From Candidatus Latescibacterota bacterium (GTDB lineage Bacteria > JAAXHH01 > JABIQT01), in NCBI GenBank assembly GCA_018667995.1, contig JABIQT010000801.1, positions 1 to 7,042 of the forward strand: a stretch of 7,042 nt of DNA. Reading direction: 5' to 3'. This document shows, piece by piece, positions 1-7,042 of this stretch. The notes beneath the pieces are model-generated. The model was not told the DNA's origin. It made no database searches and worked only from the letters and a program-made list of their open reading frames with translations. Both the position numbers and the translations under genes were made by a program. Position 1 is the stretch's first letter; the number at the start of each line of letters is the position of its first letter.

Positions 1-904
1 CTTGCTTTTCCTGCCGCAATTGCTCGTAGACTACCAGCGTTGGTGTGGGGTCACAGTGGGGAAGGTCGGGCATTCCTGGATGGTATTCCCAAGCACGTCC
101 GTACGAGATATACTTTCCCCGTGTCAAGCCTACGACCAGATTATCTGTACCGAACATGACCCTGCTGCGGTCCTCGTGCTTCATCAACAGGAAATGTGAA
201 TATACGTCATTCACGGCGGACGTGTCGTACCAGATATTGGGAAGGTCGCAGAGAAAATGAATCGCCTCTTCCATCATAAAGGCGTTAAAGGCCCTGGCAC
301 AATGGGCGAGGATCCATTTTGCGCCCGGATACCGGGCCGTCAGCTCTTTGAGGTCTTTCTGATTCTCCGGATCAGCCACGCCCGTCTTCTTGGAGAGATG
401 CAACGTGATGGCGAGATGTTTATCATGCGCGACTTCTATGAGAGATTCAGGCAGGAATTCCCGGATGGCACAATTGGTCATATCAGGCGCAAAAACCCGA
501 TATGGTTTAAGCCCGAGGAACCCGTGCTTGTCGACCTGATCTGCCACATACTCCGGCGACATATCCGGTGTCACGATCATATTCACCACAGATTGTTCGT
601 CATCTGCTACCTGATCCGCCATCCAGGTATTGTGCCCCTCGTAGTCCATCCCGCCCAGGATCGGCGTTCCGAGTACCAGCAGATGCAGCTCCCGGTCCGG
701 GTATAATTGCTGGCCCCACTGCATGTGGTCGTTGAAATTGAACTCGGCTCGCAGGCCCACAGCGGGACCCGTCAATGCGCCTCGATGGGCTTCAGACCAC
801 ATGTGCGTGTGCATATCGTAGATCACCGTCGGAACGAAATTCTCCAACTCCTTTTCCCAGATATCACGATCAAATGGCCTGTAATCAAATTCATTCGTCT
901 CCAT
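1..904 (-). CDS. Amidohydrolase family 2 (PF04909-type) metal-dependent hydrolase, C-terminus cut off
   Basis: I read this by translating the complement from the ATG at 904-902. It stays open for 301 codons to the left edge, so the C-terminus is missing. The protein is a TIM-barrel metal hydrolase of the amidohydrolase-2 group, presumably cytoplasmic because no signal peptide is visible. Metal-site residues appear in the expected order: DMHTHMW (His32, His34), GLKPYR (Lys133), TLHLS (His169), LAHCAR (His201) and FGTDN (Asp254). Members hydrolyse or decarboxylate diverse cyclic or carboxylated substrates, and the substrate cannot be read from the sequence. The start is supported by AAGGAAG at 919-913, 8 bases upstream. 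The gene is divergent from kefF, and a TATAAT box lies about 100 bases upstream. The family call is strong; the specific function is unknown. Confidence 0.9.
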   Translation of the reverse strand, partial: METNEFDYRPFDRDIWEKELENFVPTVIYDMHTHMWSEAHRGALTGPAVGLRAEFNFNDHMQWGQQLYPDRELHLLVLGTPILGGMDYEGHNTWMADQVADDEQSVVNMIVTPDMSPEYVADQVDKHGFLGLKPYRVFAPDMTNCAIREFLPESLIEVAHDKHLAITLHLSKKTGVADPENQKDLKELTARYPGAKWILAHCARAFNAFMMEEAIHFLCDLPNIWYDTSAVNDVYSHFLLMKHEDRSRVMFGTDNLVVGLTRGKYISYGRAWEYHPGMPDLPHCDPTPTLVVYEQLRQEKQ

Positions 905-1259
905 AAAAGCGACTTCCTTGTTAGTCAGATAAGTCGTCCAGGTAGCTCCGCCGCGCCCATACTGAGCGTTCCGAATCGCGACAGGACCATCAACGGTGAC
1001 ATTATACCTTTACGGGGGTGGTCACACAAAGTGAAATTTGCTATTTTGGTGAGCGTCGAATATCATCCACCTCAGCGTGGAGATTCGCATATTCGCGAAA
1101 GAGAAAGTCGAGGATCGAATTCTCGATACCATTTAGCACGGCTGGGCACGAATGTCGGGATATGTCGGACAGGATCCAATTCCTAGCGCTCCGATGTAGT
1201 AAGACGAAGATCATCAAATATCGAGAAACCGCAGTCAAAGACGACTCTAAAGGACCAAT
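905..1259. other. Divergent intergenic region between the amidohydrolase and kefF
   Basis: This stretch of 355 bases has no convincing gene. Open frames crossing it translate to low-complexity or non-family sequence and run into the real genes in the wrong frame. It holds the candidate minus-strand promoter at 1001-1029. It also holds a weak plus-strand candidate for kefF, TGGTCA (1019-1024), 17 bases, then TGC-TATTTT (1039-1047), which would leave a leader of roughly 200 bases. A 9-base inverted repeat (TTCTCGATA at 1120-1128, TATCGAGAA at 1219-1227) and a small TCGAG/CTCGA hairpin (1108-1126) are present. No tRNA fold or recognised riboswitch is seen. Confidence 0.5.
1001..1029 (-). promoter_or_regulatory. 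Candidate sigma70-type promoter for the amidohydrolase gene
   Basis: On the minus strand a perfect TATAAT (1006-1001) is preceded by TTGTGT (1029-1024) with a 17-base spacer. The -10 is a full consensus match but the -35 matches only at TTG. Transcription would start near 994, giving a leader of about 90 bases before the ATG at 904. Orientation and placement in the intergenic region fit. Chance occurrence of the hexamer cannot be excluded. Confidence 0.4.
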
Positions 1260-1883
1260 GTGAATCAGATACTCATACTGTTTGCCCATCCTGCCATGCA
1301 GAAATCGCGGATCAACCGCATTCTCATTGCACCGATGCAGGAGCATACGGCGGTCACATTCCATGATCTCTATGCCGCCTACCCCGAGTTCGATATAGAT
1401 GTGCAGCACGAGCAGAGACTCTTAACCGAACACGACATTATTATCATGCACCATCCTATGTTCTGGTACAGCACACCTGCCATACTCAAGGAATGGCAGG
1501 ATCTGGTGCTCCAGCATGGGTGGGCATATGGCAGCTCGGCCTCGGCCCTCCGCGGTAAGAGATTTCTGAACGTCCTGACTACCGGTGGTGGTGAGCAAGC
1601 CTACAGCAAAGCCGGACTTGTCGGCAATACGGTACGTGAACTTCTGGTCCCTATTGAACGGACAGCCATCCTGTGCGGTATGCACTATCTGCCGCCATTC
1701 GTCGTCCATGGCACCCTTAACATGAGCGACGTTGATGCAACGCGGCACGCGGAGGACTATCAGCGCATGATTCTGGCGATGCGGGATGATGAGATAGAAT
1801 GGTCCAAGATTGCAGACTGTCACAGAATCAATGAAAATCTCGATGATGTGCTTACCAGGAATGGAGGTTCCCAGAATGCATGA
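1260..1883 (+). CDS. kefF: KefF-type flavoprotein NAD(P)H:quinone oxidoreductase, activator subunit of KefC
   Basis: The 207-residue product has a flavodoxin-like fold of the NQO1/KefF family. KefF binds FMN, reduces quinones and other electrophiles, and sits on the cytoplasmic KefC domain to allow full K+ efflux. Visible family features: ILILFAHP at 4-11, DLYAAYPEFDID at 36-47, HPMFWYSTP at 65-73, HGWAYG at 86-91, TTGGGE at 107-112 and GMHYLPPF at 140-147. All of these closely parallel E. coli KefF as I recall it. The start is GTG: an in-frame TAA ends 9 bases upstream at 1250, and AAGGA (1250-1254) lies 5 bases before the GTG. The C-terminus runs about 25-30 residues beyond the usual length of about 176. 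The gene overlaps kefC by 8 bases, indicating one transcript and probable translational coupling. Confidence 0.93.
   Translation: MNQILILFAHPAMQKSRINRILIAPMQEHTAVTFHDLYAAYPEFDIDVQHEQRLLTEHDIIIMHHPMFWYSTPAILKEWQDLVLQHGWAYGSSASALRGKRFLNVLTTGGGEQAYSKAGLVGNTVRELLVPIERTAILCGMHYLPPFVVHGTLNMSDVDATRHAEDYQRMILAMRDDEIEWSKIADCHRINENLDDVLTRNGGSQNA
1863..1867 (+). promoter_or_regulatory. Ribosome binding site that fixes the kefC start
   Basis: GGAGG lies inside the end of kefF, 8 bases before the ATG at 1876. It favours 1876 over in-frame ATGs at 1810 (deep in kefF) and 1861. The 1861 codon overlaps this site, and its own AGGA directly abuts it with no spacer. Confidence 0.7.
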
Positions 1884-3768
1884 CGGATTCTTCTACCAGG
1901 CCTTCATATATCTGAGCGCCGCCGTGATCGCCGTCCCCATCGCCAAGAGATTGGGGCTTGGATCGGTGCTGGGATACCTGATTGCTGGAATTGCCATAGG
2001 TCCCTATGGACTCGGATTCATTGGTGAGGAGGGAGAGGACGTCATGCACTTCGCCGAATTCGGCGTCGTAATGATGCTCTTTCTCATCGGGCTTGAGCTG
2101 CAACCCTCGCTGCTCTGGCGCATGCGAGGTCCCATCCTGGGCATGGGTGGACTCCAGGTAGCTGTCACGACCGGGATCATCATGGCCATCGCGATGATAG
2201 CAGGTCTGACCTGGAATATCTCATTGGCGATTGGTATGATTCTGGCGTTATCATCTACCGCGATAGTGCTTCAGACGCTCAATGAGAAAGGTCTGATGAA
2301 GACTGACACGGGAAATACCTCCTTCGCGGTGTTGCTCTTTCAGGATATCGCAGTTATCCCTATGCTGGCCGCGCTGCCGCTGTTGGCCCTGTCGGCTACA
2401 AATGCTGTGGTAACGTCGGGAGACGACCACAGTACCTGGATATCAGGTCTGGCCGTGTGGCAGCAGACGCTGGTGGTGTTCGGGGCTGTGGCAGGTATCG
2501 TGGTAGGTGGGCGATACATTACGAGACCGGTCTTCCGCTTCATAGCGTCTACCAGGCTGAGGGAGGTATTTACGGCCGCGTCGCTTCTGCTGATTATAGG
2601 TATAGCATTGCTGATGTCCAGTGTCGGTCTAAGCCCGGCGCTCGGGACGTTTCTGGCCGGAGTCGTGCTGGCGGGCAGTGAATACAGGCACGAATTAGAG
2701 AGTGATATCGAACCCTTCAAAGGTCTGCTGCTGGGTCTATTCTTCATTGCCGTAGGCGTTTCCATAGATTTCAATCTGGTCGGCGACCAACCAGGCATGA
2801 TCCTCTCCCTCGTTGCTCTACTTAATGTCGTGAAGCTGATCGTTCTACTAATACTCGGCAAGGTCTTCCGTATGGGATTTGATAGCAACCTGCTGACCGC
2901 ATTTGCTCTCGCCCAGGGCGGCGAGTTCGCCTTTGTCCTGTTCTCGTTCGCGATCCAGGAAGGCGTGATACCAGCGCAGACAGCCGCGCCACTCATTGCT
3001 GTGGTGGCCCTGTCCATGGCCGCAACGCCGCTGCTGATGATCATAGCGGAACGACTCATCCTTCCCCATATCGGCACGCCAGAGAGGGACGAGGAGCGCG
3101 AACCAGACGAGATCCATGGTGAGAATCCCGTCATAATAGCAGGTTATGGCAGGTTCGGGACCATTGTGGGCCGGTTGTTGACGGCCAATGGCATAGGGAC
3201 TACCGTGCTGGATCTCGACGCGGATAACGTGGATATGCTTCGCAAATTGGATATGAAAGTATTTTACGGCGACGCATCGCGCCACGACCTGCTGCATTCA
3301 GCGGGCGCTGATGAGGCGAAGCTGATAATCCTGGCCATCGATGACACCGAAAAGACGTTGGAGATCGTGCATACGGTGCGAAAGCACTTCGGACATCTCA
3401 AAATCATGACACGTGCGGGTAACCGACTTGAGTCCTATAAGCTGCTTGATGCCGAGGTACCGCATGTATATCGAGAGACTTTCGACACGTCCATTCGCTT
3501 GGCCACGGACGCCATGGAGCTTCTGGGCAGCCACCCGTACCAGGCCCATCGTGCGGCGATGATCTTTCGACGCCGCGATGAAGCCGACCTCCTGGAATTG
3601 GCATCGATGCGCCATGACCCGGGCGCCTACATCACCACGGCGCGGGAGCGAATTCAGGATATGGAGCGCACATTAACGAATGAAAGAGAGAATCCGGGGG
3701 AACAGCGTGATGTCGGTTGGGACAGCGAAAGCTTGCGGGCGGACTTTGGGGAGTCGGCAACGGACTAA
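1876..3768 (+). CDS. kefC: Glutathione-regulated potassium/proton antiporter KefC/KefB type
   Basis: The 630-residue inner-membrane protein is close in length to E. coli KefC (620). Residues 1-395 form the CPA2 Na+/H+-exchanger membrane domain. Motifs include LGLGSVLGYLIAG at 27-39, HFAEFGVVMMLFLIGLEL at 58-75, ALSSTAIVLQ at 124-133, and LLFQDIAVIP at 153-162 with the Gln156-Asp157 ion-site pair. The regulatory loop HELESDIEPFKG is at 272-283. After a charged linker (402-415) comes an RCK/KTN nucleotide-binding domain: GYGRFG at 423-428, Asp446 after the next strand, KVFYGDASR at 461-469. The tail from about 595 is poorly conserved. By family knowledge, glutathione keeps the channel closed and glutathione adducts open it, letting K+ out and acidifying the cytoplasm to protect against electrophiles such as methylglyoxal. 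It is coupled to kefF by an ATGCATGA overlap. KefB versus KefC cannot be told apart, but the adjacent kefF favours KefC. Confidence 0.94.
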   Translation: MHDGFFYQAFIYLSAAVIAVPIAKRLGLGSVLGYLIAGIAIGPYGLGFIGEEGEDVMHFAEFGVVMMLFLIGLELQPSLLWRMRGPILGMGGLQVAVTTGIIMAIAMIAGLTWNISLAIGMILALSSTAIVLQTLNEKGLMKTDTGNTSFAVLLFQDIAVIPMLAALPLLALSATNAVVTSGDDHSTWISGLAVWQQTLVVFGAVAGIVVGGRYITRPVFRFIASTRLREVFTAASLLLIIGIALLMSSVGLSPALGTFLAGVVLAGSEYRHELESDIEPFKGLLLGLFFIAVGVSIDFNLVGDQPGMILSLVALLNVVKLIVLLILGKVFRMGFDSNLLTAFALAQGGEFAFVLFSFAIQEGVIPAQTAAPLIAVVALSMAATPLLMIIAERLILPHIGTPERDEEREPDEIHGENPVIIAGYGRFGTIVGRLLTANGIGTTVLDLDADNVDMLRKLDMKVFYGDASRHDLLHSAGADEAKLIILAIDDTEKTLEIVHTVRKHFGHLKIMTRAGNRLESYKLLDAEVPHVYRETFDTSIRLATDAMELLGSHPYQAHRAAMIFRRRDEADLLELASMRHDPGAYITTARERIQDMERTLTNERENPGEQRDVGWDSESLRADFGESATD

Positions 3769-3796
3769 TGGTCAACCTGGCAGGAATCCGCAGTAA

Positions 3797-3822
3797 AGAG
3801 GGTAGCTTGCATAGCCCCCTCT
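3797..3822 (-). terminator. Weak candidate terminator hairpin in the convergent gap
   Basis: AGAGGG (3797-3802) pairs with CCCTCT (3817-3822), with a possible 2-base inner stem (GC/GC at 3805-3806 and 3814-3815). Read on the minus strand, the stem is followed by TTTACT, so it could end the DJ-1 transcript. On the plus strand no T-run follows. The stem is short and the T-tract poor, so this is tentative. Confidence 0.28.
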
Positions 3823-3863
3823 GTGGTCACAGCGGGCGGCTTGTCCGTAAATCATACGATCCT

Positions 3864-4454
3864 TCAATCATTATATTCTCGCCACTCCATGTAGCTGGCC
3901 GTTGTCCGCCTCACCTCTGCACCCATCAGGCGCTCCACCACTCCCAGGCTCATGTCAATTCCTGCACTGATCCCACCTGATGTGATTATCTGGCCATTGT
4001 CTACGTAACGCTCGCCACGCACGATGGTGGCATCTGGCGCCAAATCGGAGAGTTCATCAAGGTTTTCGTGGTGGGTAGTGGCACGCAGTCCGGAGAGCAG
4101 ACCCAACGCGGCCAGGATGAGGGACCCGGTGCAGATCGACAGGACCAACTCCGCATTGGAAGCGGACGTCTGGACCCATGCCATGGTATTGGGATCGCGT
4201 AACACCGCGCGCGTTCCAGAACCTCCGGGAATGATCACAACATCGGGGTTGGATACATCAGCCATGGCGTGATCAGGCTGCACGACAAGGCCATTCTTTG
4301 CACGGATAGGTTCACGGCTTTGTGCTACTGTGAGAATATCAAATAGGGTATAGTTGTTGAGTTCGTTTGTAACGGAAAACACCTCGAAGGGTCCCGCGAA
4401 GTCCAAGACCTCCACATCGTCGAACAGCAGAAGTGCGACCGTTCTTTTCTTCAT
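3864..4454 (-). CDS. DJ-1/PfpI superfamily protein, isonitrile hydratase (InhA)-like
   Basis: The 196-residue protein has a class I glutamine amidotransferase-like fold. The nucleophile elbow is SICTGS at 106-111 with Cys108. It is preceded by FDDVEVLDFAGPFEVF at 11-26, PGGSGTRA at 76-83 and followed by TTHH at 126-129 and SGGISAGID at 159-167. The Asp18 and Cys108-Thr109 arrangement resembles isonitrile hydratase of Pseudomonas, which converts isonitriles to N-substituted formamides. It also resembles the sensor half of GlxA-type regulators, but there is no AraC DNA-binding domain here. No signal peptide is visible, so it is probably cytoplasmic. The gene begins 9 bases after the glycosyltransferase stop, with a weak GAGAGA site overlapping that junction, so the two are probably co-transcribed. 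Substrate assignment is inference; glyoxalase or chaperone activity is also known in the superfamily. Confidence 0.88.
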   Translation of the reverse strand: MKKRTVALLLFDDVEVLDFAGPFEVFSVTNELNNYTLFDILTVAQSREPIRAKNGLVVQPDHAMADVSNPDVVIIPGGSGTRAVLRDPNTMAWVQTSASNAELVLSICTGSLILAALGLLSGLRATTHHENLDELSDLAPDATIVRGERYVDNGQIITSGGISAGIDMSLGVVERLMGAEVRRTTASYMEWREYND

Positions 4455-4463
4455 CGGATCTCT

Positions 4464-5177
4464 CTATTTGCGGCGATTCCGCCTGGACTGCGCCCAGAAC
4501 ACAAGTAACTGTTTGGCGAAGAGGTAATACTCCTCGAAATTGAGTTTGCTGGTACTGTATTCACGATTTCGGAACGTGAACGGGATTTCCACGAACTGCT
4601 CAAATCTGCCCTTGATCAGGATCTCAAGCAAGATCTTGTATCCGTGGGAGGTGAGCGAGAGATCATTCAATACCTCCCGGTGCAGGAAGAAATAACCAGA
4701 GAGCGGATCCTTCACACCAGTTAGCCGTTGGGCAAAGAAGACGCCTGCCTGAGAGATTCCCTGTCGATACCAAGGCCAGTCCTCCACCTGACTTCCCGCT
4801 TGATAGCGACTGCCTATGGTAAGATCGTGATCTCTCAACGCTTGTATAAGTTGCGGAAGCACGATGGGATCGTGACTGAGATCAGCGTCAATGACACCCA
4901 AAAGTGGTCTGTCGGAGCGTTGAAACCCCGCCATTACGGCACTGCCCAATCCGAGTTTCTTCTCCCGGTGCACCACCTGAATTGGATAGTGTTCGCTCAG
5001 TTCCTCCGCCACCTGACCGGTACCGTCGGGCGAATTATCGTCCACGACAATGAGTTCAAGGTCGATATCAGGATGTTCCCCTACCGTTTTGAATACCTCC
5101 TCGGCCAGCAGAGGCACATTTTCTTTCTCATTGTAGGTAGGGGTAATGAGCGAGACCATAAGACGTTTTTCAGACAT
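4464..5177 (-). CDS. GT2 family polyprenyl (dolichol)-phosphate mannosyltransferase-like glycosyltransferase
   Basis: The 237-residue enzyme has a GT-A fold and looks like Dpm1/Ppm1. This family transfers a sugar, usually mannose from GDP-mannose, onto a polyprenyl phosphate at the cytoplasmic face of the membrane. Motifs: TPTYNE at 12-17, DDNSPDGT at 46-53, the metal-binding DADLSHDP at 97-104, GSRY at 122-125, DPLSGYFF at 157-164, and FRNREYSTSKLN at 202-213 near the acceptor loop. No transmembrane segment follows the catalytic domain, so it matches the short soluble Dpm1 type. I chose the ATG at 5177 because AAAGG sits 8 bases upstream. A TTG at 5204 would add nine residues lacking family similarity and has no good ribosome site. 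Sugar and acceptor are inferred from the family only. Glucosyl or aminoarabinosyl donors remain possible. Confidence 0.88.
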   Translation of the reverse strand: MSEKRLMVSLITPTYNEKENVPLLAEEVFKTVGEHPDIDLELIVVDDNSPDGTGQVAEELSEHYPIQVVHREKKLGLGSAVMAGFQRSDRPLLGVIDADLSHDPIVLPQLIQALRDHDLTIGSRYQAGSQVEDWPWYRQGISQAGVFFAQRLTGVKDPLSGYFFLHREVLNDLSLTSHGYKILLEILIKGRFEQFVEIPFTFRNREYSTSKLNFEEYYLFAKQLLVFWAQSRRNRRK

Positions 5178-5223
5178 GAGCGCGACCTTTATTCTGGTTG
5201 ACAAAGCAATGCCCGGCGCTTAT

Positions 5224-5250
5224 TTGAGATACCCACTGTAGTAATATAAA
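5224..5250 (+). promoter_or_regulatory. Candidate promoter for the carbamoyltransferase gene
   Basis: TTGAGA (5224-5229) and TATAAA (5245-5250) each match 5/6 of the sigma70 boxes, but the spacer is only 15 bases, which is short. A start near 5257 would give a leader of about 55 bases. A consensus TTGACA at 5198-5203 has no good partner: TATTTG follows at 17 bases. Confidence 0.33.
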
Positions 5251-5270
5251 ACGGCAGACAGGAAGTTCAA
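5243..5270 (-). promoter_or_regulatory. Candidate promoter for the glycosyltransferase/DJ-1 pair
   Basis: On the minus strand TTGAAC (5270-5265), a 16-base spacer and TATATT (5248-5243) give 4/6 and 5/6 matches to sigma70 boxes. The start would be near 5236, leaving a leader of about 60 bases to the ATG at 5177. It overlaps the plus-strand candidate. Confidence 0.4.
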
Positions 5271-5311
5271 CGGAATTACCCATTTGCTACATCATTTATG
5301 AGGCGGGGTAC

Positions 5312-6247
5312 ATGGAAGGCAAGCTGAAACACCTGATCGACTGGAAGTTCTGGAGCAACGAGGATACGGTTCGAATGCTTAATCTCGCTCAGCGGGTGAA
5401 ACACTATCGCTGGGAGTATCAGGGGCATATGCAGGGCAACACGCTCGTGATGATGTTTCAGAAAACTTCTACGCGAACCAGGGTTTCATTCGAAGCCGGC
5501 ATGACGGAATTGGGCGGCCACGCCATAAATCTTGACTGGCGGTCTACGAATTTCACCCTGAGCAAAATCGCCTTTGAGACCCGTTATCTATGCCGCAATG
5601 CAGCACTGATCATGGCCCGCCTGAAGGAAAACTCCGAACTAATGGAAATGGAACAGGCGGCAACGGTGCCGATCATCAACGGTTGCTGCAACCTGTACCA
5701 TCCCTGCCAGTCCCTGGCAGATATGCTAACCATAGCCGAAGACCGACCAGAGGGTGTGGCCGGGGCAAAACTCACGTACATCGGTGTCTACAACAACGTC
5801 GTCAATTCACTGGTATCTATCGCCGCACCGTTAAACGTAGAACTCACCCTGGTATGTCCTATACGGGAGCCGGGGAGTGTCGATGAAGAAAGTCGTAAGC
5901 GCCTCATGGACAAAGGGTTGCTTACAGAGACACTGGATGCACGCGCCGCGGTTGCCGAAGCAGACTACGTCTACACAGACACGTGGCTCGACATGGAATT
6001 TTTCAACGACCCCGACTATGAAGAAGAAAAAGAAGCGCGTTGTAAAACCATGCTTCCTTACCAGATAAATAAAGAACTACTGGCGGAAAGCAACGCCAAA
6101 GTAATGCACGACATGCCTATCCACCACGGGTATGAGATTGCGGAAGATATGGTCGAAGACCCGAGATCAATTATCTATGATCAGGCCGAAAACAGACTCG
6201 ACGCGCAAAAGGCCATCATGCTTCATCTACTCCACGAGTTGAAATAG
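5312..6247 (+). CDS. Ornithine carbamoyltransferase-like enzyme with altered acceptor-site motifs
   Basis: The 311-residue cytoplasmic enzyme has the length and layout of the aspartate/ornithine carbamoyltransferase family. The carbamoyl-phosphate site is intact: KTSTRTR at 51-57, Arg103 in MARL, HPCQ at 130-133. NNVVNSL (161-167) matches the NN motif that contacts ornithine, but the preceding GD is GV (158-159). In known ornithine enzymes the amino acid is also held by a D-x-W-x-SMG loop and by the Cys of HCLP. Here these read DTWLDME (223-229) and HDMP (266-269), so Ser, Gly and Cys become Asp227, Glu229 and Asp267. The C-terminal ENRLDAQKA (293-301) is canonical. The start ATG has GAGG at 5300-5303, 8 bases upstream. 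It may be an arginine-pathway argF, but no other arg gene is nearby. The changed motifs make another amine acceptor plausible, so I withhold a gene symbol. Confidence 0.88.
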   Translation: MEGKLKHLIDWKFWSNEDTVRMLNLAQRVKHYRWEYQGHMQGNTLVMMFQKTSTRTRVSFEAGMTELGGHAINLDWRSTNFTLSKIAFETRYLCRNAALIMARLKENSELMEMEQAATVPIINGCCNLYHPCQSLADMLTIAEDRPEGVAGAKLTYIGVYNNVVNSLVSIAAPLNVELTLVCPIREPGSVDEESRKRLMDKGLLTETLDARAAVAEADYVYTDTWLDMEFFNDPDYEEEKEARCKTMLPYQINKELLAESNAKVMHDMPIHHGYEIAEDMVEDPRSIIYDQAENRLDAQKAIMLHLLHELK

Positions 6248-6255
6248 AGGAAGCC

Positions 6256-7042
6256 CTATTGGTTTTCTGCCACCTCGTCCTGCCAGTCAAGTGATTTAAA
6301 CCAATAACTGCGGCGCTCTTCGAGCCACCCATCCTCGGTTCGCAGATAGATCCAGTTGTCTATGAAATTCAACAGGTCATATTCTCCATGCCGAACTGCA
6401 ATCGCCTCTGAACCTCTCGACAGTTCCTTCTCAAAGGGCATATAAAGCCGATCGGCGTTCTTCAAGGTCTCGTACTCCGGTTTCGGTGTGGCAGCGATAA
6501 CACCGTGGGCGTTGCCGTTCAAGACCTCCTGGAATGCCTGGGCATCGTCATCAAACTGTCGCAATTCGGCATTGGGGAAGTTTTCCTTTCCAACTGGAAC
6601 GGCAGTGGATCCACGTCTTACCGTGATCGTAATACCTTCCTGGTTGAAATCCTCGATTTGATTCTTATCACTCATTTTCTGTTTGCTCGCAGCCATGGTA
6701 ACACCGGCATGCGCATAGGGGCGCGTGAAATTAACAGAGAGGTTCCGTTGCGGCGTTATGGTGAGGCCGCCTATGATGACATCAAATTTCCCCGCCAGGA
6801 TTCCCGGGATGACGCCGTCCCACGCCGTAGGAACAAAGGCCACTTCCAGTCCGGCGTCCTCGGCTAATTGACGGGCCACATCCACCTCAAAACCGATCAA
6901 CTCCCCCTGCTTGTTGCGCATGGCCCACGGTACAAAGGTGGATAAACCTACGCGTATACTCCCGCGCTGTTTAATCTGGTCGAGCAGGGATATGCGTGCA
7001 GACTCAGAGGACGATCCGCATCCGGATGTCAGTAGCAGAATC
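6256..7042 (-). CDS. Family 3 amino-acid-binding lipoprotein of an ABC transporter, N-terminus cut off
   Basis: The frame is open to the right edge, so the first residues are missing. The ATG at 6921 is internal, because the frame continues upstream with a signal-peptide end, ILLLTSGC, a plausible lipobox with the lipidated Cys about 8 residues in. In the 261 visible residues the bilobed fold is clear: IRVGLSTFVPWAM at 29-41, LIGFEVDVA at 48-56, WDGVIPGILAGKFDVIIGG at 74-92, ITPQRN at 95-100 with Arg99 likely gripping the ligand carboxylate, and the C-terminal DGWLEERRSYWF at 237-248. It should be membrane-anchored, deliver a polar amino acid or similar ligand to an ABC permease, and be encoded with permease genes that lie outside the window. 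The second-lobe stretch GVIAATPKPEY (180-190) has Ala184 where this family often has a ligand-binding Asp. It is convergent with the carbamoyltransferase, 8 bases away. Confidence 0.9.
   Translation of the reverse strand, partial: ILLLTSGCGSSSESARISLLDQIKQRGSIRVGLSTFVPWAMRNKQGELIGFEVDVARQLAEDAGLEVAFVPTAWDGVIPGILAGKFDVIIGGLTITPQRNLSVNFTRPYAHAGVTMAASKQKMSDKNQIEDFNQEGITITVRRGSTAVPVGKENFPNAELRQFDDDAQAFQEVLNGNAHGVIAATPKPEYETLKNADRLYMPFEKELSRGSEAIAVRHGEYDLLNFIDNWIYLRTEDGWLEERRSYWFKSLDWQDEVAENQ

Follow-up and report, generated by a model that had tools for sequence, protein, structure and literature searches.

The window analyzed here is a stretch of 7,042 nucleotides from a Candidatus Latescibacterota bacterium, and it carries one complete open reading frame for a carbamoyltransferase (Table 1). 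Profile matches within the window show that the neighbors of this gene are unrelated to it and offer no operon clue to its function: a KefF/KefC-like potassium efflux pair, a DJ-1/PfpI protein, a glycosyltransferase and a convergent amino-acid-binding lipoprotein. The two efflux genes overlap, and their products score slightly under the cut-offs curated for their E. coli counterparts. The lipoprotein gene ends 9 bases past the carbamoyltransferase gene.

Table 1. Features of the window and of the carbamoyltransferase gene, in window coordinates
Feature	Position	Strand	Remarks
KefF/KefG-like oxidoreductase overlapping KefB/KefC-like potassium/proton antiporter	1260..3768	+	
Carbamoyltransferase gene	5312..6247	+	311 aa; PF02729 and PF00185; NCBIfam NF011379 (PRK14804-type ornithine carbamoyltransferase)
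Lys51-Thr-Ser53-Thr-Arg-Thr-Arg57	5462..5482	+	FxKxSxRT, carbamoyl-phosphate site; K51, S53, T54, R55 and T56 invariant (n=31)
80s loop, Trp76...Asn80-Phe81	5537..5554	+	W76 invariant, N80/F81 at least 90% in 31 clade members
Arg103	5618..5620	+	Carbamoyl-phosphate-binding Arg; invariant in 31 clade members
HPCQ (130-133)	5699..5710	+	Carbamoyl-binding motif; alignment, motif table, clade conservation
Asn161-Asn162	5792..5797	+	Invariant; Asn162 is the OTC Asn for the ornithine alpha-amino and carboxylate groups (role: PMC10765591)
DTWLDME (223-229) for DxxxSMG	5978..5998	+	Asp223 and Met228 kept; Ser to Asp227, Gly to Glu229
Asp223 codon	5978..5980	+	Codon check
Asp227 codon	5990..5992	+	Codon check
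Met228 codon	5993..5995	+	Codon check
Glu229 codon	5996..5998	+	Codon check
FFNDPD (230-235), insertion after the loop	5999..6016	+	Alignment to P. furiosus OTC
HDMP (266-269) for HCLP	6107..6118	+	Alignment, motif table, clade conservation, codon check
Asp267 codon	6110..6112	+	Codon check
AENR (292-295)	6185..6196	+	C-terminal Arg contacting carbamoyl phosphate; E293, N294 and R295 invariant
Polar-amino-acid-type solute-binding lipoprotein, convergent	6256..7041	-	

Alignment to the ornithine carbamoyltransferase (OTC) of Pyrococcus furiosus (1a1s) leaves the carbamoyl-phosphate motifs STRTR, Arg103, HPCQ and AENR unchanged, as the original prediction had held. The same alignment and the codon check bear out the two acceptor-site changes that it placed at 5975-6144: TDTWLDME replaces TDVWASMG, and MHDMPIHHGYE replaces MHCLPAHRGEE. 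The extra residues reported after the first loop are also present, although there are six of them (Phe230-Asp235) and not about five. In the 80s loop, Asn80 takes the position of Gln82 of E. coli OTC, an equivalence assigned by counting from SxRT and not from a structure. This count led to the rejection of Trp76 as a counterpart of the 80s-loop Trp of the acetylornithine enzymes.

The DxxxSMG and HCLP motifs serve to recognize OTCs. Under the motif rules of a transcarbamylase review, the window protein would not pass as an OTC, nor does it qualify as a putrescine, diaminopropionate, diaminobutyrate, acyl-ornithine or aspartate enzyme (PMC4581275). It scores under the cut-offs of the general OTC models (TIGR00658, 246.1 versus 280.85 bits; NF001986, 274 versus 306) and of the aspartate carbamoyltransferase model (NF002032, 116.1 bits, cut-off 263), and the RxQxER motif of the latter enzyme is absent. 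It does match, over the full length, the equivalog model NF011379 (PRK14804.1, 'ornithine carbamoyltransferase') with 442.9 bits against a cut-off of 373, and thus represents the same protein type, the function name of which comes from annotation. The DME/HDMP type is therefore already modeled in NCBIfam, and because this model accepts the window protein while the motif rules for the other classes reject it, the protein is filed as PRK14804-type. It is therefore predicted to work like an OTC, but should not be called a canonical ArgF. The farther members of the group fall under the NF011379 cut-off (Priestia, 319 bits; Oscillospiraceae, 275 bits).

Scanning GTDB-representative contigs yielded 54 relatives. 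The DME loop with its insertion, nearly always together with HDMP, occurs in Latescibacterota, Gemmatimonadota bins, Gammaproteobacteria (Thioalkalivibrio sp. HK1 among them), Acidobacteriota bins, Lachnospiraceae, one Oscillospiraceae bin and one Woesearchaeota bin, so that the hosts include Firmicutes and one archaeal bin. In 31 clade members, namely the window protein and 30 relatives with 41-81% identity to it, Met228, Glu229, Phe231, His266 and Pro269 are invariant, and Asp227, Asp267 and Met268 are at least 90% conserved. Such conservation means that the motif changes are not due to chance. The two motifs can change separately, since two Gemmatimonadetes bins (L058, L059) combine DMEFFND with HCLP, and a canonical SMG-type OTC (L023, genome G027) has HDLP for HCLP. 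The latter protein, which has the Asp without the DME loop, also indicates that Asp is tolerated at the Cys site of HCLP.

All 25 DME sequences lie on one side of a single branch (support 100/99) within the OTC side of a maximum-likelihood tree that also took in canonical OTCs, E. coli ArgI, PyrB, YgeW, putrescine enzymes and others. The support stays at 100/99 when the three stretches that carry the motifs are removed along with the longest branches, which rules out that the grouping is an artefact of the motif columns. From the order of the surrounding OTC subgroups in the tree, no sister group could be named. The expectation that homologs with HDMPIHxGYE would form an uncharacterized clade of their own is thus borne out by the motif table and by both trees. 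We know of no assayed enzyme of this clade, and no paper on the DME/HDMP type was found in the literature searched, most subscription journals being outside the reach of that search. The genes surrounding the clade members are lineage-specific housekeeping genes, and no conserved neighborhood common to the clade was found.

The genomic context places the gene in arginine biosynthesis. The window genome is 85% complete and contains two carbamoyltransferases, the DME gene and a separate PyrB (contig C488), and no others. One of its contigs (C157) carries argR-argC-argB-argD-argH followed by a NAGS-like GNAT acetyltransferase gene, and another (C160) carries argG; argJ was not detected in this assembly. 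The other carrier genomes examined have argH and argG, with the archaeal bin (L087/G053) lacking a convincing argH. The carriers also have argB, and most have argC. ArgJ is found in 14 of the 18 genomes examined and is absent from G000, G001, G048 and G053. In the Oscillospiraceae bin (L060:1819-6941), one strand carries, in this order, argG, two small genes, argH and the DME gene. Close to the DME gene in three Lachnospiraceae bins are carB and a gene resembling arginyl-tRNA synthetase (identified by eye).

A second argB/argC set of the Latescibacterota was considered as a second arginine route and dropped, as it adjoins lysX and belongs to a LysW-type lysine pathway. In L205:3063-7019 (G002:C2), lysX is accompanied by argC- and argB-like genes, and in this phylum the LysW-type pathway stands beside the acetylated arginine pathway. 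A locus of another kind, L219:1002-6308 (G033), is a cluster of three carbamoyltransferases (two knotted YgeW-like proteins and one canonical OTC) with a carbamate-kinase-like gene and a pyridoxal-enzyme-like gene.

The DME form and canonical OTC tend to exclude one another. Of the 16 genomes of the phylum to which the window belongs, 13 carry the DME form, two carry a canonical SMG/HCLP OTC in its stead, one has neither and none has both. In 70 Lachnospiraceae genomes the DME form (62-100% identity to the query) occurs five times and canonical OTC 58 times, again never together, the classes here being set by identity (at least 32% as OTC, lower as PyrB) and not by a one-by-one motif check. 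The Fisher p value for this exclusion is 6.5e-5, with shared ancestry ignored. The class of G043 (56 genomes) gives one DME form, 41 canonical OTCs and no genome with both. Both forms are carried by four of 22 chosen genomes (G040, G041, G044 and G048). Among the canonical copies in these four, L092 belongs to the E. coli ArgI type, and one of the four genomes may be a case of mis-binning. The Oscillospiraceae bin of L060 has, besides its DME gene, a canonical SMG OTC adjoining argB on another contig (L088/L220), which may reflect either a real duplication or mis-binning.

The AlphaFold2 model of the window protein (pLDDT 94.2, pTM 0.93) has as its best structural matches unknotted OTCs with ornithine analogs bound, at Z about 39 (2i6u, Z 39.2; 8qeu with ornithine, Z 39.1). 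With canonical anabolic OTCs (ArgF; 2i6u, 8qeu and 1a1s, Z 38-39) it shares the fold, the carbamoyl-phosphate site (FxKxSxRT, HPxQ), Lys51, Asn162, Asp223, Met228 and the position in the pathway. It differs from them in the SMG to DME and HCLP to HDMP replacements, Asn80 for Gln82 and the six-residue insertion, at about 30-36% identity. In the complex of AtOTC with ornithine, Asn232, Asp293 and Ser297 contact the alpha-amine, Asn232 and the backbone of Met298 contact the carboxylate, and Lys121 acts via a water molecule (PMC10765591). These residues correspond here to Asn162, Asp223, Asp227, Met228 and Lys51. Lys51, Asn162, Asp223 and Met228 are invariant in the 31 clade members, and only the Ser is changed among the AtOTC contacts. 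The Lys51 position holds the OTC-type residue, the ornithine contact of which is water-mediated in OTCs (PMC4581275, PMC10765591). In E. coli OTC, a salt bridge between the Cys273 thiolate and the delta-amine has been reported, yet the C273A mutant is active (PMC7004355).

By combining these data, it is possible to propose how the enzyme might work. Carbamoyl phosphate would bind first, to Ser53-Arg57, Arg103, His130, Gln133, Arg295 and Asn80 of the neighboring subunit. Ornithine would then enter, with its carboxylate on Asn162 and the backbone of Met228 and its alpha-ammonium group on Asp223, Asn162 and Asp227, the last replacing the Ser of canonical enzymes. The delta-amine would be oriented for attack by main-chain oxygens of the HDMP loop, and the carboxylate of Asp267 would stand in for the Cys thiolate that is reported to pair with the delta-ammonium group. 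Glu229 and the FFNDPD insertion would remodel the closing loop. As judged from the sequence, Asp227 and Asp267 could hold the two ammonium groups of ornithine more strongly than the residues that they replace. No new substrate needs to be invoked, because both new aspartates would be placed at the positive charges of ornithine.

It is thus highly probable (roughly 0.88) that the gene encodes the anabolic OTC of the host's arginine pathway, a predicted activity of a separate clade whose acceptor site has been remodeled. The original prediction had leaned towards a different acceptor, such as a diamine, and had named a divergent ornithine enzyme as the alternative, which now appears to be the best reading. 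A carbamoyltransferase for another amine (putrescine, agmatine, lysine, diaminobutyrate or diaminopropionate) would explain the two or three additional acidic residues at the acceptor site, and HDLP does mark the diaminopropionate and diaminobutyrate enzymes (PMC4581275), whose Asp is shared as Asp267, with Met here for the Leu. However, those enzymes, which occur in a natural-product context, have Thr or Ser in place of the first-loop Asp, and this Asp (Asp223) is invariant here. Putrescine carbamoyltransferase (4a8h) has the same fold (Z 37, about 28% identity) but has a (Y/W)(G/W)(V/L/I) loop of the YGL type instead of WLDME, Gln (FxQxSxRT) instead of Lys51, and a C-terminal extension whose additional helix the window protein lacks; the score against TIGR04384 is 195.9 bits with a cut-off of 500. 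Moreover, with such a substrate the carriers would have no OTC for their arginine pathway. The original prediction had itself held that a gene standing alone in a complete arginine pathway would speak against a new substrate, and this is largely what is found: close relatives have argB, argC, argG, argH and argJ, the DME gene is their only non-PyrB carbamoyltransferase, and the DME form excludes canonical OTC in three taxonomic samples. The different-substrate reading was dropped on this evidence from pathway and exclusivity and is very improbable.

Carbamoylation of an N-acylated ornithine is equally improbable. The acetyl- and succinylornithine enzymes likewise replace OTC in arginine synthesis, and the missing argJ of the window assembly would fit such a route. 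ArgJ frees ornithine ahead of carbamoylation, and its presence in most of the genomes examined therefore disfavors an enzyme for the acylated substrate. In addition, on the sequence level, the alpha-amino contact Asp223 is invariant and acyl-ornithine enzymes start that loop with Lys, and the match to the model of the knotted acetyl-/succinylornithine enzymes stays at 136.8 bits (NF003384, cut-off 288). A catabolic OTC running in the direction of the arginine deiminase pathway would share fold and substrate with the biosynthetic enzyme, but neither carbamate kinase nor arginine deiminase lies beside the gene in the loci read, and the exclusion of biosynthetic OTC would be left without an explanation; this role is the least probable of the three alternatives.

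The closest plasmid-borne relative comes from Priestia megaterium (43% identity, with VDMEHFN and HDMPIHPGYE). Its plasmid island, L158:3714-16909 (NZ_CP085446.1 81174-95160), is flanked by IS6 transposases. The cluster encodes a PEP mutase, a split phosphonopyruvate/sulfopyruvate-decarboxylase-like pair, two amino-acid-ligase-type ATP-grasp enzymes, an M20 peptidase, an alkanesulfonate-monooxygenase-like enzyme and transporters, a set of genes that has the appearance of a phosphonate peptide pathway. By analogy with ArgK, which provides self-protection from phaseolotoxin (PMC10765591), this single cluster suggests that its OTC might protect the producer from an OTC inhibitor. A literature search on self-resistance involving phosphonates and OTC returned nothing specific. 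The wider speculation, that enzymes of the DME/HDMP lineage are not affected by bisubstrate-type inhibitors of OTC such as N-(phosphonacetyl)-L-ornithine, that the Priestia copy is the self-protection of a producer that makes a natural phosphonate directed at OTC and that the clade spread partly as an escape from such compounds, is unlikely.

The clade occupies the arginine-pathway slot in at least five bacterial phyla and has neither DxxxSMG nor HCLP, and the acceptor site would thus be more changeable than the motif rules allow. Because some members score under the cut-offs of general OTC models, predicted pathways may show gaps in arginine biosynthesis that are not real. Conversely, a motif alone can point to new substrates where none exists. 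With Asp in the position of the active-site Cys, the clade may be regarded as a natural experiment on what this Cys does, which is disputed.
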